A stretch of DNA of 64,000 bases, taken from assembly GCF_933509905.1 (NCBI RefSeq), contig NZ_OW150024.1, forward strand, positions 310,001-374,000, in the 5' to 3' direction. This DNA is from Trichlorobacter ammonificans. GTDB taxonomy: Bacteria; Desulfobacterota; Desulfuromonadia; Geobacterales; Pseudopelobacteraceae. The notes below the pieces were generated by a model. That model saw only the letters and a list, made by a program, of their open reading frames with translations. It had not been told where the DNA came from and ran no database searches. Below, piece after piece: positions 1 through 64,000 of the stretch. The position numbers and the translations under genes are program-made. Every line of letters begins with the position of its first letter. Within the stretch, counting starts at the first letter, position 1.

Positions 1-183
1 GAGGTGCTGCTCTTCAGTTCCCACGACCACGAGTTCGTCAACACCCTGGCCAACCGGATCGTGGAGTTCACCCCCGGCGGGATCATCGACCGGAAGATGA
101 GCTTCGACGACTACCTGGAGAGCGCCGAGGTGGCGGCCGAGCGGGACCGGCTCTGCCAGGGACACTGCGACCTGTCCCTGTAG
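1..183 (+). CDS. ABC-F family ATPase, C-terminal fragment
   Basis: This is the last 60 codons of a gene that begins outside the window. The reading frame opens with EVLLFSSHDHEFVNTLANRI, which matches the switch (H-loop) region that follows the second Walker B motif in ABC-F proteins. These are soluble tandem-ATPase proteins that act on the ribosome (EttA, Uup, YbiT and similar). The tail describing a bound product (GGIIDRKMSFDDYLES) resembles the YbiT/EttA group, where an FxGsYddYL-like stretch follows the H-loop. No transmembrane segment is visible. Without the N-terminus the subfamily cannot be fixed. Confidence 0.7.
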   Translation, partial: EVLLFSSHDHEFVNTLANRIVEFTPGGIIDRKMSFDDYLESAEVAAERDRLCQGHCDLSL

Positions 184-201
184 CAGGGGGAGGTCGGGAC
201 G

Positions 202-675
202 GTGCGTGGTATGAAGATCTGGATCGATGCCGATGCCTGCCCGCGGGTGGTGAAGGAGATCCTGTTCCGGGCATCAAGCCGGCTGCAGGTGCCCCTGTGC
301 CTGGTGGCCAACAAGAGCCTGTCCAGGCACGACGGCCCGCTGGTGGAGACCATTGTGGTGGCCGACGGTTTTGACGTGGCCGACGACTACATCGCCGAGC
401 AGGCCGCCCCCACCGACCTGGTGGTGACCGCCGATGTGCCGCTGGCGGCCCGGATCGTGGCCAAGGGGGGCATTGCCCTGGACCCGCGCGGCGAACAGTA
501 CAGCGAGGAGTCCATCGGCGACCGCCTGGCGCTGCGTGACCTGATGTCTGAGCTGCGCGATACCGGCATGATCCGGGGGGGCGGACCGCCGCCCTTCAGC
601 ATGAGCGACCGCAACCGCTTTGCCTCGGCCCTGGACAGCCTGCTGCACAAGCTGCTGCGGGGAGAGCGGCCATGA
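202..675 (+). CDS. YaiI/YqxD family protein (UPF0178)
   Basis: A 157-residue protein of the YaiI/YqxD family, a PIN-like fold group whose cellular role is not established. It begins with the family hallmark IWIDADACP, which places acidic residues at D9 and D11 where PIN-like nucleases bind metal, and it ends with the conserved [21 protein letters not shown]-type tail. The start is the GTG at 202: the purine-rich GGGGGAGG ends 9 bases upstream, whereas the ATG at 211 is too far from it. The stop overlaps the next start by 4 bases (ATGA), so the two genes are probably translationally coupled. Confidence 0.88.
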
Positions 676-1154
676 CCAAACAACAGCTCGTTGCCGCCAT
701 CATCGCCCGGCTTGAGGCCGATCTGGCCCTGTTCACCGCCGCGGCCCTGCATGCCCACCATGCCGCCACCCACGAGGAGTGCCAGCCGGACAACAAGTAC
801 GACACCACCGCCCTGGAGGCATCTTACCTTGCCCAGGGACAGGCCAACCGGGCCCAGGAGATCCGGCAAGCCCTGGAGGCCTACCGCAGCCTTGAGTTGC
901 AGACGTTCGACGCCGACACGCCGCTGCGCCTGAGCGCCCTGGTGACCCTGGAGGACGAAGAGGGCAGGGAACGGCGGCTGTTCATCGGCCCCCGGGCCGG
1001 TGGTATGAAGCTGGCCGCTCCCGAGGGGGAGATCGTGGTGATCACCCCGGCCGCGCCATTGGGGAAGCGGCTGCTGGGGCTCACCATGGGCGATGAGCTG
1101 CAAGGGGTGGACGCCGGCACGGGGACGGTCTACACTGTCGTGGCCGTGACCTGA
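672..1154 (+). CDS. GreA/GreB-like transcript cleavage factor family protein
   Basis: A 160-residue protein. The N-terminal half is helical and contains [17 protein letters not shown], which resembles the tip of the Gre coiled coil (DLSENAEYHAAKEQQ). The C-terminal half has the Gre FKBP-like domain signature [16 protein letters not shown] (compare SPIGKALLGKKVGDEV). GreA and GreB enter the RNA polymerase secondary channel and stimulate cleavage of backtracked RNA. This variant has a short acidic tip ([10 protein letters not shown]), so cleavage activity is uncertain and it may be a Gre homologue that competes for the channel. Its start overlaps the preceding YaiI gene by 4 bases. Confidence 0.75.
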
Positions 1155-1187
1155 CGCCGCGGCACACACCACTACGGATGCCCTGCC

Positions 1188-2306
1188 ATGACACCTGCCA
1201 TTAACGCCGAACGCCTGCTGACGACATTTATCGAGTTGTGCGCCATCGACGCCGAGCCGACCCGGGAACGGGCCATGGCCGACCGGCTGACCGCGCTCCT
1301 GCACGACCTGGGGTTCACGGTGACCGAGGACGACGCCGGCACGCGGCTGGGGGGCACCGCCGGCAACCTGTACGCCACGCTGGCGGGCACCGGTCCCGGC
1401 GAGACGCTGCTCTTTTCCTGCCACATGGACCGGGTGGTGCCCGGCGCCGGGGTGAAGCCGCGGCACGAGGGGGAGTACATCGTCAGCGACGGCAGCACCG
1501 TGCTGGGGGCCGACGACGTGGCCGGGCTGGCGGCGGTGCTGGAAGGGATCTCCGCTGTCCGGGAGCAGGGGCTGCCCCATCCGCCGCTGGAACTGGTGTT
1601 CAGCGTGGCCGAGGAGCTGTCGCTTCTGGGGATCGAGCAGTTCGACATGACATCGATTGTTTCCCGCTGCGGGTTCGTGCTGGATGCCGGCGGGCCGGTG
1701 GGGGAGATCGTGGTCAGGGCACCGGAGCAGGTGCGGCTGTCCGCCGTGATTCACGGCCGTGCCGCCCATGCCGGTATCGCGCCGGAGGAGGGGATTTCCG
1801 CCATACGGATTGCAGCCACGGCCATTGCACGGATGCAACTGCTGCGGATCGACGACGAAACCACGGCCAATATCGGCAGTATCCGGGCCGACGGGCCGAC
1901 CAATATTGTCCCCGACCGCTGCGAGCTGAGCGCCGAGGCCCGCTCCACCGACCCAACCCGTCTGGCGGAGCAGGTGGCGCTGATGCGGCAGGCCCTGGAG
2001 GATGCGGCCCGGGAAGCGGACGGCCGGGTGGAGATCAGCGTGCGTTCCAACTACCGTTCGTACCGGCTCGATCCGGACGCTGTTCCGGTGCGCCGTGCCG
2101 AAGCCGCGGCCCGGCGTCTCGGCCTGCCGGTGCGCCACCGCTCCACCGGCGGCGGTTCCGACGCCAATTTTTTCAACGAGCGGGGTATTCCCACGGCCGT
2201 GCTCTGCTGCGGTTTTGAAAAGGTCCATACCTGCGAAGAGCGGATGGCCGTATCCCAACTGACGCTGCTGGCGCAATGGGTGGCGGCCATCCTGACCGGC
2301 GCGTGA
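1188..2306 (+). CDS. M20 family peptidase, PepT-like
   Basis: A 372-residue zinc-dependent exopeptidase of the M20 family, closest in appearance to the PepT-like/YqjE group of di- and tripeptidases. Metal-site motifs are in place: H79 and D81 in SCHMDRVVPG, the bridging Asp in GADDVAG (D109), the catalytic Glu pair in SVAEE (E142/E143), D166 in VLDAGG, and a C-terminal His in FEKVHTCEE. The dimerisation (lid) domain lies between about residues 175 and 285. It has no signal peptide, so it should act in the cytoplasm on imported or recycled peptides. The start ATG at 1188 follows the Gre-like gene by 33 bases. Confidence 0.85.
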   Translation: MTPAINAERLLTTFIELCAIDAEPTRERAMADRLTALLHDLGFTVTEDDAGTRLGGTAGNLYATLAGTGPGETLLFSCHMDRVVPGAGVKPRHEGEYIVSDGSTVLGADDVAGLAAVLEGISAVREQGLPHPPLELVFSVAEELSLLGIEQFDMTSIVSRCGFVLDAGGPVGEIVVRAPEQVRLSAVIHGRAAHAGIAPEEGISAIRIAATAIARMQLLRIDDETTANIGSIRADGPTNIVPDRCELSAEARSTDPTRLAEQVALMRQALEDAAREADGRVEISVRSNYRSYRLDPDAVPVRRAEAAARRLGLPVRHRSTGGGSDANFFNERGIPTAVLCCGFEKVHTCEERMAVSQLTLLAQWVAAILTGA

Positions 2307-2361
2307 CAGGGAAACCCGGCGACCCGCCGCACAAATCACTCCGCCTCGGGTGGCTCTTCCG

Positions 2362-2510
2362 CTAACAGGTTGTTGAAAAACTCAGGTTGTTCAAAAATAG
2401 TCAGATCGTCGCACCCGCAAAAAGCCCCACGGAGGCGTAGCAGCGCTACGCCGCACACGGGGGCTTTTGAGGACGGCGGCGAGATGGCTGTTTTTGAGCG
2501 GCCTGCTAAT
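2362..2510. repeat. Nested inverted-repeat element (REP/MITE-like)
   Basis: A stretch of about 150 bases with several nested inverted repeats. A central perfect arm pair, GGCGTAGC (2434-2441) and GCTACGCC (2445-2452), sits inside AAAAGCCCC (2420-2428) with GGGGCTTTT (2460-2468). Outer, imperfect arms pair the TTCAAAAATAG region near 2390 with the CTGTTTTTGAG region near 2488, and CTAACAGG (2362 on) with CCTGCTAA near the right end. The form suggests an interspersed extragenic element, possibly non-autonomous and mobile. As RNA it would fold into one long hairpin that could insulate the peptidase gene from yaeQ. No second copy is present in the window. Confidence 0.7.
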
Positions 2511-2521
2511 AAAGGAGCACC

Positions 2522-3055
2522 ATGGCACTCACCGCAACCATCCACAAGGCAACCATCACCCTGTCCGACATCGACCGCGGCGTGTACGAAACCCTGACCG
2601 CAACCGCGGCCCGGCATCCCTCCGAGACCGCGGAGCGGCTGGCGGCCCGGCTGCTGGCCCTTGCTGTGTTTTACGAGGAGGGGCTGACCTTCACCAAGGG
2701 GCTCTGCGCCGGCGATGAGCCGGATATCTGGGTCAAGGGGGGTGACGACCGGGTACGGCTGTGGGTTGAGGTGGGGCTGCCCGAGAGCGACCGGATCGTC
2801 AAGGCTGGCCGCCATGCCGAACGGGTGGCGTTGCTGGCCTGCGGCCGGGCCCTGGCGACCTGGCAGCAGCAGCATCTGCCCCGGCTGGCCGGTGTCGCCA
2901 ACCTGACCGTCATCGCCATTGACCAGCCGTTTCTCGCGGCCCTGGTGGAGCGGCTGGAGCGGGTCGTTTCCTGGTCCATCACCATTACCGAAGGGGTCTG
3001 CTACCTGACCATCGGCGACGAAACCCTGGAGACGGCGCTCCAGCGGCTTTGCTGA
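2522..3055 (+). CDS. YaeQ family protein
   Basis: A 177-residue protein of the YaeQ family, whose fold is related to PD-(D/E)XK nucleases; biological role not established. Recognisable family features are the opening MALTATIHKATITLSDIDRG, then RHPSETAERLAARLLALAV, and the block LTFTKGLCAGDEPDIWVK, where the conserved E-P-D lies. The length is typical. The start ATG at 2522 has a good AAGGAG site 5 bases upstream, located just beyond the right end of the inverted-repeat element. It converges with the MFS gene on the other strand, with only 25 bases between the stops. Confidence 0.88.
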   Translation: MALTATIHKATITLSDIDRGVYETLTATAARHPSETAERLAARLLALAVFYEEGLTFTKGLCAGDEPDIWVKGGDDRVRLWVEVGLPESDRIVKAGRHAERVALLACGRALATWQQQHLPRLAGVANLTVIAIDQPFLAALVERLERVVSWSITITEGVCYLTIGDETLETALQRLC

Positions 3056-3080
3056 TATCTTCCGGCCCCGTGTCTGCGGG

Positions 3081-4358
3081 TCAGCCGGTTTCCGCTGCGC
3101 TCTTTGCTGTTGCCGGCAGCAGCAGGGAGAGGAGCAGACCGGCCAGCAGGAACGCGGCTCCCAGGGCAAAGCTGGTGGTGGCGGCCCGGCCTGCCGGATA
3201 GGTGTCCTTGAGCAGCGCCACCAGCTGCGGCCCGGCAATGCCGGCGGCGGACCAGGCGGTGAGGATGGCGCCGTACACGGCCGGCATCAGTCCGGCGCCG
3301 AACCGGTCGAGGATGAAGGACGGCATGGTGCCGAAGCCGCCGCCGTAGCAGAGCAGGATGTAGCAGACCAGCAGGGCGAAGAGCCAGGGGGAGCCGGTCT
3401 GCATGAGCAGGAGAAAGGCGACGAGCTGGCTGCCGAGCAGCAGGCGGAAGGTTGCCCGGCGGCCGATCCGGTCCGAAATGCCGCCCCAGACAAAGCGGCC
3501 CACGCCGTTGAACAGGGAGCTGACCGCGATCAGGGTTGCGCCGTAGCGAGCCAGGGTTGCCGGGTCCGCGGTCATCCCGGCCTTGCTGCAGATATCCTGG
3601 AACAGGGGCGACTGAAAGCCGATGATGGCGATGCCGGCGGCGATGTTGCAGAAGAAGATCAGCCAGAGCAGGGCAAAATCACCGGAGAGGATGCAGTCAC
3701 GGGCGCTGCGGCTGCCGCTGCCCGCTGCGGCGGCGGTAGCGGTGGCCGGCTGCACCATCCCCGCCGGCTGCCAGCCGGGGGGCGGGTTGACGATGCCGGT
3801 TGCGGCCGGGACCGTCACCAGCAGGAACAGTCCCCCCATGGCGGTGAACGCTGCGGGAAGGTTGCCGGGAAAAAGCTGCAGCAGGAACGGGGCGATGACC
3901 TTGGACATGAGCAGGGCGCCGAAGCCGAACCCCATAACCACCAGGCCGGTGGCGAACCCCTTGCGGTCGGGAAACCAACGGGCCACTGTGGCCACCGGCG
4001 TGACGTAGCCGAGTCCGAGCCCGGTACCCCCCAGCAGGCCGTACCCCAGGTAGAGGAGCGGCAAGGAGCGCAGGGAGAGGGCCAGGGCCGCCACCAGGTA
4101 GCCGGCGGCAAACAGGATGCCTCCCGCCTGGGCCAGCCGGGTCGGTCCCAGTTTCGGCAACAGCAGCCCCCCGGCCGCCGCAGCCAGACCGAGACAGCAG
4201 ATGGCAAGGCTGAAGGCCCAGGCAACCTGGCTGTTGCTCCAGCCGTAGCTGTCCGTCAGCGGCTTCTGGAAAAAGCTCCAGGCGTAGACCGTGCCGAGGC
4301 AGATCATCAGCAGGGTGCCGGCGGCGGCAACGATCCAGCGGTTGTGTGTCGGTTGCAC
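3081..4358 (-). CDS. MFS transporter, OFA (oxalate/formate antiporter-like) family
   Basis: A 425-residue integral membrane protein with about 12 hydrophobic segments. The N-terminal GTVYAWSFFQKPL is the mark of the OFA branch of the major facilitator superfamily. The loop between the sixth and seventh segments is short and Ala/Gly-rich, and the second half repeats the MFS motif as GGISDRIGRRATF. OFA members exchange small carboxylates such as oxalate, formate or related anions across the inner membrane. Nothing in the neighbourhood identifies the substrate: the gene upstream on this strand is an amino-acid decarboxylase, separated by a terminator. The call is firm for the family, open for the cargo. 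Confidence 0.85.
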   Translation of the reverse strand: MQPTHNRWIVAAAGTLLMICLGTVYAWSFFQKPLTDSYGWSNSQVAWAFSLAICCLGLAAAAGGLLLPKLGPTRLAQAGGILFAAGYLVAALALSLRSLPLLYLGYGLLGGTGLGLGYVTPVATVARWFPDRKGFATGLVVMGFGFGALLMSKVIAPFLLQLFPGNLPAAFTAMGGLFLLVTVPAATGIVNPPPGWQPAGMVQPATATAAAAGSGSRSARDCILSGDFALLWLIFFCNIAAGIAIIGFQSPLFQDICSKAGMTADPATLARYGATLIAVSSLFNGVGRFVWGGISDRIGRRATFRLLLGSQLVAFLLLMQTGSPWLFALLVCYILLCYGGGFGTMPSFILDRFGAGLMPAVYGAILTAWSAAGIAGPQLVALLKDTYPAGRAATTSFALGAAFLLAGLLLSLLLPATAKSAAETG

Positions 4359-4404
4359 GGGAGTCCCCCCTGTCAGGGTTTTGAAAAACTGTTCCGCATG
4401 GTAC

Positions 4405-4441
4405 GAAAAGAGGCCAGGGGATGAACATCCCGTGGCCTCTT
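4405..4441 (-). terminator. Intrinsic terminator of the decarboxylase gene
   Basis: A 15-bp stem with one mismatch pairs 4408-4422 with 4427-4441 around a GAAC loop. Read on the minus strand it follows the decarboxylase stop at 4465 and is followed by a run of four T. It separates the decarboxylase from the MFS transporter gene. Confidence 0.7.
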
Positions 4442-4464
4442 GCGTTGTCAGCCTGCGGCGTTGA

Positions 4465-5778
4465 TTACAGCTGGACGTCCAGCTCGTTCTGGACCAGCTG
4501 TTCCCGCACCTGCTTTTTCCTGATCAGCACCAGTTCGCCGCTGTTGGTCTTCATGACCGCCCCCGGCTTGCGGTGGGAGTTGTAGTTCTCCGGCGACATG
4601 CTTTCGGAGTAGGCCCCGGTGCCGCCGATGACCACATAGTCGCCGATCTCCGGTTCAATGATCTCCACCGGCACGATGTTCCCGTCCTTGTCCAGGCGGA
4701 CCGAGTCGCCGCTTTCGCAGCAGCGCCCCACGATACCGAAGGATTTCAGCCCGGCCGTGGGCGTCTGGTCGTACTCGCTGGAGAGCAGCGTGCCGTCCTG
4801 GCGCACGATGTATATCGGATGCTCGGAACCGTACAGAAGCGGTCGGGTCAGCAGTTCCATGCCGCCGTCCACGATCAGGAAGTTCATCTCGTTGGTGAAT
4901 TTCTTGTCAATGATCCGGGTGACGATATGGCCGGAGTTGGCCACCACAAAGGTACCCGGCTCGATCTCCATTTCAAGCTCCCGGCCGGTGGCTGCCTTGA
5001 ACTCCTCGATCCGGTGTTTGGCGTAGGCCCCCAGGGAGGCGATGTCGGCCTGTTTCTCACCCGGCATCCGGGCCACCTTCAGGCCGCCGCCGAAGCTGAC
5101 GGTGACGGCATCCGGGAAGTAGTCCCGCACAAAACCCAGCTCGCGGTCGATGTTGGCCCGCCATTTTTCCGGATCGCCGCCGGAGCCGATATGGACGTGC
5201 ACCTGGGTGAAGCGCAGCCCTTTTTCGTCGGCCATCGCCTTGACCCTGGGCACATCATTCAGGTGCACGCCGAAGCAGGAGTATTCGCTGCCGGTGTCCC
5301 GGGTGGCGCTTTCACCGCCGCCTGCCGCGCCCGGATGAACCCGGATGGAGAGGTCAACCTTGTTGGCCCCGGCAAAGTCGGCAATCAGTTGAAACTGCAG
5401 CAGGGAGCAGACGTTGTACCTGAGCCCCGCCTTGATCATCTCTTCCAGTTCGGCACGTTCCGTGCCCGACGGCACTTCCTGGGTGGTCAGCATCATCCGG
5501 CTGTAGGGAATGCCGGCTACATGGGCGCGGGCCGCCTCATCCAGGGAGGAGCAGTCCAGGTCCAGCCCCTTGTTGGTGACCACCCGCAGCACGGTGCGGT
5601 CGGAGTTGGCTTTCATGGCGTAGCGGACATGCAGGCCAAAGGCGTTGGGCATGTTAAGCAGTTGTTCGCAGCTGTTCTCGATATACTCCTGGTCGTGCAG
5701 GTAGATCGGGGTGCCCCATTGCGCGGCAATTTTCGGGATAACGGCGGCGTCCAGTTTGGTCGGACCAAAGTGTGTCAT
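4465..5778 (-). CDS. Fold-type III PLP decarboxylase, diaminopimelate decarboxylase-like
   Basis: A 437-residue enzyme of the alanine racemase-fold PLP decarboxylases. The PLP lysine is in VRYAMKANS near residue 54. Further family motifs are HVHIGSGGD (phosphate-binding glycines), SFGGGLKV, IEPGTFVVANSG, the active-site RCCESGD supplied across the dimer, and GGTGAYSESMSPENYN near the end. The nearest well-known relative is LysA, which converts meso-diaminopimelate to lysine. The N-terminus and the RVHPGAAGGGE block differ from a classical LysA, so another basic amino acid or carboxynorspermidine-type substrate is possible. It is transcribed alone, ended by the hairpin at 4405-4441. Confidence 0.75.
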   Translation of the reverse strand: MTHFGPTKLDAAVIPKIAAQWGTPIYLHDQEYIENSCEQLLNMPNAFGLHVRYAMKANSDRTVLRVVTNKGLDLDCSSLDEAARAHVAGIPYSRMMLTTQEVPSGTERAELEEMIKAGLRYNVCSLLQFQLIADFAGANKVDLSIRVHPGAAGGGESATRDTGSEYSCFGVHLNDVPRVKAMADEKGLRFTQVHVHIGSGGDPEKWRANIDRELGFVRDYFPDAVTVSFGGGLKVARMPGEKQADIASLGAYAKHRIEEFKAATGRELEMEIEPGTFVVANSGHIVTRIIDKKFTNEMNFLIVDGGMELLTRPLLYGSEHPIYIVRQDGTLLSSEYDQTPTAGLKSFGIVGRCCESGDSVRLDKDGNIVPVEIIEPEIGDYVVIGGTGAYSESMSPENYNSHRKPGAVMKTNSGELVLIRKKQVREQLVQNELDVQL

Positions 5779-5940
5779 TGTGTCAACTCCATGGTAGGTA
5801 ATGTACCCGGCACAGGGGGCAGTCGTTCCGGTCAGCCGAAGTAATGAGTTAATCTATGTAGCATTTTCGACCAGCGCGGCGCAATACCTCTCTGAAGCAT
5901 TGCGGGCGGGCGGCGGTGTGCCGGGAAGAGCAGCGCTACG

Positions 5941-5966
5941 AAAAACGGCGGCCGGTGGGCCGCCGT
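5941..5966 (-). terminator. Intrinsic terminator after the parvulin-SseB gene
   Basis: A perfect 9-bp stem pairs ACGGCGGCC (5945-5953) with GGCCGCCGT (5958-5966). On the minus strand it is followed directly by a run of T (the AAAAA at 5941-5945 read in reverse). It lies 30 bases beyond the stop of the parvulin-SseB gene. Confidence 0.8.
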
Positions 5967-5995
5967 CGGCGTTTCATCGCACCAGGTGGGAAGGG

Positions 5996-6718
5996 TCAGT
6001 CCGCTTTCCCCTGCTCAGCTGCCGCCTGATTGCAGCGTTCCACAACCTCCCGCAGCCAGGCGATCTCGTCGGGCAGGAACTGCTTCGAATACTCGGTCCC
6101 CACGTTCATGGCCATGTGGAGCGGCGGCACGGTGGTGGTGGCCAGCATGTGCCCCGGCACCGGCACCCAGGCGGTTTTTTCTCCTGCCCAGTTTTTCAGC
6201 CGCTCCTCGCTGTCGAAGATCATCAGGTAGTCGTTTCCGTCGGATTCGATGATCAGCGGCAGGACCTGCCCTTCCTCAAGGGTGACGTCGCCGCTCAGCT
6301 CGCTTTTGTCCAGAATCGGCACGCAGAAGGTGGTGTTGAGGAAGAGGTCGTAGAACTTCGACTGGCTGGTGGCATCGTCCATCCCTTCGCGCAGGGCCAA
6401 AAGCGCCTGGTCGAGGGGGCGTGCCTCCGCTGCCGGGTCACCCTCCCAGCGCTTGGTCACTTCGATCAGGTGATAGCCGAACTGGGTCTTGACCGGACCG
6501 AGCACCCTGTTCACGTCGCCGGTAAAGACCGCCGCATCGAACTCGGGCACCATCTGGCCGGGGTTGAAGGTGCCGAGATCGCCACCCTGCTGGCGGGAGG
6601 GGCAGGATGATTCGCGCCGGGCAACGTCGGCAAAGTCGGCGCCGGCTTCTATCTCGGCCTTGAGCTGCAGGCAGAGGGCTTCGGTATCCACGAGGATGTG
6701 GCGGGCATTCGCGGGCAT
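5996..6718 (-). CDS. Parvulin-type peptidylprolyl isomerase fused to an SseB-like domain
   Basis: A 240-residue protein. Residues 1-90 form a compact parvulin (PpiC) domain: ARHILVDTE, then GGDLGTFNPGQMVPEFDAAVF, and QFGYHLIEVTKR. Parvulins catalyse cis-trans isomerisation of peptidyl-proline bonds. After a short linker, residues 120-228 resemble the SseB N-terminal domain: a FYDLFLNTTFCVPIL start, MIFDSEERLKNWAGE, and NVGTEYSKQFLPDEIAWLR near the end. SseB domains occur in type III secretion and in uncharacterised cytoplasmic proteins. There is no signal peptide, so the protein should be cytoplasmic, unlike most PpiC/SurA proteins. The gene stands alone and has its own terminator. The pairing of these domains is unusual and its role is unknown. 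Confidence 0.75.
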   Translation of the reverse strand: MPANARHILVDTEALCLQLKAEIEAGADFADVARRESSCPSRQQGGDLGTFNPGQMVPEFDAAVFTGDVNRVLGPVKTQFGYHLIEVTKRWEGDPAAEARPLDQALLALREGMDDATSQSKFYDLFLNTTFCVPILDKSELSGDVTLEEGQVLPLIIESDGNDYLMIFDSEERLKNWAGEKTAWVPVPGHMLATTTVPPLHMAMNVGTEYSKQFLPDEIAWLREVVERCNQAAAEQGKAD

Positions 6719-6931
6719 GGGAACTCCTTACAAGGGATGGAACAGCCGGGGGATAGTAGCGGAATCGGGCAGGTATGGCAATCGGCATGATGCATGCCCG
6801 GGATGCTCTCCGTGTCTCCGACGCTCGTCATTCTGAACGCCATAATCCGCGTTTTTTCCGTAGGTGCTCTTTCCGCTATCGGGGCAGGAAACCGGCCTGT
6901 TGTCTAAAGGGAACGCGCCTGATGTTTTGTT

Positions 6932-6961
6932 TTGACAAGAATCAAGACAGAGGACTACTGT
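6932..6961 (+). promoter_or_regulatory. Sigma-70-like promoter of the COG4315 gene
   Basis: TTGACA (6932-6937), an 18-base spacer and TACTGT (6956-6961) lie just upstream of the strong AAAGGAGG ribosome site of the secreted-protein gene. Transcription would begin near 6968, giving a leader of about 30 bases. Confidence 0.5.
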
Positions 6962-6996
6962 GTAAGTACACACACATCACAAAGGAGGGCATGCTC

Positions 6997-7404
6997 ATGA
7001 AAACGCTGAAGAGCGCGATATCCGGAATGCTCGCCGTGGCAGCAGCTCTGCTGCTGGTGTCGAATATAGCCAGTGCGGCTGCCGTCGGTGTCATGACCAA
7101 GGATGGAATCGGCACCTACCTGACCGATGAAAAGGGGATGACCCTGTACCTGTTCAAGAAGGATACAGCGGGCACCAGTGCCTGTGCAGGTCCATGCGTC
7201 GAGAAATGGCCCCTGTTCACCGCTGAGGCGGTGACGGTTCCCAAAGAGCTGCGGGCCGGAGACTTCGGAGTCATAGTGCGGAGCGACGGCAAAAAGCAGA
7301 CAACCTACAAGGGAATGCCGTTGTACTACTTTTTCAAGGATATGAAGCCGGGGGACACGGCCGGCCAAGGGGTGAACAGTGTCTGGCACGTGGCCGTTCC
7401 CTAG
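6997..7404 (+). CDS. Secreted COG4315-family protein (YxF..D repeat)
   Basis: A 135-residue exported protein. A signal peptide (MKTLKSAISGMLAVAAALLL, cleavage near NIASAAA) precedes a domain with the paired COG4315 motifs: TYLTDEKGMTLYLFKKDT with SACAGPCVEKWPLF, then TYKGMPLYYFFKDMKPGDT. Members of this family are small periplasmic or cell-surface proteins of unknown function, often called predicted lipoproteins, though no lipobox Cys is seen here. The start at 6997 is preferred over the ATG at 6991 because AAAGGAGG is 8 bases upstream of it. It is a single-gene unit with its own promoter and terminator. Confidence 0.85.
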   Translation: MKTLKSAISGMLAVAAALLLVSNIASAAAVGVMTKDGIGTYLTDEKGMTLYLFKKDTAGTSACAGPCVEKWPLFTAEAVTVPKELRAGDFGVIVRSDGKKQTTYKGMPLYYFFKDMKPGDTAGQGVNSVWHVAVP

Positions 7405-7429
7405 CCGGCAACGGAACGATCTGCCTTGA

Positions 7430-7464
7430 CAGAGGACGGCCCCAGGGCCGTCCTCTGTTTGTTT
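7430..7464 (+). terminator. Strong intrinsic terminator
   Basis: CAGAGGACGGCC (7430-7441) pairs perfectly with GGCCGTCCTCTG (7446-7457) and is followed by TTTGTTTG. It ends the COG4315 transcript, 26 bases beyond the stop codon. Confidence 0.9.
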
Positions 7465-7607
7465 GCAGGCATGAACCGTTGCGCAGAGGCGGCATGGCAG
7501 GGTAGAGTCAACGCCTGCTGCAGCGGGGAACCTGCCTGGTATTTCATGGCCATGACGGACCGTGCACTGCCGCACACATGATACTGCAAGCTGGATGGGG
7601 AGGCTGG

Positions 7608-7865
7608 ATGGAAACCGTCAGGCACGATGAGCCGCTGCCGGGGCGCTATCGGCACTACAAAGGGGGCGAATACGAGGTTGTCGGCACGGCCCGTCACAGT
7701 GAAACCGGCGAACGGCTGGTGGTCTATCGCTGCCTGTACGACAATAATTCCCTCTGGGTGCGGCCGGTGGCCATGTTCATGGAGACAGTGGTGGTGAATG
7801 GCCGGGAGCTGCCGCGCTTTGCCCGCGACACTATCCCGGCTGGCGAAGGTGGAGACCGGTCGTGA
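7608..7865 (+). CDS. DUF1653 family protein
   Basis: An 85-residue protein of the DUF1653 family, function unknown. The family core is plain: PGRYRHYKGGEYEVVGTARHSETGE, followed by LVVYRCLY, LWVRPVAMFMETV and NGRELPRFAR. It is probably a small beta-barrel. The start ATG at 7608 is chosen because GGGGAGG ends 4 bases before it and the family usually begins close to PGRYRHYKGG; an upstream in-frame ATG at 7578 lacks a ribosome site. The last 4 bases overlap the alkyltransferase-like gene, so the two are likely expressed together. Confidence 0.88.
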   Translation: METVRHDEPLPGRYRHYKGGEYEVVGTARHSETGERLVVYRCLYDNNSLWVRPVAMFMETVVVNGRELPRFARDTIPAGEGGDRS

Positions 7866-8215
7866 CCAGCGGTTCCGTCCGTACCCTGTACGGCCGCATC
7901 TACGCCCTGGTCCATCAGGTGCCGCCGGGACGGGTGACCACCTACGGGCGTATTGCCCGGCTGCTCGGCTGTACGGCCCGCACCGTGGGGTTTGCCATGG
8001 CAGCGCTGCCGGCCGGTCATGACGTTCCCTGGCAGCGGGTGATCAACAGCCGGGGGATGGTCAGCCCGCGCCGTACCGGCGACGGCACGCTGATCCAGCG
8101 GCTGGCCCTGGAGTCCGAAGGGGTGCGGTTTGACGAGCATGGTCGGATCGAGCTGGCCGTGTATGGCTGGCAGCCGGCCCGGGCCGATACGGACGATGAC
8201 GGTCTCCCGCCCTGA
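7862..8215 (+). CDS. Alkyltransferase-like protein (ATL, MGMT family)
   Basis: A 117-residue protein with the DNA-binding domain of O6-alkylguanine-DNA alkyltransferase, including the winged helix (VPPGRVTTYGRIARLLG) and arginine finger region. The active-site PCHR motif is PWQR here, with W57 in place of the alkyl-accepting Cys. That substitution defines ATL proteins, which bind O6-alkylguanine lesions without removing the alkyl group and hand them to nucleotide excision repair. The length is that of a free-standing ATL. It overlaps the DUF1653 gene by 4 bases. Confidence 0.88.
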   Translation: MTSGSVRTLYGRIYALVHQVPPGRVTTYGRIARLLGCTARTVGFAMAALPAGHDVPWQRVINSRGMVSPRRTGDGTLIQRLALESEGVRFDEHGRIELAVYGWQPARADTDDDGLPP

Positions 8216-8260
8216 TAGCCATGCTTGCAATCGTTTGGTCTGTCGGGTGAGAATCCTGCC

Positions 8261-8752
8261 ATGAACAGCATGCCGGAACATACCGCGACACGGGTCGTGC
8301 GGGAGATCGAACGGCTCAAGCGCCGGGTCGTCTGGGCCGAGCGGGCCGGAAAAGAGCCGGAGCGGCAGATCGCGTTCCTGTACCGGGCAGCCGACCGGTT
8401 CGGCAGCCGCCTGTTTGCCCAGAGCTTCTGCCGGACCGAAGCGGGGGGCAGCGGCTGCGCCACCGGTTCCTGCTGTTGCTGTCGTCCCGACGTGTTTGCC
8501 TGGGAGCGGACGATCCTGGACCTGCTGCCGCAGCAACGGGACAACAACGGTTTCTGTCCCTTTTTCAATCAGGTCAGGCGGAACTGCGGCATCTACGGCA
8601 TGCGCCCCTTTGCCTGCCGGATCTACTACAATGTCGCAGCCTCCCGCCACTCCTGCCGGAACCCCGCTGAAGTGATGCTGGGGCTCTTCGCGTTTCTCAA
8701 ACCCCATCTGGAGCGGATCATCGGTCCGTACCAGGGGGGCTACGGCGGCTGA
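8261..8752 (+). CDS. YkgJ-type cysteine-cluster protein
   Basis: A 163-residue cytoplasmic protein of the YkgJ type (putative zinc- or iron-binding Cys-cluster family). Cysteines cluster in CATGSCCCCRPD near residue 70, CPFFNQVRRNCGIYGMRPFACR near residue 105-125, and one more at SCRN. The second block matches the family consensus in which a Cys and an R-P-x-x-C-R segment ligate metal. Function is unknown. I place the start at the ATG at 8261; an in-frame TTG at 8225 and an ATG at 8270 are alternatives because no clear ribosome site decides between them. Confidence 0.75.
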   Translation: MNSMPEHTATRVVREIERLKRRVVWAERAGKEPERQIAFLYRAADRFGSRLFAQSFCRTEAGGSGCATGSCCCCRPDVFAWERTILDLLPQQRDNNGFCPFFNQVRRNCGIYGMRPFACRIYYNVAASRHSCRNPAEVMLGLFAFLKPHLERIIGPYQGGYGG

Positions 8753-8791
8753 TGTTTGCTGACGTCTTCTGGTCTGAAAGGTGCCGTACGA

Positions 8792-9415
8792 ATGTTTGAC
8801 GCGCTGTTCTGGGATAACGACGGGGTGCTGATGGAGACCGAGCACCTCTACTACCGGGCCAATGCCGCGGCCCTGGCCGACGTGGGGGTGGAGCTGACCC
8901 TTGACGACTTCCGCCGCATCTCCCTGCGCCGGGGAGAGAGTGTGCTTGCCCTGGCCGGCGGTGACGGGACGGAACTGCGCCGGCGCCGCGACGAAATCTA
9001 CTTCCGGCTGCTGGGTGAAGAGGCGCGGGTGATCAGCGGGGTGCGGGACACCCTGGAGCAGCTCCACGGCCGGTTTGCCATGGCCATTGTCACCAGCTGC
9101 CGGCGGGAGCATTTTGTGCAGATGCACCGGGAGAGCGGCCTGCTGGATTATTTTGACTTCATCCTCACCCGCGAGGACTACGCGGTCTCCAAGCCGGACC
9201 CGGAGCCGTACCGCACCGCCTGCATCCGGGCCGGGATTCATCCGGCCCGCTGCCTGGCCATCGAGGATTCGGAGCGGGGGGTGGTTTCCGCCGCCCGCGC
9301 CGGGCTGTGCGTGGCGGCGATTCCCGGTGAACTGAACCGCGGCGGCGATTTCAGCGCTGCCCGCTGGCTGTTGCAGGAAATAGGCGAGCTGCCGGCGCTG
9401 CTGGGTCCCGGTTAG
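8792..9415 (+). CDS. HAD-superfamily hydrolase, beta-phosphoglucomutase-like
   Basis: A 207-residue HAD phosphatase of the subclass with a four-helix cap. Motif I is FWDNDGVL (nucleophile D8, acid D10), motif II the Thr/Ser in IVTSCRRE, motif III the Lys of VSKPDPEPY, and motif IV the acidic pair in AIEDSERGV. The layout is that of phosphoglycolate phosphatase or beta-phosphoglucomutase-like enzymes, which act on small phosphorylated metabolites. The start at 8792 is chosen because AAGGTG lies 8 bases upstream. Substrate cannot be told from the sequence. A bidirectional-type hairpin follows. Confidence 0.82.
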   Translation: MFDALFWDNDGVLMETEHLYYRANAAALADVGVELTLDDFRRISLRRGESVLALAGGDGTELRRRRDEIYFRLLGEEARVISGVRDTLEQLHGRFAMAIVTSCRREHFVQMHRESGLLDYFDFILTREDYAVSKPDPEPYRTACIRAGIHPARCLAIEDSERGVVSAARAGLCVAAIPGELNRGGDFSAARWLLQEIGELPALLGPG

Positions 9416-9452
9416 CGGGGCTGCGGGAGAGTGCCGCCGGGTGCGGGCACAA

Positions 9453-9492
9453 GAAAGGGCCGGTCCGTTTCCGTGAAACAGCCGGCCCTTTC
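9453..9492. terminator. Bidirectional hairpin between HAD gene and uraA
   Basis: GAAAGGGCCGG (9453-9463) pairs perfectly with CCGGCCCTTTC (9482-9492). It lies between the convergent HAD and uraA genes and can serve both. The T-tracts on either side are short. Confidence 0.6.
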
Positions 9493-9509
9493 GACTGCCT
9501 GCGGCGTGT

Positions 9510-10763
9510 TCAGTGTGCGGTGCTCCGGCCTTCCTCCTCCTCCCGTTCCCCGGCGGGAAGAATCTGGTTGAGCAGCACCGCCAGCACGCCGCAGAGGCTG
9601 ATCCCCTGCAGGCTGAAGCTGCCGATGGTGAGCCCCAGGCCGCCGATGCCGGTGACCAGGGTGACGGAGACGATGCAGAGGTTGCGCGGCTTCATCAGGT
9701 CCACCCTGCCGTCGATGATGGTTTTCAGGCCGATGCCGGCGATGGAGCCGAAGAGCAGGATCATGATGCCGCCCATGACCGGCAGCGGGATCGTCTGCAG
9801 CAGGGCGCCGAATTTGCCGACAAAGGCCATCATGATGGCGAAGCAGGCGGCCCAGGTCATCACGACCGGGTTGTAGTTGCGGGTGAGCATGACCGCACCG
9901 GTCACTTCGCCGTAGGTGGTGACCGGCGGACCGCCGAAGAGACCAACGACGCTGACCGCCAGGCCGTCTCCCAGCAGGGTGCGGTGCAGTCCGGGCTGTT
10001 CGGTGTAGTCGCGGCCGACCACGGAACCGATGGCCAGGATGCCGCCGACATGCTCCACCACCGGAGCGATGGCCACCGGGATCATGAAAAGGATGGCCGC
10101 CAGGTTGAATTCGGGGCGGCCGAACTGCGGTACCGCCAGCCAGGGAGCGTTGAGCACGCTGCTGAAGTCAACCAGGCCGAGAGCGAGCGAGGTGCCGTAG
10201 CCCACCGCCACCCCCACCAGGATCGGAACCAGCTTGAGCAGGCCGCGGGCATGGATGGCGGTCAGCATGGTTGCGGTCAGGGAGATGGCGGCCACGGCCA
10301 GGGCGGTGCCGTGGGGCACGACCTGGCTGTCCCCCGCCTTGCCGGTGGCCATGTTGACGGCCACCTGGGCGAGCCCCAGGCCGATGACCATGACCACCGG
10401 GCCGATGACCACCGGCGGCAGCAGGCGATGGATGAAATCGACCCCGCGCCACTTGACGAGGCCGGCGGCCACGTAATAGAAGAAACTGGCGGCGGCCAGG
10501 GCGCCGATGGTTGCCGGCATCCCCCAGGTTTTCACGGCATAGATCACCGGCGCGATAAAGGCGAAGGAGGAGCCGAGGTAGATCGGCACCTGCCGTTTGG
10601 TGCAGAGCTGGAAGATTAGGGTGCCGATCCCCGCCCCCAGCAGGGCCAGGCTGGGGTTGAGGCCGGTCAGCAGGGGAACGAGGACGGTGGCGCCGAAGGC
10701 GACGAAGAGAATCTGGGCGCCGGCAAGGGCGGTGCGCCAGACCGGATCGGGCGTGCTGGTCAT
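9510..10763 (-). CDS. uraA: Uracil permease (NCS2 family)
   Basis: A 417-residue inner-membrane nucleobase symporter of the NCS2/NAT family with about 14 hydrophobic segments. Signature pieces are AFGATVLVPLLTGLNPSLAL at the N-terminus, VYLGSS-like PIYLGSSFAF, the substrate-site Glu in PVVEHVGG, and GGPPVTTYGEVTGAVMLTRN. UraA imports uracil with protons. It is 12 bases downstream of upp on the same strand, so uptake and conversion of uracil to UMP are co-expressed, the usual pyrimidine salvage pair. It has a charged C-terminal tail (GEREEEEGRS). Confidence 0.92.
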   Translation of the reverse strand: MTSTPDPVWRTALAGAQILFVAFGATVLVPLLTGLNPSLALLGAGIGTLIFQLCTKRQVPIYLGSSFAFIAPVIYAVKTWGMPATIGALAAASFFYYVAAGLVKWRGVDFIHRLLPPVVIGPVVMVIGLGLAQVAVNMATGKAGDSQVVPHGTALAVAAISLTATMLTAIHARGLLKLVPILVGVAVGYGTSLALGLVDFSSVLNAPWLAVPQFGRPEFNLAAILFMIPVAIAPVVEHVGGILAIGSVVGRDYTEQPGLHRTLLGDGLAVSVVGLFGGPPVTTYGEVTGAVMLTRNYNPVVMTWAACFAIMMAFVGKFGALLQTIPLPVMGGIMILLFGSIAGIGLKTIIDGRVDLMKPRNLCIVSVTLVTGIGGLGLTIGSFSLQGISLCGVLAVLLNQILPAGEREEEEGRSTAH

Positions 10764-10775
10764 GGTTCGGGGCTC

Positions 10776-11402
10776 CTATTTCGTGCCGAAGATTTTATCC
10801 CCGGCATCGCCGAGCCCGGGAAGAATGTAGCCGCGTTCGTTGAGCCGTTCGTCGATGGAGGCAACGTAAATCTCCACGTCGGGATGGGCGCTGGTAATCC
10901 GCTCGATCCCCTCGGGGACGGCGACCAGGAAGAGTCCCTTGATCCGTTGGCAGCCGGTCTCCTTGAGCATCTCGATGGTTGCCAGCAGCGAACCGCCGGT
11001 GGCGAGCATCGGGTCGATGATCAGGGCGGTGCGCTCCTCCATGCCGGTGGCGAATTTTTCGTAGTAGGAGACCGGTTCCAGCGTCTCCTCGTTGCGGTAG
11101 AGTCCCACCACGCTGACCCGGGCGCTGGGGATCATGTCCAGGACGCCGTTCATCATCCCCAGGCCGGCACGCAGGATCGGCACTACCGTGATCTTCTTCC
11201 CCTTGATCTGCCGGACCTCGACCGGCCCGGCCCAGCCGGTGACGGTGATGGTCTCGGTCTCCAGGTCCTTGGTTGCCTCGTAGGTCAGCAGCCGCGCGAT
11301 TTCGGAGGCCAGTTCGCGGCACTGCTTGGTGCTCAGATCCGCTTTGCGCAGCAGACCGATTTTATGCTGGATCAGGGGGTGCTTGACTTCGTAGACGGCC
11401 AC
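10776..11402 (-). CDS. upp: Uracil phosphoribosyltransferase
   Basis: A 208-residue enzyme, the usual length for Upp, which makes UMP from uracil and PRPP. The PRPP-binding loop is [17 protein letters not shown] and the uracil-binding region is near the C-terminus ([21 protein letters not shown]). The opening [17 protein letters not shown] is characteristic. It is the first gene of the upp-uraA operon, with a clear promoter about 40 bases upstream. Confidence 0.95.
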
Positions 11403-11444
11403 GGTGCGGCTCCTCCGGCGGGTGGGGTGGGTGGTGAAGCGAAG

Positions 11445-11473
11445 AAAATACAGGCCAACGAGCCACAGGTCAA
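11445..11473 (-). promoter_or_regulatory. Sigma-70-like promoter of upp-uraA
   Basis: On the minus strand, TTGACC (plus-strand 11468-11473), a 17-base spacer and TATTTT (11445-11450). Transcription would start near 11438, about 36 bases before the upp start codon. Confidence 0.6.
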
Positions 11474-11611
11474 GAGGCTGCAGGCAGGAGCGGGCCGGGG
11501 ACAGTCAGTGCCGTACCCCGGCCGGGCAGCGCTGCCGCTTTCGGTGCCGTGGCGCACGGGAATGCGGTACACCTGTTCGTTATCCGGTCAGGGAAGGGAG
11601 TACGCGGGAAG

Positions 11612-12124
11612 ATGAAAATTCAGACGGTCGGCATCGAGCAGCGTCCCAAGGTATACGCCCTGTTGGAGCGGGCGTTTCCCGGCAGCAGCTATGAGGTGAC
11701 GCTGGTGCGGCAGCTCCACGGAAACGGCACGCCGCTCCACGAATGGGTCTGCATCCAGAGCGGCAGGGTGATCGCCTACCTTGCCTTTACCAACGCCTAC
11801 CACGGCAGGGAGGTGTGCGGGCTGCACCTGGCGCCCATGGCGGTGGCACCGGATTTTCAGCGCCGGGGGGTGGGGTCGGAGTTGCTGCGCTTTGCCCTGC
11901 GCCAGGAGGCGATCAGGAATCAGCCGCTGTTCGTGCTGGGGGAGCCGGACTACTACCGGCGGTTCGGTTTTGAACCCTGCAAGCAGCCGCTCTGCCCCTT
12001 TGACAACAACAACGCCCACTTCATGAGCATGCGCAGCGATCCGGCCTCCGCTTTCACGGTGGGGTACGAACCGGCGTTTAGAAGCGGTACGTCGCTGCAG
12101 AAGCGCCGGCGGCGTCCGCGCTGA
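11612..12124 (+). CDS. GNAT N-acetyltransferase, YhbS-like
   Basis: A 170-residue GNAT-fold acetyltransferase resembling YhbS (COG3153). The acetyl-CoA binding loop is PDFQRRGVGSELLRFAL, preceded by the beta-4 strand LHLAPMAV, and a late FVLGEPDYYRRFGFEPC segment is typical of this subgroup. It transfers acetyl from acetyl-CoA to an amine; the acceptor is unknown. The ATG at 11612 has AAGGGAG upstream and gives a family-like N-terminus; an in-frame GTG at 11549 is less likely. Confidence 0.82.
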   Translation: MKIQTVGIEQRPKVYALLERAFPGSSYEVTLVRQLHGNGTPLHEWVCIQSGRVIAYLAFTNAYHGREVCGLHLAPMAVAPDFQRRGVGSELLRFALRQEAIRNQPLFVLGEPDYYRRFGFEPCKQPLCPFDNNNAHFMSMRSDPASAFTVGYEPAFRSGTSLQKRRRRPR

Positions 12125-12150
12125 CGGGGCTGTGCCGGCCGGTTTCCCGG

Positions 12151-12738
12151 TCAGCGCCGTCGCACCAGAACGAGCCCGGCTAGGCCGACGCCGAGCAAGA
12201 GCAGGCTGGAGGGTTCCGGGACCGGTGCGGCATCGGCGTAGAGCAGCGTGGTGACTGCCGGCCTGCCGCTGTCCATGCTTTCGGATACCGCCAGGTAGAC
12301 GCCCTGGATGAGGTAGTCGTCAAGACGGGGGTTGGACACCACCTGGTGCCGGATGACGCTCCCCTGGCTGAAGCCGTAGATGACCGGCAGCAGCGTGCCG
12401 AACTGCCGCGCCTCCTCCGTGGTGAAGGGATAGCCGGTGATGGTACGGATGAAATAGTCGCCGGAGTCGCTGCCCGGAGGAAGCGGGGGGCCGGACCAGT
12501 AGGCAAGGGTCCTGCCGACATCGGCGGCATGGACCCTGAACATGACGAAATAATCCATATCGCCGATGCCTACCGTAAAATAGCCGGGCTGGTTGTCCGG
12601 TGCCGACGCAAACAGTTCCTGGCCGGCAGCCTCCGCAGCGGCGGAAACGTCGTATTCGGCGATGACTATCCGGGTTGCCGCCGCCGGGGCCGGCAGTACG
12701 CAGAGCAGTAGTGCGAGCGCGAGAAACAGTCCTTTCAT
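12151..12738 (-). CDS. PEP-CTERM sorting-signal protein
   Basis: A 195-residue exported protein. It has an N-terminal signal peptide (MKGLFLALALLLCVLPAPAA) and ends in a PEP-CTERM signal: VPEPSSLLLLG, a hydrophobic helix, then VRRR. Exosortase recognises this signal, removes it, and the product usually becomes part of the extracellular or exopolysaccharide-associated material. The middle part has no recognised domain. The start has a good ribosome site (AGGGGGATCAC). It is a single gene behind a probable sigma-54 promoter at 12792-12807. No exosortase or PrsK/PrsR gene is in the window. Confidence 0.85.
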   Translation of the reverse strand: MKGLFLALALLLCVLPAPAAATRIVIAEYDVSAAAEAAGQELFASAPDNQPGYFTVGIGDMDYFVMFRVHAADVGRTLAYWSGPPLPPGSDSGDYFIRTITGYPFTTEEARQFGTLLPVIYGFSQGSVIRHQVVSNPRLDDYLIQGVYLAVSESMDSGRPAVTTLLYADAAPVPEPSSLLLLGVGLAGLVLVRRR

Positions 12739-12791
12739 GTGATCCCCCTCCCCTGCCGCAGATGGCATGGCGTCTGTTCGGATGACGTAGC

Positions 12792-12807
12792 TGCAGCCTG
12801 CATGCCA
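12792..12807 (-). promoter_or_regulatory. Sigma-54-type promoter of the PEP-CTERM gene
   Basis: The minus strand reads TGGCATGCAGGCTGCA. Against the sigma-54 consensus TGGCAC-N5-TTGCA it keeps the invariant GG and GC with the correct spacing and differs at two positions. Transcription would start near 12781, 43 bases before the ATG. Two tandem GTAAACT heptamers at 12886-12899 lie about 90 bases further upstream, where an enhancer-binding protein could sit. Confidence 0.6.
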
Positions 12808-13029
12808 CGAGGGTGACCGCTGCCAACTGCCTGATCTGGCGAGATAAACGCAGGTCTGCCTATCCTCGCTGCAGACGCCGGCGACGTAAACTGTAAACTG
12901 TCCGGACGGAGCTGACGGGTTTATCGACGCTTGCATGTCACAAAGGTTCTTTTCCTTTCTGGTCCGCGGCGGTAAGCTGCTTCTGCGGCCGATGTCCCTC
13001 ATTTCCAACCGACCGCAGCGGGAGCGACC

Positions 13030-14016
13030 ATGCAGACGAGCAGCCATCCCTTTCAGAACCTGACCCCCGATTTGATCATGGACGCCGTGGAAAGCCAGGG
13101 GTTCCGCTGCGACTGTCGCAACCTGGCCCTGAACAGCTACGAAAACCGGGTCTACCTGGTGGGGATCGAGGAAGAACGGCCGCTGATCGCCAAATTTTAC
13201 CGTCCCGGCCGCTGGAGCGACGAGCAGATTGTCGAGGAGCACCGGTTCTGCCGGGAGCTGGCCGATCACGAGCTGCCGGTGGTGGCTCCCTGGTGCGCCG
13301 CTGCGGGCGAAAGTCTGTTCAGGTACTGCGGCTTCAGTTTCGCTCTCTATCCGCAACAGGGGGGGCATGCGCCGGAGTTCGACAATCTGGACAACCTGCT
13401 GATCCTGGGACGGATACTGGGGCGGATGCACCGCATCGGCGGGGTGGCCGCCTTCCGGCATCGGCCCGCTCTTGACAGCACGAGTTTCGGCTACGAGAGC
13501 GTGGAGCTGATCCGTGAGCATTTCATCCCGGCGGAGTATCGCGACAGTTACACCTCCCTGACCGGCCAGCTCCTTGAGAAGATCGACCGGCGGCTGGCGG
13601 AGGCGGGGCCGGTTCGTTCCATCCGCGTTCATGGCGACTGCCACAGCGGCAACATCCTCTGGCGTGACAATGCCCCTCATTTTGTCGATTTCGACGATGC
13701 CCGCATGGCTCCGGCGGTGCAGGATCTCTGGATGATGCTCTCCGGCGACCGCCGTCGCCGTCTGGCTCAGCTTGATACCCTGCTGGAGGGGTATGGCGAG
13801 TTTCATGACTTCGATCCGGCGGAGCTGCGGCTGATCGAGCCGCTGCGCACCCTGCGCATGCTGCACTACAGTGCCTGGCTGGCCCGGCGCTGGGACGATC
13901 CGGTCTTTCCGGCCACCTTTCCCTGGTTCAACACCGTGCGCTACTGGGGGGAGCATATTCTGGAACTGCGTGAGCAGCTGGCCGCCCTGGACGAACCTCC
14001 CCTGGCAGTGCATTGA
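13030..14016 (+). CDS. srkA: Stress response kinase A (YihE/SrkA family)
   Basis: A 328-residue kinase of the choline/aminoglycoside-kinase-like fold. The N-terminus (HPFQNLTPDLIMDAVESQGF) and the YENRVYLVGIEEERPLIAKFYRP lysine block match SrkA (YihE). The catalytic loop is VHGDCHSGNILW and the metal-binding Asp is in FVDFDDARMAP. SrkA is a cytoplasmic Ser/Thr kinase reported to protect cells under envelope and oxidative stress. The length equals that of the E. coli protein. The start has a purine-rich GGGAGCGACC upstream. Confidence 0.92.
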   Translation: MQTSSHPFQNLTPDLIMDAVESQGFRCDCRNLALNSYENRVYLVGIEEERPLIAKFYRPGRWSDEQIVEEHRFCRELADHELPVVAPWCAAAGESLFRYCGFSFALYPQQGGHAPEFDNLDNLLILGRILGRMHRIGGVAAFRHRPALDSTSFGYESVELIREHFIPAEYRDSYTSLTGQLLEKIDRRLAEAGPVRSIRVHGDCHSGNILWRDNAPHFVDFDDARMAPAVQDLWMMLSGDRRRRLAQLDTLLEGYGEFHDFDPAELRLIEPLRTLRMLHYSAWLARRWDDPVFPATFPWFNTVRYWGEHILELREQLAALDEPPLAVH

Positions 14017-14042
14017 GCGGAATGCGCGAGCGACAAGGGGCG

Positions 14043-14071
14043 TTGACATCCCCGCCCGCAGCCGGTATATC
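14043..14071 (+). promoter_or_regulatory. Near-consensus sigma-70 promoter abutting an ATG
   Basis: TTGACA (14043-14048), a 17-base spacer and TATATC (14066-14071). The predicted transcription start, about 7 bases downstream, coincides with the ATG at 14078. The next gene also lacks a ribosome site, so the message may be leaderless. Confidence 0.6.
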
Positions 14072-14077
14072 ACCCCC

Positions 14078-14983
14078 ATGAAACGATGCCTGCCCCTACT
14101 GCTACCGCTGTTGCTGCTGTGCAGCGCACCGGTCCTGGCCACCGAGGAATACGCCGGCCGCACCGGTAAGAGCTGTGCCGCCTGCCACGTCGATCCGGCC
14201 GGCGGCGGTGAATTGACGGCAGAAGGCACGGCCTTTGCCACCTCCCTTGGCAGCGAAGCGTCCCGCCCCGCCCTGTCGCCTGCCGCCAGGGGCCTGCGCT
14301 TCGTTGCCGGTTATCTGCACCTGCTTACCGCCATCCTCTGGTTCGGCACCATCCTCTATGTCCACTTGGTGCTCAAACCGGCCTACGCCTCCAGCGGCCT
14401 GCCCCGCGGCGAGCTGCGGGTGGGTATCGCCTCCATGGCCGTCATGGGGATCACCGGCATCATCCTTACCACCTTCCGGGTCGCCTCCCCGGAGCTTCTG
14501 CTGCACTCCCGCTTCGGTGTTCTGTTGCTGGTCAAGATTTCCCTCTACCTGGTGATGGTCACGTCGGCGACCTTCGTGATCACGGTGATCGGCCCCCGCC
14601 TGCGCAGAAAGCGGACGGAGGAGGCTGTGCTGGTGACCAGCGGCGAGATGAGTATCGAAGAGTTGTCCCGTTGCGACGGTGCGGAAGGGCGCCCGGCTCT
14701 CTTCGCCTTCAACGGCACCATCTATGATGCGACCGCCAGCCGTCTCTGGAAGCAGGGAAATCACATGGGGCGTCACCAGGCCGGCAGCGACCTGACCGAA
14801 GTGCTCTCCCAGGCCCCCCACGGTACCGAGCAGGTGGAGCGGCTGCCGGCAGTGGGACGCCTGGTGCCCGGCCTGACGCGGCCGGCACCGTTGCACGAGC
14901 GGGTCTTCTTCTTCATGGCCTACATGAATCTGGCAATCGTCTTCCTGATCGTGCTGATCCTGGCGCTCTGGCGCTGGTGGTAG
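14078..14983 (+). CDS. Membrane haem protein: CxxCH + CopD-like + cytochrome b5-like domains
   Basis: A 301-residue protein with four parts. A signal peptide (residues 1-21) is followed by a periplasmic CxxCH haem c site (residues 33-37, CAACH). Residues 75-172 hold a CopD-like membrane bundle of about four helices with His residues (GYLHLLTAILWFGT, LYVHLVLKPAY). Residues 192-260 match a cytochrome b5-like haem or steroid-binding domain (EELSRCDG, YDATASRLW, GNHMGRHQAGSDL, QAPHG), with likely ligands H229, H233 and H248. A last membrane helix ends the chain. The layout suggests electron transfer across the inner membrane. Its partners are unknown. No ribosome site is visible at the start. Confidence 0.78.
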   Translation: MKRCLPLLLPLLLLCSAPVLATEEYAGRTGKSCAACHVDPAGGGELTAEGTAFATSLGSEASRPALSPAARGLRFVAGYLHLLTAILWFGTILYVHLVLKPAYASSGLPRGELRVGIASMAVMGITGIILTTFRVASPELLLHSRFGVLLLVKISLYLVMVTSATFVITVIGPRLRRKRTEEAVLVTSGEMSIEELSRCDGAEGRPALFAFNGTIYDATASRLWKQGNHMGRHQAGSDLTEVLSQAPHGTEQVERLPAVGRLVPGLTRPAPLHERVFFFMAYMNLAIVFLIVLILALWRWW

Positions 14984-15049
14984 GGACGGCTCCCCGTCCG
15001 CGCTCCTCCTGGAACGCTGGCACTCCCAGAACCGTGCGGTCCTGGTCCC

Positions 15050-15078
15050 TTGACCGTTGCGGCCGCTTCGCGTAGTCT
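15050..15078 (+). promoter_or_regulatory. Possible sigma-70 promoter of the hemerythrin gene
   Basis: TTGACC (15050-15055), a 17-base spacer and TAGTCT (15073-15078), about 55 bases upstream of the hemerythrin ATG. The same TTGACC-N17-TAGT pattern appears before plsC. Confidence 0.4.
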
Positions 15079-15134
15079 GCGGTTGACAGGTTCCGGCGCA
15101 CCGCCGGCAGCACTAACGCGATAACGAGGGGACC

Positions 15135-15533
15135 ATGCAGAATCTGCTTACCGCACTGAAACAGGAGCATGAGGCGTTGAAGGCCCAGGTGGCCCTGATC
15201 AAGCAGCACGGGGTGGTCACGCCTGACGGGTTTGCCGGACTGCAGCGGCTGCGCGAAATCCTGCATGCCCATGTTCTGCACGAGGATCTGGACCTCTATC
15301 CCCGTCTGGAACAGGCCGCTGTCCGGGACGACAACCTGCGGACGCTGCTCGACCGCTTTCGGGGGGAGATGCAGGAGATCACTGCCGAGGCGAACCAGTT
15401 CTACCAGCGGTACAGCGCTCCGGTTCAGTCGCTGGACTACGCCCGCGACGTGGCCCGCCTGTTCTCGCTGCTCACCAACCGGATCGTGACCGAAGAGGCG
15501 GTGCTCTATCCTTATCTGGAGAAGGCACCGTGA
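15135..15533 (+). CDS. Hemerythrin-like HHE domain protein
   Basis: A 132-residue cytoplasmic protein built from one hemerythrin-type four-helix bundle. Likely di-iron ligands are the His and Glu residues of LKQEHEALKAQ, the HAHVLHEDLDLYP block (two His plus Glu), and the late TEEAVLYPYLE. HHE proteins bind O2, NO or iron. In metal-reducing anaerobes they are thought to handle oxygen or nitric oxide, but the ligand here cannot be read. It sits 16 bases upstream of the DTW gene and is probably co-transcribed with it. The start has a GAGGGG site. Confidence 0.85.
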   Translation: MQNLLTALKQEHEALKAQVALIKQHGVVTPDGFAGLQRLREILHAHVLHEDLDLYPRLEQAAVRDDNLRTLLDRFRGEMQEITAEANQFYQRYSAPVQSLDYARDVARLFSLLTNRIVTEEAVLYPYLEKAP

Positions 15534-15549
15534 CGGCTGCCGGCAGACC

Positions 15550-16053
15550 GTGAAGTTCACCCTGCTGACCCATTTCAAGGAGTTTCCCAAACGCTCCAAC
15601 ACCGGGCGCATGGTACTGGAGGTGCTGGGGAATGCTGCCGAGCAGGTGCGCTGGGAGCGGACCCGTCCGCCGGAGCAGTTGCTCCGGGAAATCGAGGCCG
15701 GCGATGTGGCGCTGGTCTATCCCGGACGCGGCGATGAGCCGGCTGCGGACCTTTCCGGCATCAGTCAGTTCATCATCATCGACGGTACCTGGCATGAAGC
15801 CCGCCACATCCACCAGCGCAGCCCCTATCTGCAGCGGGCCCGCAGGGTTGCCCTGAAACCGGGAAAAGCGTCGCGCTACAACCTGCGCAAGAACCAGAAG
15901 GAGGCGGGGCTTTGCACTGCCGAGTGCGTGATCGAGATTCTGCGCTGCCTGGGAGAGAATGCCACGGCTGAGCGACTGGAACAGGTGTTTTTGGCGAACA
16001 TGCGACCCCGGTCGGCCATGGGCGCCGCCGGAAGCGAGCCGTTCAACGAATGA
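15550..16053 (+). CDS. DTW-domain protein (TapT-like tRNA-uridine aminocarboxypropyltransferase)
   Basis: A 167-residue protein of the DTW family. The defining D-x-T-W motif is in FIIIDGTWHEARHI, and TGRMVLEVL plus ALVYPGRGDEP represent the SAM-binding region. Characterised DTW proteins (TapT, also called YfiP) add the 3-amino-3-carboxypropyl group from SAM to uridine in tRNA. This protein is shorter than TapT (about 230 residues) and lacks its N-terminal Cys-rich segment, so activity is inferred. It begins with GTG at 15550. The stop overlaps an in-frame ATG of the next gene. Confidence 0.8.
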   Translation: MKFTLLTHFKEFPKRSNTGRMVLEVLGNAAEQVRWERTRPPEQLLREIEAGDVALVYPGRGDEPAADLSGISQFIIIDGTWHEARHIHQRSPYLQRARRVALKPGKASRYNLRKNQKEAGLCTAECVIEILRCLGENATAERLEQVFLANMRPRSAMGAAGSEPFNE

Positions 16054-16073
16054 GCATCGAAAGGGAGGGTGCC

Positions 16074-16898
16074 ATGCAGAGTGCCATTGCCACTGCCATC
16101 GGTCTTGCCAGCGAGCCGGTGGCCCTGCTGTTGACCGATGAGAAGCCGGAAGGAGCGTTGCAGTTCGACGAAGGGAAATGGGGCTGCGTGGTGAGCATGT
16201 TCGGCGCAGCGGCAACCAAGGGAAAGATTGCCGTGTTCGACAGCCGCTCCTACGGCTGCTTCGGTGGCGGCGTTGCCCTGGGGTTCGGCAATACCTACCG
16301 GCAGTTTCCCGGCAGTATGCAGGGGTTTTGCAACTTTCTCTCCAGCGGTAACGAGGGGTGGGAGCCGGGGGAGGCGATCGCTGCCGGGATGGAAGCGGGG
16401 GGGGCACGCAAGGAATTCGTGCAGCACTTCCTGCACGGAGAGCGCTACAAGCAGAGCCCGGAGCTGGTACGCCAGTTTGTCGAGGAACTGCCGATGACCG
16501 AGGTGGCCAGTCGCTATGTAGCCTTTGTACCGTTCAACCGCCTTGAGCCGGGCCAGGGGGAGCCGGCCTCGGTGACCATGCTGGTGACCAGCGACCAGCT
16601 CGCCGCCCTGGTGGTGCTGGCCAACTACGACCGTCCCGGCCTCGAGAACGTGGCCATTCCCTACGTTGCCGGCTGCCAGTCCATCGGCATCCTCTCCTAC
16701 CGTGAGGCACAGCGCGAACAGCCACGCTGCATCGCCGGGCTGATGGACCTGTCGGCCCGGGCCTACCTTCGCTCCCAGACGGGCAGGGATGTCCTGACCT
16801 TCACCATGCCCTACCGGCGCTTCCTGGAGATGGAGGCGTGCGTCGCGGGCAGTTTTCTGGAGCAGCATCCCTGGCTGACGCTGAAAGGCGAAGCCTGA
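16074..16898 (+). CDS. DUF169 family protein
   Basis: A 274-residue protein of the DUF169 family, function unknown. Matching segments are SEPVALLLTDEKPEGALQF, WGCVVSMFGAAATKGKIAVFD, the Cys in YGCFGGGVALGFG, and IPYVAGCQSIGI toward the end. Conserved cysteines suggest metal or redox chemistry but nothing is established. DUF169 genes are common in anaerobes. I chose the ATG at 16074, which has AAGGGAGG 5 bases upstream. An alternative at 16050 would overlap the DTW stop by 4 bases. Confidence 0.82.
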   Translation: MQSAIATAIGLASEPVALLLTDEKPEGALQFDEGKWGCVVSMFGAAATKGKIAVFDSRSYGCFGGGVALGFGNTYRQFPGSMQGFCNFLSSGNEGWEPGEAIAAGMEAGGARKEFVQHFLHGERYKQSPELVRQFVEELPMTEVASRYVAFVPFNRLEPGQGEPASVTMLVTSDQLAALVVLANYDRPGLENVAIPYVAGCQSIGILSYREAQREQPRCIAGLMDLSARAYLRSQTGRDVLTFTMPYRRFLEMEACVAGSFLEQHPWLTLKGEA

Positions 16899-16909
16899 GT
16901 ACGGTTCCG

Positions 16910-17662
16910 ATGGAGACGAGTCAGAGCATACGGATGGAAAAAGTCTGCTACCGGGTGGGGGGACGGATTATTTTGACCGATTTCGACCTGGTACTGGAGC
17001 GGGGGGTAAACCGTACCATCCTGGGGGTGAGTGGTGCCGGCAAGACCACGATCCTCAAGCTGATGCTGGGCCTGATCCATCCCCAGAGCGGCCGGATCCA
17101 TATCGGCGACCTGGAAATCACCGGCCGCTCCGAGGCAGAGTATCGGGAACAGCGCAAGAAGATCGCCATCGTTTTTCAGGGAGGGGCGCTGTTCGACTCC
17201 ATGACCGTGGGAGAGAACGTCGGCTACCGGCTGTTTGAGGAGGGGCGGCTTCCCGAAGCGGAGATTGAGGAGATCGTCCGGGAAAAGTTGCGTTTTGTCG
17301 GGGTGGAGGCGGCTCTTGACCTCTATCCGGCCGAGCTGTCCGGCGGCATGAAGAAGCGGGTGGCCATCGCCCGGGCCCTGGCCGCCGATCCCGAGTACAT
17401 CTTCTTCGACGAGCCCACCACCGGCCTGGACCCGATCGGAGTCTACAACATCGTCTCCCTGATGCGCCGGCTGCAGCAGGCCGGTAAGACCACCCTGATG
17501 GTGACCCACGATCTGCCCACCGCCTTTGCTACCTCCCAGCGTTTCTCGGTGCTGCACGAAAGCAGGCTGGCGTTCGAGGGGACCGAGGAAGAGTTGCGCA
17601 GGTGCCCGCTTTCCACGGTGCGGGAGTTCCTGCATCCCACCGACGCATCCCTCTTCGTCTGA
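16910..17662 (+). CDS. ABC transporter ATPase, MlaF-type
   Basis: A 250-residue ABC ATPase. Walker A is GVSGAGKTT, the Q-loop VFQGGALFDSMTVGENVGY, the signature LSGGMKKRVAIARAL, Walker B YIFFDEPTTGLDP, and the switch His VTHDLP. The Q-loop with GALFDSMTV and the short length place it with MlaF/Ttg2A, the ATPase of phospholipid-trafficking Mla systems. No MlaE permease or MlaD substrate-binding gene follows, which is odd: MlaF is normally encoded with them. It may serve components elsewhere. It starts 11 bases after the DUF169 stop and is ended by a strong hairpin. Confidence 0.82.
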   Translation: METSQSIRMEKVCYRVGGRIILTDFDLVLERGVNRTILGVSGAGKTTILKLMLGLIHPQSGRIHIGDLEITGRSEAEYREQRKKIAIVFQGGALFDSMTVGENVGYRLFEEGRLPEAEIEEIVREKLRFVGVEAALDLYPAELSGGMKKRVAIARALAADPEYIFFDEPTTGLDPIGVYNIVSLMRRLQQAGKTTLMVTHDLPTAFATSQRFSVLHESRLAFEGTEEELRRCPLSTVREFLHPTDASLFV

Positions 17663-17710
17663 GTATGCTGTTGTGCGGACCGGCGGAGCGTCGTATCAGC
17701 TGCGAACGGA

Positions 17711-17748
17711 AAACGGGGGCGGATATGCTGACATATCCGCCCCCGTTT
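17711..17748. terminator. Bidirectional intrinsic terminator
   Basis: A perfect 17-bp stem pairs 17711-17727 with 17732-17748 around the loop CTGA, with AAA and TTT at its two ends. It separates the convergent MlaF-type and IclR genes and can terminate both. Confidence 0.9.
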
Positions 17749-17777
17749 GTCCTGTAGTGCCGGTCCGAAAAGTGGTG

Positions 17778-18560
17778 CTATTTCGTGTAGCCCAGCTTGG
17801 AGGAAATTTCGTCGGCCGCCTTGATGACCAGCGGTACCAGTTCTCGCTCGATACGCTCGGTGCCGAAACGCATGGAGGGACCGGAGATGCTGACGGCACC
17901 GATGATCCGGCGGGTATAATCCCGGATCGGCGCGCTGACGCACTTCACCCCTTCATCCAGCTCCTCGTCGTCGACTGCATACCCCTGCTCGGCAACAACG
18001 CGCAGCTGCCGTTTCAGTTCTTCCCGGTCGGTGATGGTGTTGGGCGTGAACCGCTGCAGCTCGCGGTTCGGCAGGTACTGATCCAGCTCCTCCTCACTCA
18101 TGTGGGCGATCTGGGCTTTGCCGGCGGCGGTGCAGTAGGCCGGCAGGCGGGAGCCGACCCGGGGAACGACCCGCACCGTCATGGTGGTTTCCACCGTGTC
18201 GAGATAGATGATATGGAAATCCTTCAGCACGGAAACGTAGATGGTTTCGTTGCATTCACGGACCAGTGCTTCCAGGATCGGTTTGGACTGACGCAGCAGG
18301 CCCATCTGTTTGATGAACGTCTGGCCCAGTTCCAGGGTTTTCAAGCCCAGCCGGTAGTTTTCCGTAACGCGATTCTGTTCGATATAGCCACGGGACTCCA
18401 GGGTGGCCAACAGCCGGAATACATTGTTTTTGTGCAGCTTCAGCCGCTTGGAGAGTTCCGTGACCCCCAGCTCGTCAACCTCGTCGTGAAACTGCTCCAG
18501 AAGGTCCAGGGCGTGGGAAACCGCCTGGATCAGATATTCGGATTTTTCTTTGCGTGCCAT
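17778..18560 (-). CDS. IclR family transcriptional regulator
   Basis: A 260-residue regulator. The N-terminal winged helix runs from about residue 8 to 75 (QAVSHALDLLEQF, VTELSKRLKLHKNNVFRLLATLESRGYIEQN). The C-terminal effector domain is IclR-type (RVVPRVGSRLPAYCTAAGKAQIAH, DDEELDEGVKCVSAPIRD). The family is mostly tetrameric and senses small organic acids. The gene is divergent from a universal stress protein gene, and a palindrome overlapping its own -10 suggests autoregulation. The start at 18560 matches the family N-terminus and has GAGGCG upstream. Confidence 0.9.
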   Translation of the reverse strand: MARKEKSEYLIQAVSHALDLLEQFHDEVDELGVTELSKRLKLHKNNVFRLLATLESRGYIEQNRVTENYRLGLKTLELGQTFIKQMGLLRQSKPILEALVRECNETIYVSVLKDFHIIYLDTVETTMTVRVVPRVGSRLPAYCTAAGKAQIAHMSEEELDQYLPNRELQRFTPNTITDREELKRQLRVVAEQGYAVDDEELDEGVKCVSAPIRDYTRRIIGAVSISGPSMRFGTERIERELVPLVIKAADEISSKLGYTK

Positions 18561-18618
18561 GATAGCGCCTCTGCTTCCTGGATACGTGGTGGTAAGCACA
18601 CTGCACAGGCCAAGTGTC

Positions 18619-18652
18619 TTCTAAATATAGAAACTTGTTTTATAATTGTCAA
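18619..18652 (-). promoter_or_regulatory. Sigma-70 promoter of iclR-type gene with overlapping palindrome
   Basis: On the minus strand, consensus TTGACA (plus 18647-18652), a 17-base spacer and TATATT (18624-18629). TTCTA-AATA-TAGAA (18619-18632) is a perfect inverted repeat lying over the -10. This suits a repressor site, plausibly for the IclR-type protein itself. Transcription would start near 18617. Confidence 0.7.
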
Positions 18653-18738
18653 GCGAGAATGGTTGCGATATAGTCGGTCATCGGATGTTTGGCATTGAAC
18701 AAGGAGGCCGTGGAAATAAAACAATCCGAGGGATGTAC

Positions 18739-19194
18739 ATGCTGAATCTGAGAAAAAAAATACTCGTGGCAATCGACGGCTCCCCCTATTCGGATAAAGC
18801 GGCTGAAGAAGCCGTCCGGATCGCCGCCGGTAACCGCAGCCAGTTTAAAAGCAAGATTTTCGCCCTGCTCGTGGTCCCCAACGCCCAGAGTTCTTCCTAC
18901 TCCGATTTCGTGCCGGTCAAGCCGTTGACCGAGACCGAGCAGTGGGAGGAACTGCGCAAGCGGATATTCTATATCATCGAAAAAAGTGCCGCGGAATACG
19001 ATGTTCCCCTGGAAATGATCGTGGAGGCGGGAGAGCCCGCCGAGACACTGGTGGAGTTTGCCAGGACGGAAGGGGTTGACCTGATCGTGATCGGCAGCTC
19101 CAGCAAGGGATTCATTGAGAGCAAGCTGAAAGGCAGCGTGTCCCGACGGGTTGCCGAGATGGCCCACTGCTCGGTCTATCTGGTGAGGGCCTGA
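18739..19194 (+). CDS. Universal stress protein (UspA family)
   Basis: A 151-residue UspA-fold protein. It opens with KKILVAIDGSPYSDKA, the first beta strand and nucleotide-binding Asp, and ends with VIGSSSKGFIESKLKGSVSR and CSVYLVRA. The G-x-x-x-G...GS run is typical of ATP-binding Usp proteins. These act in the cytoplasm in stress survival, with client-specific roles. The ATG at 18739 follows GAGGG by 6 bases; in-frame upstream starts lack a ribosome site. The gene is divergent from the IclR regulator and ends at a hairpin. Confidence 0.88.
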   Translation: MLNLRKKILVAIDGSPYSDKAAEEAVRIAAGNRSQFKSKIFALLVVPNAQSSSYSDFVPVKPLTETEQWEELRKRIFYIIEKSAAEYDVPLEMIVEAGEPAETLVEFARTEGVDLIVIGSSSKGFIESKLKGSVSRRVAEMAHCSVYLVRA

Positions 19195-19233
19195 GTCGAG
19201 GACCGCGCTCAGCGTGTCTGCTGCAGATGACAA

Positions 19234-19265
19234 AACGGGGCGTGTCCGATGGACGACGCCCCGTT
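19234..19265. terminator. Bidirectional hairpin between usp and lipoprotein genes
   Basis: AACGGGGCGTGTCC (19234-19247) pairs with GGACGACGCCCCGTT (19251-19265) with one bulged base. It lies between two convergent genes. Confidence 0.7.
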
Positions 19266-19291
19266 GCGTATGAACAGCACGTACGGTTGCT

Positions 19292-19729
19292 TTATTTCAG
19301 GATTTTGATACCTGAAACGAAGAGGATGTTGTCAAAGGTGCGGTTCAGGGTCTTGCTGGTGAACTTGGGCAGTGCCGGCACGTCGGAGGGGTACTCGATG
19401 CTGGCACCCTTGTCGACCTTGGTCTTGGGCAGGGCCATCCAGACGTTCTTGCCGTCATCACCCTTGGCTTCGATGTAAGTGTAAACGTCGGCGTCGATGG
19501 TCTGGACTACCGTGGCCTTCTTGGTCGGAACGCCAGCCGGAATGTCGGCGGGCTTCATGCCGGCATGGGGGTCGCCGGCGGGAGCGCCGGGCATGGGAGC
19601 GCCGACCGGGGGATGGCCTGCCGGCTGACCGGCTGCCTGGGGCTGGGTGGGGGCTTCAGTCTTCGGCTTGTCCTGGCAGCCAGCCAGGGCGAGTGCGGCG
19701 ATCATCAAAGCAACAACTGTTGTTCTCAC
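19292..19729 (-). CDS. NrfJ-like lipoprotein
   Basis: A 145-residue lipoprotein. The lipobox is LALAGC, giving a mature N-terminal Cys. It is followed by a Pro/Ala/Gly-rich linker of about 50 residues (EAPTQPQAAGQPAG and so on). The C-terminal domain (TVVQTIDADVYTYIEAK, NVWMALPKTKVDKG, SKTLNRTFDNILFVSGI) resembles NrfJ-type small beta-barrel domains seen near multihaem nitrite reductase clusters. Role unknown. The GTG start at 19729 is preceded by AGGAGG at 5 bases; an upstream ATG would remove the signal peptide from the N-terminus. Confidence 0.78.
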   Translation of the reverse strand: MRTTVVALMIAALALAGCQDKPKTEAPTQPQAAGQPAGHPPVGAPMPGAPAGDPHAGMKPADIPAGVPTKKATVVQTIDADVYTYIEAKGDDGKNVWMALPKTKVDKGASIEYPSDVPALPKFTSKTLNRTFDNILFVSGIKILK

Positions 19730-19819
19730 GTCTTCCTCCTGGGGAATAATAATGTAAAGGTGTACAACAATAGCACACTTTTGGGAAACGGGACACAAAA
19801 AAGGGCTTGGCTATTCTCC

Positions 19820-19847
19820 TTGCCGTTGCGGGATGCTGTGGTATACA
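19820..19847 (+). promoter_or_regulatory. Possible promoter of pap
   Basis: TTGCCG (19820-19825), a 16-base spacer and TATACA (19842-19847), about 35 bases upstream of the polyphosphate:AMP phosphotransferase start. Confidence 0.4.
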
Positions 19848-19881
19848 CAATCAGAGCCGGTACGCAGGCGGAGGTGACGGT

Positions 19882-21369
19882 ATGTTCGAGTCCGCAGAGC
19901 TGGGCCACAAAATTTCCAAGGAGATGTTCAGGCGGGAACTCCCCCTATTGCGGGAGGCGCTGCTGGACGCGCAGCTGGACCTGCTGCAGTCGCGTCGCTT
20001 TCCGGTTATCATCCTGCTCGCCGGCGTCGATTGCGCCGGCAAGGGGGAAACCATGAACCTCCTGCATGAGTGGATGGACCCCCGGCACATCGAGTCCCAT
20101 GCCCTGCGGGAGCTGACCGACGAGGAGCGGGAGCGCCCTCCCATGTGGCGTTACTGGCGGGACCTTCCGCCCAAGGGGAAAATCGGTATCTTCATCGGCT
20201 CCTGGTATTCGGCGCCGCTTCTGGATAACGTCCACGGCATCAGCAAGAATGCCGAGCTGGACCAACAGCTGGACCGGATCATCCGCTTCGAGACCATGCT
20301 CTGCAACGAAGGGGCGTTGATCCTGAAATTCTGGCTGCACCTTTCCGAAGAACAGCAACGCAAGCGCTTGCGCAAACTGGAAAAGGACCCCAAGACCCGC
20401 TGGCGGGTCAAGGAGAGCGACTGGAAGAATTTCAAGAACTATGCCCGCTTTCGTACGGTTTCCGAACGGATGCTGCGCACGACCAGTACCCCCAAAGCGC
20501 CCTGGAACATTGTCGAAGGGGCCGACGAGCGCTACCGCTCCCTGACCATCGGCAGGGCGATCCTGGAGGCGTTGCGCCGGCGCCTGGATGCCCCTGCGGC
20601 GCCAGCGGCGGATGAGCCGCTGCCGCCTTTGCTGACTTCCATCGATGGCCTGCAGATTCTGCAGACTCTTGACATGACGAAGAAGATCGCCAAGAAACGC
20701 TACGATGAGGAGCTGGAAGCCCTGCAGGGTCGTTTGAACCTGCTGTCGCGGCACAAGAACTTCAATCGGCTGTCGGTGGTCACGGTGTTTGAGGGGAATG
20801 ATGCCGCCGGCAAGGGGGGAAGCATCCGTCGGGTTACCCAGGCTCTCGACGCCCGCAGCTATCGGGTGATCCCGATCGCCGCGCCCACCGAGGAAGAACG
20901 CGCCCAGCCCTATCTGTGGCGGTTCTGGCGGCACCTGCCGCGACGGGGGCGGCTGGCGGTCTTTGACCGCTCCTGGTACGGTCGGGTGCTGGTGGAGCGG
21001 GTGGAGGAGTACTGCTCCCGTACGGACTGGATGCGGGCCTACGGCGAGATCAACGATTTCGAGGAGCAGCTGGTCAGGAATCACACCGTCGTCGTCAAGT
21101 TCTGGCTTGCCATCACCCCGGAGGAGCAGCTGCGGCGGTTCAAGGAGCGGGAAAAGATCGGCTTCAAGCGGTTCAAGATCACGGACGACGACTGGCGCAA
21201 CCGGGAAAAGTGGAGCTTGTACGCCCAGGCGGTTTGCGACATGATCGACCGCACCAGCACCGAGATCGCCCCCTGGACGCTGGTGGAGGCCAACGACAAG
21301 AACTACGCACGAATCAAGGTGCTGAAAACCATCTGCGACCGCCTGGAACAGGCGTTGGACAGACTGTGA
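19882..21369 (+). CDS. pap: Polyphosphate:AMP phosphotransferase (two-domain PPK2)
   Basis: A 495-residue cytoplasmic enzyme of two tandem PPK2 domains, the form known as PAP, which makes ADP from AMP using polyphosphate. Both Walker A loops are visible: GVDCAGKGET in the first half and GNDAAGKGGS in the second. The second domain keeps the catalytic FDRSWYGRVLVE, while the first has FIGSWYSAPLLD, lacking the Asp-Arg pair. That suggests the N-terminal domain is structural and the C-terminal one catalytic. The start at 19882 has GGAGG upstream. It is followed after 28 bases by a CheX-like gene on the same strand. Confidence 0.9.
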   Translation: MFESAELGHKISKEMFRRELPLLREALLDAQLDLLQSRRFPVIILLAGVDCAGKGETMNLLHEWMDPRHIESHALRELTDEERERPPMWRYWRDLPPKGKIGIFIGSWYSAPLLDNVHGISKNAELDQQLDRIIRFETMLCNEGALILKFWLHLSEEQQRKRLRKLEKDPKTRWRVKESDWKNFKNYARFRTVSERMLRTTSTPKAPWNIVEGADERYRSLTIGRAILEALRRRLDAPAAPAADEPLPPLLTSIDGLQILQTLDMTKKIAKKRYDEELEALQGRLNLLSRHKNFNRLSVVTVFEGNDAAGKGGSIRRVTQALDARSYRVIPIAAPTEEERAQPYLWRFWRHLPRRGRLAVFDRSWYGRVLVERVEEYCSRTDWMRAYGEINDFEEQLVRNHTVVVKFWLAITPEEQLRRFKEREKIGFKRFKITDDDWRNREKWSLYAQAVCDMIDRTSTEIAPWTLVEANDKNYARIKVLKTICDRLEQALDRL

Positions 21370-21397
21370 TCCATTCCATCTCAGGAGCGGCTTCCCC

Positions 21398-21898
21398 ATG
21401 AGTATTGCGCCGGCCATACTGACTGCACTCAACACGACGCAGGATCAACTGGTCAAAAAAATGATCGACGACGTGCGAACCATCTACAGCAGCATGCTGG
21501 GGATCGAGCTGATGCACCTGCCCCTGGAGGTGGACCCGGTGTCCCAGTTCCAGGACTGCGTTTCGGCCATGGTAGGGTTGGGCGGCACCTACAGCGGGCT
21601 GGTCAGCGTGCATGTGCCGACCGGCCTGGCCAAGACCTTTGCCGGAGCCATGCTGGGGATGGACGTGGAAGAGGTGGACCAGGATGTCTACGATGCCCTG
21701 GGAGAGATCGCCAACATGGTGGCGGGGAACTTCAAACAGCATATTTCCAAGGGGGGAGGCGACGTGCGTATCTCGACCCCCTCCGTCATCTCCGGCAAGG
21801 ATTACATCGTGCAGTGCAAGCAGAACGACTCCATCAACCTGCTCTTCGATGTGGCGGAGGAGTGGTTCATGGTCAGTACCGTCCTTTCAGCCGATTAG
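21398..21898 (+). CDS. CheX-like chemotaxis phosphatase domain protein
   Basis: A 166-residue protein of the CheC/CheX/FliY type. The helix AYDALGEIANMVAGNFKQ-like segment (DALGEIANMVAGNFKQ) carries the Glu and Asn of the E-x-x-N phosphatase motif, as in CheX, which dephosphorylates CheY-P. The preceding region (MVGLGGTYSGLVSVHVP) and the terminal LLFDVAEEWFMVSTVL fit the fold. No other chemotaxis gene is near, so its response-regulator partner is unknown. The 3' end overlaps the convergent YqeG-type gene by 12 bases. Confidence 0.8.
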   Translation: MSIAPAILTALNTTQDQLVKKMIDDVRTIYSSMLGIELMHLPLEVDPVSQFQDCVSAMVGLGGTYSGLVSVHVPTGLAKTFAGAMLGMDVEEVDQDVYDALGEIANMVAGNFKQHISKGGGDVRISTPSVISGKDYIVQCKQNDSINLLFDVAEEWFMVSTVLSAD

Positions 21899-22420
21899 CC
21901 TGACGTACCATCGCTCAAACAGGCGCAGCGCCATGAAGAACAGTTCCGGCAGCAGGTTGTGCCGCAGCTTCACGAAGGGTGCGCGGACGTAAAAGGGGAT
22001 GGCGCCGGCCCGCAGTGCCGCAAGGCAGCCGGTGAGCAGCCGGTCGTCGACCATCAGGATTCCAGACAGGGGGACGCCGGCGAGTTCCCCTGTGGCGATA
22101 AGGCCATCGACATACGGCTTCTTCCTGACGCCGCTGATCAGCCGGACCCCGGGAAAACATCGCTCCAGCATCAGGCGGCGTTCCGGCGTGGGGCGGTTGG
22201 AAAGGATGAGCACCCGTTCCGGTCCCAGTCGGCGGCAACAGGCGGCAAGCCAGTCGGCAACGTCCGGCAGCACCTCCCCGGCGCCGTGGGGTGCCAGCAC
22301 CCCATCGAAATCAAGGGCCAGCGCCTGGATATTCCGCTGTGCCAGCTCTTCCGGCCGCAGGCGCAGGACGCTCTGGTCAGGCGGCGTCGCCCTGAGCAGT
22401 GCCGCAAGGGGGCGGCGCAT
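21887..22420 (-). CDS. YqeG-type HAD IIIA phosphatase
   Basis: A 177-residue HAD hydrolase with no large cap. Motif I is ALDFDGVLAPHG, motif II LILSNRP, the Lys is in SGVRKKPYVDG, and motif IV MVDDRLLTGCLAAL. The arrangement and the amphipathic C-terminal tail resemble the YqeG family of HAD-IIIA phosphatases, some of which act on phosphatidylglycerophosphate. The substrate here is not known. The stop lies inside the CheX-like gene on the other strand. Confidence 0.75.
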   Translation of the reverse strand: MRRPLAALLRATPPDQSVLRLRPEELAQRNIQALALDFDGVLAPHGAGEVLPDVADWLAACCRRLGPERVLILSNRPTPERRLMLERCFPGVRLISGVRKKPYVDGLIATGELAGVPLSGILMVDDRLLTGCLAALRAGAIPFYVRAPFVKLRHNLLPELFFMALRLFERWYVRLIG

Positions 22421-22462
22421 CCTGAACCCTTCGGATATGCCCAGCAGGATGTGGTGGATGGC

Positions 22463-23365
22463 TCACTCCTTGTTCAGCTGCTGGGCCCGCGAGACCAGGT
22501 AGTAGACGATGCCCAGGATCAGCAGGGTCAGCGCCAGAAAGGCCTGGGTACTCAGGTCGTCATGGCGCAGGGTGGAGATCAGGATCTCCCGTACCATGGC
22601 CACGATGATCACGCCGATAAAGACCAGGATGTTGAAACGCCCTCCCTTCAGGTTCTTGATCTCGTTTTCCAGCAGTTCGATCATCATCCAGAGGATCAGC
22701 ATCGCCCCCAGGGCGGAGAGAATCCCTTTCTCCACATTACCGCTGAAAATAAGCGCAATGTCCTTGATGAACAGCCCCACCACCCCCACCGACAGGCCGG
22801 CCAGCGCCAGCACCAGGATCAGGTTCAGGCCGTAGGTGAACCGTTCGGACAGGTGGATCAGCTCCGATTCCAGCCGGCGGGAAACAAAGACCTTCTTCAT
22901 TTCTTCGTCGCGGTAGGAGGAGGTCATCACCGACAGGTTCATGTCCAGGATGCGGTCCACCGATTCGCGGTAGGAGCGGCGCAGGTCGCGGTCCGGGAAG
23001 GTGTCGTGAATCAGGTGGTGCAGAAAGTGGCGGACCTGGTGCATGGCGGCGTTGACGAAGTTCACCGGCAGCTCCACCCGGACGTGGGCATGGCCGATCC
23101 GTTTGAGGTTTGCCAGATAGAGGTCGTCGTACTGCCCGGAGAACAGGGATATGAACCAGAGACGGTGAAAATGGTCCATTTTCTCCCGACTGGTTTGTCG
23201 TGTCAGGATGGCAGCGGTTTCCGGGTGCGTGATAATGAACTCGTAGAGATCGTCCACCAGCTGTTGCTGGTGCTGCTCGGCAAGTCCGCGCAGCTCCGCC
23301 AGGCGCCGGGCATCGTCACCGGTAAAGGAGTAGTGGCGTTTGAGTTCCTCCATGCTGCTGGCCAT
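22463..23365 (-). CDS. Protoglobin sensor domain fused to a PsiE-like membrane domain
   Basis: A 300-residue protein. Residues 10-160 form a protoglobin/globin-coupled-sensor domain: YSFTGDDARRLAEL, FHRLWFISLFSGQYDD, and the proximal haem His in IGHAHVRVELP (H94, the IGxxH motif). Residues 175-295 contain four membrane helices resembling the PsiE (phosphate-starvation-inducible E) family, including MIELLENEIKNLKGG and IIVAMVREILI. Globin sensors normally control methyl-accepting or cyclase outputs; here the output is a small membrane bundle of unknown activity. It would report O2, NO or CO binding to the membrane. The start at 23365 has GGAGG 4 bases upstream. It lies downstream of hypD on the same strand. 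Confidence 0.8.
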   Translation of the reverse strand: MASSMEELKRHYSFTGDDARRLAELRGLAEQHQQQLVDDLYEFIITHPETAAILTRQTSREKMDHFHRLWFISLFSGQYDDLYLANLKRIGHAHVRVELPVNFVNAAMHQVRHFLHHLIHDTFPDRDLRRSYRESVDRILDMNLSVMTSSYRDEEMKKVFVSRRLESELIHLSERFTYGLNLILVLALAGLSVGVVGLFIKDIALIFSGNVEKGILSALGAMLILWMMIELLENEIKNLKGGRFNILVFIGVIIVAMVREILISTLRHDDLSTQAFLALTLLILGIVYYLVSRAQQLNKE

Positions 23366-23444
23366 AGAACCTCCGTGCTTCACGTTCATGCGTTCGTCGG
23401 TTTCGGGTGACGGACGATTTCGAGGCGGTGGGAAACGGGCATGT

Positions 23445-24536
23445 CTACGGGCGGTAGCGCCAGGCCGCGGCGCAGCTTCCCTCGCTGGAAACCATGCAGG
23501 CCCCCACCGGTTGCTCCGGCGTGCAGGCGGTGCCGAACAGGGGGCAGTCCGTCGGTTCGATACGGCCGGTCAGCACCTCGCCGCAGCGGCAACCGGCCGG
23601 TTCCAGCGGTTCCGCCAGTTCTGCCGGCAGCATGCGGGCCGCATCGAAAGCGGCATACTCGTCACGGAAGGCCAGGCCGCTGGCGGGCAGGACGCCCAGC
23701 CCTCGCCAGAGGGCGTCACAGGGCGCGAAGACGTCCCGCAACAGTGCCTGTGCTTTCGGATTTCCCCCGCGGGTAACGGCACGGGCGTACTGGATCTCCA
23801 CCCGGGCGGTACCGGCCAGGTGCTGGCGCAGCAGCCAGAGAATCCCCTGCATGATGTCGGCCGGTTCAAAGCCGGTGACCACGCAGGGGATGCGGTAGTT
23901 CTCCACCAGGTGGCGGTAGCCGTTGCCGCCGATGACGGTACTGACATGGGCCGGGCAGAGATAGCCCCTGATCTGCACCCGGGGGTCGGCGGAGAGGGCC
24001 GCCATGGGAGCGGGCATGGTCTTGTGGGAGGCCAGTACGAAATAGTTGGTCAGGCCGTGGCTACGCGCGGTGAGAACTGACGCCGCCACGGTGGGGGCGG
24101 TGGTCTCGAAGCCGATCCCCAGAAAAACGATCCGTCGTCCGGGGTGTTCCGCCGCCAGCCTGACCGCCTCCAGCGGCGAATAGACGATGCGCACGTCGGC
24201 ACCCCTGGCTCGTTCCCGCAGGAGGGAGGAACGGGAGCCGGGCACCCGCAGCAGGTCGCCGAAGGTGGTGATGATGGTGCCGGGATCGGTAGCCAGGGCC
24301 AGGGCGTGGTCGATGTAGCCCACCGGCGTGACGCAGACCGGGCAGCCGGGGCCGGAGACCAGGCGCACCTGGGGGGGCAGCAGGCTTTTCAGGCCGAACC
24401 GGGCGATGGCCATGGTGTGGGTACCGCAGACCTCCATGAAACGTACCGGTTCGACCAGTGTCGATGCTTCGCGGGTGATGGCGCCGGCCAGCCCCTGCAC
24501 CAGATCGTGGTCGCGGTACTCGTCCTGGTGTTTCAT
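23445..24536 (-). CDS. hypD: [NiFe]-hydrogenase maturation protein HypD
   Basis: A 363-residue protein of normal HypD length. It carries VRFMEVCGTHTMAIARFGL, the redox-cysteine block LVSGPGCPVCVTP, the ETTAPTVA-type GIGFETTAPT, and four C-terminal cysteines that hold a 4Fe-4S cluster (CRCGEVLTG, CPLFGTACTP). HypD with HypC is the scaffold on which the Fe(CN)2CO unit of [NiFe] hydrogenase is built. It overlaps hypC by 4 bases, and the order is hypF-hypC-hypD. No hydrogenase structural gene is in the window. Confidence 0.95.
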   Translation of the reverse strand: MKHQDEYRDHDLVQGLAGAITREASTLVEPVRFMEVCGTHTMAIARFGLKSLLPPQVRLVSGPGCPVCVTPVGYIDHALALATDPGTIITTFGDLLRVPGSRSSLLRERARGADVRIVYSPLEAVRLAAEHPGRRIVFLGIGFETTAPTVAASVLTARSHGLTNYFVLASHKTMPAPMAALSADPRVQIRGYLCPAHVSTVIGGNGYRHLVENYRIPCVVTGFEPADIMQGILWLLRQHLAGTARVEIQYARAVTRGGNPKAQALLRDVFAPCDALWRGLGVLPASGLAFRDEYAAFDAARMLPAELAEPLEPAGCRCGEVLTGRIEPTDCPLFGTACTPEQPVGACMVSSEGSCAAAWRYRP

Positions 24537-24763
24537 ACCATATCCTCGGGGCTGAATACCTCCCGCATCATCCGCAGGGTCTCCTCCGCCTCCGCCGGAT
24601 CGATCCGGGAGATGGCAAACCCGGCATGCACGATCACGTAGTCTCCCACTGCCACCGGCTCAGCCAGCATCAGCAGGCTGGCCTCCCGTCGGACACCGTC
24701 GATTTCGGCGACAGCCGTATCGCCCTCCACCGTTATAACCTGCATCGGTACACCAAGGCACAT
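24533..24763 (-). CDS. hypC: [NiFe]-hydrogenase maturation chaperone HypC
   Basis: A 76-residue protein that starts MCLGVPMQVI. The Cys at position 2 is essential in HypC for holding the iron ligand unit and contacting the hydrogenase large subunit. The rest (VRREASLLMLAEPVAVGDYVIVHAGFAISRID) is the conserved barrel. It sits 20 bases after hypF and overlaps hypD, so the three are co-transcribed. AGGAGA precedes the start. Confidence 0.95.
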   Translation of the reverse strand: MCLGVPMQVITVEGDTAVAEIDGVRREASLLMLAEPVAVGDYVIVHAGFAISRIDPAEAEETLRMMREVFSPEDMV

Positions 24764-24783
24764 ATCAGTTCGTCTCCTGTACG

Positions 24784-27105
24784 TTAGGGATGCCGCTTCG
24801 CCCCGTAGGCGGCGATCGCCGCCTGTCCCAGGGCAATGCCGCCGTCGTTGGGAGGTGCCAGGCGGTGCGTGAAAACCAGGAAGCCTGACGCGGCAAGGGC
24901 AGTATATACCAATTCCGTCAGAAGGCGATTCTGAAACACGCCGCCGGAGAGAACCACCCGCTCAGGGCCGCCGTCAGCGCGTATCCGGCGGCAGCCGGCA
25001 GCCACGGCCTCCGCCAGGCCGCGATGGAAGGCCAGTGCCAGACGGTCGCGACCGGCGTCGCCGTCCGGGCCGTCCGCCAGGGCGCGGATCGCCGGCGTCG
25101 GGTCCACCACAAACGCTCCGTTATCGCCCAGCGTCAACGGGCAGGGGAGCGGCTGCGATTCCGCAGCATTCTCGGCTGCCGCCTCCAGCGCCATGGCAGC
25201 CTGGCCGTCAAAGCGGTTGATGCTGCCGAACCCCAGCAGTGCCGCCACGGCATCGAAGAGTCGGCCGATGCTGGACGTATAGGGCGCATTCACGCCCCGC
25301 TCCAGCATCAGGCGCAGGGTGGTCAGCTCCGCCGCCGGCATCTGCCGCAGCAGCGGCAGGTCGCGCTCGAAGCAGGCGGGGCCGTAGCTTTCGAACAGCC
25401 AGGAGAGGGCCATGCGCCAGGGCTCATGGGCTGCGGCATCACCGCCCGGCAGGCGGGCCTGCCGCAGGTGCCCGGCCCGGCGTACCCCGCCGTAGCCACC
25501 CACCAGGAATTCGCCCCCCCAGACCGTGCCGTCATACCCCAGGCCGGTACCATCGAAGATCACGCCGGTCACCTCGCCATCAAGGCTGTTTTCGGCCATG
25601 CAGGAGGCCATGTGGGCATGATGATGCTGCACCCGGACGATCGGACGAGCCTGGGCCCGGCTGCCGGTGGCGGTGTTGGCTTCCTGCTCCAAACGGAGAG
25701 CGTTGTCTTCGGCCAAGCGGGTGGAGAGATAGTCCGGGTGCAGATCGCAGGCCAGGAGTGCCGGCCTGACCTCCAGCATGCGGCAGAGATGTTCCACGGT
25801 CTCCCGGCAGGCCTCGAAGGTGGCCTCGTTCTTCAGATCCCCGATATGCTGGCTCATGAAGGCGTCGGCACCTCTGGTCAGGCAGACGGTGTTCTTCAGC
25901 TCCGCGCCGAAGGCCAGGACCGGGGGGGCGCTGAAAGGAAGCCGTACCGGACGGGGAACGAATCCCCGGGAGCGACGGTAGAAGATCGGTGCTCCCCGGA
26001 AGACCCGCAGCACCGAATCGTCGGTGCGCACCTGGATCGGCCGGTCGTGGGTCAGCAGCGCGTCGGCAATATCGGCCAGCTTGTCCCGGACCTCCCGGTC
26101 TCCGGCGATCATCGGTTCGTCGGAACGGTTGGCACTGGTCATGACCAGTGCCGGCAGCGTGGTTGCCAGGTTGCTGAAGAGCAGGTGATGCACCGGCGTG
26201 TAGGCCAGCAGCAGTCCCACCCAGCGGCTGTCCGGTGCCACCAGCGGCGACAGCGGGGTATCGGGCCGACGCCGTACGATGACGACCGGTGCGTCCGGGC
26301 CGGCCAGCAGCCGTTCCTCCATATCGGACAGACGGGCTATCAGCCGGGCCGTGGCCAAGTCCGGCACCATAACGGCGAACGGTTTTTCGTCGCGCTGCTT
26401 GCGGCTGCGCAGCCGGGCCACGGCCCCATCGTTGCACGCATCCACTGCCAGATGGAATCCCCCCAGTCCTTTCACCGCGACGATCAACCCCTGTCGCAGA
26501 AGAGAACCGGCATGCTCCAGCGGGGCGGGATGGTCAGGAACAAGCGAGAGCCGGGGACCGCAGGCGGGGCAGGCGATCGGCTGGGCGTGGAAGCGCCGGT
26601 CGAGCGGATCGCGGTATTCCGCCTCACAGGCGGGACAGAGTGGAAAGGCGGCCATGGTGGTCAGGGGGCGGTCGTAGGGGATGGCGCTGATGATGGTCCA
26701 GCGGGGGCCGCAGTTGGTGCAGGTGATGAAGGGATGCCGGAAACGGCGGTCGGCCGGATCGAACAGTTCCCGCAGACAGTCGGCGCACAGGGCGGTGTCC
26801 GGCGCGATCTGCACCTCCGGCATGCCGCCGCTGCTGGGCAGGATCTCGAAGCCGGTTGCGCCCGTCACCGTCGGCAGCTCCCGCTGTTCGCAGCGGGTGA
26901 CAACCGCCAGCGGCGGCAGCTCCGTCGTCAGGCGCTGTGCGAACCGTTCGACCGTGGCAGGCGCACCCTGCACTTCGATCTCCACCCCGGCCGGCGTGTT
27001 GCGGACCTGGCCGGACAGTGCCAGATCTGAAGCCAGACGAAAGACAAAGGGACGGAAGCCCACCCCCTGGACGATGCCGCTGATGGCAAAACGCCGGCGG
27101 ATCAT
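24784..27105 (-). CDS. hypF: Carbamoyltransferase HypF
   Basis: A 773-residue protein with the full HypF domain order. An acylphosphatase domain (GIVQGVGFRPFVFRLA) comes first, then two zinc fingers (CADCLRELF...CTNCGP and CPACEAEY...CPACGP). A YrdC-like domain follows (VAVKGLGGFHLAVDACND, KPFAVMV), then a Kae1-like domain with the metal-site HHHAHMASCMAE and VLSGGVFQNRLLTE. HypF uses carbamoyl phosphate and ATP to carbamoylate HypE, the source of the cyanide ligands of [NiFe] hydrogenase. I start at 27105 by family alignment. The ribosome site is weak, and the longer frame would run into the PilX-like gene ending at 27131. Confidence 0.95.
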   Translation of the reverse strand: MIRRRFAISGIVQGVGFRPFVFRLASDLALSGQVRNTPAGVEIEVQGAPATVERFAQRLTTELPPLAVVTRCEQRELPTVTGATGFEILPSSGGMPEVQIAPDTALCADCLRELFDPADRRFRHPFITCTNCGPRWTIISAIPYDRPLTTMAAFPLCPACEAEYRDPLDRRFHAQPIACPACGPRLSLVPDHPAPLEHAGSLLRQGLIVAVKGLGGFHLAVDACNDGAVARLRSRKQRDEKPFAVMVPDLATARLIARLSDMEERLLAGPDAPVVIVRRRPDTPLSPLVAPDSRWVGLLLAYTPVHHLLFSNLATTLPALVMTSANRSDEPMIAGDREVRDKLADIADALLTHDRPIQVRTDDSVLRVFRGAPIFYRRSRGFVPRPVRLPFSAPPVLAFGAELKNTVCLTRGADAFMSQHIGDLKNEATFEACRETVEHLCRMLEVRPALLACDLHPDYLSTRLAEDNALRLEQEANTATGSRAQARPIVRVQHHHAHMASCMAENSLDGEVTGVIFDGTGLGYDGTVWGGEFLVGGYGGVRRAGHLRQARLPGGDAAAHEPWRMALSWLFESYGPACFERDLPLLRQMPAAELTTLRLMLERGVNAPYTSSIGRLFDAVAALLGFGSINRFDGQAAMALEAAAENAAESQPLPCPLTLGDNGAFVVDPTPAIRALADGPDGDAGRDRLALAFHRGLAEAVAAGCRRIRADGGPERVVLSGGVFQNRLLTELVYTALAASGFLVFTHRLAPPNDGGIALGQAAIAAYGAKRHP

Positions 27106-27130
27106 GGCGGCATGCCCGCTGCCACTGGCA

Positions 27131-27745
27131 TCAGTAGGCGTAGAGCACTTCAATGTTGGCCTGGGCCTTCGCGGTGGCGGACCGCTCTCCCTGCAGCTCT
27201 ATCCGGTACAGGTAGGGGAAGTGCTGGGGGGTGATGCCCGACTGTGCCTCGGCGACGCCGGCCCCTTCCAGTTGCAGGCCGCTGATGTCGGTATTGCCGA
27301 TCAGGGTTTCGATGATCTTCGAATAGATGGTGTAGGGGCTGCCGCTGGCAGCCATCAGGTTGAAGGTCGCGTCGGGGCTCTGCTTCGGATCGGCGGTGTT
27401 GCTGCAGCCGGCCGGCCACTGGCTGGAGGGGAGGGTCAGCTTGCTCTGGATGCAGGAAGCGGTCGAGAGGAGTTGCAGGTTGACGGCGCTGAAGGTGCTG
27501 CCGGCCAGGGCTGCCAGATTTGAGTCCTGATAGTTCTTGAGCACATAGGGGAGGAGATCCTTGACGAACAGCTCGGAACCGCCGTAGCTGGCCTCAAGGG
27601 AGGTCCGGTACTTCTTGTAGGAGGCGGACACCGTGGTTCCCTGGACAATCATATACATGAGCGCCAGGATGATGGTCAGCGAGATCAGTGTCAGCATCAG
27701 CGAGGTGACCAGGGCGACCCCTTTGGTATTGTGCAGGCGTTTCAT
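27131..27745 (-). CDS. PilX-like minor pseudopilin / assembly protein
   Basis: A 204-residue protein with the PilX N-terminal pattern: a short basic leader (MKRLHNTK), then GVALVTSLMLTLISLTIILALMYMIVQ, one long hydrophobic helix, in place of the usual GFTLxE prepilin site. The body is Ser/Thr-rich with four Cys residues that could form disulfides. In the PilVWX-PilY1 systems PilX primes pilus assembly and binds PilY1. It is the last pilus gene of the operon; hypF follows after 25 bases. Confidence 0.8.
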   Translation of the reverse strand: MKRLHNTKGVALVTSLMLTLISLTIILALMYMIVQGTTVSASYKKYRTSLEASYGGSELFVKDLLPYVLKNYQDSNLAALAGSTFSAVNLQLLSTASCIQSKLTLPSSQWPAGCSNTADPKQSPDATFNLMAASGSPYTIYSKIIETLIGNTDISGLQLEGAGVAEAQSGITPQHFPYLYRIELQGERSATAKAQANIEVLYAY

Positions 27746-27761
27746 GGGTAACTCCGGCAGA

Positions 27762-28988
27762 TTACTGGTTTGAAAGCAGGTTCTTCGGCCTGACGACGAT
27801 CCGGTGCAGCTTCCAGCGGTAGTTGAGCTGGTTTGCCGCCAGCGTGAAACCGCCCGCTCTGGTCAGGCTGGCTTCGCCGTCGTCACTCATCGCCAGGGGG
27901 GAGGGGCTGCTGTAGCCGCTGTCCCGCCTGCCGTTCTGGGCCAGCACGTAGACCTTGACCATCTTCAGGTTGGAGCGGATGTTCGGCAACAAGGTCAAGG
28001 AGTTGTTGTTTGTCGTACCGAGAGCTGCCTGCACGTTTGCCGTGGTACCCTCGGCGATGCCGCTGTTGACCTGGGAGCCGTCGGCATTCGAGTAGGTATC
28101 AAGCATCCCGTCGTTGTTCATGTCCCAGCCCAACACCACCTGCATGTCCAGCACGCAGTCCAGAAGCGGCAGGTAGAGCAGCTTGCCGTCGGCGTGCTTC
28201 ACGGTTGTTTTGTACAGGATACCGGTACCCGGTGCGCAGTAGGCGGGCAACTTGATGCTGCTGGTGGCGCCGGGCACTGCCACGAAGTAGTCGCTGCGAT
28301 TAAAGGGAAAGCGCAGGTCGCCGGTATCAACGCCGTAGAGCGTGTAAATGCTCTGCGACGACGAGGAAAGATGTTCGAAAGCAACGTCACTGTAAGCGTA
28401 GTAGAAATCGTCGGTCGGATCGCGCATCAGGCTGCTGCGTAGCGGAGTGCCGAACTGCTTGCGGATCAGGACCGCCCTGTCGCCGGAATCGAAGTTTTCG
28501 GCATTCGAGGCCCATTTTTGAACGCTGGCCATGCTGGACGATATTCTGAGGAAGGTCCACTTCTGGGCTGTCTTGGTTCGTCCTACGGTGGTGCCCTTGA
28601 TGGTCAGGTAATCGGAGCCGGCCATGACCGTGGTGGCGTCCAGGGTGGCGGCGGCAACGTTGTTGCCGAGCACCACCGGTCGGGGAACGTTGTCGGGGGC
28701 GTCGTTGTAGCTTGAGGCCGGCGCGTCGACGGCTTCGTTGGCATAAGCAGTGGGTTCGGTGAACAGCCCGTAACCGGCCTGTTGCAGGTCGTGGCGCAGC
28801 ATCTCCAACCCCACGATCCCTTCGATGTTGCTCTCCTCGCTCCGAAAGAGCTTGCCTGCCTGCTTGAGGATGGTGTCGAAGGAGCTGGCCGTAATCATCA
28901 GCACCACCATGAAGACCGCCATGACCACAATCAGTTCCACCAGGGTGAACCCGCGTTGCTTTCGTAGCATAGCCCGAGCCCCGTTCAT
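27762..28988 (-). CDS. PilW-like minor pseudopilin
   Basis: A 408-residue type IV prepilin-like protein. Its class III leader is MNGARAMLRKQRG, cleaved before FTLVELIVVMAVFMVVLMI, with the Glu at mature position 5. The large periplasmic domain has many Ser/Thr and Tyr residues and one CAPG and one DCVLDM Cys that may pair. PilW is a minor pilin of the PilVWX priming complex and is long in Geobacter-like species. The start overlaps the stop of the PilV-like gene by 4 bases (ATGA), so an internal ATG at 28970 is less likely. Confidence 0.82.
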   Translation of the reverse strand: MNGARAMLRKQRGFTLVELIVVMAVFMVVLMITASSFDTILKQAGKLFRSEESNIEGIVGLEMLRHDLQQAGYGLFTEPTAYANEAVDAPASSYNDAPDNVPRPVVLGNNVAAATLDATTVMAGSDYLTIKGTTVGRTKTAQKWTFLRISSSMASVQKWASNAENFDSGDRAVLIRKQFGTPLRSSLMRDPTDDFYYAYSDVAFEHLSSSSQSIYTLYGVDTGDLRFPFNRSDYFVAVPGATSSIKLPAYCAPGTGILYKTTVKHADGKLLYLPLLDCVLDMQVVLGWDMNNDGMLDTYSNADGSQVNSGIAEGTTANVQAALGTTNNNSLTLLPNIRSNLKMVKVYVLAQNGRRDSGYSSPSPLAMSDDGEASLTRAGGFTLAANQLNYRWKLHRIVVRPKNLLSNQ

Positions 28989-29386
28989 TGTTGTGCCTTG
29001 CTGACCACGCCGGCGGCATCATGGGTGTAGCGCGTCCCCTTGTGCCGCCAGATCACCTGAAAGCGGATTTCTTTGGAGTTCTCGTAGGTGATGCCAGAAT
29101 GGGCTACCGAGAAATTCCGGAAGCCGTTCAGTATCTGCCGGGACTCCACCAGGTATTTGGGCGTTAAAGGGGGGTGTGTGGAAACGGCGTCAAATCCCTT
29201 GGCCAGTTCCCGGGCCATGTAGCTGTCGGCCACCTGTACCGCCTCGTTTCTGAGCTGGTTCTGCAGGTTGTGGTTCAGGGCCACATTGACCGTCTGCAGC
29301 AGACCCAAAAGCCCCACCATGGCGATGAGCACCGCCACCAGAAATTCCAGCAGGGTGAATCCCCGGCTATTGCAGAGCACAGGCAT
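28985..29386 (-). CDS. PilV-like minor pseudopilin
   Basis: A 133-residue minor prepilin. The leader MPVLCNSRG precedes FTLLEFLVAVLIAMVGLLGLLQ, a typical class III cleavage site with Glu5. The body contains AVQVADSYMARELAKGF, like the PilV family. It overlaps the FimT-like gene upstream by 20 bases and the PilW-like gene downstream by 4 bases. The start at 29386 is set by the leader and by AAGGATGG upstream. Confidence 0.8.
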   Translation of the reverse strand: MPVLCNSRGFTLLEFLVAVLIAMVGLLGLLQTVNVALNHNLQNQLRNEAVQVADSYMARELAKGFDAVSTHPPLTPKYLVESRQILNGFRNFSVAHSGITYENSKEIRFQVIWRHKGTRYTHDAAGVVSKAQQ

Positions 29387-29870
29387 TGTTTTCCATCCTT
29401 CCCAGGTTGGTGCGGCCATAGTGGACCACGATGCAGTCCACCTGCGCCCTGATGTCACTCGGAGCGGTAATTTTGATGGTATCGAGGTCATTGGTGAACC
29501 CCCGGATATCGAACTCGAAAATCCGGTTAGCGATTGATGCTCCGCTTGCCTTGGTCAACGGGTAGGCGAGCGGCTTGGTGAAGAGGGCCGTGCCGCCGGT
29601 GCTCCGGTTTTCGTCGGCGGAGCTGAAGCGATAGAAGGTGTAACTTTGCGGCTGCAGCACCACCTTGTGCCGCTTCTTCATGAAGATCGAGTCGGTGCGG
29701 GCCTGGTTCAGATCGGCGAACAGCTCCCGCGTCTGGCGCTCGATCTGGCTCTTACGGCTCCAGGAGGTGAAGTTGAGCGTGACTAGCGTCAGCAGAATCC
29801 CGATGATACCGAGTACCACCACCAGTTCAAGCAGCGCGAATCCCCTGCCCTGTATGCCGTGACGTCGCAT
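29367..29870 (-). CDS. FimT/GspH-like pseudopilin
   Basis: A 167-residue pseudopilin. The leader MRRHGIQGRG is followed by FALLELVVVLGIIGILLTLV, then FTSWSRKSQIERQTRELFADLNQARTDSI, the usual FimT/GspH helix extension. The domain ends with a Cys pair (DCIVVHYGRTNLGRMENNAC) that could be bridged. FimT-like proteins are initiating minor pilins and in some species bind DNA. It lies 3 bases after the PilY1 stop, in the order pilY1-fimT-pilV-pilW-pilX. Confidence 0.82.
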   Translation of the reverse strand: MRRHGIQGRGFALLELVVVLGIIGILLTLVTLNFTSWSRKSQIERQTRELFADLNQARTDSIFMKKRHKVVLQPQSYTFYRFSSADENRSTGGTALFTKPLAYPLTKASGASIANRIFEFDIRGFTNDLDTIKITAPSDIRAQVDCIVVHYGRTNLGRMENNACALQ

Positions 29871-29873
29871 TGC

Positions 29874-32800
29874 CTACTTCTCCCTGATATGCAGATACTT
29901 CTTGACCGGCTTGGGGTTGGTGATCAGCGACAGCCCCTGGGCCGTGGGGGGAACCCCCTGGATCGGCGTGGCCAAACGTCGCCCCTGCAGCCGGAGGTTG
30001 CCGGGATTGCTGAATGCCGTGGCCAGCTTCACCTCGGCGAAGGCACCGGTGGACACCTGCATCAGCGCCGTTCCCTGCATGGTGCGGGCCGGCGGTACGC
30101 CGCCGGTGTTGTAGCGGAGCGCCCAGATCAACGTGTCCCCGCCGAACTTGCAGATGTCCGAGCTGGGTTTGAAGGTGGTGAAGAAGACGTTGCCGTTGGG
30201 CAGCGCCACCGGGTCGGTGATGACCCGTTCCGCCAGTGTTGCCGAATCGGCGGCGTCAAGGTTGATATACCATCCCGGTGCGGTTGCGGAAAGGGTGTCG
30301 GCAGGCGCCGTGGAGGCGTCGCCGCTCTGGTTGACGATGGTGCCGCTTACCGCGTCGGTGCAGGTGGGGGCGATATCGTTGTCCGTGCCGCCGGCCACGT
30401 TGGCCTGGGGGGTGTGGTCGGCCCGGTTGGCCGTCGAGTAGCAGGGCTCCTTGATGCCGTACAGCCGCTGCTGCACGGAGAGGGCCGGGTCATCGTTCTT
30501 GTAGAAGTAGCGGCCGGTGCCGAAATAGAGCCAAAGGGTCTTGTTGGGACGGTCCTGCAGCTTGGTGACGGTGGTGGTCACCGGGCCGATGTCGTTGATC
30601 ACCGTGCTGACCGTCCACTGGGCCGGATCGGGGTTGTCCTTGGTAACCAGGCGCAGGATGCCCCCCTTGGTCCAGGTGTTCGGGGCAACGGCAGTGTTCT
30701 TGGCGGTGTAGCCGATATAGACGGCATCATCGCTGTAGTAACCGTTGTCGCCCGATTTGGAGCGGTCGGTGTCGATGACCGCCGAGGAGAGGGTACCGGC
30801 AAAGGCGTTGGCGATGCCGGTGTCGATGGTTCTGAGCAGCGTACCGGTTTTGAGGTCAAGGATGAACAGCTTCAGGTTCTGGTTCGAGGTTCCCAGAAAC
30901 TGATGCTTGGTGGTATCGATGGGGCCGGTGGGGCCGGAGGCGAACACGGCGAACCATTTGCCGTTTCTGGCGTGGTCGGGGGTGACGCCGTCCGCCTTTT
31001 TCGTGCCCACCCGCACGATGGCCGGACCGGTGATAGCTGCCCCCAGGTAGTGGCCTGCAGCCGGATTGCCCTCGAACTCCCACAAATACTTCGGGTTGAC
31101 CGGGTCCTTGACGTCCAGGGCGAAGTAGGAGGAAAGGCCATAGTTGGTAATGGGGGCCTTGATACAGGTGCCGGCACTGCCGGCGGTGCAGCCGTCGGCG
31201 GATGTCCGGCTGGCCCCGCCGTACCCCATGCCGCCGATCAGTATCGTTGACCAGGTGGAACCGTCGGCAAGTTTTTCACAGGTGCTGTAATCGGTGGCAA
31301 CCGTGCATTTCGTGGTGTCCGCCGGGATCATGATGCTGGCGTCGACGATGGTGGGGGTCCGGTCCACCAGAAAGATGTGGTCGTAGTCGAGATTGGCGCA
31401 ATACGTCGCGTCGCCTCCTCCCTTCTTGCAGGTGAGATAGCGCAGGTAGGGAAGTGCGTTTTTGGGGATGAAGGACCAGAGCTCCTTGCCCAGCTGATCG
31501 GCGGCGTTGGCCAGGTTGCCCGTTTCGTCGTTCATCTGCGCCTTGCTGTAGTGGTCCGTCCGTTCGTGCAGCACACCCAGCTTGAAGGCGTGGAGCATGC
31601 CGTCGTTGCCGCCCACCAGGGCCATGCCCCGGTTCTGATAGGTGGGAGTTTTGGAAAAGGCCAGGTAGCTCGCATCATTGTAACCGTTGGGCGGCGCCAG
31701 GTCATAGGTATTCAGCTTGACGTTGGAGACCAGCTTGGGGGTGGAGGAGACGATGTCCCCCAGCTTCCATTCCCGGGTGCAGCCGGCGGCATCGGTAAGG
31801 CCGCAGCCGCTGATGGTCACCTTGCGGTCCCGGAAACCGGCCTGGTCGGTACCGTGCACATAGCTGATCACCTTGGTGGTGGTGGCTTCGTCGCCGGTCT
31901 GCATGGCGGCCCAGACGCCGGGCCAGGTGTTGAAATAGCCGTCCACCTCCAGGTTGCTGAACTTCTGCGGCGTGGTACCGGCGGTGGAGCCGTACCCGGT
32001 AAAAATGGTGCGCGGGGCGGTGGTCAGGTTCCGTTCCCAGAGCAGGCGTCCCGCTTTCCAGAGGCTTTTGACGTCGTCGGGCGAGATGGTGTCCACCGGT
32101 GTGGCGGAGTCCGCCAGGCCGTCGCCATTAGCGTCGGAGAAACGTCGCACCAGGGTTTTGCTTTGGGCCGGATCAAAGTAGAACTGGGTGACGTAGTCCT
32201 GCTGCAGGTTCAGGACATTGTCCTGAACGGTGTCCTCGCGGATGGAGGTCTTGTTCAGGAAGGGGTCGATGTAGTACCAGAGGTTCTGCATTTCACCGAT
32301 CCAGCCCACCTCGGTATTGTTGTCGAACTGTTTCTTGGGATAGAAGACCGCCTGCAGCAGGTTGGCGCCGCTCCCCTCGCTGTTGTTGAGGATCGATGCC
32401 GCCGTGCCCGAGGCGACCCGGGCCAGGATTTCGTTCAAGGCCTTTTCCAGCTGGCTATCCAATTCCAGGGGGTTGCTGACCGGAAAATAGTTGTCCGGCA
32501 GGCCGTCGCCATCCTTGTCCCACTTTGCCGCCGTGTCCGGCACGCCGCTGCCGGTGTAGCCGCCCCACTTGGCGGCGTACCAGAGCGGATTTTTCAGATA
32601 GCCGGCCGCCGGGGTGGCCGAAACGCTGAAATCCTTGACGCTGGTCAGGGGCAGGCCGCTTATGGGGGAGGTGCTGCCCACATCCTTGTCCTTCACCACC
32701 AGGTAGGTGCCGTCAGCCGTGGTTCCGGAAATGACGTAGCCCAGGACCTGGTCGATGCTGCCGGCGGCGTAGTCCGAGTTGACCTTGACCTGCACGCCGT

Positions 32801-35792
32801 TGATGGTGCCGCCGCAGGAGCCGTGACCGGCGTCCGCCGCCGCCTGGGTGCAGATTTCGTAGGTGGCGATGGCGTCCATGTCGTGGTCCGCCCCCTGCTC
32901 CACGTCCTCGAAGTTGATCCGGAACTTGGCGTAGATGATGTCGTTGCTGGTGTCGTATTTCAGGTCATCGATGTAGAAATCCACCAGCGCATTGGTTGGG
33001 CAATAGGCGGTGGGCTGGCAACTGGAAAGGGTCAGGCCGTCGGCGCCGATGCTGGCGGTGCACTTGTCCCAGCAGTTCTCCTTGATGCTGTAGCTTCCAC
33101 TGACCGATTTTCCCACCGGCACCACGTTGATGTACTTGCCGCCTGCCTTGATCTTGATGTCGGCAAAGGGAGAGGAGAGGGCGATGACGAAGGTGTTGAC
33201 CGCCGGTTTGCCGGTCTTTTCCGTGAACTTGGACTTGCCGTAGTAGGCCACGGCTGCCGCGTAGTAGGAGCCCTTCTTGGTCGGCTCCTCGGGGCAGGTA
33301 CCCCGCACCAGGGTAAGGTTGCCCACGCTTTTCGCGGAGCAGATGAAGTCGGTGCTGCCGTTGCTTTCGCCGATGAACCAGTTGTTGCCGTCGACCCCTT
33401 CGGTGGCGCTGATGGTTTCCAGCAACTGGTTGAGCAGTGATTTTCCGCCGCTCTGCACCCCCAGGCCCAGTTGCGGGGAGGCGGCATCTTCTGTGAAAAA
33501 GCTTCCGTCCGGTTTTGCGTACGAGCTGCCCGGAATCTGATCGGAATCGTAGCTGGTGTTGACGTCGGAGAGCACCAGCAGGAAGGGCTGGGCGCAACTG
33601 GGGAAGATGTCGTAGGGCTGGTACCAGGTGCTTCCCTTGTTGTAGCCCCAGGCCGGCTTGCTCAGGTTCACCCCGGAGTCAGCCGGCGTGGAATAGGTGA
33701 ATTCCGCAGTCGGCGTCCCCTTGCCGGCAAAGTAGCGCAGCGATTCGTACATCATCTCGGCGATGGGGTTGCCCCACATCTTGCATTCGCCTTCATTGAT
33801 GCCGCGCGTGGTGATCCAGCCGCAGTTGGAGTAGGAGCGGTTCGTGTAGCTGTAATCGATCAGCTTCATCCGGTCCATGCTGATGATCAGGTTGCCCTTG
33901 TCGCTCTCCGAGGTCTGCAGGCCGCCGTTGTTCATGTTCACTTCATCGGACACCGGCCCCGGATTCTTGCGCAGCACGCCGCCGGAGAGGTTCTTGGTGT
34001 AGGAGGTGGTCATGAAACCGAAGTACATGTCCGCCTTGTCGAAGCAGAGTCCCTCGCCGCTGCCGCAGTCGCTGTCGTTACCGCAGGGCTTGCCCATGGT
34101 CTTGGAGCAGACCTTGGTGACGCCGGTGCCGTCGGTCTTGTACTCACCGTACTTCTGGAACAGGCCGATGGGGCGATAGGTGGTGCCGTACAGCCGGCAG
34201 CGTTCGAACTTGTTGTCCTCCGACAGGGTGCCGACTCCCGATTTGCAGACCTCAACCTGCATGGTGTAGTCAGTGCGGTTGGTGACGGCGCTGGTGCCGT
34301 CGCTGAAGGTGTCGCCACAGACCGGTGACTCCTTGGAGGCCCATTCCCAGATCCGCTTGGTGGAGTTGGGGATAATCCGTACCAGGGTGGTGGCCTGGGG
34401 AGAGCTGGTCGGTTCGCCGCTGGCGAGGGTGGTGTTGCAGATCAGGTGACGGCCGGGGGCGGCGGCACCGGCATCGGCCTTGGGAACGCCGTTGGTGATG
34501 AAGTCCTCGCTTTTCAGGGTGCAGTCGTTGGTGCCGACCACGATGTTGGGGGCGCGGACATCGAGCGTGGGGCTGGTGGTTCTGTCGCCGAAGACGGTCC
34601 AGGAGGCAGCGCCGGGTTTCTTGAACCAGACCTTGACCCCGTCGCCGCCGTTGGATTCGAGGCCGCGGACGATCAGCCGGTACCAGGTCTTTTGCGCCAG
34701 GTTGATGGTGCCGCTGTGGGTCTGGCAGGAGCATTGGGCGTGACTGCCGTAGTAACTGATCTGGTCGGCGCCGCTCGTGGTCTGCACGATGTTGTTGTTG
34801 GCGATGTTGCGGACTTCCATCTCCACGCCGTCATCGCCGTCAATGGCGAACTGCCAGCCGCCGTTTTCACTGTTGCCGACGTAGAATTCCGCCACCACCA
34901 CGGTGGCGCAGTCATCACAGTGGTCAGTGGCCGGATTGAGGGCAGCATCGTCGAAGTTGGTGACGAAGACCGGGTTAAAGCCGCTTTTGAACTGAGTCGT
35001 GTCGATGGACGCCATGATGTCGGCATGGTCGCTGCCGTAGCTGCCGCTGGAGGGGTAGCGCACAACCAGCATCTTGTCCTTGCCGGGTTGGTTGTTCCCC
35101 CCCCAGGAGATGGTCGCCGTGGTGCAGGGGGCGCCGGCGGTGGGGGCGGCGCTGCCCAGCAGGTTGATCGACTTGTCGGTGCAGGCGTAGCCGCTGTCGC
35201 AATCGGCGTTGGTCAGGCACTGGGTCTTGTAGGCGCCGGTGGTGCTGTTGTAGCAGAGCCTGCCGGTATACTCCTTGCCCCAGCTGTGGGCGTCCTGGGG
35301 AATGTAGGCCCGGTTGAGCACGTTCTTGGGGCTTTCCTGGGAGCGCTGGCCGCCGTACATCACCTTGCGCAGCACATCCATCCGCGACATGGTGATCCAG
35401 TTGAGCAGGTTGCCGCTGATCTGGCCGCTGCTGCAGAAACGGTCGGTATTCGTGGCCACCGGCGTGTAAAGGTCGTTGCTGCCGGAACCGCCGGAATGGG
35501 TATAGCATTTGTAGGGATTGAAGTAGCCGTAGTACTCGATGGAGTGATCGTAGGTCCTGTCGATCCTGCCGTCGCCGTCGAGGTCAACCCCGTCGTTGTA
35601 GGCTTCGTAGTACAGCTTGTGATCCCGGCCGATTTCGAACATTACCATCGGGGGAACCGGCTGGGAGATGAACGGTGGCCTGACGCAGTAGTCGTTCATG
35701 GTTGCCCCGTGGACGGACATGACGGGCAGCAGGCAGGCGGCACACCCCGCCGTGACGACTCCCAACAGCTTGAACAGAGCTCGCGCACTCAT
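29874..35792 (-). CDS. PilY1-like pilus tip/adhesin protein (very large)
   Basis: A 1972-residue exported protein with a signal peptide (SARALFKLLGVVTAGCAACLL). The C-terminal third is a PilY1 beta-propeller (GNDGMLHAFKLGVLHE, MGYGGASRT, DLKTGTLLRTIDTG). EF-hand-like calcium loops occur at about residues 70-78 (DLDGDGRID), and further on as KDGDGLPDNY and DANGDGLAD. Residues 255-400 resemble a PA14-type ligand-binding domain (GGWQFAIDGDDGVEMEV, SYYGSHAQC, TWYRLIVRGLE). Short Cys modules of the form C-x4-DC-x-SG-x2-C occur near residue 192 and again in the middle. PilY1 sits at type IV pilus tips, controls retraction and adheres to surfaces. The start at 35792 has GAGGTG upstream. It is far longer than P. 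aeruginosa PilY1 (about 1160 residues). Confidence 0.85.
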   Translation of the reverse strand: MSARALFKLLGVVTAGCAACLLPVMSVHGATMNDYCVRPPFISQPVPPMVMFEIGRDHKLYYEAYNDGVDLDGDGRIDRTYDHSIEYYGYFNPYKCYTHSGGSGSNDLYTPVATNTDRFCSSGQISGNLLNWITMSRMDVLRKVMYGGQRSQESPKNVLNRAYIPQDAHSWGKEYTGRLCYNSTTGAYKTQCLTNADCDSGYACTDKSINLLGSAAPTAGAPCTTATISWGGNNQPGKDKMLVVRYPSSGSYGSDHADIMASIDTTQFKSGFNPVFVTNFDDAALNPATDHCDDCATVVVAEFYVGNSENGGWQFAIDGDDGVEMEVRNIANNNIVQTTSGADQISYYGSHAQCSCQTHSGTINLAQKTWYRLIVRGLESNGGDGVKVWFKKPGAASWTVFGDRTTSPTLDVRAPNIVVGTNDCTLKSEDFITNGVPKADAGAAAPGRHLICNTTLASGEPTSSPQATTLVRIIPNSTKRIWEWASKESPVCGDTFSDGTSAVTNRTDYTMQVEVCKSGVGTLSEDNKFERCRLYGTTYRPIGLFQKYGEYKTDGTGVTKVCSKTMGKPCGNDSDCGSGEGLCFDKADMYFGFMTTSYTKNLSGGVLRKNPGPVSDEVNMNNGGLQTSESDKGNLIISMDRMKLIDYSYTNRSYSNCGWITTRGINEGECKMWGNPIAEMMYESLRYFAGKGTPTAEFTYSTPADSGVNLSKPAWGYNKGSTWYQPYDIFPSCAQPFLLVLSDVNTSYDSDQIPGSSYAKPDGSFFTEDAASPQLGLGVQSGGKSLLNQLLETISATEGVDGNNWFIGESNGSTDFICSAKSVGNLTLVRGTCPEEPTKKGSYYAAAVAYYGKSKFTEKTGKPAVNTFVIALSSPFADIKIKAGGKYINVVPVGKSVSGSYSIKENCWDKCTASIGADGLTLSSCQPTAYCPTNALVDFYIDDLKYDTSNDIIYAKFRINFEDVEQGADHDMDAIATYEICTQAAADAGHGSCGGTINGVQVKVNSDYAAGSIDQVLGYVISGTTADGTYLVVKDKDVGSTSPISGLPLTSVKDFSVSATPAAGYLKNPLWYAAKWGGYTGSGVPDTAAKWDKDGDGLPDNYFPVSNPLELDSQLEKALNEILARVASGTAASILNNSEGSGANLLQAVFYPKKQFDNNTEVGWIGEMQNLWYYIDPFLNKTSIREDTVQDNVLNLQQDYVTQFYFDPAQSKTLVRRFSDANGDGLADSATPVDTISPDDVKSLWKAGRLLWERNLTTAPRTIFTGYGSTAGTTPQKFSNLEVDGYFNTWPGVWAAMQTGDEATTTKVISYVHGTDQAGFRDRKVTISGCGLTDAAGCTREWKLGDIVSSTPKLVSNVKLNTYDLAPPNGYNDASYLAFSKTPTYQNRGMALVGGNDGMLHAFKLGVLHERTDHYSKAQMNDETGNLANAADQLGKELWSFIPKNALPYLRYLTCKKGGGDATYCANLDYDHIFLVDRTPTIVDASIMIPADTTKCTVATDYSTCEKLADGSTWSTILIGGMGYGGASRTSADGCTAGSAGTCIKAPITNYGLSSYFALDVKDPVNPKYLWEFEGNPAAGHYLGAAITGPAIVRVGTKKADGVTPDHARNGKWFAVFASGPTGPIDTTKHQFLGTSNQNLKLFILDLKTGTLLRTIDTGIANAFAGTLSSAVIDTDRSKSGDNGYYSDDAVYIGYTAKNTAVAPNTWTKGGILRLVTKDNPDPAQWTVSTVINDIGPVTTTVTKLQDRPNKTLWLYFGTGRYFYKNDDPALSVQQRLYGIKEPCYSTANRADHTPQANVAGGTDNDIAPTCTDAVSGTIVNQSGDASTAPADTLSATAPGWYINLDAADSATLAERVITDPVALPNGNVFFTTFKPSSDICKFGGDTLIWALRYNTGGVPPARTMQGTALMQVSTGAFAEVKLATAFSNPGNLRLQGRRLATPIQGVPPTAQGLSLITNPKPVKKYLHIREK

Positions 35793-35796
35793 GACG

Positions 35797-36096
35797 TCAC
35801 CTCTCCACCTCAATTTCATAGACCATCCTGCCCCGCGTTTTCAGATGTACCTTCTTGCCGGTGGAAACGTCGGAAAGCCGCCCTTTTCGTTGGTAGAAGG
35901 CACCGTTCGCTTCCCGTACGATCAGCACAACCGTCACCTCCGGCCGTAACTGGTAGGCCTCGTCTCCGATGGTGATCTGGTTGTTGCCGATGGAGGCGAC
36001 AACGCCGCTCTGGTAGACGTGCCGGGTCGTGGCGGCGTTTGCCGGTGCGGCGTCCATGATCAGCAGGGAGGCCAGTGCAAGGATCACGATACGCAT
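35797..36096 (-). CDS. Small exported protein of the PilY1 operon
   Basis: A 99-residue protein with a signal peptide (MRIVILALASLLIMDAAPA, cleavage near NAATT). The mature part, about 75 residues, looks all-beta (VYQSGVVASIGNNQITIGDEAYQLRPE, GRLSDVSTGKKVHLKTRGR) and has no Cys. I do not recognise a named family. Its place between the haem protein and pilY1 suggests a role with PilY1 outside the inner membrane. The ATG at 36096 has AGGAG 8 bases upstream; an ATG at 36120 that overlaps the upstream stop has none. Confidence 0.7.
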   Translation of the reverse strand: MRIVILALASLLIMDAAPANAATTRHVYQSGVVASIGNNQITIGDEAYQLRPEVTVVLIVREANGAFYQRKGRLSDVSTGKKVHLKTRGRMVYEIEVER

Positions 36097-36116
36097 GGAG
36101 ATGCTCCTGTACAGTG

Positions 36117-36479
36117 TCATGGGGTGGTGCTCGTTTCCGGCGGAACCGTCGGACGCAGCTGTCCTGCGTCGACGATTACTCCCTGCATCAGCAGTTTTTT
36201 TGCGTAGTCGACGTAGATGATCCCCTCCCTGCCGTCACGTTCAGCCACAACCTCGAACAGGCCGGCAACCGGTGAGTGCCGCACCGTCTTCACGGTCAGG
36301 TTCAACGGTTTGATCAGTGCGGCAGCCTCTTGGCTGCTCAGTGTGTGGCAGGTCGTACAGTCGTGGCCCGCCGGGACCCGCTGGGCTCCGGCGGGGGGAG
36401 GGGACGCAAGGGCGGCTGTTGCCACGACCAGCAGGGCCGGCAGGAAGAGGCGGAATCGGTCAGGGAGACTTCCGGGCAT
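36117..36479 (-). CDS. Exported CxxCH protein with a DsbC_N-like domain
   Basis: A 120-residue exported protein and first gene of the PilY1/pseudopilin operon. A signal peptide (residues 1-32) is followed by a CxxCH motif at 41-45 (CTTCH), which is a haem c site or a bare Cys pair. Residues 48-105 resemble the N-terminal dimerisation domain of DsbC/DsbG (SSQEAAALIKPLNLTVKTV, SPVAGLFEVVAERDG, IIYVDYAKKLLMQG). The catalytic thioredoxin domain of DsbC is absent. The ATG at 36479 is chosen because AGGAG lies 9 bases upstream; 36485 and a TTG at 36488 are alternatives. Function unknown; a redox or assembly role for the Cys-rich PilY1 is a guess. Confidence 0.7.
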   Translation of the reverse strand: MPGSLPDRFRLFLPALLVVATAALASPPPAGAQRVPAGHDCTTCHTLSSQEAAALIKPLNLTVKTVRHSPVAGLFEVVAERDGREGIIYVDYAKKLLMQGVIVDAGQLRPTVPPETSTTP

Positions 36480-36577
36480 ATGCATCAACTCCTGTGGTGT
36501 CCGGCGGCGCAGGCGTCATCCAGCTTGGGTGAGCCGCTGGGCGTGTTGTGTCTGCACGAGCTGGTCTGTTTTGTGTA

Positions 36578-36593
36578 TGCACAGGATGTGCCG
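36578..36593 (-). promoter_or_regulatory. Sigma-54-type promoter of the PilY1/pseudopilin operon
   Basis: The minus strand reads CGGCACATCCTGTGCA, compared with TGGCAC-N5-TTGCA: the GG and GC and their spacing are kept, GGCAC is exact, and two other positions differ. Transcription would begin near 36567, about 88 bases before the first ORF. Two near-identical 12-mers, TTGTGTCTGCAC (36546-36557) and TTGTGTATGCAC (36571-36582), repeat with a 25-base period across it. Confidence 0.5.
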
Positions 36594-36652
36594 GAGGGAT
36601 GGCGTGTTTAATGTGTTGATATTGTGTGGGTATTTCGGATTGCTGTGAATTG

Positions 36653-36671
36653 GTATGCAAAGTTTGCATAC
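36653..36671. promoter_or_regulatory. Perfect 19-bp palindrome, candidate enhancer/operator
   Basis: GTATGCAAAGTTTGCATAC is a perfect inverted repeat with 9-bp arms and a single central base. It lies about 60 bases upstream of the -24 element of the sigma-54-like promoter, a distance suited to a sigma-54 activator dimer. It is also just beyond the stop of alr. The protein that binds it cannot be named. Confidence 0.6.
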
Positions 36672-36738
36672 TTGTGCCCGGAAGGATCGGGCTGCACCGC
36701 AACTTTTGCGCTGTCGCTGGCCGCCCAGCGTGGGTACC

Positions 36739-37872
36739 TCAGGGCACGTAGACCCGGGGAACCCGCTTGCTGATGCCGCACAGGATTTCGTACGGGATGG
36801 TGCCGGCACGGCTGGCCAGCTCCTCCGCCAGGATGCTGTTCCCCTGGCGGTCCTCCCCCATCAGTACCACTTCGTCGCCGACGCTGACACCGGGGATGTC
36901 GGTCACATCCAGCATGATCCAGTCCATGCAGACCGTGCCGGTGACCGTTGCCCGCTCCCCCCGTACCAGTGCCTCACCCTTGTTGGTCAGTGCCCGCGGA
37001 TAACCGTCGGCATAGCCCACCGGCACGCTGGCGACCAGCGTCCGGCGAGGGGCGGTGAAACGGCGACCGTAGCTGATGCTGGTGCCCGGCTCCACCCATT
37101 TCAGCATGGCGATTTTGCTTTTCAGGCGCATCACCGGCCGCAGGGAAAGGCGCCCCCGGAAGTCGTCGGAAGGCAGGGCGCCGTAGAGGGCGATGCCGGG
37201 TCGCACCAGGTTGCAGAAGGGATAATCCTTGAGCAGAGCACCGGCACTGTTGGCGATGTGCAGGTAGCGGGGAGAAAATTTCGCCCGCCGGATCTGCTGC
37301 ACCACCCATTCGAACCGTTCCGCCTGGAGGCGGGTAAAGTACTGGCCCGATTCGTCCAGTTCGTCGGCAGAGGCGAAGTGCGACACCACCCCCTCGAGAT
37401 AGAGGTTGGGCAGCAGTTTCAGCGAGTCCAGCAAGGCCGGCACCTGGTCGTAGGAAATACCCAGCCGTCCCATGCCGGTGTCCACCTTCAGGTGCACCAG
37501 CGCCTTGCGGTAGAGTCGGCCTGCGGCGGTGTCCAGGGCCCGGGCCTGTTCCAGAGAGAAGACCGTGGTGGAGATGTTGAAGCCGACGCACTTCTTTTCC
37601 TGGCCGGGGTAAATACCCCCCAGCAGCAGGATCGGTTTATCAATGCCGCTCTTGCGCAGCTGGATCGCCTCGGCCAGGAAGGCGACACCAAAGGCATCCA
37701 CACCTTGGCGTTCCAGCTCCCGGCAGATTTCCAGAAAGCCGTGTCCGTAGGCGTCGGCCTTGACAACGGCCAGGATGGCGGCGCGGGCGGGAACCGATGC
37801 CCGGATGGTGGCGTAGTTTTCCCGCAGGGCGGCAAGACTGATCTCGGCAAAGGTGGGGCGGCTGTCAAACAC
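36739..37872 (-). CDS. alr: Alanine racemase
   Basis: A 377-residue PLP enzyme that interconverts L- and D-alanine for peptidoglycan. The PLP lysine is in [15 protein letters not shown], and the C-terminal Tyr region is typical ([49 protein letters not shown]). I choose the GTG at 37872, which has AGGAG 7 bases upstream and gives [20 protein letters not shown] at the N-terminus and a normal length. Longer in-frame starts at 37917 and 38019 are rejected because they would run through the TPP-riboswitch promoter and aptamer on the other strand. Confidence 0.9.
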
Positions 37873-37940
37873 GAGCTGACTCCTGAGCAGTCCGTAGTGG
37901 TTACGGAAACCTACCATGCCGGGGAAGGGCTGTAAAGCTG

Positions 37941-37969
37941 TTGACGGAAGCAGACGTTTCCAGTATGGT
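37941..37969 (+). promoter_or_regulatory. Promoter of the thiamin operon
   Basis: TTGACG (37941-37946), a 17-base spacer and TATGGT (37964-37969). Transcription would start near 37976, immediately before the TPP aptamer. Confidence 0.65.
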
Positions 37970-37984
37970 TCTCCCAGAGATGCA

Positions 37985-38072
37985 AGCCCTGGGGGAGCCG
38001 TTTCCGGCTGAGACAGCATGCTGCTGAACCCCTCGTACCTGAACCGGATAATGCCGGCGGAGGAAAGTGGCT
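37985..38072 (+). promoter_or_regulatory. TPP riboswitch (THI element)
   Basis: The order of conserved TPP-aptamer pieces is intact: GGGGGAGCC (37991 on), GGCTGAGA (38007-38013 region), GAACCCCTCGTACCTGAACC and GGATAATGCCGGCGGAGGAAAG. These form the two helical arms that hold thiamin pyrophosphate. It precedes the ThiE-ThiD fusion and thiC and is followed by an intrinsic terminator at 38099-38128, so ligand binding should stop transcription early. Confidence 0.92.
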
Positions 38073-38098
38073 GCGGCGCCCGAGGCGTCACCTTTTCA

Positions 38099-38128
38099 CC
38101 GCCCTGCTTCCCTGCAGAGCGGTTTTTT
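38099..38128 (+). terminator. TPP-riboswitch terminator
   Basis: CCGC-C-CTGC (38099-38107) pairs with GCAG-A-GCGG (38114-38122), with one mismatch, followed by TTTTTT (38123-38128). It stands 22 bases before the thiED start. This is the expression platform of the riboswitch. Confidence 0.85.
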
Positions 38129-38149
38129 GTTTTCAGCGGAGAACGCCTG

Positions 38150-39622
38150 ATGTCAACGTCGCACCTGAGATTGGTGGTCAACACGGAACGACAGCCCGGC
38201 GGTACGGCCATCGCCGGGGTCTACCTGGTTACGGACCGGCACCCGAACCTGTTGCCCCGGGTGGAGCAGGCTCTTGCCGGTGGTGTTTCCGTGCTGCAGT
38301 ACCGTCCCAAGGAGAAGCCACGGGAGGAGACGTTAGCGGAGGGGCGGGCGCTGAAAGAACTGTGCGCTGCCCGGAAGGTTCTCTTTATCGTCAACGATGA
38401 TGCCGCTCTGGCACAGGAGCTTGATGCCGACGGTGTCCACCTGGGGCAGGAGGACGGCAGTCCGGTGGCCGCCCGGCAGCTCCTTGGGCCGGGCAAGCTG
38501 GTGGGAGTTTCCACCCACACCGTTGAGGAGGCACTGCGTGCCGAGGCCGACGGTGCCGACTATCTGGGGTTCGGTGCCATGTATCCCACCGGCAGCAAGG
38601 AGGTCACCCGGATGCCGGGCACCAGCGGTCTGGCCGCCGTGCGGGAGCGGGTACGACTGCCGATCGTGGCCATCGGCGGCATCACTCCGGCCAATGCCTG
38701 CCGGGTGATCGACGCCGGTGCCAACGCGGTGGCGGTAATCTCGGCGGTACTTTCCGCACCACGGCCCGACTATGCGGTGGCTGAGCTGCGCCTGTTGTTC
38801 AACAGGATTGCCCCCCTTCCCCGCGGCGGCGTGCTGACCGTGGCCGGCAGCGACTCCGGCGGTGGTGCCGGCATCCAGGCCGACCTCAAGACCATTACCC
38901 TGCTGGGCAGTTACGGCGCCAGCGTGCTGACCGCGCTCACCGCCCAGAATACGCGCGGCGTCAGTGCGGTACACGGCCTGCCTCCCAGCTTTGTCCGTGA
39001 GCAACTGGCGGCGGTGCTGTCCGACCTGCCCATTGATGTGATCAAAACCGGCATGCTGCACACGCCGGCCATCATTGAGCTGCTGGCCGAGTATCTCGCC
39101 GAACAGTCCCGGCTCTTTCCGCTGGTGGTGGACCCGGTGATGGTAGCAAAGGGCGGAGCGCATCTGTTGGAGCCGGATGCGGTACAGAGTTTCGTCCGGG
39201 AGCTGGTTCCCCGCTCCTACCTTTTGACCCCCAACCTGCCGGAAGCGGAACGGCTGCTTTCCCGGCGCATCCAGACCGAAGGGGAGATGGAGCAGGCCGC
39301 CCGCGACCTTCACGCCCTGGGGGCCGCCAACGTGCTGGTCAAGGGGGGACACTTGGCCGCCGGCGCGGCGGTGGATATTCTTTTCGACGGTACCAGCGTG
39401 CACCGTTTCAGTGCCGAACGGATTTTTACCAGCGCCACCCACGGCACCGGCTGCACCTTCGCATCGGCCATCGCCACCTTTCTGGCCCGCGGCGAACCCC
39501 TCGTCGAAGCGGTCCACCGGGCGAAGACATTCATCAGCCAGGCCATCCGCCTGGCCCGTCCCCTGGGCAAGGGACACGGGCCGGTAAATCACTATCTTGC
39601 AGCAAAGGAATCAGACCAATGA
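38150..39622 (+). CDS. thiED: Bifunctional thiamin-phosphate synthase / HMP(-P) kinase (ThiE-ThiD fusion)
   Basis: A 490-residue fusion. Residues 20-220 are ThiE, which joins HMP-PP and thiazole phosphate to thiamin phosphate: [41 protein letters not shown], and the phosphate loop of [19 protein letters not shown]. Residues 225-485 are ThiD, which phosphorylates hydroxymethylpyrimidine twice: [42 protein letters not shown], and [18 protein letters not shown] with the catalytic Cys. The start at 38150 follows GGAGA. It overlaps thiC by 4 bases and is under TPP-riboswitch control. Confidence 0.92.
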
Positions 39623-40908
39623 CCCAACTGGAATACGCCCGCAAGGGGATCATCACCGAAAAAATGAAGACCGCAGCGGCTGCCGAAGGGGTTGACGCCG
39701 AGTTCATCCGGGCCGGTATCGCCAAGGGAACCGTCATCATCTGCCACAACGACAAGACTCACCAGCACGGCGTACCGCTGCCGGTGGGGGCCGGCCTGCG
39801 CACCAAGGTCAACGCCAACATCGGCACCTCCGCCGACGACACCGACATCACCAAGGAGCTGGAAAAGGCACGGGTGGCGGTGAAATACGGGGCCGACGCC
39901 ATCATGGATCTTTCCACCGGCGGCCCGGTGGACGAGATCCGGCGGGCCATCGTGGCCGAAACCACGGCCTGCATCGGTTCGGTGCCGCTCTACCAGGCAG
40001 CCACCGACACGGTGCGGATTCACAAGAAGGCCATGGTGGAGATGACCGTTGACGACATCTTCAAGGGGATCATCAAGCATGCCGACGACGGGGTGGACTT
40101 CATCACCGTCCATTGCGGCGTCACCCGTTCCACGGTGGAGCGGATGAAGAACGAAGGGCGGATCATGGATGTGGTCTCCCGCGGCGGCGCCTTCACCATC
40201 GAGTGGATGCTGCACAACAACCGGGAAAATCCGCTGTTCGAGAACTTCGACCGCCTGCTGGAGATCGTGAAGGAGTACGACATCACCCTCTCCCTGGGGG
40301 ATGGCTTCCGTCCCGGCTGCCTGGCCGACGCCACCGACCGGGCCCAGATTCATGAGCTGATCATCCTGGGGGAGTTGACCCAGCGGGCCTGGGATGCCGG
40401 GGTGCAGGTGATGATCGAAGGGCCGGGCCATGTGCCGCTGAACCAGATCCAGACCAATATCCAGCTGCAGAAGCGGCTCTGCCACGGTGCGCCGTTCTAT
40501 GTACTGGGGCCGCTGGTCACCGACATCGCGCCGGGGTACGACCATATCACCTGCGCCATCGGCGGCGCCATTGCCGGAGCTGCCGGCGCCGACTTCCTCT
40601 GCTACGTCACTCCCTCCGAGCACCTGGCTTTGCCGGAGATCGAGGATGTGCGCGTCGGCGTGGTGGCGTCCCGCATCGCCGCCCATGCCGCCGACGTGGC
40701 CAAGGGGGTACCGGGGGCCATGGACAAGGATATCGCCATGGCCCGGGCACGGAAAAAGCTGGACTGGGACGGGCAGTTCGCCCAGGCCCTGGACCCGGAC
40801 CGGGCGCGGGAGTACCGGGCCAATTCGCCGGTGTCCGACCACGGTGCCTGCACCATGTGCGGGGCGTTTTGCGCGTATAAGGTGATGGATGAAGCGCTGA
40901 AGAAGTAG
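39619..40908 (+). CDS. thiC: Phosphomethylpyrimidine synthase ThiC (short form)
   Basis: A 429-residue radical-SAM enzyme that rearranges aminoimidazole ribotide into HMP-P. Motifs include MDLSTGGPVDEIR, VHCGVTRSTVERM, SRGGAFTIEWMLHN, EGPGHVPLNQIQTN and the C-terminal cluster Cys residues in GACTMCGAFCAYKVM. The spacing there is C-x2-C-x3-C, not the C-x2-C-x4-C of long ThiC. The short length and this motif fit the archaeal/clostridial-type ThiC, and the related 5-hydroxybenzimidazole synthase BzaF must be considered. Position downstream of thiED and the TPP riboswitch favours ThiC. Confidence 0.88.
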   Translation: MTQLEYARKGIITEKMKTAAAAEGVDAEFIRAGIAKGTVIICHNDKTHQHGVPLPVGAGLRTKVNANIGTSADDTDITKELEKARVAVKYGADAIMDLSTGGPVDEIRRAIVAETTACIGSVPLYQAATDTVRIHKKAMVEMTVDDIFKGIIKHADDGVDFITVHCGVTRSTVERMKNEGRIMDVVSRGGAFTIEWMLHNNRENPLFENFDRLLEIVKEYDITLSLGDGFRPGCLADATDRAQIHELIILGELTQRAWDAGVQVMIEGPGHVPLNQIQTNIQLQKRLCHGAPFYVLGPLVTDIAPGYDHITCAIGGAIAGAAGADFLCYVTPSEHLALPEIEDVRVGVVASRIAAHAADVAKGVPGAMDKDIAMARARKKLDWDGQFAQALDPDRAREYRANSPVSDHGACTMCGAFCAYKVMDEALKK

Positions 40909-40919
40909 AGAGAAGCACC

Positions 40920-41028
40920 ATGGCATGCGGATAATGCGGATTAAGCGGATTTACGCAGATTTTTATCCCGTTGTATAGGCTTGAAATCCGCGGGAATCCG
41001 CAAAAAACAGATGTTATCCGCGTGCCAT
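40920..41028. repeat. GCGGAT-rich inverted-repeat element
   Basis: A 109-base element with terminal inverted repeats: ATGGCATGCGGATAA at the left and TTATCCGCGTGCCAT at the right match in 14 of 15 positions. Several GCGGAT units lie in the left half and ATCCGC units in the right, so the whole can fold into a long hairpin around an AT-rich centre. It lies between thiC and nikR. The pattern suggests an interspersed repetitive element and not a gene-specific signal. It could act as a transcript boundary. Confidence 0.7.
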
Positions 41029-41082
41029 CGCCTTTGACGTTTCTTTTTTCATTACGCTTTGTCCTGCTGGGGAGTATCAGAT

Positions 41083-41505
41083 ATGGGTGACACCACTCGA
41101 TTCGGCATCTCGATCGACAGCGACCTGCTGGAGAGTTTCGACCGCCTGCTGATCCGCAAGGGGTATCAGAACCGTTCCGAGGCGATCCGCGACCTGATCC
41201 GCGCCGCCATTGTGGAGGAAAAGCAGGAGAGCGGGGACGAGGAGATGGTGGGCACCGTCACCCTGGTTTACAACCATCACGTCCGCGACCTGTCCGACAA
41301 GCTGACCGAGCACCAGCATCAGCACCACCATCAGGTGGTGTCCGCCCTGCACGTTCACCTGGATGCCCACAACTGCCTGGAAGTTCTGATTCTGCGCGGC
41401 ACCTCCGCAGCGATCACCCGTATCGCCGACGAACTGATCGGCGTCAAGGGGGTCAAGCATGGCAGGCTGTTCATGACCACGGCCAACGCCGAACATCACC
41501 ACTGA
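41083..41505 (+). CDS. nikR: Nickel-responsive regulator NikR
   Basis: A 140-residue repressor. An N-terminal ribbon-helix-helix ([39 protein letters not shown]) is followed by an ACT-like metal domain. The four nickel ligands of E. coli NikR (H76, H87, H89, C95) line up with H79, H90, H92 and C98 here. It controls nickel uptake and, in some organisms, hydrogenase genes, in keeping with hypF-hypC-hypD about 14 kb away. The start at 41083 has GGAG 8 bases upstream. Confidence 0.94.
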
Positions 41506-41595
41506 TTTCATTCCGCTTTCAGTGCGCGGCGTTCACTCCGCTCCGTGCGCCGCCCTCCCTGGTATCCGCCCGTCCCTATGACATACGAAACGAAA

Positions 41596-41623
41596 ACGGC
41601 CGGTCCCGTGAGGGACCGGCCGT
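41596..41623 (-). terminator. Intrinsic terminator of pckG
   Basis: ACGGCCGGTCCC (41596-41607) pairs perfectly with GGGACCGGCCGT (41612-41623) around GTGA. On the minus strand it is followed by TTTTCGTTTCG. It lies 26 bases beyond the pckG stop. Confidence 0.85.
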
Positions 41624-41648
41624 CCGGTTGAGCGAAGCCAGTGGGATT

Positions 41649-43502
<1,854 letters not shown>

Positions 43503-43696
43503 AAATCCCCCTTGCACATAAATAATAAAGCGTCCGACCGGCCAGGTATCGACCGGTCATTGACCATATTTCAGGAGATAGAACACGGTTGCGTATCAAC
43601 TGCTGCCGGTTGCTCTCCCGCTGCAGAATTTAGCGCTACTTAATAGCACATCGGCCATGAAAACGAAAGGGAATAGCGACTGAAAGCCGTTTTTGT

Positions 43697-43731
43697 CCTA
43701 AAAGCCGGGAGAAGGGGAGCTGGTTTTTAGG
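43697..43731 (-). terminator. Hairpin after the MBL-fold gene
   Basis: CCTAAAAGCC (43697-43706) pairs with GGTTTTTAGG (43722-43731), counting one G-U pair. It lies 42 bases beyond the MBL-fold stop. No T-run follows, so it is a weak terminator or a processing signal. Confidence 0.4.
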
Positions 43732-43772
43732 CATAATAAACAATCGGTTGATTAAACCAGGGGGAGCGGGAC

Positions 43773-44600
43773 TCAGCAGGTAAAGCCGGTTCCCACCTGG
43801 GCGGGAAGCACGGCGCCGGGGAAACGCTGTTGCAGCCGGAGCAGCGCCTTCAGGCCGGTGCAGTGGGCCGGGTACCAGCGTTGTACCCTGAAGAGGCTGC
43901 ATTCAGTCAGCGTTGCCTCCAGATGCTGCTCACTGCAGAACCCCAGGTGCGTCCCCCCGACCACGGCAACGATCCGGTCATCGTCGGTCAGCTCGACGGC
44001 CCGGCGCAGGGTGGCGGAGAGACCGGCGTGACAGCAGCCCAGGATCACGACCGTTCCCGCCGGGGTGCGCAGCAGCAACGACTGGTCATCGCTGAACGGG
44101 TCCGGCACGGTTCCCGCCGGGTCGGCGGAGAGTCCGGCGTCGGCGGGGGCAGCGTTATTCCGGGGGATCTGCCCGGTCAGGAAGATGCCGGGAGCGATCT
44201 CGCGGAAACGGTCGGACAGGTTGAAGCAGGCCCCATGACCCTCCAGGTGATCCCGCGGGTACGGCATGCCGATGGCGAGGGCCTCCTTCCGGTCGTTGAC
44301 CCGATAGCGGGGCGCGAAGACGTCCGGGTGGGCGAACACCTGCTTCGGACCGCAATTCCTGAGTAGCGGCAGCAGGCCGCCGCTGTGGTCGTAGTGGCCG
44401 TGGGAGAGGGCCACTCGTTCGACCCGGTGCAGGTTTTTGTTCATTCTCTGAGCGTTGTGCAGCAGGGTCAGTCCCTGGCCGGTATCGAAAAGCAACCCGC
44501 CGCTCTCCCACTCGATCAGGGCGCTGAAACCGTGCTCCCCCAGGGTGCCGGAGACCGGTCCCACCGAGTTTTCGCAGAGGATGGTGATACGGTAGTTCAT
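43773..44600 (-). CDS. MBL-fold metallo-hydrolase
   Basis: A 275-residue metallo-beta-lactamase-fold protein. The metal motif is LSHGHYDHSGG, with later ligands in the LGCCHAGLSATL and PAHCTG segments and FDTGQG before. The group resembles the enzymes annotated as dihydropterin-type (DHPPP) synthases or PhnP-like hydrolases; the real substrate is not known. It is the last gene of the efflux operon, 9 bases after the DUF2892 gene. No signal peptide is present, so it should be cytoplasmic. Confidence 0.82.
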   Translation of the reverse strand: MNYRITILCENSVGPVSGTLGEHGFSALIEWESGGLLFDTGQGLTLLHNAQRMNKNLHRVERVALSHGHYDHSGGLLPLLRNCGPKQVFAHPDVFAPRYRVNDRKEALAIGMPYPRDHLEGHGACFNLSDRFREIAPGIFLTGQIPRNNAAPADAGLSADPAGTVPDPFSDDQSLLLRTPAGTVVILGCCHAGLSATLRRAVELTDDDRIVAVVGGTHLGFCSEQHLEATLTECSLFRVQRWYPAHCTGLKALLRLQQRFPGAVLPAQVGTGFTC

Positions 44601-44609
44601 GGTTCGTCC

Positions 44610-44837
44610 CTATTTCGGGCAGCAAGAACTGCCGGGAAAACGGGGCACCCCCAGCTTCTCCAGGATGGTGAAGAGGGGACAGAACTGGGTGAAGCCGGAC
44701 TGGAACAGGTTCAAGCCAACGAAGCCGGTGAACCAGAGCCAGTTCTGGCTGTGCATATGGGCCAGCAGCAACGAAAGCAGCACGAAGCTGCCGGCAACGA
44801 TCCGGACGATACGCTCGATGTAGAACGGTTCTCTCAT
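44610..44837 (-). CDS. DUF2892 membrane protein (YgaP-type)
   Basis: A 75-residue inner-membrane protein. It starts [22 protein letters not shown], has two hydrophobic helices, then [22 protein letters not shown] and ends SSCCPK. This is the DUF2892 domain found alone or attached to rhodanese in YgaP, with conserved Cys residues (FCPL, SCC) that may relate to sulfur. It lies between the RND pump and the MBL-fold gene on the same strand. Confidence 0.85.
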
Positions 44838-44861
44838 CTCATCTTCTCCTTGGTGAAATGG

Positions 44862-47800
44862 TCACGGTGTTTCGGGTGCTGCGGGTTGATGCCGCTCTTT
44901 CCAGTTCTCCACCAGGTAGTACAGGATCGGCACGGTCATGCGCGACAACAGGGTCGAGGCGATTTCGCCGCACATCAGGGCAATGGCCAGCCCCTGGAAG
45001 ATCGGGTCGAAGACGATGACGAAGCTGCCCACCACCACGGCGGCGCCGGTGAGCAGCATCGGCCGGAAGCGGACCGCCCCGGCCTCGATGATGGCCCGGT
45101 CAAGCGGCATTCCCTCCCGGCGCTTCATTTCCGCGAAATCGATCAGGATGATGGAGTTGCGCACGATGATGCCGGCCAGGGCAATGAAGCCGATCATGGA
45201 GGTGGCGGTGAAAAAGGCGCCGAACACGGCATGGCCCGGCAGGATGCCGATCAGGGTCAGCGGAATCGGTGCCATGATGACCAGCGGGGTGGTGAAGTCC
45301 TTGAACCAGGCCACCACCAGGATGTAGATCAGCACCATCACGGCGGCAAAGGCGATCCCCAGGTCCCGGAACACCTCGTAGGTGATGTGCCATTCTCCGT
45401 CCCATTTCATGCCGACCCGTTCCTCCGACCAGGGCTGACGGGAGGCCAGGATTTCGATCCCGCCGCCGTCCGGGGTGGGCAGGGCGGCGATCTGCTGCTG
45501 CATGGCGAGGATGGCGTAGACCGGCGCCTCGATCCGGCCGGCCACGTCGCCGGTGACGTAGATCACGTTCTTCAGGTTCTTGCGGTAGAGGGTCTTCTCC
45601 TCGCTGCCGTGCAGGGTGCGTACCAGTTGGGACAGGGGGACGCCGCCGTTTTGCCCCGGCAGGTGCAGGGCCGCCAGGTCATGCACGGAACTGCGTCTCT
45701 CCACCGGCAGGCGCAGGGTGACGGCAACCGGCTCCTTTTCCCCCGGCAGGTGGACGATCCCCGCCTGTTCGCCGGCCAGGGCGATGCGGAGTGCCGTGGC
45801 CACCTCCGCCGTGCTGATGCCGGCCAGGGCCGCCTTCTCCCGGTCAACGGCAAAGGTCACCTTGGGCTGGTCGGATTCACGGTACCAGTCCACGTCCACC
45901 ACGCCGTCGGTCTGTTGAAAAATCTGCCGCACCCGGTCGGCGGTCGCCACGCGCACTCCGTCGTCGGGGCCGTAAATCTCCGCCACCAGGGTGGCCAGCA
46001 CCGGCGGGCCCGGAGGGATCTCCGCCACCTTGACCCGGGCACCATGGCGGTCGGCCACCGCCTTCAGCAGCGGCCTGATCCGGGTGGCGATCTCGTGGGA
46101 CTGGGCCGAGCGTTCCCCCTTGTGGCGCAGGTTCACCTGGATGTCGGCCAGGTGCGGCCCCCGGCGCAGGAAGTAGTGGCGCACCAGGCCGTTGAAGTTG
46201 AACGGCGCGGCGGTGCCGATGTAGAGCTGGTAGTTGGTTACCTCCGGCACGCTGCGCAGCAGTTCCCCCATCTCCCGGCCGATCCGGGCGGTCTGCTCCA
46301 GCGGGGTCCCCTCGGGGGCGTCGATAATGACCTGCAGCTCGTTCTTGTTGTCGAAGGGGAGCATCTTCACCGTCACTGCCCCGAAATAGAGCAGGGAGCA
46401 GGAGAGCACCAGCAAAAGTGCCACCAGCCCGAGAAAGACGCCGCGCAGCCGGACATCGTGCAGCAATCTGCCCATCCAGGTGCGGTAAAAGACGGTGAGC
46501 CGCGACTCCTCCCCCTCGGCGTTGTGGTGGACCCCCTTCATCAGGCGGTAGGCGAAATAGGGGGTCACGGTGAAGGCGATGACCATGGAGAGCAGCATGG
46601 CCATGCTGGCTCCCACCGGAATGGGACGCATGTAGGGCCCCATCAGGCCGCTGACGAACCCCATCGGCAGGATGGAGGCGATGACGGCGAAGGTTGCCAG
46701 TACCGTGGGATTGCCGATTTCGTCCACCGCCCGAATCGCCGCCTCCAACGGCTCCATCACCGTGGTGGTGAAGTAGCGGTGGACGTTTTCCACCACCACG
46801 ATGGCGTCGTCCACCAGGATGCCGATGGAGAAGATGAGCGCGAACAGGGTGATCCGGTTCAGGGTGTAGCCGATCAGGTAGAAGATCAGCATGGTCAGGG
46901 CCAGGGTGACCGGAATGGCCACGGCCGCCACGGCGCCGGCCCGCCAGCCCATGAACAGGGCGATCAGGATGGTGACCGAGATGGCGGCCAGAAACATGTG
47001 GAAGAGCAGCTCGTTGTTTTTCTCGCCGGCGGTTTCGCCGTAGTTGCGGGTGACCGTGACCTGGATGTCGGCGGGGAGCAGCCGCCCCTTCAGGAACTCC
47101 ACCTTCCTGAGCAGTTCGTCGGCAACCAGGGTGGCGTTGGCCCCCTTGCGCTTGGCCAGGGCGATGGTGACGGCGGGATATTCCTCCCGGGCTATTCCCA
47201 TGAAGACATAGGTGTCCGGCTCGCCGGTTGTGTCATCGATCCGGGCCACGTCGCTCAGATAGACCGGTTTGCCGTTGCGGGCCGCCACCACGGTTCGTCC
47301 CACGGCGTCGGCGCTTGTCAGGAACGCGCCGGCATCCACCAGTACCTCCCGGTTTCGCGTGGTAGAGCTGCCGGCCGGCAGGGAAGCGTTGCCGCCGCGC
47401 AGGGCGCCCGCCACCTGCTGGGGTGAAAGCGCGTAGCCGGCAAGACGCAGCGGGTCAAGCTGCACCCGCACCTGGCGGGTCACCCCGCCGGTCAGTTCCA
47501 CCTTGGCGACATTCTCGGTTTTCTGAAGCTCATCAGCCAGTTCGCGGGCCACCCGGCGCAGCATGCCGTGGTCGTAGCGCGCCGACCAGAGGGTCAGGGT
47601 CAGGATCGGCACGTCGTCGATGGAGGTGGCCTGCACCAGGGGTTCTCCGGCCCCGGGGGGAAGCAGGGGCCGGCTGCTCATCACCTTGTTGTACAGCTTG
47701 ACCAGCGATTCCTCCATGTTCTCGCCCACCTTGAAGCGGACCGTGATCAGTCCCATGCCGGGACGACTCATGGAGTAGAGATATTCAACGCCGCTGATCT

Positions 47801-48032
47801 CCCAGAGGACCGCCTCAAACGGTTTCACCACCCGTTCCTGGACCTCCAGCGGCGAGGAGCCGGGCAGGGGGAGGTAGAGGTCGATCATCGGCACGCTGAT
47901 CTGGGGTTCTTCCTCGCGGGGGGTCATCTTCACGGCGAAGAGTCCCAGCAACAGGGAGGCCACCACCAGGAGCGGCGTCAATTTCGAGGAGATGAAGGCG
48001 CGGGCGATCCTGCCCGCCGGACCCAGGGTCAT
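44862..48032 (-). CDS. RND efflux transporter (AcrB/HAE-type)
   Basis: A 1056-residue inner-membrane pump of the RND superfamily. It has the 12-helix plan with two large periplasmic loops. The TM4 motif is [13 protein letters not shown], whose paired Asp is the proton-relay site of AcrB-type (HAE) pumps; metal pumps such as CusA have DAxIVMIEN there. So organic substrates are more likely than metal ions. The N-terminus ([20 protein letters not shown]) and [15 protein letters not shown] in TM10 fit. Substrate unknown. It forms an export system with the adaptor and TolC genes upstream. Confidence 0.9.
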
Positions 48033-48043
48033 GACCTGTCCCC

Positions 48044-48355
48044 TTACTTGCCGTAGCCGCCGGTCTGGACCTGTGTCAGGATGCCGTTGCGGAAAACGAG
48101 GATGTGGACCAGCCGGTCCGGGCCCTCATTGTAGGTCCACTCTTCCACAGTCATCAGAATGGTGGCGCCCCGGCGTCCCGCCTCGCTCTCCATGCGGCTG
48201 ACCTTTGCTGTGGGCGGATCGCATTTGATGGCGACGATGGACTGCGTGTCCCCGGTGGAGACGATGGCGCCGTTGGGACAGCGGAAATTGTCGGCAGCGG
48301 CGACGCCGGCAGTGCACAGGGACAGGACAGCGGCACACAGTACGGTTTTGATCAT
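48044..48355 (-). CDS. DUF2845 secreted protein
   Basis: A 103-residue exported protein of the DUF2845 family. A signal peptide (MIKTVLCAAVLSLCTAGVAA) precedes DNFRCPNGAIVSTGDTQSIVAIKCDPP, with two Cys that can pair, and a typical TVEEWTYNEGPDRLVHILVFRNG end. These are small periplasmic proteins of unknown role. Here it is inserted between the adaptor and the RND pump and overlaps the adaptor stop by 4 bases, so it is translationally coupled with the efflux system, an uncommon arrangement. Confidence 0.85.
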   Translation of the reverse strand: MIKTVLCAAVLSLCTAGVAAADNFRCPNGAIVSTGDTQSIVAIKCDPPTAKVSRMESEAGRRGATILMTVEEWTYNEGPDRLVHILVFRNGILTQVQTGGYGK

Positions 48356-49479
48356 GGGGTACCTCCTGATGATGGGATGAAGCGGCCACCTTCCACGACC
48401 TTTGCAAGGCCGGTGGCGACAATCCGCTCACCCGTGGCGAGACCGGCAAGAATTTCGATACGGTCATTCCGGATACGTCCGGTTTTCACCAGGCGCATCC
48501 GCAGCAGGTCATCCTTCTCCACCACCCAGACCCCCGTCAGGGAACCGCGCTCGAAAACCGCCGTGCGGGGAAGGCTGATGATCGGCGTGGTCGTGGACAG
48601 GACCACGCTGCCGCGGCCAAACATGCCGCTTCTCACAGCGTCGTGTCGCAGGGGGACCCGGGCGAGCACCGTGCGGCTGGCCGGATCGCCGGCCGGCACG
48701 ATCTCGCTGATGCGTCCTTCGGCGGTTGTGCCGAGGGCGTCGAAGGCCATGGTGACCCTGCTGCCGACACGGATGCTCCGGGACTGGGATTCGGGGATGG
48801 CCAGCTCCAGCCGGTAGGCGGCCTCGTCGTCAATGACCAGCAGCGGCTGCCCCGGGAACACCGTGGCGCCGAGGGAAACCTGGCGGGCGGTGACAATCCC
48901 GCTGATCGGGGCGACGAGCCGGCGGTAGTCGGCCACGGCACCGGCGGCTGCCGCCTGTTCGCGGCTCTGGCGCAGGCGGGCTTCGGCCCGGGCAACGGCC
49001 TGGTGAGCCAGTTCACGTTCGGTCTGGCGGGTTTCAAACTCCTGGCGGGTCAGGGCCTGCTCCTCATACAGCTTCGTAAACCGTTCGAAGGTGGCATCGG
49101 CCAGGGTCCGGCGCGCACGGGCTTCGTCCAGGGCGCGCTGGGCTTCATCCAGGGCGGCGACGGCGCCGACGGCCTGGGCCGCCTGTTCGCGGGATTCAAG
49201 CATGCCCAGCAGTTGACCGGCGCGCACCCGGTCTCCCTCGCTGACGGAGAGCATGCTCACCGTGCCGGGGATACGGGCCGAAACCTGGGCACTGGTGCGG
49301 GATCTGACCGTGCCGCTCACCTCCAGACTGTCCGCTTCTTCCACCTGTCGCACTGTCTCCAGGGAGAGCCCCCGGATGGCGGGCGGCTGCGGCGCTGCAG
49401 ATCGCTGCTCCGTGCTGCAGCCGGCCAGTGCCAGCAGGACAGCAGCGACACACAGCGGGTATCCGGCATGACGACGCAT
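48352..49479 (-). CDS. RND efflux periplasmic adaptor (membrane fusion lipoprotein)
   Basis: A 375-residue periplasmic adaptor. The lipobox is LALAGC, tethering it to the inner membrane. It has the barrel-sandwich lipoyl halves (SARIPGTVSMLSVSEGDRVRAG and SPISGIVTARQVSLGATV), a central alpha-hairpin (about residues 100-165), and the beta-barrel. Adaptors join the RND pump to TolC. The ATG at 49479 shares a base with the TolC stop, and GGAGG lies 8 bases upstream. The order TolC-adaptor-DUF2845-pump is the reverse of many operons. Confidence 0.9.
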   Translation of the reverse strand: MRRHAGYPLCVAAVLLALAGCSTEQRSAAPQPPAIRGLSLETVRQVEEADSLEVSGTVRSRTSAQVSARIPGTVSMLSVSEGDRVRAGQLLGMLESREQAAQAVGAVAALDEAQRALDEARARRTLADATFERFTKLYEEQALTRQEFETRQTERELAHQAVARAEARLRQSREQAAAAGAVADYRRLVAPISGIVTARQVSLGATVFPGQPLLVIDDEAAYRLELAIPESQSRSIRVGSRVTMAFDALGTTAEGRISEIVPAGDPASRTVLARVPLRHDAVRSGMFGRGSVVLSTTTPIISLPRTAVFERGSLTGVWVVEKDDLLRMRLVKTGRIRNDRIEILAGLATGERIVATGLAKVVEGGRFIPSSGGTP

Positions 49480-50822
49480 CACAGCACCTCCTTCAGGAAG
49501 AGTCCGGCGACATGGTAGAGACGGCCGGTGGCCAGATGCAGTTCCGCCTCGCTCTCCACAACCGCCGCCCGTGCCTGGTCGAGGACGTTCTGGGCATCCA
49601 GCACCTCGACCATGGTGGCCAGGGCGTTGTCGAACCGTTTCGCCAGCAGCCGCACGGTCTCGGCCGCAGCGCTGACGGCGGAACGGGCGACCTCGACGCG
49701 TTGTTGCGCCTCGATCCGACGCAGCCAGGCTTCGTGCACCTGGTAGCCCACCTCGTTCTCCTGGCCGACCAGCAGCTCCGTTGCCGCCGCCCGCTCCGCA
49801 CGGGCCTGGCCGACCCCGTGGATGGTACGCAGGCCGTCGAACAGGTTCCAGCGCAGCGAAACTCCCGCCATCCAGGCATCCTGGTCCCTACCGAAGGGAG
49901 TGGCGGTATCGTGCATCTGCCAGGAGCCGAAGGCGCTGACGGTAGGCAGGAATCCGCTCCGTGCCCGGCGCAGGGCCGCCTCGGCCCGTTCCCGCTCCCG
50001 TTCGGCCGATTGCAGGTCCGGCCGCATCTGCCGCGCCGTTGTCAGCAGGTTGGCCAGTGATCGGTCGGGTTGCCGCAGGCGGGCCGTTTCCGCGGTGTCA
50101 ACCTCATCGCCGGGGCTGCCGCCGGTTGCCAGGGCAAGCTGCATGCGGGCCAGCACCAGGGCGTGATCAGCCGAAATCCGGCGTTGTTCCAGGGCAGCCA
50201 AGTGGGTCGCGGCGCGCAGTTCGTCCGAAGCCAGCCCCAGACCGGCGGCAATCCTGACCGCCGCCTGGCGCCGTCGTTCCCGCGCCTCGGTCAGGGCTGT
50301 TTCCAGTGCGGCACGGTGGGACTTGGCCTTGTGTACCTCCAGGTAGAGCCGGAAGATAGTGAAGGCGACCTGCTGACGGGTCTGTTCCGTCAGCGCTTCC
50401 CGGCTCTGCGCCTCCTCACGTGCCATGGCTGCGGTACCCGGAGCGGACGGCGTCAGCAGCGGCTGCTCCAGGGTCAGTGCGGTCCGGAAATCGCTGACCG
50501 GCGCCGGGTTGTTCAGACGCGCGACATCGAAATCCCGGTTTTGAAAGCGGCCCTGGTTCAGCTTCATCATGAAGGTGGCCACCGGCAGGTTCGAACGCGA
50601 CCAGGTTTCCTCCAGATGCACCGTCGGCAGGTAGTGCCGCCCGGCCGCCGTTGCCGCAATCCGGGCTGCCGCTGCCTGGTGACCGGAGGCGATGACCCGG
50701 TTGTTGCGCTCCAGGCCGCGGACAATCGCCTCGTGCAGCGTCAGGGCCTGCAGTTCGCCCGCGTCTGCCGGCGTGCAGGCGAGCGGCAGCAGTGCCGCGA
50801 GTATGATCAGGATGTGTGCCAT
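49479..50822 (-). CDS. TolC-family outer-membrane efflux protein
   Basis: A 447-residue outer-membrane channel with a signal peptide (HILIILAALLPLACTPADA). The repeated OEP pattern is clear: ALTLHEAIVRGLERNN at the start and LLTTARQMRPDLQSAERERERAEAALRRARS in the second half, typical of the long coiled-coil helices. A Cys near the cleavage site could be lipid-modified. It is the first gene of the efflux operon and is preceded by a strong AT-rich promoter. Confidence 0.9.
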   Translation of the reverse strand: MAHILIILAALLPLACTPADAGELQALTLHEAIVRGLERNNRVIASGHQAAAARIAATAAGRHYLPTVHLEETWSRSNLPVATFMMKLNQGRFQNRDFDVARLNNPAPVSDFRTALTLEQPLLTPSAPGTAAMAREEAQSREALTEQTRQQVAFTIFRLYLEVHKAKSHRAALETALTEARERRRQAAVRIAAGLGLASDELRAATHLAALEQRRISADHALVLARMQLALATGGSPGDEVDTAETARLRQPDRSLANLLTTARQMRPDLQSAERERERAEAALRRARSGFLPTVSAFGSWQMHDTATPFGRDQDAWMAGVSLRWNLFDGLRTIHGVGQARAERAAATELLVGQENEVGYQVHEAWLRRIEAQQRVEVARSAVSAAAETVRLLAKRFDNALATMVEVLDAQNVLDQARAAVVESEAELHLATGRLYHVAGLFLKEVL

Positions 50823-50840
50823 CTATCTTACTCCGGTAAA

Positions 50841-50880
50841 TATATTAAATTTTATATATAGGAAAAAATATACTTGTCAA
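50841..50880 (-). promoter_or_regulatory. Efflux-operon promoter with AT-rich palindrome
   Basis: On the minus strand, TTGACA (plus 50875-50880) is followed by TATATA at a 16-base spacing or TATAAA at 18 (50851-50858). A near-perfect palindrome, TATATTAAA-TTTTATATA (50841-50858), covers the -10 region and one arm pair mismatches at a single place. Such a site suits a repressor (TetR, MarR or ArsR type). No regulator gene is next to it. Confidence 0.65.
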
Positions 50881-50890
50881 GGGGGCGGGG

Positions 50891-50928
50891 AAAAAAACAC
50901 CGGTGTCGGAACTGGTCCGACACCGGTG
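50891..50928 (-). terminator. Strong intrinsic terminator of the Tol-Pal operon
   Basis: CACCGGTGTCGGA (50898-50910) pairs perfectly with TCCGACACCGGTG (50916-50928). On the minus strand a run of seven T follows (AAAAAAA at 50891-50897). It lies after the pal stop and before the efflux promoter. Confidence 0.95.
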
Positions 50929-50958
50929 AGGGGTGAAGCGAAGCGGTATGGCGAAGAC

Positions 50959-51525
50959 TTACTTGACGATAACGAATTCGGCGCGGCGGTTTTTGGACCA
51001 GGCGGCTTCGTCATGACCCTGAACGGCGGGCTTCTCCTTGCCGTAGCTGATGGTGGAGATCCGGTCGGCGGCAACGCCCAGCTTGATCAGGTGGCTGGCG
51101 GCGGACTTGGCGCGGCGGTCGCCCAGGGCCAGGTTGTACTCGTCGGTACCGCGCTCGTCGCAGTGACCTTCGATCTTGATCTTGGCACTGGCGTCCTTCT
51201 TCAGCAGGGCTTCTGCGTTCTTGGCGAGAACATCAAGGGTGTCCTTGCGCAGATCCGACTTGTCGAAGTCGAAGTAGACGGTTTCAAGGGAGATCGCCTC
51301 GGAAGCCTTGGCTCCCGTGCCTTCTTCCATCTTCGGCTCCGCTTTGGGCGGCTCCGGCTTGGGCGGCTCCGGTTGCGGTACCGGCTGCGGCGCCGGCTGG
51401 GGAGCAACCGTCTGCTGTTGAACAACCGGTTCGTCTTTCTTGACGACTTCATCCTTGGCACAACCCGCGGCCATCAGGGCCACCACACCAAGAGCTACAA
51501 CCATTCCTCTGAATCCGTTGCGCAT
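50959..51525 (-). CDS. pal: Peptidoglycan-associated lipoprotein Pal
   Basis: A 188-residue outer-membrane lipoprotein. The lipobox is LMAAGC. A Pro/Gln/Glu-rich linker of about 50 residues follows. The OmpA-like domain has FDFDKSDLRKDTLDVL, IKIEGHCDERGTDEYNLALGDRRA with the Asp and Arg that bind meso-diaminopimelate, and TISYGKEKP. Pal anchors the outer membrane to peptidoglycan and works with TolB. It is the last gene of the operon. The ATG at 51525 has AGGAGG 5 bases upstream. Confidence 0.94.
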   Translation of the reverse strand: MRNGFRGMVVALGVVALMAAGCAKDEVVKKDEPVVQQQTVAPQPAPQPVPQPEPPKPEPPKAEPKMEEGTGAKASEAISLETVYFDFDKSDLRKDTLDVLAKNAEALLKKDASAKIKIEGHCDERGTDEYNLALGDRRAKSAASHLIKLGVAADRISTISYGKEKPAVQGHDEAAWSKNRRAEFVIVK

Positions 51526-51636
51526 TGCTGCCTCCTTTTGTGTGCAGTTCATTCTACGGCTTGCAAGAGCCCGAATAGGCAAAATGTGGATGGATTATAC
51601 ACCCCCGGCGATCTTTTGCAACCGATTCCGAAAAAA

Positions 51637-52929
51637 TCATCGCGGTCGCGGTGTCCAGACCGGATGGGTATTGCTGCCGCCAGTGGTGCTGACCCTGGTC
51701 TGGCCGCTGCCGTCGGCGCGCATGACATAGATCGCTTCGTTCCCGCCGCGACGGGAACTGAAGACGATCAGGCGACCGTCGGGGGACCAGCGGGGGCGTT
51801 CGTTGTTTCCTTCCGTGGTCAACTGGACATGGTCGTTGCCGTCGGCGGTGGCGACAAAAATCTGATAACCGCCGGCGGAGCGGGTATAGGCGATCTTCGT
51901 GCCGTCCGGCGACCAGGCCGGGTTGACACTGTAGCTGCCGTTGGGGGAGATGCGCTGCAGGTTGCCGCCGTCGGCGTCCATGACATAGATTTGCGGCTTG
52001 CCCAGGCGGTCGGAGACAAAGGCGATTCTGGTGCCGTCCGGCGACCAGGCCGGCGAGACGTTGGCGGCATGGGTGACGGTCAGGCGCTGCGGGGCGGAGC
52101 CGTCGCGGTTGATGGTATAGATCTCGGTATTGCCATCCTTGGAGAGTCCCAGGGCGATCTTCGTGCCGTCCGGTGACCAGGCACCGGTGATGTTCAGGCC
52201 GGGGCGGGTGGAAACCGGCACCTCCACGGTACTGGCGAAGGCGCGTTTGTACAGGTCGGGATTACCCCGCTTGTAGGAGGTGAAGATGATTTCGCGACCA
52301 TCCGGCGCCACATCGGGAGAGAGGGTGATGGAGCGGTTGCGGGTCAACTGCTGGGGGTTGCGGCCGTCCCAGTCCATCAGCCAGATTTCCTTGCTGCCAC
52401 TCTGGCTGGAGACGTAGACGACCCGGGAGCTGAAGGGACCGGCGGTACCGGTAAGGGTCAACAGGATTTCATCGCTAAAGGCGTGGGTGAAGCGGCGCAG
52501 ATCCTTTTCCTTGCCCAGGTAGCGCTTGACGGCCAGCTGCTTCTTGCCGACCACATCGAAAAGGCGGAATTCAAGGGTCAACTCGTCGCCACGCAGCTCG
52601 TACTCTCCCAGCACCAGCAGATCGAAGCCCGCCGAAAGCCAGGGGATGAAGTCGATGCGGGAGAGGGCCAGTCCCCCTTCCTGGGGGGCGGCACTGCGCC
52701 GTTCCGTGGCGACCAGGCCGGACATGGTCAGGTCGAACCCGATCACCTCGGCTGCTTCGTCGGCCAATTCGTGACGGATGGTTGAGCCTGCCGGTTGCGG
52801 GGGAACCACGGCCATTTTCAACTGACGGTTGCCGGATGCCGTTACTTCAACGGGGGGGGCGGCGTCGGGTACGGATACCATGCACCAGCAGATCGCCAAC
52901 ACCCCGAACAGACGGATACACCATTTCAT
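51637..52929 (-). CDS. tolB: Tol-Pal system beta-propeller protein TolB
   Basis: A 430-residue periplasmic protein. Signal peptide LFGVLAICWCMVSVPDA, an N-terminal alpha/beta domain (residues 40-170), then a six-bladed propeller whose blades repeat WSPDGTKIAF-like units (WSPDGTKIALGLS, WSPDGTRIAFVSD, WSPDGTKIAYTR). TolB binds Pal and TolA during outer-membrane constriction at division. The length is normal. It overlaps tolA by 4 bases. A 111-base gap separates it from pal. Confidence 0.95.
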   Translation of the reverse strand: MKWCIRLFGVLAICWCMVSVPDAAPPVEVTASGNRQLKMAVVPPQPAGSTIRHELADEAAEVIGFDLTMSGLVATERRSAAPQEGGLALSRIDFIPWLSAGFDLLVLGEYELRGDELTLEFRLFDVVGKKQLAVKRYLGKEKDLRRFTHAFSDEILLTLTGTAGPFSSRVVYVSSQSGSKEIWLMDWDGRNPQQLTRNRSITLSPDVAPDGREIIFTSYKRGNPDLYKRAFASTVEVPVSTRPGLNITGAWSPDGTKIALGLSKDGNTEIYTINRDGSAPQRLTVTHAANVSPAWSPDGTRIAFVSDRLGKPQIYVMDADGGNLQRISPNGSYSVNPAWSPDGTKIAYTRSAGGYQIFVATADGNDHVQLTTEGNNERPRWSPDGRLIVFSSRRGGNEAIYVMRADGSGQTRVSTTGGSNTHPVWTPRPR

Positions 52930-53666
52930 TGCTGCACAACTCCTTCCGGTCTGAACACAAACACCCCCTCGTACTGGCTGCGACCCGGGGGAGGGCCGAA
53001 AGACGGCTCGGCCAGACTGATGGCCCGGCGGACCGAAAGCTCGAACATCTTGTCGTTGCTGCTCTTTTCAAACCGCGAACGGAGCAGTTTGCCGGTGCCG
53101 TCGATGGTGAGCCGCACCGCCACGAATGGCGCCGTGCTCTGGTAGCTGATGGTTTCCCGGAAAGCGTCCTTGAGGCGGGAGTGCAGGTAGGCGGTATAAT
53201 CGCTGCCCGCTTCGGTACCGGTCCCCTTGGGCATGCCGCTGCGGCCCCCTGCAGCCACCTTTGCCCGCAGTTCCTCCAGTCGTTGGGCCTGCCGGCGGGA
53301 GTCGGCGATGCTCTGCAGCTTCGCCAGCCGCTGGTCGAAGGTGCCCACGTCGGCCCGCGCTGCTGCCTGACGTTGTGCCGGTACACGGGGGGCGGGTGGC
53401 GTGGGTGTGGGTGTGGCGATGGCGGCCGGTTCGGGCGGTGGCGGGGCCACCTCCTCGCTGCTGGCGCTCTGCAGGGGGCTGCCGGCACGGGGATCGGCCA
53501 CCGGCAGGTTGACCACATCAACGTAATACGTGGTCTGGACCGGCCCCGGGTCCGCAGTCACCTGCTGCCACCAGATCAGGGCGGTGAACAGGACGGCGTG
53601 CAAGAGCAGCGACAGCGTCATGCTGACGGCAAAGCGGGAGTCTCTGGCGGGATGTACGCGCTGCAT
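52926..53666 (-). CDS. tolA: TolA-like protein with TonB C-terminal domain
   Basis: A 246-residue protein with one N-terminal membrane helix (SLLLHAVLFTALIWWQ). It has a short Pro/Ala-rich and helical stretch (APPPPEPAAIATPTP; QRLAKLQSIADSRRQAQRLEELRAKVAAG) and a C-terminal TonB/TolA-type domain (YTAYLHSRLKDAF, STAPFVAVRLTIDGTGKLLRSRF). TolA bridges the inner-membrane TolQR motor and Pal/TolB. The helical part is much shorter than in E. coli TolA. It sits between tolR and tolB, 3 bases after tolR. Confidence 0.82.
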   Translation of the reverse strand: MQRVHPARDSRFAVSMTLSLLLHAVLFTALIWWQQVTADPGPVQTTYYVDVVNLPVADPRAGSPLQSASSEEVAPPPPEPAAIATPTPTPPAPRVPAQRQAAARADVGTFDQRLAKLQSIADSRRQAQRLEELRAKVAAGGRSGMPKGTGTEAGSDYTAYLHSRLKDAFRETISYQSTAPFVAVRLTIDGTGKLLRSRFEKSSNDKMFELSVRRAISLAEPSFGPPPGRSQYEGVFVFRPEGVVQQ

Positions 53667-53669
53667 GGC

Positions 53670-54083
<414 letters not shown>

Positions 54084-54092
54084 GGCTCCCTC

Positions 54093-54779
<687 letters not shown>

Positions 54780-54802
54780 GAGTACGTACCTCCTGAAAAA
54801 GT

Positions 54803-54829
54803 AAAGAGAGGCAAAAGGGTAGCCTCTCC
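54803..54829 (-). terminator. Hairpin between the amidase gene and tolQ
   Basis: GAGAGGC (54806-54812) pairs with GCCTCTC (54822-54828). On the minus strand TTTACTTTTT follows. It could end the transcript from ftsK and the amidase gene before the tol operon. Confidence 0.5.
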
Positions 54830-54869
54830 CACGGGATGCGTCAAGAAAAACAGTGGTTACAGCAGGTTG

Positions 54870-55649
54870 TCAGTAGAGATCCGGCCGGCGATCGGCAAAG
54901 CAGGGGATCTGGGCCCGCCAGGCCGTCATGGCCTGCCGGTCCAGGGTGGCCAGCACTTCGCCGGGTCGCTCCCCGGCATCGGCCAGCACCTCGCCGCAAT
55001 GGTCGATCACCATGCTCATGCCGAAAAAATCCAGCTTGCCGATCAGGCCGCAGGCGTTGGCCGCCACCACCGGCAGCTGGTTTTCTATGGCCCGTGCCCG
55101 CAGCAGGGTCCGCCAGTGCTCCTGGCGCGGCTTGGGCCACTGGGCCGGCACGCAGATGAGGTCCGCCCCCTCCAGGGCCAAGCGGCGGGACAGCTCGGGA
55201 AAGCGCAGGTCGTAGCAGATGATCACCCCGATCTTCCCCAGGGAGGTCTCGGCCAGGCACCAGCGCTCTCCCCCCTTGAACGCCGTGTCTTCCCCCAGCA
55301 GGGAGAAGAGATGCAGCTTGCGGTAGGTGGCGGCGATCCGGCCGCGGTCAATGACATGAATGGTGTTGAACACCCGGTTGTCGCCGGCCGGCTCCGGCTG
55401 GCTCCCCACGATCACCAGATTGTGGCGCACGGACAGCTCCTGCAGTTCCGCCACCACCGCATCGGTCCGCTGGGCCAGTTCGGTGAGGGTGCGGTAGGCG
55501 AAGCCGGTGGACCATAGCTCCGGCAGTACGGCCAGCTGCGCCCCCCGGTCGGCCACCCGGGCCAGGGCGTCGCGGACGTGGCTCAGGTTGGCCTCCACGT
55601 CTCCCTGCTGCACGTTGAACTGGATGGCGGCGGCGATAATCTGCTGCAT
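54870..55649 (-). CDS. Nitrilase-superfamily amidase (YafV/Nit2-like)
   Basis: A 259-residue carbon-nitrogen hydrolase. The catalytic triad is visible: Glu in LPELWSTGFAYR, Lys in TYRKLHLFSLLGED, and Cys in GVIICYDLRFPELSR. The pattern matches YafV/Nit2-type omega-amidases, which hydrolyse alpha-ketoglutaramate and related amides. It is a single soluble domain of normal length. It lies 9 bases downstream of ftsK on the same strand. Confidence 0.88.
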   Translation of the reverse strand: MQQIIAAAIQFNVQQGDVEANLSHVRDALARVADRGAQLAVLPELWSTGFAYRTLTELAQRTDAVVAELQELSVRHNLVIVGSQPEPAGDNRVFNTIHVIDRGRIAATYRKLHLFSLLGEDTAFKGGERWCLAETSLGKIGVIICYDLRFPELSRRLALEGADLICVPAQWPKPRQEHWRTLLRARAIENQLPVVAANACGLIGKLDFFGMSMVIDHCGEVLADAGERPGEVLATLDRQAMTAWRAQIPCFADRRPDLY

Positions 55650-55658
55650 GGCTGTCTC

Positions 55659-57996
55659 CTAGCGGGTCAGTTGGGAGTTGAGGTAGGCGTTGATCACGTC
55701 GGTGTAAATTTCCCGCGGCTTGCTGGTGCCGTCGCCGGGGGCGACCATCCCTTCCCGCTCCATCATCTCGATGATCCGGGCGGCCCGGTTGTAGCCGATG
55801 CGCAGACGGCGCTGCACCATGGAGATGCTGGCCTGGCGGGTCTCCGCCACCAACCGCAGGGCATCCTCCCAGCGTTCGTCCAGCTCCTCCTCCTCTGGCG
55901 TCCCCTTGTCGTCGTTTTCTTTCATGGTCAGGATTGACTGGTCGTAGACCGGCTTTCCCTGTTTTTTCAGGAAATCAACCACCCGCTGCACCTCGGCGTC
56001 GGAGACAAAGGCGCCGTGGATCCGCTTCAGGCGGCCGGTGCCCGGCGGCAGGTAGAGCATGTCCCCCATCCCCAGCAGGGCCTCGGCACCGTTGCAGTCC
56101 AGGATGGTGCGGGAGTCCACCTTGGAGGAGACCTGGAAGGCGATGCGGGAGGGGAGGTTGGCCTTGATCAGGCCGGTGATCACATCCACCGAGGGACGCT
56201 GGGTGGCCAGGATCAGGTGGATGCCGGCGGCCCGGGCCTTCTGGGCCAGACGGGCGATATGCTCTTCCACCTCGCGGCCCGCCACCATCATCAAGTCGGC
56301 CAGCTCGTCCACGATCACCACGATGTAGGGGAGGTGGCTGTGCTCCAGTTCCTCCGGCGTATCCACCACGAAGGGGAGCGGGTCCGCCGCGTCCGGCGCC
56401 TCACCCTCCTCCACGATCTCTTCCAGTTCCTCGATGATCTCCTCGTCGGAGACGCCGTTGCCGGCCAGCTCTTCCTCCTCGGCGGCCAGCTTGCGGTTGT
56501 AGGATTCGATGTTGCGCACCCCCTTGTCCGCCAGCAGGCGGTAGCGGCGCTCCATCTCGTTCACCGCCCATTTCAGGGCCAGGGAAGCCTTCTTCGGCTC
56601 CGTCACCACCGGCAGCAGCAGGTGGGGAATCCCCTCGTACATGGAGAACTCCAGCATCTTGGGGTCCACCATGATGAAACGCACATCGCGGGGGGTGGCG
56701 GTGTAGAGCAGCGACAGGATCATGGTGTTGACCGAGACCGACTTGCCGGAGCCGGTGGAGCCGGCCACCAGCAGGTGGGGCGCCTTGGCCAGATCGGTGA
56801 TCAGCGGCAGCCCGGCGATATCCTTGCCCAGCACCAGGGGGAGCTTCATCCGGCTCTGCAGGAACTCCTCGCAGGTGAAGATTTCCCGCAGAAAAACCGT
56901 TTCCCGCTCCCGGTTGGGTACCTCGATGCCCACCACCCCCTTGCCGGGGATCGGCGCCACGATCCGGATGGAGAGGGCCTGCAGCGCCATGGTCAGGTCG
57001 TCGGAGAGGCCGGCGATGCGGCTGATCTTGATCCCCGGCGCCGGGGCGAACTCGTACATGGTGATCACCGGGCCGGGACAGATCTCCTTCACCTCGCCGT
57101 CGATGCCGAAATCCTGCAGCTTCTTTTCCAGCAGCCGGGCGTTCATCTCCAGCAGGTCCCGTTCGATACGGCGCTCCGTGGCCGGGGGCTGGTCCAGCAG
57201 CGACAGCGGCGGGGTATGGAAGCCGGCGTCGCTCCTGATGAAATCGAAGGATTCCTGTACCGGTTTTTCCTTGGCCGCCTCTTCCTTCTTCTTTTCCTTG
57301 CGGAAGAGGTTGGGACGGGGGGCGGTGGGGGGGGGCGGCCGGTTTGATCACCGGGCCGCTGGCCGGCAGGGGGCGTCCCTCGGTGCGGGCCTTTTCCTTC
57401 TGCTGCTCCTCGCGCTTGAACGCCTGGCGCTCCTGGCGTGCCGCCCACTTGTGCCGCAGGTTTTCCAGCCACCAGGAGGCGAACAGCACAAAGGAGAAGC
57501 CGGACAGTACCATGACGGAGGCAGCCAACAGCGGCAGCAGCACCAGCAGTGCCCCCACGGTGCCGACAGTGGTTTTCAGCAGGCGGACCAGCAGGGCGCC
57601 GATGGCGCCGCCGGTGGGAACCTGCTGTCCCAGCAGGGTGGTCACTTCCAGGTTGAAGGCGAACAGTGCCGCCAGCGACACCAGCAGGCCGCCGAAGGCC
57701 ACCGACTTGTAGAGGCGCAGCCGCGGTTCCTTGAAGCGGAGCAGATTGTAGGCGATCAGCAGCAGCACGCCGGGCAGCAGGTAGGAGGCCAGCCCGAACA
57801 GCATCAGCAGCAGGTCGGCCACCTGGGCGCCCAGCCGTCCCCCCAGGTTCTGCACGCCGCTGGCGGTGGACCAGCTGTTCAGGGATTGATCGGCGCTGCT
57901 GAAGGTGAACAGTGCCATGAGGAGGAAGATCCCCACGGCGCCGATGGCCATCCCCTGCAGCTCTTTGACCAGTTTTTCCTTGCGGGCGTCGTCCAC
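55659..57996 (-). CDS. ftsK: DNA translocase FtsK, disrupted by an apparent one-base frameshift
   Basis: This is one FtsK gene split over two frames. From 57996 the first frame encodes about 220 residues, including four membrane helices (LVKELQGMAIGAVGIFLLMALF and so on) and the start of the linker (GPVIKPAAPP). A run of nine C (plus strand G, 57327-57335) then shifts the frame. With eight C the linker would continue ...PPPTAPRPNLFRKEKKKEEAAKE and join the second frame, giving a chain of about 778 residues. That frame has a Walker A VAGSTGSGKSVSVNT, Walker B IVVIVDELADLMM, and a C-terminal gamma domain (DALRLVAETRQASISMVQRRL). FtsK pumps chromosome DNA at the division septum and is usually essential, so an assembly error, slippage or a real mutation must be separated. 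Confidence 0.9.
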
Positions 57997-58007
57997 GGTG
58001 TACCTGT

Positions 58008-58415
58008 TTACGCTACCCTGAAGTCGAGGCTGAATTCAGGGGGGGTGAGCAGTGCCTTCTTGACGGTGCAGAGATTGGCCGCACGTACCACGGCATCGCG
58101 GTATTTCTCCGGAAAGGAGGGGGGCAGGTTGACGGTGATGGTCACCCGGGACGGGCGCCGTTTTCCTTGATCGTCCTGCTCGAACTCCACCGTCTGGTCG
58201 AGGGAAATCCCCGCGGTGGGGATGTTGCGTGCCGTGCAGAATTCCAGCACGTAAAAGCCGGCGCAGGTACCGATGGCGCCGAGGAAGCAGGCGAAGGGGG
58301 AAGGGGCGCTCCCCTCCCCGCCCTGCTCCACCGGCTGATCGGTCACCAGCTGCAGGCCGTCGGGGAAGGTGGCCGCCACCTTTTTCCCGCCGGTCAGGGA
58401 GATGGCGATATTCAT
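58008..58415 (-). CDS. OsmC family peroxiredoxin-like protein
   Basis: A 135-residue protein of the OsmC/Ohr family, which reduces organic peroxides through two Cys residues. The candidates are in FLGAIGTCAGFYVLEFCTARN and AANLCTVKKALL; the second sits in the usual CxxxKxL position. The middle has FEQDDQGKRRPSRVTITVNLP. It overlaps the lipoprotein gene upstream by 4 bases and lies 11 bases before ftsK. The substrate peroxide is not known. Confidence 0.85.
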   Translation of the reverse strand: MNIAISLTGGKKVAATFPDGLQLVTDQPVEQGGEGSAPSPFACFLGAIGTCAGFYVLEFCTARNIPTAGISLDQTVEFEQDDQGKRRPSRVTITVNLPPSFPEKYRDAVVRAANLCTVKKALLTPPEFSLDFRVA

Positions 58416-59302
58416 CTGCCCGGCTCCTTCAGCGGTGCCGCCGGTGCGCCCGGTTGGGCCGGCGGTGGGGCCACGGCCGGTGCGGGGGCAGGGGGTGCCG
58501 CCGGCCGGGTGGTCCGGTCCAGGCTGATCAGGGAGACCATCTCCTCAAACTGGCTCAGATAGAGATCGGCATCGCCGGTCTCGCGCCGCAGCAGATCGAC
58601 ACGCCGCTTGTCCAGGGCTCGCCTGACGCCGTCCATGGTCTTGAACTTGACCTGGATCGTGCCGCTCAGGTTGGCCTTGGCCTCCTCGAAATCGGGATAC
58701 TGCAGGTTGAGCAGCGGATTAAAGGACAGTACCTTGCGACGGAAATTCGGGTACTCCCAGAGGATGACCCCGCGGGAGTCCACGATCTGGGCAGTCATGA
58801 TCAGGTAGTTGTAGGAGCTTTCCAGCGAGTCCAGCATGGTGGCGGCGTAGATTTTCTCCGGCCGGGTGATGCCGCTGATCACCACCAGCAGCAGGGCGTC
58901 CAGGCTGTTCTTGCGCAGGTAGGCCTGCAGCGCCTCTTCCTTCCAGAAGTACTTGTTGTACTGGATGGCGGCGTCGTCACGCCGCTCCCGGCGCTGCAGC
59001 AGGTTGGCAAACAGTGCCTTGGGATCGTCGTCGATCATGGTGACCGCGTAGAAGCTGTCGGTGTTCTTGAGCAGGCGCACCAAGTGCCGCTCATGAACGC
59101 GGTTGTTGGCGGCAAGCAGGGTGAGCAGCTCCTCTTTCTGGGGGAAGCGGATATCGGAGTCGGCATCGACGATGATCGGCGCCACTCCCAGCACCTTGAC
59201 CCGTTCCACCATTTCTTCCTTCGGCAGGTTGAAATGGTTCTGGGCGCAGCCGGCTGCAAAGGGAAGCAGCATCAGGCAGAGTATGAGCGAGATCCGTTTC
59301 AT
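58412..59302 (-). CDS. Uncharacterised lipoprotein
   Basis: A 296-residue lipoprotein; the lipobox is LPFAAGC. The mature part has a mixed alpha/beta look: VKVLGVAPIIVDADSDIRFPQKEE, LQAYLRKNSLDALLLVVISG and VDSRGVILWEYPNFRRKVL. This resembles proteins with a CsgG- or TolB-N-like envelope fold, but I recognise no named family. It ends in a Pro/Ala-rich tail (APPAPAPAVAPPPAQP). The ATG at 59302 has AGGAGG 4 bases upstream. Its stop overlaps the OsmC start. Confidence 0.7.
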   Translation of the reverse strand: MKRISLILCLMLLPFAAGCAQNHFNLPKEEMVERVKVLGVAPIIVDADSDIRFPQKEELLTLLAANNRVHERHLVRLLKNTDSFYAVTMIDDDPKALFANLLQRRERRDDAAIQYNKYFWKEEALQAYLRKNSLDALLLVVISGITRPEKIYAATMLDSLESSYNYLIMTAQIVDSRGVILWEYPNFRRKVLSFNPLLNLQYPDFEEAKANLSGTIQVKFKTMDGVRRALDKRRVDLLRRETGDADLYLSQFEEMVSLISLDRTTRPAAPPAPAPAVAPPPAQPGAPAAPLKEPGR

Positions 59303-59403
59303 TGGGCCTCCTTGGTTCACGTATGGTCTGCACAGCATCGCATAGCTATAGCAGATGACGGGGGTATTTTCCAGACCTATCCCCGTTCCTGCACGTCGAT
59401 CCC

Positions 59404-59432
59404 TTGACCGGCGTGGCCATACCCGCTAGTAT
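59404..59432 (+). promoter_or_regulatory. Promoter of the plsC-rnj operon
   Basis: TTGACC (59404-59409), a 17-base spacer and TAGTAT (59427-59432). Transcription would start near 59439, about 20 bases before the plsC start. Confidence 0.6.
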
Positions 59433-59458
59433 CGCGGGATATTTTTTCGGAGAGCTGA

Positions 59459-60169
59459 ATGACGATGGCCTTCCTGCGCGGCCTGTTGTACATGTCCCTG
59501 TTCTTTCCCCTGACCTTCCTGGTGGCCGGAACCGCCCTGGTCTGCAGCCTTCCCGACCCTCGGCGGTACGGGGCCTTTGCCCGGTTCTGGGGCAGGATGG
59601 GGCTGGCGCTTGCCGGCATCAGAGTCGCGGTGAACGGTACGGAGCGGCTGCCGGCGGGGCCGGTGATCGTGATGAGCAACCACCAGAGCAATTTCGATAT
59701 CCTGGCCCTGCAGGGGCATTTTCCGCGCCGCCTGTCCTGGATCGCCAAGGAGGAACTGTTCCGTATTCCGGTCTTCGGCCCTTCCATGCGGCGGGGAGGC
59801 TACATCCCCCTGGACCGGGGGCACGGACGCAAGGCACTGAAAAGTATCGACGAGGCGGCGCAGCAGATCCGGAACGGCGCCAGCGTGATCATCTTTCCGG
59901 AGGGGACCCGCACCCGTGACGGCAGGCTGCTCCCCTTCAAGCGGGGGGGCTTCATGCTGGCGGCACGGGCCGGGGTGCCGGTGGTGCCGGTGACCCTTGT
60001 GGGCAGTTTCGGGGTCAACCCCGGCGGGACATGCAAGCTGTACCCGTTCCGGCAGGTGGAGATCAGGATCGGCAAGCCGATTGCGGTGCCGCAGGGGATG
60101 CGACGGAGTGAAGCGGAGGAGTTCCTGATGGCGCGGGTCCATGATGCCATAGCGAAGGAGATCGGATGA
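59459..60169 (+). CDS. plsC: 1-acyl-sn-glycerol-3-phosphate acyltransferase
   Basis: A 236-residue membrane-bound acyltransferase of the PlsC family, which adds the second acyl chain to make phosphatidic acid. It has an N-terminal membrane helix (LYMSLFFPLTFLVAGTALV), the NHQSNFD catalytic HX4D motif, RGGYIPLDRG, and the FPEGTRTRDG glycerol-phosphate site. The length is normal. It overlaps the next gene by 4 bases (ATGA). Confidence 0.9.
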   Translation: MTMAFLRGLLYMSLFFPLTFLVAGTALVCSLPDPRRYGAFARFWGRMGLALAGIRVAVNGTERLPAGPVIVMSNHQSNFDILALQGHFPRRLSWIAKEELFRIPVFGPSMRRGGYIPLDRGHGRKALKSIDEAAQQIRNGASVIIFPEGTRTRDGRLLPFKRGGFMLAARAGVPVVPVTLVGSFGVNPGGTCKLYPFRQVEIRIGKPIAVPQGMRRSEAEEFLMARVHDAIAKEIG

Positions 60170-60351
60170 TCAGGCTGCTCTACGCCCTGCTCTGCCTGGC
60201 CGGCATCGCCCTGGTCGGCTGGGGGCTGCCGACGGCCCACCGCTGGCCCTCCCCCCGCAACCTGCTGCCGGCCCTGGCGGTACTGCTGGGGACCGCTGCC
60301 GCCCTGCTCGGCATACTGCTCACCGTGCTGCCGCGGTTTTTCCTGGAGTGA
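60166..60351 (+). CDS. Small membrane protein of unknown function
   Basis: A 61-residue protein with two hydrophobic stretches (LLYALLCLAGIALVGWGL; LLPALAVLLGTAAALLGILLTVL) joined by the polar PTAHRWPSPRN. No family is recognised. It overlaps plsC by 4 bases and the reading frame closes just before the next gene. Its position points to co-translation with plsC and RNase J. Confidence 0.65.
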   Translation: MIRLLYALLCLAGIALVGWGLPTAHRWPSPRNLLPALAVLLGTAAALLGILLTVLPRFFLE

Positions 60352-60356
60352 CCGCC

Positions 60357-60752
60357 ATGGTGCGTACCGCAACTACCGTCCTGCTGGCGCTGCTCCTGGC
60401 AGCGCTGCTCGTGACCGCCACGGTCCACCGCCGGCAACAGGCCCAGTTCGCGGCCGGCGAGCAGGGGAGCCGTGCCGGCGACTTCATGATGGCGCTTACC
60501 GGCTATGAATCGGCGATCCGGATGTACCTTCCCTTCTCCGACGCGATGGAACAGGCGTCGGAGCGGATCTGGGCCCTGGGGCTGGTGGCCGAACGGCGCA
60601 GCGATGTCGAGCGGGCCCTGATCGCCTACCGGTCGCTGCGCAGCGCCTGGTACGGCGTGTGCTGGCTGCACCAGCCGGGGCAGCGCTGGATAGAACGGTG
60701 CGATACAAAGATCGCGGCGCTCGCGCCGCTGCGCAAAGGAGCGTCGCCATGA
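60357..60752 (+). CDS. Conserved-looking membrane-anchored protein
   Basis: A 131-residue protein with one N-terminal membrane helix (TTVLLALLLAALLVTATVH) and a helical C-terminal part with TPR-like character (GDFMMALTGYESAIRMYLPFS, DVERALIAYRSLRSAWYGVCWL). I do not recognise a family. The ATG at 60357 has GGAG 8 bases upstream; a GTG at 60348 overlaps the previous stop. It overlaps the RNase J start by 4 bases. Confidence 0.65.
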   Translation: MVRTATTVLLALLLAALLVTATVHRRQQAQFAAGEQGSRAGDFMMALTGYESAIRMYLPFSDAMEQASERIWALGLVAERRSDVERALIAYRSLRSAWYGVCWLHQPGQRWIERCDTKIAALAPLRKGASP

Positions 60753-62404
60753 GTACTGCCCCGCTTCGGATCGTTGCCCTGGGAGGGCTGGGAGAGATCG
60801 GCCTCAACTGCATGGCCTACGAGTGCGGCGACGACCTGCTGCTGGTGGACGTGGGGCTGATGTTTCCCGACGCCGACATGCCGGGGGTCGATTACGTCAT
60901 CCCCGATTTCGGCTACCTGCGGGAGCGCAGCCACAAGCTGCGGGGCATTCTGCTGACCCACGGCCACGAGGACCATATCGGCGCCCTTCCCTTCTTCCTG
61001 CGCGAATTCCCGGTGCCGGTCTACGGCACGGCCCTGACCCTGGGCATCCTGTCCGGCAAACTGCAGGAGTACAAGGTGGATGCCGACCTGGTACCGGTGA
61101 AGCCGCGGGATGTAGTGGAGCTGGGCTGCTTCCGGGCCGAATTCATCCGGGTGGCCCACTCGGTGGTGGACGGCTGCGCCCTGGCGATCCGCACCCCGGA
61201 AGGAACGGTGATCCACACCGGCGACTTCAAGCTGGACCAGACCCCGGTGGACGGCGAGCCCACCGACCTGGCCACCTTTGCCCGCTACGGCGACGAAGGG
61301 GTGCTGGCGCTTTTGTCCGACTCCACCAACGTGGAACGGGAAGGGTACACCCTGTCGGAGCGGTACGTGGGGGATGCCCTGGCCGATCTCTTTCCCAAGT
61401 GCACGGGACGGATCATCGTGGCCGCCTTTTCCAGCAACATCCACCGGGTGCAGCAGGTGGCCGATGTTGCCGCGGCCAGCGGCCGCAAGGTGCTGTTGAA
61501 CGGCCGCTCCATGGTGGCCAACGTCAAGATCGCCCGCGAGCTGGGCTATCTCAGCATCCCCGACGACCTGCTCATGGATATCCGCGCCCTGGGCCACCTG
61601 CCGCCGGAACAGGTCTGCATCATCTCCACCGGCAGCCAGGGGGAGCCGATGTCGGCCCTGGTGCGGATCGCCATGGACGACCACAAGCAGATCAAGCTGG
61701 AGCGGGGGGACACGGTCATCCTCTCCTCCCGCAACATCCCCGGCAACGAGCGGACCATTTCCGAGCTGATCAACCACCTCTACCGCCGCGGCGCCGACGT
61801 CCACCACGAAAAGGTCTCCGAGGTCCATGTCTCCGGCCACGCCAGCCAGGAGGAGCTGAAGCTGATGATGAACATCGTGCGGCCCCGCTTCTTCCTGCCG
61901 GTGCACGGCGAATACCGCCACCTGGTATTGCACCGCAGACTGGCCATGAAGGTCGGCATTCCGGAAGAACGCTGCCTGTTGGCGGTGAACGGCGAAGTGG
62001 TCAGCTTCTACAACGACACCGCCTGCATCGAGGAAACCGTGGAAACCGGCCGGGTCTTCGTGGACGGCAAAGGGGTGGGGGATGTGGGCGAGGTGGTGCT
62101 GAAGGACCGCCGCCACTTGGCCGAGGACGGCATGGTCACGGTGATCCTGGGGATCAACCAGCACAGTGGCGAGCTGATCTACGGACCGGAGATCGTCTCA
62201 CGGGGCTTTGTCTTCGAGGACGAGAGCCAGGAATACCTGCATCAGGCCAAGTGTGTGGTGAAAGAAGCACTGGATGAACTGAATGTCGAAACCCTGGCTG
62301 ACCGGGACGAGGTGCGGCAGGTGGTGCGCCAGACCCTGAAGCGCTTTTTCAAGAAGAGCATCGAACGGCGGCCCATGGTGCTGCCGTTTATTCTGGAGAT
62401 GTAG
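60749..62404 (+). CDS. rnj: Ribonuclease J
   Basis: A 551-residue enzyme of the RNase J family, with a metallo-beta-lactamase fold and a beta-CASP domain. The zinc site is LTHGHEDHIGALP, followed by HSVVDGCALAIRTPEGTVIHTGDFKLD. The beta-CASP part has SSNIHRVQQVADVAAASGRKV, STGSQGEPMSAL and VSGHASQEELKLMM. It performs endo- and 5' exonucleolytic RNA decay. The start at 60749 overlaps the previous gene by 4 bases and has AAGGAG upstream. It closes the plsC operon. Confidence 0.92.
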   Translation: MSTAPLRIVALGGLGEIGLNCMAYECGDDLLLVDVGLMFPDADMPGVDYVIPDFGYLRERSHKLRGILLTHGHEDHIGALPFFLREFPVPVYGTALTLGILSGKLQEYKVDADLVPVKPRDVVELGCFRAEFIRVAHSVVDGCALAIRTPEGTVIHTGDFKLDQTPVDGEPTDLATFARYGDEGVLALLSDSTNVEREGYTLSERYVGDALADLFPKCTGRIIVAAFSSNIHRVQQVADVAAASGRKVLLNGRSMVANVKIARELGYLSIPDDLLMDIRALGHLPPEQVCIISTGSQGEPMSALVRIAMDDHKQIKLERGDTVILSSRNIPGNERTISELINHLYRRGADVHHEKVSEVHVSGHASQEELKLMMNIVRPRFFLPVHGEYRHLVLHRRLAMKVGIPEERCLLAVNGEVVSFYNDTACIEETVETGRVFVDGKGVGDVGEVVLKDRRHLAEDGMVTVILGINQHSGELIYGPEIVSRGFVFEDESQEYLHQAKCVVKEALDELNVETLADRDEVRQVVRQTLKRFFKKSIERRPMVLPFILEM

Positions 62405-62487
62405 GTTTAAGAAATTTGCTAACGAGTCACGCACTCTCTCACAGCTAGTTTTAGGGAACAGGCACAACTCCCTGTCATTTTTATTGT

Positions 62488-64000
62488 CTAGCCATCTGTC
62501 GAAAAGACCTCGACGACATTTCCATCCGGGTCAAGACTTCTAAAAAAAAGCATCCCGGATTTTCCCCACGGAGACAGCACCGTAACTACCTGTAAATCGC
62601 TTTCTTTAACCCACCGAAAGCGCTCAGCAATGTTCGTTGCCTGAATGTAGAGCATCGCTCGCAGTTGCATCCCTTGAGGGACATTGTTCGTGTAGCTCAA
62701 GGGAACCAAAACGAGCCCTTGGTCGAAAACAACTACATCCGTGCTCTGTTTCTTCACAGTTAAGCCGAGGCAGTCACGATAGAACCAAATGGCTTTTTCG
62801 AATGAGGCCACAGGTATCTTTGAACCGCATCCACGACTTTTAGAAGGCTGCTGGTGAGGTAAGCTGGTTTGCTTCGGGCTATCGGCTATTGCCTCAAAAT
62901 CACCCTTTGAAATCTTGTTCAGGTAGATGATTTGGCCGTCGTCGGTGGTCAAACGTCGGAATTCGACTTTGAACTTCCCGCTGCGTCCGATGTAATCACG
63001 CCCCCGATTTACCTTGGCCTTTCTTCGATCAGGGAGACTGACCTCGCTCGAATCAGGAGCAATTACAACGTCATCAACCCAATTCTTGAGCAAAGATCTT
63101 TTAACAACCTCATGAGTAGGCTTGTCATCAATATGTCCGTTTGCTAATCGAAATGCATTTTTCTCGATGTAGGCAGCGTCTTGAATGCCTTGCTTCACAG
63201 GAGATAGCCAGTCGGAGCCATTAATGCAGCCGAGCAGACCACCCGTCATTGAGGCGATTGTATCGGTGTCTGAACCAATGGCGAATGCGGCTTTTACCAC
63301 GCCATTAATTGGATCGGCAGCGTGGCGGGATGCCAGGTACACTGAGGCTATCGCGGCAACGGTTCCGGCTCCGCTTATCTTACTGTTGAAGCATTGGAGT
63401 TTTTTCAGTACATCGTCATCGAGACTCAAAGCCCCTTTCGAGAGTTCAGCTCGGCAAACTTCAAGATATTCCATGACCTCAGCTTTGGCCGACTCCCAAA
63501 GTTTCATATAGTCCTGAAGGCTTTTTTCCGCTTGGCTCCGCCATTCTGGCGGGATGCTTGGTGTGGCAGGAAGGGCAGACCAGAGATCGACGTTCTTGAT
63601 CAATTCTTCCACCAATTCACCATAAGCCAGTTTCGAATCCTTTCGAAAAGCCACCCAAAGCGCGAAACCGTAAGCCAAAGCACCTAACAGCGCCCGGGGG
63701 TGTCCATGTGTCGCTATACCATCAAGGAAAATGTTGGTGGCTATTTTGGGGAATTCCTTTTCGCCCAGAAGCAAGACGTGAGGGAGAGAGCGCATCGCGA
63801 CACCGTTTCCGCCCGCGTCGTAATATCGCTTCACATCCTGCGGCTTCCGCTTAGAGTTCCATGGCATGACACCGTCCAGCCATGACTCCACAGCTCTTTT
63901 AGTTGCTCCGCCACCACCACGTTCATAAACGGACCAAAAGGGTAACTCCACCTGTGTGAAGTGTTCCCACCACCTTTCACCTTTCTGCAAAGACCGACTG
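62488..64000 (-). CDS. ADP-ribosylglycohydrolase fused to a VOC domain (5' end outside window)
   Basis: At least 503 residues; the start lies beyond the window. The first 300 or so residues are an ADP-ribosylglycohydrolase (DraG/ARH) domain: GGNGVAMRSLPHVLL, ATHGHPRALLGALAYG, and the metal-binding GVVKAAFAIGSDTDTIASM with GLLGCINGSDWL. After a linker of about 80 residues the last 110 form a VOC (glyoxalase/bleomycin-resistance) domain (VASFEKAIWFYRDCLGLTV, FFRSLDPDGNVVEVF). ARH enzymes remove ADP-ribose from proteins, RNA or DNA. The base composition is visibly lower in GC than the rest of the window. It converges with rnj with 83 bases between stops. Fusion and composition suggest acquired DNA. 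Confidence 0.8.
   Translation of the reverse strand, partial: SRSLQKGERWWEHFTQVELPFWSVYERGGGGATKRAVESWLDGVMPWNSKRKPQDVKRYYDAGGNGVAMRSLPHVLLLGEKEFPKIATNIFLDGIATHGHPRALLGALAYGFALWVAFRKDSKLAYGELVEELIKNVDLWSALPATPSIPPEWRSQAEKSLQDYMKLWESAKAEVMEYLEVCRAELSKGALSLDDDVLKKLQCFNSKISGAGTVAAIASVYLASRHAADPINGVVKAAFAIGSDTDTIASMTGGLLGCINGSDWLSPVKQGIQDAAYIEKNAFRLANGHIDDKPTHEVVKRSLLKNWVDDVVIAPDSSEVSLPDRRKAKVNRGRDYIGRSGKFKVEFRRLTTDDGQIIYLNKISKGDFEAIADSPKQTSLPHQQPSKSRGCGSKIPVASFEKAIWFYRDCLGLTVKKQSTDVVVFDQGLVLVPLSYTNNVPQGMQLRAMLYIQATNIAERFRWVKESDLQVVTVLSPWGKSGMLFFRSLDPDGNVVEVFSTDG

Follow-up and report, generated by a model that had tools for sequence, protein, structure and literature searches.

What does a bacterium do with a protein that strings a haem c site, a CopD-like bundle of membrane helices and a domain resembling cytochrome b5 along a single chain of 301 residues? 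We addressed this question in the window, by which we mean the whole 64,000-nucleotide stretch of DNA analysed here, and in the relatives of the gene elsewhere. Our preferred answer, which we hold to be probable, is that the protein acts as a transmembrane cytochrome, conveying electrons from one side of the inner membrane to the other, often for the reduction or detoxification of nitrogen oxides. The features on which the argument draws are as follows.

14043..14071, + strand: predicted sigma70-type promoter, TTGACA-17-TATATC, with the -10 box ending 6 nt before the ATG
14078..14983, + strand: the whole gene (the core gene below), ATG at 14078, stop ending at 14983, 301 aa
14078..14140, + strand: signal peptide, residues 1-21, with cleavage at APVLA-TEE, assigned by eye from the sequence
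14174..14188, + strand: CAACH haem c motif, residues 33-37, periplasmic, from the sequence, with C33, C36 and H37 present in 113/113
14279..14368, + strand: membrane helix 1, residues 68-97, bearing the invariant H81 and H96 (AlphaFold2 and alignments)
14405..14479, + strand: membrane helix 2, residues 110-134 (AlphaFold2), within the CopD match at 114-181
14510..14620, + strand: membrane helix 3, residues 145-181, with the invariant K153, followed by the positive loop RLRRKR (AlphaFold2 and alignments)
14639..14866, + strand: b5-like domain, residues 188-263, cytoplasmic, with H229, H233 and H248 (Pfam, AlphaFold2, structure match and alignments)
14891..14977, + strand: membrane helix 4, residues 272-300, C-terminus periplasmic (AlphaFold2); an octahaem domain follows here in 10 relatives
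15135..15533, + strand: hemerythrin-domain protein (PF01814, E 3e-10), 151 nt downstream of the core gene

The reading frame and its position were confirmed, as was the order proposed in the initial annotation of signal peptide, CxxCH, CopD-like bundle and b5-like domain, and both of the motifs named there, G-x-H-x3-H-x-A-G and APHG, are found in the protein. The AlphaFold2 model (mean pLDDT 83, pTM 0.72) has four long helices and a b5 fold at residues 188-263, the fourth helix, after the b5 domain, being absent from that annotation. Profile matches lie close to or well below the family cut-offs. Pfam CopD (PF05425) matches residues 114-181 with E 4e-7 and 30.7 bits against a curated cut-off of 32.1, and Cyt-b5 (PF00173) matches residues 194-262 with E 3e-4, scoring 21.1 in one search and 24.4 in another for a cut-off of 23.7. 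An NCBIfam search of the protein returned no model above its cut-off. The CAACH motif is predicted to be a secreted c-type haem site, and it is the only CxxCH in the protein, as against the eight expected of an HAO-family octahaem cytochrome (PF13447).

The combination of domains had been taken to be the novelty of the locus, a view that did not survive comparison with other genomes. Relatives recovered in protein, contig and profile searches rule out a fusion unique to one genome and reveal a conserved family in several phyla. In a protein search of 97 relatives, 48 genomes gave a match, which in 46 extended beyond a short piece. Scanning GTDB contigs with peptide seeds yielded 174 confirmed related stretches; by record name, the best 80 of these comprise 51 from Thermodesulfobacteriota, 13 from Nitrospirota, eight from Myxococcota and the remainder from smaller groups, and many are metagenome bins. 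A profile search across 395 genomes of the phylum gave matches in 109 genomes and the full-length arrangement at 50 places (counted by hand), many of the other matches covering the b5 part only. At E<=0.01, all 62 members of alignment A1 match CopD and 56/62 match Cyt-b5. Within the open-access literature searched, we found no paper that joins CopD, cytochrome b5 and Geobacter or that describes the architecture. The family is apparently widespread and unnamed.

Eight ligand-type residues, C33, C36, H37, H81, H96, H229, H233 and H248, are invariant in 113/113 aligned sequences, comprising 84/84 non-redundant unfused homologues, 7/7 fused forms (described below; three other fused ones stand outside the count) and 22/22 further members. 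The 84 sequences derive from 111 loci after removal of duplicates and of four entries, namely another copy of the window gene, two sequences that were cut short and one with a frameshift, and the 22 further members were found by profile as a check on bias from the peptide seeds of the GTDB scan. The invariance of these candidate ligands is more than chance. H96 follows H81 by 15 residues on helix 1, and helices 2-4 contain no other invariant histidine in the 84, 7 and 22 sequences. This spacing resembles that of the two haems in cytochrome b helices. Helix 3 has an invariant K153 and a nearly invariant M160, which is L in 1/7 fused forms and 1/22 further members. We infer that H81 and/or H96 bind a haem b inside the bundle, for which K153 and M160 might be considered as partner ligands; H81 is common to CopD proteins. 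The haems may be shared within a dimer. In the fused forms L142-L147 and L150, helix 3 has an extra histidine towards the cytoplasm (HRR, HRH or HSR), where unfused forms have G-P; this residue could pair with H96. A likeness of the bundle to the designed dihaem protein 4D2 and to cytochrome b6f (Z about 10-11) was set aside, as values below about 13 may be chance for helical bundles.

The b5 domain supplies three invariant histidines, H229, H233 and H248, as candidates for an axial pair. Its closest solved counterparts are small prokaryotic cytochromes b5 from Methanococcoides (6vz6; Z 15.1, rmsd 1.0 A over 76 residues) and Hadesarchaea (6nzx; Z 14.6), with rmsd in the range 1.0-1.2 A, 41-49% identity and all three histidines kept. 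Both were solved as stand-alone domains, whereas in the window protein the b5 domain is flanked by helices 3 and 4 of the membrane part. 6NZX is described as a monomeric b-type cytochrome (PMC7096707). Elsewhere in the phylum, a b5 domain of like kind is coupled with a membrane domain resembling DUF2231 (L151, at 1076-1792, L152 and L153; L151 alone was profiled, with DUF2231 just under its cut-off), so the domain appears to be a mobile module carried by several membrane bundles.

The orientation of the protein is indicated by its fused relatives. At 10 of the 50 full-length places, the frame continues into an HAO-family octahaem cytochrome, giving products of 728-796 residues, and all 10 carry nine CxxCH motifs, one at the start and eight past helix 4. 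PF13447 was matched in both fused tails that were profiled, and the tail of L143 matches 4qo5 with E 8e-46 and the HAO structure 1fgj with E 5e-27. Two fused relatives, L143 (41.3) and L145 (44.2), also pass the PF05425 cut-off. The fused forms make up one clade (SH-aLRT 99) in a quick tree that carries a long-branch warning. Because haem c becomes attached exclusively outside the cytoplasm and the fusions have CxxCH motifs at both ends, both ends of the protein should be periplasmic; four helices between periplasmic ends, with the b5 domain between helices 3 and 4, then place that domain in the cytoplasm. A periplasmic haem c and a cytoplasmic b5 domain are thus strongly implied, the fusions providing independent support for the predicted topology.

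HAO-family octahaem cytochromes (1fgj, 4n4j, 4qo5) occur beside the core protein as well as fused to it in relatives, while the window protein has no octahaem part. A separate HAO-like gene adjoins the unfused gene in 5/81 loci (L047, L063, L079, L099 and L111, flanks of up to 5 kb), with gaps of 88 and 233 nt in two relatives. In L144 and L145, an additional HAO-like gene with eight CxxCH adjoins the fused gene, and L145 also has a four-CxxCH gene.

Among the 97 relatives, the core gene is associated with RIC, the gene for repair of nitric-oxide damage. RIC scores above its cut-off in 34/46 genomes with the core gene vs 9/51 without it (odds ratio 13, ignoring phylogeny), and seven core-RIC pairs lie <=5 kb apart vs 0.098 expected; none of 20 control stretches contains RIC. 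These counts include only RIC matches above cut-off (49 places in 43 genomes), leaving out partial RIC near the core gene in G074 and G052:C21, and exclude the two genomes with short core gene matches (G045 and G077), three other short pieces (G020:C149, G056:C150 and G087:C299) and the second pieces of split genes. In one clade (L051, L055, L057, L058 and L059), the gene for a Pyr_redox_2 NAD(P)H-type flavoprotein begins on the same strand 0-88 nt past the core gene, and such a gene also follows the core gene in L097 and L062. It was identified by profile in L051 and by clustering in the others, and is nearest to CoA-disulfide reductase, under the cut-offs for that group. Nitrite and nitrate reductase-like genes were seen by eye among the neighbours in relatives, along with many unrelated genes. 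Neighbours vary widely, the RIC, HAO-like and flavoprotein partners are all absent at most loci, and a conserved operon around the core gene was sought across loci and not found.

The preferred reading of the protein as a transmembrane cytochrome would operate as follows. Electrons would reach the b5 domain from a reductase in the cytoplasm, or would be drawn from quinol within the bundle; they would cross the bundle by a haem b on H81 and/or H96 and pass out by way of haem c to cytochromes in the periplasm, a direction of flow that we infer. The periplasmic partner in relatives appears often to be a nitrogen-oxide enzyme, either an HAO-like octahaem cytochrome or a nitrite reductase, and so the family probably helps to reduce or detoxify nitrite, hydroxylamine or NO. 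The nitrogen-oxide role is the weakest step where the copy in the window is concerned. The initial annotation had already suggested an electron conduit, quinol- or metal-linked, with up to three haem or metal centres; a conduit with three haems, of which the membrane haem is putative, agrees with the invariance of the candidate ligands, with the orientation that the fusions indicate and with the b5 fold, and a quinol link may or may not apply. The modules themselves are known; in the proposed reading they are assembled into a transmembrane cytochrome conduit.

A bolder version, which we regard as tentative and rather doubtful, is that the family represents an unrecognised class of transmembrane conduit in which NAD(P)H in the cytoplasm is the electron source, a flavoprotein, the cytoplasmic b5 domain and a bundle with haem b form the path, and HAO-like octahaem reductases are among the periplasmic cytochromes that act as acceptors. 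Such a conduit would bypass the quinone pool and NapC/NrfH and would mainly remove nitrogen oxides. In many anaerobes, the electron route to HAO-like and other periplasmic nitrogen-oxide enzymes is open where NapC/NrfH is not evident. A conserved single-gene candidate, fused to such an enzyme in one lineage, makes the question directly testable, and proteins labelled merely "CopD" or "cytochrome b5" may turn out to be respiratory components.

Alternatively, the protein might be a quinol dehydrogenase, in which menaquinol would be oxidised at the bundle, haem c would receive the electrons, and the b5 domain would be no more than regulatory or structural. This would be the job of NapC, NrfH and CymA done with another fold, those proteins being single-helix tetrahaem proteins that likewise pass membrane electrons to periplasmic cytochromes, whereas the window protein is predicted to be a four-helix bundle with one c site and one b5 site. 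Octahaem and nitrite-reducing enzymes, as a matter of general knowledge, usually receive their electrons from quinol via membrane cytochromes, and the further multihaem genes adjoining the fused gene in L145 and L144 suit such a role. However, the ligands of the b5 domain show the same invariance as the others, and a flavoprotein follows the core gene in one clade; we consider this explanation unlikely. Haem-based sensing of redox state or NO, with no part in electron carriage, would account for the RIC and hemerythrin neighbours, which suggest NO or oxygen stress, and for the next gene in 10 Geomonas-type loci, which looks like a diguanylate cyclase (by sequence likeness; annotated as such in L040). 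Pfam finds no signalling domain in the protein, however, and the octahaem fusions look enzymatic, so that a sensor seems very improbable.

A third role is suggested by the CopD family itself (PF05425; E. coli YebZ and B. subtilis YcnJ), namely the import or export of copper, or of iron, with the attached redox domains reducing the metal. Three of the membrane helices align to YebZ 152-259, the CopD profile matches every member of the 62-sequence alignment, and a copper role is possible because H81 aligns with a CopD histidine, YebZ H153, which would correspond to YcnJ H295. A conserved CopD histidine of YcnJ is reported to be required for function (PMC13344008). The window protein differs from these proteins in adding the haem c and b5 parts and the invariant H96, at whose position YebZ has no histidine, and in having no more than four helices altogether. 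Its score against the NCBIfam model copper_CopD (NF033808) is 38.2 for a cut-off of 195, no copper protein was found among the neighbours annotated by profile (the remaining neighbours being judged by eye), and the octahaem fusions suggest electron transfer instead. We consider metal transport quite unlikely.

For the window's own copy, the nitrogen-oxide link is the hemerythrin gene next door and nothing else. That gene is possibly a functional neighbour of the core gene; a profile built from the hemerythrin gene found no relative near the other loci. The window genome gave no RIC match. A direct HAO partnership was rejected there, with no HAO-like match in a search that does work, since PF13447 matches in G005 and G052. 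The genome does have an octahaem nitrite-reductase-like gene, with no pentahaem NrfA among the matches listed, which agrees with the account of Trichlorobacter ammonificans in PMC11972089. Upstream of the core gene by 61 nt, on the same strand, a PRK11768-type serine/threonine kinase occupies 13030-14016 (482 bits, cut-off 194), and a small secreted protein with a PEP-CTERM-like tail (VPEPSSLLLLGVGLAGLVLVRRR) was recognised by eye on the minus strand at 12151-12830.

The start of the core gene is itself unusual. Of the 533 ATG starts in the window that open frames of at least 100 codons, the core gene's alone has a promoter of this layout, and a leaderless mRNA is predicted from the position of its -10 box. 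The same layout is present in 26/84 orthologues, compared with 0.6% in shuffles, and none of the 26 has a Shine-Dalgarno match. In most Geobacterales-type orthologues of the window gene's clade, the -10 box lies 6-9 nt before the ATG, again with no Shine-Dalgarno match, and related clades have an AAGGAA-type ribosome site in place of the leaderless-type promoter.

Follow-up and report, generated by a model that had tools for sequence, protein, structure and literature searches.

A predicted sigma-54 promoter cassette in front of a pilus-tip operon of Trichlorobacter ammonificans and its candidate activator encoded elsewhere in the genome

Described pilus regulators and the operon in the window

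RpoN and PilR control pilA in Geobacter sulfurreducens (PMC2725144), an arrangement that resembles the one reported here in its NtrC-family regulator beside the target, its sigma-54 promoter and its pilus gene; here, however, the target is a pilus-tip operon, the regulator is linked to pilD and the dyad in question is absent from the organism's own pilA promoter. A two-component system with an NtrC-like regulator also acts at pilY1 promoters in Myxococcus xanthus, where HsfA of the HsfBA pair directly binds the pilY1.1 and pilY1.3 promoters (PMC9109919), although HsfB is a hybrid kinase, the regulon additionally includes lonD and secondary-metabolite genes, and the likeness drawn here is one of description. 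IHF-assisted sigma-54 promoters, those of Geobacter included (PMC7962754), typically have their IHF site placed between the enhancer and the promoter, and the cassette described below is the same in principle; neither pilY1 nor GSU203x is named in the main text of that paper. The same pilY1/minor-pilin gene set as here occurs among the pilus genes GSU2029–GSU2039 of G. sulfurreducens, which are co-regulated and up to 3.8-fold upregulated at 1% O2; the authors describe these genes as not having been studied in detail, and their regulator is not identified there (PMC6964889).

The window, as we call the whole 64,000-nucleotide stretch analysed here, corresponds to G000:C1:310001-374000 of the complete 3.06 Mb genome, and plain coordinates below refer to it. 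Its minus strand carries, in this order, g1, g2, pilY1, fimT, pilV, pilW and pilX, which bears out the gene order and close spacing given in the original prediction. The lead gene g1 (36117..36479) encodes a 120-aa exported CxxCH protein with a DsbC_N domain only, and has AGGAG 9 nt before its ATG. It overlaps by 4 bp with g2 (35797..36120), which encodes a small exported protein that matched no Pfam or NCBIfam model; several other genomes of the order likewise have g2 immediately ahead of pilY1. The pilY1 gene (29874..35792) encodes a pilus-tip adhesin/primer of 1972 aa, which scored 19.9 bits against Pfam T4P_PilY1, below the cut-off of 28.1; the minor-pilin neighbourhood and the homologues fit PilY1. 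Four minor-pilin genes complete the operon, namely a fimT/gspH-like gene (29367..29870), a pilV-like gene (28985..29386, its start inferred from the prepilin motif), a pilW-like gene (27762..28988) and a pilX-like gene (27131..27745, with a weak, below-cut-off match to PilX_N), all on the minus strand.

Upstream lies alr, which has the same orientation and ends 68 bp away. On the downstream side (24784-27153), no more than ~30 bp separate the stop of pilX from the start of hypF, which has the same orientation and is followed by hypD, and these hydrogenase maturation genes may receive read-through from the pilus promoter.

Promoter parts in front of g1 and their conservation

The −24/−12 element and the palindrome of the original prediction were both located in front of g1, the palindrome being perfect, and the interval holds two parts beyond these, a distal dyad and an IHF consensus. 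The sigma-54 element CCGGCACATCCTGTGCA (36578..36594, minus strand) has the form GG-N10-GC, which is kept in relatives, and its position predicts a transcription start at 36567. With offsets counted from the first base of this element, the predicted IHF-type site TATCAACACATTA (36609..36621, minus strand), a perfect match to WATCAANNNNTTR, lies at −27; the predicted proximal activator site, the perfect dyad GTATGCAAACTTTGCATAC (36653..36671, no strand assigned; 14/14), lies at the conserved −76; and the predicted distal activator site, the degenerate dyad AGCGCAAAAGTTGCGGT (36696..36712, minus strand; 8/14 to TATGCAA-N3-TTGCATA), lies at −118. Relative to the predicted start, the dyad centres fall at ~−95 and ~−137. 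Enhancer-activated sigma-54 promoters have activator sites ~80–150 bp upstream of the start, and an IHF site between these and the promoter is common, if not universal. The promoter in the window fits this layout in its −24 GG and −12 GC 10 bp apart, in the distance of its activator sites and in the position of its IHF site. The leader from the predicted start to the g1 ATG is ~88 nt, longer than in relatives, and rpoN is encoded in the same genome (G000:C1:940984-941463, E 1.6e-65).

From the window alone, neither the palindrome nor the sigma-54 element would be convincing. Perfect palindromes with 9-bp arms occur four times in the 64 kb, against ~1.2 expected under a Markov model; the probability of one falling inside the 250-bp gap upstream of g1 is ~0.002, the score of the sigma-54 element has a shuffle P of 0.025, and no second site in the genome comes within 3 mismatches of the GTATGCAAACTTTGCATAC palindrome. 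Reading the palindrome as an isolated curiosity was rejected, perfect 9-bp-arm palindromes arising by chance about once per window. Perfect palindromes with 10-bp arms are also present at 32208-32228 in pilY1 and at 26132-26151 in hypF, and are probably due to chance. An alignment of the window with the nearest relative, G066, was by itself suggestive only. We accept the elements as real because comparison with a wider set of relatives shows the two-part combination about once per pilY1 operon.

This set comprised 76 genomes of the family and 65 others of the order (141 in all), with homologues of g1 in 66 and of pilY1 in 62 of the 76. The sigma-54 element GGCAY-N5-TTGC was present upstream of dsbC in 33 of 69 loci, mostly 50–60 bp before the ATG, and in these 33 promoters the dyad TATGCAA-N3-TTGCATA usually occurs twice, at −76 (±1 or 2) and at ~−119 from the sigma-54 element. 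The 33 promoters contain 59 dyad matches of at least 10/14, where shuffling gives a mean of 5; this control overstates independence, as the matched promoters are related and several loci are near-duplicates. The distal dyads of most relatives match at 10–13 of 14 positions and are located at −118 to −122. The window holds the only perfect (14/14) proximal dyad found, one locus (L203) has a perfect distal copy, and the proximal dyad of G066 matches at 11/14. An IHF-type consensus recurs at −27/−28 in most relatives and is perfect in 4 of 40 cassettes, against 0.08 expected. The related loci, 1.22 Mb in total, gave 49 cases of a sigma-54 element with a correctly spaced proximal dyad, among them ~8 that are plainly artefacts (antisense matches, for example) and the window twice, compared to 14 cases in 3.27 Mb of Markov-2 sequence.

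Most relatives have the gene order pilD-kinase-regulator-[cassette]-dsbC-pilY1-minor pilins. In other loci the gap between regulator and dsbC is only ~28–73 bp and contains no promoter of the cassette type, and in nine of these tight loci the cassette follows dsbC and precedes pilY1; the cassette thus goes with the pilY1 operon, not with dsbC. Both elements of the original prediction are kept at fixed spacing across the order, the opposite of the missing conservation that would have counted against it, and judged by this comparison, distal dyad, proximal dyad, IHF consensus and sigma-54 element are one fixed cassette. The conserved spacing supports the prediction's main inference, that of a sigma-54 operon probably switched on by an activator, with the palindrome as the putative enhancer site.

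The same evidence bears on a different reading, in which the palindrome serves a repressor or belongs to the alr 3′ end, and transcription of the operon starts at a sigma-70 promoter or comes through from alr. With alr ending so close upstream on the same strand, and with a 19-bp palindrome that by itself would suit a repressor, such an arrangement is conceivable; most relatives, however, have no alr upstream and yet keep the dyad-to-sigma-54 spacing, and the palindrome is neither G+C-rich nor followed by a T run, which makes this reading very improbable.

Model searches gave a matching picture. A sequence-only model (R2) built from 33 cassettes, with the window, G066 and three others left out, placed the operon promoter first in its own 3.06 Mb genome, as the single strong match (E 1.0e-5), followed by two partial matches (0.0165 and 0.059); these E-values are rough, their calibration having been shortened. 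In these pattern and model searches for a regulon, the next-best match (0.0165), at 1315606, is the pilA promoter and covers model positions 88–141 only (IHF and sigma-54), the dyads being missing, and a match at 2810212 within a coding region was rejected as probably due to chance. Across the 141 genomes of the order, the first model (R1) matched 58 of the 76 family genomes at E ≤ 1e-3, as well as genomes of two other families. Among 26 non-family matches read, which were taken from the better-scoring ones and not at random, 25 had an NtrC-type regulator on one side and dsbC or pilY1 on the other; in two of the 25 one of these sides is lost at a contig edge, namely the regulator in L188 and L189 and the downstream side in L178. 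One non-family match (L209), on a 3-kb contig without any of the genes and without a dyad, was discarded as spurious.

A candidate activator separated from its target

In most relatives, the gene just upstream of the cassette is that of an NtrC-type response regulator, and where the sequence before it was read, genes for a histidine kinase and PilD come first. In the genome of the window, pilD, kinase, regulator and full-length dsbC stand together at ~933–938 kb (L070), 588 kb from the operon. The kinase of this cluster is a HAMP histidine kinase. The candidate activator gene in the cluster (G000:C1:934107-935465) is of NtrC type and specifies a protein with the Pfam domains Response_reg (REC), Sigma54_activat and HTH_8 and an intact GAFTGA motif. 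Its product scores 556–754 bits against cassette-adjacent regulators elsewhere, compared to 463 bits for the best paralogue in its own genome. Among 41 regulators placed in a tree, it is sister to the regulator of G066 (98/98) and nested in the cassette-adjacent clade (100/99), and the five best paralogues of its own genome fall apart from it. In G066, the pilY1 operon is likewise located behind alr, and the regulator lies on another contig beside full-length dsbC (L066). The simplest reading is that operon and promoter moved together, once, in the common ancestor with G066, and left the regulator behind. Since the operon and promoter would thus have moved behind alr while the orthologous regulator stayed 588 kb away, the 934-kb regulator should act on the operon in trans.

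Several other features of these loci were observed. The rpoN gene lies ~5.5 kb from the regulator, and rapZ-, hprK- and PTS EIIA-like genes (L070:10114-11995) adjoin the pilD-kinase-regulator cluster. The gap between the regulator and full-length dsbC (L070:6044-6105, G000:C1 ~934.05–934.1 kb) has no cassette and contains an inverted repeat, AGCCAAAC-N7-GTTTGGCT, possibly an attenuator. In three genomes of genus g4 (L202, L203 and L205, from G024, G016 and G031), a cassette-bearing pilY1 operon and the regulator-dsbC pair lie on different contigs; a single regulator may serve two tip operons there, or other splits may have occurred. A second split in G072/G073 is not claimed, the weak model matches there not being cassettes upstream of the matching pilY1. 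We take GSU2041–2043 to be the regulator, kinase and pilD of G. sulfurreducens; GSU2041 was not named in any paper found in the openly accessible literature.

PilR, which the original prediction cited together with RpoN for Geobacter pilus genes, is not favoured as the activator by these data, as the organism's own pilA promoter is without the operon's dyad and the dyad motif is linked to the pilD-kinase-regulator locus. This pilA gene, which encodes a short Geobacter-type pilin (L193:3530-3700, G000:C1 ~1315.5–1315.7 kb), has an IHF and sigma-54 promoter (TATCAGTGTGTTG, TGGCACTGCTTTTGCT) arranged as in the cassette, but with an upstream repeat, TGACA ... TGTCA, that is unlike the cassette dyad and is a candidate PilR site. 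An activator site shared with this promoter, as looked for in a member of the PilR regulon, was not found. The promoter could still be of sigma-54 type with PilR or another NtrC-type protein having taken over the palindrome after the operon moved, given that besides this regulator the genome has genes for more than 20 sigma-54-type activators, each of them a possible new occupant of the site, and that PilR is a known regulator, with RpoN, of Geobacter pilA (PMC2725144). We consider such a takeover unlikely: the dyad fits the order-wide motif tied to the pilD-kinase-regulator locus, and does so more closely than any other proximal site, while for PilR in particular the pilA promoter matches the model at 88–141 only and carries its different repeat. 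The activator is probably the second, pilD-linked two-component system, not PilR.

We therefore regard it as likely that 36578-36712 is an enhancer-dependent sigma-54 promoter of the g1-to-pilX operon, with the 934-kb regulator as the most likely activator. From sequence conservation, spacing, linkage in relatives and regulator orthology, we infer binding, phosphorylation, IHF bending, a start site and a signal, as follows. The phosphorylated NtrC-type regulator, most likely the product of G000:C1:934107-935465 acting in trans, would bind at 36653-36671, where the dyad is perfect, and less strongly at 36696-36712, where it is degenerate; IHF would bend the DNA at 36609-36621, and the AAA+ domain of the activator would open the RpoN polymerase complex at 36578-36594, so that transcription would begin near 36567. 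Low oxygen is one candidate for the signal. The 8/14 distal dyad of the window, the 11/14 proximal dyad of G066 and the long leader speak against this mechanism. The decay of the distal dyad and the no longer perfect proximal dyad of G066 would also suit a cassette that is a decaying relic of the relocation, in front of an operon expressed weakly or constitutively. That is the least probable of the readings considered, as the proximal dyad of the window is the only one at 14/14, its IHF site is perfect, the −24/−12 element has been retained, and purifying selection seems to act on g1, g2 and pilY1.

The lead protein and control of the pilus tip

The description of the lead gene as encoding an exported CxxCH/DsbC_N-like protein held up, with a DsbC_N match (PF10411, 34.8 bits against a cut-off of 25, E 1.2e-8) and CTTCH as the CxxCH motif behind a signal-peptide-like N-terminus; its haem-like reading is possible but unproven. 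Over its first ~107 residues, g1 is 38% identical to the full-length DsbC of its own genome. Its homologues are nearly all full-length (~260 aa) DsbC-like proteins that keep the N-terminal CxxCH and carry a CPYC thioredoxin motif, and are usually encoded before pilY1. A thioredoxin domain with CxxC is absent from g1, and the overlap of g2 with the g1 stop leaves no room for one. The short form is also present in G066, where the comparison gives an NG86 dN/dS of ~0.09 with dS saturated, a rough sign only of purifying selection on g1. By these comparisons, g1 appears to be a relative of DsbC that has lost the thioredoxin domain and retained CxxCH; it shares DsbC_N with the DsbC disulfide isomerase, full-length CPYC homologues of which occupy this operon in relatives, and differs from it in lacking the thioredoxin domain and in its extra N-terminal CxxCH.

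As the PilY1 encoded here has 45 cysteines, g1 may plausibly assist its folding; nothing specific was found in the literature on PilY1 together with DsbC. An analogy with TfcP of M. xanthus suggests a possible haem role: this non-canonical cytochrome c, needed for PilY1.1, is like g1 exported, contains CxxCH and has its gene alongside pilY1 and minor-pilin genes (PMC8833165). In TfcP, however, there is a cytochrome c domain whose distal ligand is Cys, whereas g1, which matched no cytochrome model, has a DsbC_N domain and is thus an analogue at best.

Tentatively, the whole order may have kept a two-component system dedicated to about one target, the pilus-tip operon, beside PilSR for the shaft; here, system and target would have been uncoupled, the operator sharpened to a perfect dyad for control in trans, and the DsbC partner turned into a catalysis-free, possibly haem-bearing PilY1 chaperone. 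The switch is of a known kind, of which this member is apparently undescribed, and the link between regulator and target is apparently new, as judged from the open literature. Geobacter-type pili are studied for their roles in metal reduction and electricity production, and no description of how the tip complex of PilY1 and minor pilins is switched on was found in openly accessible papers. With the operator motif defined, a regulator named and a start predicted, control of the pilus tip can be tested directly and could be told apart from that of PilA, the shaft protein. The split locus would offer a clean case in which regulator and target were uncoupled in evolution and the operator was kept.
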